In this document: one piece after another, positions 1-5,438 of the stretch
How the letters are laid out: every line of letters begins with the position of its first letter
How positions within the stretch are numbered: position 1 is the stretch's first letter
From: Clostridia bacterium
GTDB taxonomy: Bacteria; Bacillota_A; Clostridia; Christensenellales; Aristaeellaceae
DNA: 5,438 nt
Reading direction: 5' to 3'
NCBI GenBank assembly: GCA_017397695.1
Contig: JAFQIF010000167.1
Span: 1 to 5,438, forward strand
Program-made: the position numbers and the translations under genes
The notes under the pieces: model-generated
Databases searched by the model: none
The model's input: only the letters and a program-made list of their open reading frames with translations
Told to the model about the DNA's origin: nothing

Positions 1-1
1 G

Positions 2-178
2 GTGCTCTGCTCGCATGACGATATCGTTTATTGCTCGAACTGCGGCAGACTCCTGAAGAACTACTCTGCCACCATCACCGGCGTGCGCGGTGTGCTGAAC
101 GGCCATACGCTCTACTGGGTCACTAGGAACTGCTGTGGCCATAAGTCCAGCATCATTGATACGGAGATTCATGGCTGA
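2..178 (+). CDS. C-terminal part of a small Cys-rich, zinc-ribbon-like protein (partial)
   Basis: An open frame runs in from the left edge and stops at TGA 176-178, giving 58 visible residues. The visible part has a YCSNCG knuckle (CxxC) and, about 35 residues later, an NCCGH cluster, with an earlier LCSHDD. Paired Cys/His sets like this suggest a small zinc-binding ribbon, but I do not recognise the family. GTG at position 2 could be a start, but no upstream sequence is available, so the gene is treated as truncated by the window edge. Only 21 bases separate its stop from the next plus-strand gene, which has its own ribosome site, so the two are probably co-transcribed. A short Cys-containing peptide substrate cannot be excluded. 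The CxxC pattern and tight spacing to the next gene are seen directly; the zinc role is inferred. Confidence 0.5.
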   Translation: MLCSHDDIVYCSNCGRLLKNYSATITGVRGVLNGHTLYWVTRNCCGHKSSIIDTEIHG

Positions 179-199
179 CGGCGAAAGGCGGGAAAAAAG

Positions 200-424
200 A
201 TGAAGAAGCTTTCACAGGCCTTTGATTTCCAGAAGTTCCAGCAGAATCCCAAGCTGGCGGGCATCGTCCGCGAAACAGAAGGGCGCTACGCCAAGGCCGC
301 TTTGTCCGACGACGATCTGGCGCAGGTCAGCGCAGCGGGCGAAACCACCGTTCCGACAATGGAACCGGAAGTGCTGCTGGGCAGGCATGCACGCCCCGAC
401 AATCCGGAGGATAACAGGCCGTGA
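200..424 (+). CDS. 74-residue RiPP/bacteriocin-precursor-like peptide with leader-type N-terminus
   Basis: The start ATG at 200 is preceded by an AAGGCGGG ribosome site (186-192) at a 7-base spacing. The peptide reads MKKLSQAFDFQKFQQNPKLA, then an acidic stretch ALSDDDLAQVSAAGE (residues 34-48), then a Pro- and charge-rich tail of about 26 residues ending NPEDNRP. Acidic LSDDDLxxVSAAG just before a small-residue pair resembles the cleavage region of double-Gly or Nif11-like leaders. The preceding FDFQKFxxNPKLAxIV segment resembles the amphipathic helix of such leaders. The tail has no Cys, one His, three Thr and no Ser, so lanthipeptide or sactipeptide rings are not possible in the usual form. 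It may instead be a small conserved protein or a precursor modified at other residues. No maturase or peptidase transporter is visible here. The leader resemblance is pattern recognition, not a search result. Confidence 0.6.
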   Translation: MKKLSQAFDFQKFQQNPKLAGIVRETEGRYAKAALSDDDLAQVSAAGETTVPTMEPEVLLGRHARPDNPEDNRP

Positions 425-595
425 TAGCGGTGCTGTAGCCGCTGCCTGTCAGGTTGTCTAAACCCGTTTGAGGATGATGTTCACCCTGGCTGTCAAGGCG
501 ATATGCAGTGAGGTATGCCTTTATCCGAACGAACTCCGGAAACGGAATTGTAGGACATGTCCAGTCATTTGAAGCGAGTATCGAAAAACGAAGAA

Positions 596-623
596 GAGGA
601 ATGAACAAGATCGTTCACTCCTC
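596..623 (-). other. Stem-loop in repeat copy A
   Basis: GAGGAATGAAC (596-606) pairs with GTTCACTCCTC (613-623) around a 6-base loop, giving 11 positions. One position (601 with 618) is an A-C mismatch in plus-sense RNA but a G-U pair in minus-sense RNA. The same stem is kept in copy B, which makes minus-strand transcription the better guess. Confidence 0.6.
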
Positions 624-635
624 TGATAGCAAAGA

Positions 636-653
636 TGTACTCGAATTGTACTC
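636..653. repeat. TGTACTC direct repeat pair, 11-bp period (copy A)
   Basis: TGTACTC occurs at 636-642 and 647-653, separated by GAAT. The 11-bp period puts both heptamers on the same face of the helix, as expected for a site bound by two protein subunits. The heptamers are identical in copy B while the 4-base spacer differs (ATAT). The binding role is inferred. Confidence 0.65.
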
Positions 654-664
654 AATAAGCATGC

Positions 665-706
665 AAAAAGCCCGGAATCCCTTGATTTGCAAGGGGTTCC
701 GGGCTT
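665..706 (-). terminator. Factor-independent terminator of the ABC importer operon
   Basis: The arms at 668-684 (AAGCCCGGAATCCCTTG) and 690-706 form a 17-position stem with a 5-base loop and a single imperfect pair (678 with 696). Read on the minus strand the hairpin runs directly into TTTTT (complement of 665-669), the usual layout for Rho-independent termination. It lies 177 bases past the permease stop, with no gene between. On the plus strand the hairpin is followed by GAATTTT, so weak termination in the other direction is possible. Confidence 0.8.
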
Positions 707-882
707 GAATTTTACGTCCACTCCCGGCAGGCTTGCTGATGCAAACAGATTTGCTCAGAAGATACGGTCCTCGCGATCTGGCCGATGTGCATGATCCGAG
801 GTATGTGGGCTCTCTGATACGCGTTGTCAGAGCGTTGCCGCCGGGGTAATCTGTTTACAAAGGGGCTGGATGGGAACGTTGC

Positions 883-2535
883 TCAGACGATCTTGACCTT
901 GCCCTTTGTCAGGCGGAAGACGATGAGCATGGAGGCCACCGTTGTCACTGAAAGGATCGTTGCAAGGGCTGCCGCGGTACCGTCGCTCATGCGGACAACT
1001 TCCTGGTAGATCGCAACTGCGATGGTAGAAGTGTTGCCGGAGTAGAGCATGATGGAGCTGGACAGCTCGTTGATGCAGGTGATCCAGCTGAGCACTGCGC
1101 CGGACATTACGCCCGGAAGCATCATGCGCGCAGTCAGTGTGAAGAAGGTCTTCATCGGAGAAACACCGAGGTTGATGGAGGCTTCCTCTACGGACGGATC
1201 CATCTGATAGAGGAAGGCACTGCCTGAGCGAACGGTATAGGGCAGTTTGCGCACGATGTAGGAAATGATCATGATGGCAGCCGTACCTACGAGGATGATC
1301 GGTTTGCGATTGAACGCAACGATCAAGCCGATGCCGAGAACGGAGCCGGGAATCACGTACGGGAACATGATCAGCGTATCGATAACGCTGGCTGCCTTGC
1401 CCTTCTTGCGTACGAGTACGTAAGAGATCAGGATGCCGAAAATCACAATGAACACAATTGCGACCAGCGAGAAGGAATAGGTGTTGAAAATGTTCTGGCC
1501 AAGGCGGGAGAGGATCGCGCGGTAGTTGTTCAGGTTCACGCCCTGCACGACGCCGGAGAAGCTGCGCTCCACGAAGGACTGGCAAACCACAACGATCTGC
1601 GGCAAAAGCGCCAGGAATATGATCAGATACACCGGGAAAGCGGCTGCAAAACGCTTGAAGCCGTGCAGCTGCGTTTCCTTGGGCGGACGCAGGGTGCTCA
1701 TGGTGTAATTCTTCTTGTCGATGATCAGCTTCTGAATGCCCAGCATGACCAGTGAACAGGCGACAATGATGACCGACAACGCGGAAGCCATGAACGGATC
1801 TGTTGCCGATTCGGACATGTACTCGTTGTATACCAGCACAGGCAGTACGGTGTAGCCTTCACCCAGGAGCATAGGGGTGCCGAAGTCCGCCAAGCAAGTC
1901 ATGAAAACCATGACGCAGCCAGCCAGAATCGACGGCAGTACGACCGGCAGTGTGACCGTCATGATGCGACGGAACTTGTTCATGCCCAGATTCTCTGCAG
2001 CTTCTTCCAGAGAAGCGTCGATGCTGTTCATCGCGCCGGACGTGTAGAGATACACATAAGGGAACAAATGCAGTGTAAACACAAAGATGATGCCGTTGCG
2101 CCCATATATTGTGGGAGCAGTCAACCCTATGGTGCCCAGCAGCTTCGCCAGCAGACCATTGCGGCCCAGCAGCAGGATCCACGAATATGCACCGATAAAC
2201 GGCGGACTCATGAGGGAGAGGATGATCAGCACATGCAGAAGATTCTTTCCCGGAACGTTGAAACGTGTCATCACATAGGCAATGAACACGCCGATGATGC
2301 AGGAAAAGACCATTGTGGATGAACAGATGACCATGGAGCGGATCAGCGTGCGGTAATAGTACTTCTTGCTGAAGAAACGCTCGAAGTTATACAGCGTAAT
2401 GCCATCCACTTTGCTGGAGAAAACACTTTTGGTCAGAATCGTGTAGAAGGGGTAGATGATGAACAAACACAGTGTGACCAGCACGATGGCTTTCACAAAA
2501 AACCAGAAATCCAGCTTGATCTTGCGTCGTGTCAT
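883..2535 (-). CDS. Fused two-domain ABC importer permease (FbpB/AfuB-like)
   Basis: This 550-residue inner-membrane protein forms the translocation path of a binding-protein-dependent importer. It contains two homologous permease halves in one chain, each with about six hydrophobic segments. In the first half these lie near residues 12-34, 66-90, 100-122, 148-165, 192-215 and 248-270. In the second half they lie near 296-318, 354-376, 385-408, 413-427, 470-490 and 518-541. Each half has the EAA coupling loop that docks on the ATPase: EEAAENLG at 177-184 and EEASINLG at 450-457. Length and layout fit the fused permeases of Fe(III)/AfuB-type importers. The start ATG overlaps the ATPase stop as ATGA (2535-2532), and GGGGAGGTG (2552-2544) lies 8 bases upstream, so the start is secure and translation is probably coupled. 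It is the last gene of the operon. Substrate cannot be read from the permease. Confidence 0.93.
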   Translation of the reverse strand: MTRRKIKLDFWFFVKAIVLVTLCLFIIYPFYTILTKSVFSSKVDGITLYNFERFFSKKYYYRTLIRSMVICSSTMVFSCIIGVFIAYVMTRFNVPGKNLLHVLIILSLMSPPFIGAYSWILLLGRNGLLAKLLGTIGLTAPTIYGRNGIIFVFTLHLFPYVYLYTSGAMNSIDASLEEAAENLGMNKFRRIMTVTLPVVLPSILAGCVMVFMTCLADFGTPMLLGEGYTVLPVLVYNEYMSESATDPFMASALSVIIVACSLVMLGIQKLIIDKKNYTMSTLRPPKETQLHGFKRFAAAFPVYLIIFLALLPQIVVVCQSFVERSFSGVVQGVNLNNYRAILSRLGQNIFNTYSFSLVAIVFIVIFGILISYVLVRKKGKAASVIDTLIMFPYVIPGSVLGIGLIVAFNRKPIILVGTAAIMIISYIVRKLPYTVRSGSAFLYQMDPSVEEASINLGVSPMKTFFTLTARMMLPGVMSGAVLSWITCINELSSSIMLYSGNTSTIAVAIYQEVVRMSDGTAAALATILSVTTVASMLIVFRLTKGKVKIV

Positions 2536-3605
2536 TTGGAAAGCACCTCCCCGCCCTCATCATAGAGGCTGATGCGGGCAGCATCAAAGCGGATGAATAC
2601 CTTTTCGCCGATCTCGTGCATGCTGGTGGTGTCTTTGGTGTATTCGTTGATGATCAGTTCCTGCCCGTCATCCAGCTGGATTTCGTACTCAATGAAGTCG
2701 CCCAGGAAGGTGGAGAAGAGCACCTTGCCCGGCATGCCCTCCTGACCAAAGAAAAGCTGTTCAGGGCGTGCAGAGATTTGGGCCTTGCCTGTGTAGTTTC
2801 TTCTGACAGGAATGTTGATATCCAATTCGCCCCTGATGGATACACAGGCAGAATCTTCAGTGCAGGAAGTTACTTCACAGTTGAGGAAGTTGCTCACGCC
2901 GATAAAGCCTGCAACGAAGGGATTCTCAGGCTTGGCGTAGATCTCCGTCGGCGTGCCGATCTGCATGACCTTACCCTGGTTCATAACAGCAATGCGGTCA
3001 GAGATCGCCAGCGCTTCCTCCTGGTCATGGGTAACATAGATGGTGGTGATGCCCAGGCGGCGCTGAAGCTTTTTGATGATAGAGCGCATCTGCACACGAA
3101 GCTTGGCGTCCAGATTGGACAGCGGCTCGTCCATCAACAGCACGCTCGGTTCGATAACGAAAGCACGAGCCAGAGCAACGCGCTGCTGCTGTCCGCCGGA
3201 AAGCTCGCTGGGCTTGCGCTTGGCCAGGGGCAGGATCTGCACCAGGTCAAGTGCTTCCTTGACGCGCTTTTCGATCTCCGGCTTCTTGACGCCGCGTGCT
3301 TTCAGACCATAGGCGACGTTTTCTTCGACCGTCAGGTGCGGGAAGATGGCGTAGTTCTGGAAGACCATGCCGATGTCGCGCTTATGGGCCGGAACGTTGT
3401 TAATGATCTTGTCGCCAAAGAAAAACTCGCCGCCTTCGATGGAGTTGAAGCCCGCGATCATGCGCAGCAGCGTCGTTTTACCGCAGCCGGACGGGCCAAG
3501 GAGAGTAAAGAATTCACCTTCCTTAATATGAAGGGACACATCGCTCAGGGCGGTAAAATTGCCGTAGCGCTTGACGGCATTCTTGATGATGACTTCGTTG
3601 CTCAT
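2532..3605 (-). CDS. ABC importer ATPase, CysA/PotA/FbpC type with C-terminal TOBE-like domain
   Basis: This 357-residue cytoplasmic ATPase powers the importer and would work as a dimer on the EAA loops of the permease. All nucleotide-binding motifs are intact: Walker A GPSGCGKTT (37-45), Q-loop Gln83, signature LSGGQQQ (135-141), Walker B VLLMDEP (155-161) and the switch His193. After the nucleotide-binding domain, the linker EIYAKPENPFVAGFIG (221-236) leads to a beta-rich region of about 120 residues typical of the TOBE regulatory domains in CysA, PotA, FbpC and MalK-class proteins. Full length suits this class. AGAGGAA (3618-3612) lies 6 bases before the ATG. A GC-rich hairpin (CGGGC 3626-3630 with GCCCG 3637-3641) sits just upstream of that site and could affect initiation. 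The 165-bp gap from the binding-protein gene carries an attenuator-like hairpin. Family is certain; substrate is not determined by this subunit. Confidence 0.95.
   Translation of the reverse strand: MSNEVIIKNAVKRYGNFTALSDVSLHIKEGEFFTLLGPSGCGKTTLLRMIAGFNSIEGGEFFFGDKIINNVPAHKRDIGMVFQNYAIFPHLTVEENVAYGLKARGVKKPEIEKRVKEALDLVQILPLAKRKPSELSGGQQQRVALARAFVIEPSVLLMDEPLSNLDAKLRVQMRSIIKKLQRRLGITTIYVTHDQEEALAISDRIAVMNQGKVMQIGTPTEIYAKPENPFVAGFIGVSNFLNCEVTSCTEDSACVSIRGELDINIPVRRNYTGKAQISARPEQLFFGQEGMPGKVLFSTFLGDFIEYEIQLDDGQELIINEYTKDTTSMHEIGEKVFIRFDAARISLYDEGGEVLSK
2544..2552 (-). promoter_or_regulatory. Ribosome binding site of the permease, inside the ATPase gene
   Basis: GGGGAGGTG on the minus strand lies 8 bases before the permease ATG and inside the last codons of the ATPase gene. 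It decides the start used and supports translational coupling across the ATGA overlap. Confidence 0.8.
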
Positions 3606-3660
3606 ATGTACTTCCTCTCTCCATTCGGGCAGCTCAGCCCGCTGATGAAATGATGAAAAC

Positions 3661-3683
3661 AGGGGGACACTGTGTGTCCCCCT
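3661..3683 (-). terminator. Intercistronic hairpin, probable attenuator between binding protein and ATPase genes
   Basis: AGGGGGACAC (3661-3670) pairs perfectly with GTGTCCCCCT (3674-3683), a 10-bp GC-rich stem with a 3-base loop. On the minus strand it is followed by GTTTTC, a short U-run. It sits 88 bases past the binding-protein stop. A second small stem (GTGTTT 3688-3693 with AAACAC 3703-3708) lies just before it in the transcript. A leaky terminator or 3'-protecting hairpin here would give more binding protein than ATPase and permease, a common arrangement in importer operons. The hairpin is seen directly; partial read-through is inferred from the absence of any clear promoter before the ATPase gene. 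Confidence 0.65.
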
Positions 3684-3770
3684 TGAAGTGTTTGCCGTTG
3701 AGAAACACCAACTTCTCCGATTCAGTTATGGAAAATGCATACTGATTCGGTATACCTCGCTGGCTGTTGA

Positions 3771-4760
3771 TTACTCCTCGGCTTCGATGGTCAGGTCGTT
3801 CCACTGCTCAACGATCTCGGCCTTCTTGGTGGCAGCGTAGGCAAAGTCGTAGTTGCCCAGGTCGAGGGTATCCAGGCCCACCAGGCCTTCGGGCGTCAGG
3901 TCGGTACGGACGGGACGACGGGCCCAATCCTTGTTCTGAGCGGTCTGGCACTCCAGGCCGGTCACGAAGTCGATAAACAGCTTGGCGTTATCGGGGTTGG
4001 GGCAATCCTTGATCAGGGCAACGCCGTCCGGCACAGCGGAGTTCTTGGCGGGGTAGACATAGCCGATGTCGGGATTGTCGTTGTACAGCACAGCAGACTT
4101 TTCGATCGTCACGCCCACAGCGTATTCGCCGGAAGCGACCAGCTTATGGCAGTTGCCGGAGGAGGACTGAACCTTGCCGTCCAGGTTCTTGATGAAGTTG
4201 AAGACCATGTCCCAGCCCTCTTCGATGGTGGGCTTGGAGAAGAGCATGGTGCACAGCTGGGTGTAGGCAGAGCCGGACTTCGCGGGGGAAGCGTAGGCGA
4301 TCTTGCCCTTCAGGTTCTCATTGCACAGGTCGTCCCAGGTCTTGGGCACGTCTTCCTCAGCGATGAGGGTCTTGTTGTAGATGAAGACCATGGGCAGGGG
4401 AGACTCGCCGATCCACATATCGGCAGCATCCTTGTAGGCATCGCCGATCACGGCATCATTCGCGCAGACGTAGGGAGCGAAGTAATCCACATAGCCCGCC
4501 AGGGTATCTGCGCCGCCGCCCCACAGAACGTCGCCCTGGGGGTTGGCAGACTCAGCAACGATGCGCTGGCACAGCTCGCCGGTGCCGGCAGCGATGACCT
4601 GCACATCAATGTCCGGGTAAGCAGCCTGGAACAGTGCAACGCCTGCATTCAGGGGATCTGCATCATGGGGGGAGTAAACGACGAGGCTGCCGTCAGCCAG
4701 CGCAGCGGTGGCGCTCAGGAGCAGCATCATGGAGAGAATGAGAGCAAAAAATTTCTTCAT
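3771..4760 (-). CDS. Secreted ABC importer substrate-binding protein, Fe(III)/AfuA-like class (COG1840 type)
   Basis: This 329-residue protein captures the substrate outside the membrane and delivers it to the permease. Residues 1-22 form a signal peptide: MKK, a hydrophobic core, then the AxA-type site ALA before Asp23. No Cys follows the core, so it is not a standard lipoprotein. The mature protein begins with SLVVYSPHDADPL (25-37), followed by AGTGELCQRI (58-67), NPQGDVLWGGGADT (73-86), a hinge-like PMVFIYNK (123-130) and SSGNCHKLVASGEYAVGVT (200-218), a pattern of type II binding proteins of the Fe(III)/AfuA class. There is no adjacent Tyr-Tyr pair, the usual iron ligand of FbpA. Seven Cys occur in the mature part (64, 99, 146, 170, 204, 253, 271), unusual for an exported protein. 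AAGGGAGGT (4775-4767) lies 6 bases before the ATG. It is the first gene of the operon, behind a strong promoter. Class is secure; substrate is open among sugar phosphate, phosphonate and iron. Confidence 0.9.
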   Translation of the reverse strand: MKKFFALILSMMLLLSATAALADGSLVVYSPHDADPLNAGVALFQAAYPDIDVQVIAAGTGELCQRIVAESANPQGDVLWGGGADTLAGYVDYFAPYVCANDAVIGDAYKDAADMWIGESPLPMVFIYNKTLIAEEDVPKTWDDLCNENLKGKIAYASPAKSGSAYTQLCTMLFSKPTIEEGWDMVFNFIKNLDGKVQSSSGNCHKLVASGEYAVGVTIEKSAVLYNDNPDIGYVYPAKNSAVPDGVALIKDCPNPDNAKLFIDFVTGLECQTAQNKDWARRPVRTDLTPEGLVGLDTLDLGNYDFAYAATKKAEIVEQWNDLTIEAEE

Positions 4761-4829
4761 GGAAAAACCTCCCTTATGATTGGAAGCCGACCAATTAACG
4801 TACAGGTGGCATCCATTATTGTTATACTA

Positions 4830-4858
4830 ATTCTACCATAGGATAGTTGGGATGTCAA
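4830..4858 (-). promoter_or_regulatory. Sigma-A-type promoter of the ABC importer operon
   Basis: On the minus strand, a perfect TTGACA -35 (4858-4853) and TAGAAT -10 (4835-4830, five of six consensus bases) are separated by exactly 17 bp. Transcription should start near 4823, leaving a leader of about 62 bases before the binding-protein ATG at 4760. That is too short for most riboswitches, and I see no strong fold in it. Confidence 0.88.
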
Positions 4859-4910
4859 GTGAAAGTAGTTTCTTGTTGAAATAAAGGCAGGAATCCAAGC
4901 GCTTTGCCTT
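4856..4910. promoter_or_regulatory. Candidate operator region upstream of the operon promoter
   Basis: Two dyads lie at and upstream of the -35 box. The first, 4856-4875, is an imperfect dyad (CAAG-GAAA against TTTC-TTG) that touches the -35. The second is the perfect palindrome AAGCGCTT (4897-4904), with a central CG as in LacI-family or CcpA sites, though the outer cre bases do not match well. It is bracketed by AAGGCA (4884-4889) and TGCCTT (4905-4910), which are inverted. No regulator gene is visible in the window. Regulation by either site is inference. Confidence 0.3.
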
Positions 4911-5070
4911 AATCAGCTACAGCGGTAAAGATCAGAAGTGTACGCAGTGGCTGCAACGCAGGCTGAAGAGACACTGCAGGTAGTTTTGAATGCCTTTATC
5001 TGTACTGCCTTCGGAAATGGCGTTGAAGGAGGTTTTCGATCATTTGAAGGTAGTAACGATAAATGCAGAA

Positions 5071-5098
5071 GAGGAACGAACAAAACCGTTCACTCCTT
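5071..5098 (-). other. Stem-loop in repeat copy B
   Basis: GAGGAACGAAC (5071-5081) pairs with GTTCACTCCTT (5088-5098) around a 6-base loop. Positions 5076/5093 and 5077/5092 are mismatched in plus-sense RNA but form G-U pairs in minus-sense RNA. The outermost pair goes the other way. The balance favours a minus-strand RNA, as in copy A. Confidence 0.55.
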
Positions 5099-5121
5099 TG
5101 ATAGCGGCATGACAGCAAAAA

Positions 5122-5139
5122 TGTACTCATATTGTACTC
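5122..5139. repeat. TGTACTC direct repeat pair, 11-bp period (copy B)
   Basis: TGTACTC occurs at 5122-5128 and 5133-5139 with spacer ATAT. Both heptamers and the 11-bp period match copy A exactly, although the surrounding repeat has diverged, which suggests they are under constraint. Confidence 0.65.
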
Positions 5140-5150
5140 AACAGGCATGC

Positions 5151-5192
5151 AAAAAGCCCGGAACTCCTTGATTTGCAAGGGGGTCCGGGCTT
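5151..5192 (-). terminator. Factor-independent terminator at the end of repeat copy B
   Basis: The arms at 5154-5170 and 5176-5192 give a 17-position stem with loop ATTTG, carrying one A-G mismatch (5163 with 5183) and one T-G position (5165 with 5181). On the minus strand it runs into TTTTT (complement of 5151-5155). It would stop transcripts arriving from the right, including any from the possible gene ending at 5353, and so insulate the importer promoter at 4830-4858. Confidence 0.7.
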
Positions 5193-5197
5193 GAATT

Positions 5198-5352
5198 GAG
5201 CGGATATGTGAGTGATTTGCAAGGGGAACAGAGGCGTGGAAAGAGGATTTCTTTTCGGAACACATCGAGTGAGGAGGCTGATTTTGTGATCCGAACAGGC
5301 ATGAGTTGCTGAGCATATTTGCCATGGATGAGCGGTGACGAATCTTGGCGCA
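5198..5352. other. Stretch without a recognisable gene right of repeat copy B
   Basis: I see no convincing gene here. Short open frames cross it on both strands but lack good ribosome sites and protein-like composition. If the minus-strand frame ending at 5353 is real, this is its 3' untranslated region, about 160 bases long up to the copy B hairpin. Confidence 0.4.
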
Positions 5353-5438
5353 TTACCTATTGATATTGTTCTTCCAAAGGAATATAATGTAGTCAATAAC
5401 CTTACGATCAGGGTATGGTGCGATCGGTTTCATTTGAC
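5353..5438 (-). CDS. Possible C-terminal end of a minus-strand gene (partial, unrecognised)
   Basis: On the minus strand a frame enters from the right edge and ends at TAA (5355-5353), giving 27 residues that end with VIDYIIFLWKNNINR. The Lys/Asn/Ile-rich end looks like a natural C-terminus, and a terminator hairpin with U-run follows 160 bases later, as it does behind the permease. Against it, the segment is very short, and a plus-strand frame is also open over 5336-5438. I do not recognise a family. Base composition here is more AT-rich than in the importer genes. Confidence 0.35.
   Translation of the reverse strand, partial: QMKPIAPYPDRKVIDYIIFLWKNNINR

Follow-up and report, generated by a model that had tools for sequence, protein, structure and literature searches.

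The window, that is, the whole 5,438-nt stretch of a Clostridia bacterium genome analysed here, begins with a left chromosomal flank (1..425, plus strand), at the edge of which, at 425-430, the homology to relatives stops. This flank contains two small ORFs, a Cys-rich one (2-178) and another (200-424) whose segment LSDDDLAQVSAAGE looks like a bacteriocin leader when read from its letters, and neither has a match above a curated cut-off. It is followed by copy 1 of a direct repeat (515..711, plus strand), which alignment and family matches mark as a putative integrase-side attachment arm (P arm), and which includes a hairpin formed by AGAGGAGTGAAC and GTTCATTCCTCT (595..624, minus strand), candidate arm-type sites (624..653, plus strand; TGATAGC at 624, TGTACTC at 636 and 647), and a terminator-like hairpin with a T run (668..706, minus strand; RNA fold of -29.5 kcal/mol). 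Adjoining it is a degenerate core, TTTACGTCCACTC (711..723, plus strand), with two mismatches relative to the core of the guaA 3' end, TTTAYTCCCACTC. Next comes another arm (724..846, plus strand), read as the P' arm and recognised by its sequence matches in other contigs; it is called the second arm below.

The center of the window is occupied by a three-gene ABC importer operon on the minus strand (883-4760), in which domain matches identify a fused permease of 550 aa (883..2535), an ATPase of 357 aa (2532..3605), and a substrate-binding protein of 329 aa (3771..4760). The closest NCBIfam models are those of the 2-aminoethylphosphonate importer PhnSTU2, although the permease (PhnU2, 200.7 bits vs. 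a cut-off of 593.25), the ATPase (PhnT2, 393 vs. 457.7), and the substrate-binding protein (PhnS2, 126.2 vs. 392.75) all fall under the equivalog cut-offs. A promoter-like site for the operon (TTGACA-17-TAGAAT, 4830..4858, minus strand) is a consensus match only, and the window contains four such sites against a mean of 3.5 in shuffled sequences, so there is no excess. The operon was also found in relatives with no adjoining arms, in some cases with conserved neighbours (only shared neighbours were taken from the neighbour table, which includes antisense ORFs), and the pairing of arm and operon is therefore not obligatory.

Copy 2 (4990..5197, plus strand) lies beyond the operon, and has candidate arm-type sites (5099..5139, plus strand; TGATAGC at 5099, TGACAGC at 5110, TGTACTC at 5122 and 5133) and its own terminator-like hairpin (5154..5192, minus strand; -22.9 kcal/mol). 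While the likeness associated with copy 1 extends past 200 bp, through the core and the second arm, all that is left after copy 2 is the distal part of another P' arm (5199..5280, plus strand), which matches locus L042 at 26 of 31 nt and the predicted protein P0001 at 71% over 31 aa; to the right of copy 2, the best match to the core has seven mismatches, and the proximal part of the P' arm is also absent.

The original prediction of a pair of direct repeats of approximately 200 bp, enclosing the operon and its promoter, is borne out by these data. Copy 1 (197 nt) and copy 2 (208 nt) lie on the same strand and are identical in 163 of 208 columns of a global alignment with a single 11-nt gap, which corresponds to one 7+4 site unit. 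Their local alignment score is 122, whereas 500 mononucleotide shuffles scored at most 24. The identity of about 77% claimed for the first 117 bases was reproduced (76.9%, ungapped), and 17% of the aligned bases differ between the copies. The same order of parts was found in both, as proposed, with the inverted repeat (595-624 and 5070-5099) being followed by the 7-bp sites (624/636/647 and 5099/5110/5122/5133) and the main hairpin (beginning at 668 and 5154), and both the importer (883-4760, minus strand) and the promoter-like site (4858-4830) lie between the copies.

The suggestion that the repeat belongs to a dispersed family, often located behind genes, also held, given that copy 2 has matches in 17 of 308 family genomes (E<=1e-3), several of which span the hairpin part only, and that one genome (G221) has the repeat in five distinct places; as the family-wide DNA searches scored two candidates per genome, the copy counts are lower bounds. 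A family copy consists of a ladder of 7-bp sites spaced about 11 bp apart and a terminator-like hairpin, and adjoins the 3' sides of many unrelated genes. A core matching the guaA 3' end (<=2 mismatches, within 45 nt of the 3' arm of the hairpin) follows in 16 of the 22 copies examined, some of which represent one locus in related genomes, and arms with no recognisable core occur at L041:4775, L055, and L057. No matches were obtained in an Rfam search at E<=1, in a comparison of copy 2 with phage and plasmid records, or in IMG/VR pattern scans. A protein-coding reading of the repeat was discarded, as the two repeat ORFs tested have no Pfam family match and the copy 2 ORF has a single relative, P0001, whose alignment falls on the DNA junction; a search with P0001 yielded P0122 and P0123, which by our reading align to it likewise. 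Of four additional neighbouring genes and an ORF from L069 that were scanned, two had no match.

The guaA gene provides the link to integration. The 556 kb of fetched loci, which had been picked for guaA, arms, or the operon, contain 22 distinct core matches (<=1 mismatch), of which 13 are guaA ends, eight are arms elsewhere, and one is neither. An exact 7-bp repeat at a pitch of 11 is present in 16 of 24 stretches behind guaA, where shuffles predict 0.21, and other pitches from 8 to 30 occur in zero to two of the same stretches; in a rough control, it was found at eight of 136 ORF ends (L041-L058), which still include arm copies themselves. The 24 stretches exclude G305 (33 nt left) and L135, L138, and L140-L142 (no EWE* end), as well as four further matches that had no locus. 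An integrase ORF lies behind guaA in 10 genomes, both of the integrases scanned have Arm-DNA-bind_4, SAM, and catalytic domains, and the sequence of the ladder site tracks the integrase lineage. The first arm of the window is 78-95% identical to the arms beside guaA and the integrases. As the same layout behind guaA adjoins tyrosine integrases, the repeat is read as an attachment-site arm, the one on the integrase side, and the 7-bp ladder at an 11-bp pitch, beyond the guaA-side hairpin, would represent the arm-binding sites of the integrase.

An array in G221 (contig C5) presents these parts on a larger scale, with four direct junctions within 26 kb. They surround a 10.8-kb element (L042:1398-12160) classed as an IME on its integrase, its relaxase, and the flanking guaA-type core copies (L042, 1386 and 12160), in which Phage_integrase and Mob_Pre score above the Pfam cut-offs, and MobV (50.8 bits) and ICEBs1-Xis (33.3 bits) under the NCBIfam cut-offs, which are 100 for both. 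The same junctions also surround a 203-aa gene and a set of Opp-like importer genes. Both the first and the second arm of the window have matches in this array, where cargo again lies between a preceding second arm and a following first arm, and no autonomous element with an integrase and exactly the two arms of the window was found among the loci examined.

The core, second arm, and operon remain joined in three assemblies (the window, G186, and G209) with different left neighbours, the homology of the G186 contig to the window beginning at 718; the right-hand side of this unit ends at contig ends in both G186 and G209. The left flank (1..425) is 93, 91, 82, and 78% identical in G218, G210, G002, and G124, respectively, with a sigma-70 family factor gene next to it in G218 and G002. 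The importer is absent from G218 and G210, the closest of these relatives, and neither arm nor core was found within 1.5 kb of this flank in the five relatives that share it. No strain with a single hybrid repeat in place of the operon was encountered; the left-flank relatives have no arm there.

For G186, acquisition of the operon by horizontal transfer was considered because its RpoB (94.5% to G106, 71.0% to G001) and its permease (84.4% and 93.4%, respectively) appeared incongruent. However, G186 has two RpoB matches, a 20-kb piece of the operon contig has matches in all eight genomes asked, mostly at 65-73%, with G106 not being the best, and for the 9.6 kb next to the operon, just two of 14 genomes, G209 and G301, have a match, at 67-75%. 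Given this, the contig is probably misbinned, and the argument was dropped, with only the junction being used.

Overall, the repeats look like attachment-site ends, now worn, of mobile DNA whose insertion site in gut Clostridia is behind guaA. The repeat family, the core, the ladder, the integrases and relaxase near such arms in relatives, the variable left neighbours, and the armless left-flank relatives are all seen directly in the sequences, and the window probably contains an integrase-less element similar to the CIMEs (cis-mobilizable elements), with the ABC importer as its cargo, decaying within a tandem stack. Each repeat would be the integrase-side arm of tyrosine-integrase elements that enter the guaA 3' end, ordered outward as a core that duplicates roughly the final 12 bp of guaA, the terminator-like hairpin, and the ladder of 7-bp sites at an 11-bp pitch, which would serve the arm-binding domain of the integrase. 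The unit would run from copy 1 through the core, second arm, and importer to copy 2 and the remnant of another second arm, with the core at copy 1 having mutated, and that at copy 2 presumably lost by deletion together with the proximal second arm. As the core is missing at copy 2 and has two mismatches at copy 1, no element with both ends intact was seen. The mover may have been an integrase with GAGTACA-type sites, like those of G213 and G220, acting in trans or in cis. Of the idea that the bracket marks a cassette, one part is retained, in that the operon looks gained, although recombination between the 200-bp copies is less likely than site-specific recombination at the core, because the copies look like integrase arms aimed at the guaA 3' end.

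It is unlikely, on the other hand, that the arms are leftovers of separate insertions or losses that flank an operon of other origin, which would make the bracket a coincidence in an array-rich region. The coreless arms and the missing core of copy 2 would suit such a history, as would the arm found behind one ABC permease gene in three genomes (G221 L044, G222 L056, G150 L057), as if fixed there, whereas the direct link of core and operon through the second arm in three assemblies, the placement of cargo between a second and a first arm in G221 as well, and the lack of operon and both arms beside the shared left flank of G218 and G210 all argue against it.

An artificial join, in which the metagenome assembler fused a left-flank contig with the operon contig of another organism inside the repeat, is less probable still. 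The left flank does resemble the operon-free G218 and G210, the operon is similar to a contig found in G186 and G001, and the break lies close to a member of the repeat family, although the junction of arm, core, and second arm is present in other assemblies (L042, L046, and, by our reading, P0123), and copies that differ by 17% would be hard to confuse, barring a near-identical third copy. A REP-like intergenic terminator or regulatory repeat, spreading behind genes with no relation to integration, is very improbable; it would fit the many unrelated genes that the copies follow and the hairpin being their best-conserved part, but not the guaA-end core found outside guaA, the tie between ladder and integrase lineages, or the element genes that adjoin the arms.

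Both CIMEs and guaA as a target are already known. PMC5704250 and PMC7563491 describe the CIMEs of Streptococcus as integrase-less cargo units of 1.2-13 kb between direct att sites, in tandem with ICEs and IMEs, and as 10 of the 14 elements carrying carbohydrate-metabolism genes in S. salivarius. The window likewise has no integration or transfer genes, the three genes with domain matches between its arms being those of the importer, and its ends are common to related elements, that is, the guaA/integrase arms and the G221 array; it differs in belonging to another branch of the Firmicutes than Streptococcus and in having one damaged att end. Elements at the guaA 3' end include ATE-1, the IncP island, and GIsul2 (PMC5704250) and ICE_SmiB6_guaA (PMC4701971), with direct repeats that hold only the exact guaA 3' end. 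The putative target gene is common to these elements and the window, which encodes neither integrase nor relaxase, whereas the G221 element has both. PMC8138268 attributes to tyrosine recombinases an N-terminal arm-binding domain with accessory arm sites near the core, and places the target of the epsilon15 cluster at the guaA 3' flank; the ladder is likened to such sites from its sequence.

The window and its relatives may also be compared with a further type of modular DNA. Integron gene cassettes have like-oriented repeats between differing cargo, but the L049 integrase has an Arm-DNA-bind_4 domain and scores far under the integron integrase cut-off (TIGR02249, 53.5 vs. 265 bits).

More tentatively, a family of integrase-less modules with two common arms, in which cargo lies between a second arm and a laddered first arm, might shuttle nutrient-import operons in these Clostridia as interchangeable cassettes between guaA-type sites, using the integrases of neighbouring elements. 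The candidates are the importer of the window, the 203-aa gene unit of G221, and its Opp-like/GH88/GH38 unit, with the LacI/ABC/GH127 genes of G219 and G210 perhaps being another. Such modules would offer gut Clostridia a concrete route to gain and lose nutrient importers, and the guaA-end core, hairpin, and 11-bp ladder provide a signature for finding them where there is no integrase. Because the ladder sequence shifts with the integrase lineage, arm-site recognition is open to comparative testing.

Finally, the hairpins may affect transcription of the cargo. A terminator consensus scan of the window listed seven sites, compared with 4.5 in shuffles, and neither the 668-706 nor the 5154-5192 hairpin was among them, although both were kept as terminator-like because of their RNA folds. 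The hairpin of copy 1 appears positioned to terminate the importer transcript, and that of copy 2 might protect the operon against transcription arriving from upstream.

The pair of direct repeats claimed in the original prediction was borne out, as copy 1 (515-711) and copy 2 (4990-5197) run in the same direction and are identical in 163 of 208 alignment columns, and the local score of 122 is far beyond chance, as none of 500 shuffles scored above 24. Each copy presents the same order of parts, that is, an inverted repeat (595-624 in copy 1, 5070-5099 in copy 2), which adjoins the first of a series of 7-bp sites placed 11-12 bp apart, and then a strong hairpin. Both copies carry sites of the GAGTACA type, read as TGTACTC along the plus strand, and the sole gap between the copies, of 11 nt, equals one site unit, given that copy 1 has three sites and copy 2 has four. 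On its minus strand, the main hairpin of each copy carries a run of T, and neither hairpin was among the terminators listed by a consensus scan of the window. A T-rich tail, also on the minus strand, follows the inverted repeat at 595-624.

Counting copies of the repeat in relatives, as the original prediction had proposed, gave a positive answer. Among 308 genomes of the family, reached via the substrate-binding protein of the importer, copy 2 was matched at E<=1e-3 in 17, with two candidates scored per genome and some matches covering just 21-48 nt around the hairpin, and a full search of 21 chosen genomes found matches at E<=0.1 in 19, of which G221 has them at five separate places. Of 20 copies compared from relatives, five (loci L041, L048, L049, L050, and L053) lie directly against the guaA 3' end, and away from guaA the repeat often closes with the same letters. 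This core, with up to two mismatches to TTTAYTCCCACTC and within 45 nt of the 3' arm of the hairpin, was found in 16 of 22 copies, a set that takes in both window copies and in which the 16 are not all independent, related genomes contributing the same locus more than once; the core was absent by the same criterion from six, one of which is copy 2 of the window. In 556 kb of loci without known overlaps, the core recurs with one mismatch or none at 22 places (13 guaA ends, eight arms elsewhere, and one other), which shows co-location and not unbiased enrichment, because the loci were picked for guaA, arms, or the operon. The sole match away from an arm or guaA is TTTATTCCCATTC, at L042:13272-13284. 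In three genomes, one and the same ABC permease gene is followed by the same arm (L044 and L045 in G221, L056 in G222, L057 in G150). A changed core, TTTACTCACGCTC, is present in all of these loci except L057, which has a replaced hairpin and, ~1.6 kb away, a different integrase gene.

The GuaA gene itself, sought in 30 genomes, was matched in 26, with an EWE* gene end in 25 and enough downstream sequence in 24. Within 130 nt beyond guaA (115-126 nt in three loci), 16 of these 24 loci have a 7-bp sequence repeated exactly with a pitch of 11 bp (dinucleotide shuffles predict 0.21), and any other pitch between 8 and 30 is seen in two loci at most; among ORF ends of the same loci, a rough control from which the arms were not removed, 8 of 136 have such a repeat. 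The sequence of this ladder varies from element to element. ORFs related to the integrases of L042, L049, or L057 lie downstream of guaA in ten genomes (G004, G212, G213, G217, G219, G220, G221, G285, G292, and G293), a count in which a number of the remaining guaA loci end at contig ends, and the two integrases scanned both have Arm-DNA-bind_4, SAM, and catalytic domains. Integrase identity is 97-98% within the GATAGC group, 98% within GGCAAC, 82% within GAGTACA, and 74% within GATAAC, against 45-66% between groups. Integrase likeness that tracks repeat type is what arm-type sites should give (the role of arm-binding domains is treated in PMC8138268), and the same pattern would also arise if elements descended as wholes from common ancestors.

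On the operon side of copy 1, window 712-850, which spans the second arm (724-846) beyond the core (711-723), was matched at five places in four of the 308 genomes, which, with a 36-nt partial copy in L043 and the window itself, makes seven copies. The second arm directly follows the core in all seven, with at most one core mismatch in four and two in G186, G209, and the window, and an arm lies on the other side of the core in six, none being found there in G186. Window 718-4066 forms one continuous alignment to a G186 contig at 91% nucleotide identity, with 98.5-99% for the permease, and window 712-1112 matches G209 at 82.6%, running to the contig end. To the left of the core, the window has copy 1, G209 has a GATAGC-type arm, and G186, in our reading, probably has another hairpin; the difference among the three indicates that the core moves as one piece with second arm and operon and that the join changes at the core. 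Right of copy 2, window 5199-5280 matches the distal part of the second arm (26 of 31 nt to L042, a short match that shares its weight with 71% over 31 aa to protein P0001), which suggests that the core and the proximal second arm were lost from this second junction.

The left flank (1-520) was matched in 10 of the 308 genomes, five of them well, with identities, from base 1 to 425-430, of 93% in G218, 91% in G210, 82% in G002, and 78% in G124, and of 70% over 23-390 in G182. None of six tested arms, and no core with up to two mismatches, was found in these five loci or in the 1.5 kb to either side of them. G210 and G218 gave no substrate-binding protein match at 1e-40 and the permease, matched at 1e-150 in 51 of the 308 genomes, was found in neither, although importer absence is not certain, as both are drafts and the permease search likewise passed over G209, where the contig breaks off within the operon. 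On the simplest account, the lineage of the window would have gained the operon together with the arms, which upholds the proposed cassette in part; against it, the operon also occurs elsewhere without adjoining arms, partly with conserved neighbours (G003, G292, G293, G301, and G305). The flank homology stops at 425-430, ~90 nt short of copy 1, and the intervening 426-514 had no match among the fetched loci; that the window is a false assembly join at the repeat is considered quite improbable.

An argument for horizontal transfer of the operon, by RpoB comparison, was given up because the G186 contig is probably misbinned; this draft has two RpoB matches (L165 and L172), and its 63-kb contig is no closer to the RpoB neighbour G106 than to others, for which reason the draft is probably mixed.

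Two small ORFs of the flank, one Cys-rich with a CCGH motif (2-178) and one with a bacteriocin-leader-like motif (200-424), recur in G218, G210, G002, G124, and partly G182. They may be peptide precursors, their sole domain match being a sub-threshold zinc-ribbon. In G218 and G002, the small ORF stop overlaps a sigma-70 family gene, a position that we read as held by another gene in G210.

Similar junctions were found in a contig of G221 (C5), where four, in one direction and inside 26 kb, bracket a 10.8-kb element with an integrase, an Xis-like protein, and a Mob_Pre relaxase, a 203-aa gene with no family match in domain and family model scans, and a 13.8-kb segment that encodes an oligopeptide-type importer, GH88, GH38, and an AraC regulator. 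Other genomes, as a composite that no single contig shows, add a GH127 gene ahead of the arm adjoining guaA (G210 and G215) and, in G219, a LacI gene after core and second arm, followed by what we read as binding protein and permease genes, the truncated permease ORF having no Pfam match. A cassette family with common ends is a possibility. The target role of guaA for IMEs and ICEs, direct repeats consisting of exactly its 3' end, and CIMEs with 1.2-13 kb of cargo and tandem accretion are already known, as described in PMC5704250, PMC7563491, and PMC4701971. This system was not recognised among the matches listed for Ventricola/Christensenellales mobile elements, guaA island hot spots, and importer-bearing CIMEs in gut Clostridia.

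The putative cargo of the window itself (883-4760) encodes, on the minus strand between the copies, a substrate-binding protein, an ABC ATPase, and a fused permease. Their nearest NCBIfam models are the 2-aminoethylphosphonate set, though each of the three genes scores below its cut-off. A hairpin with a T tail at 3661-3683, between the substrate-binding protein and ATPase genes, is perhaps a partial terminator, which would set the ratio of these two products.
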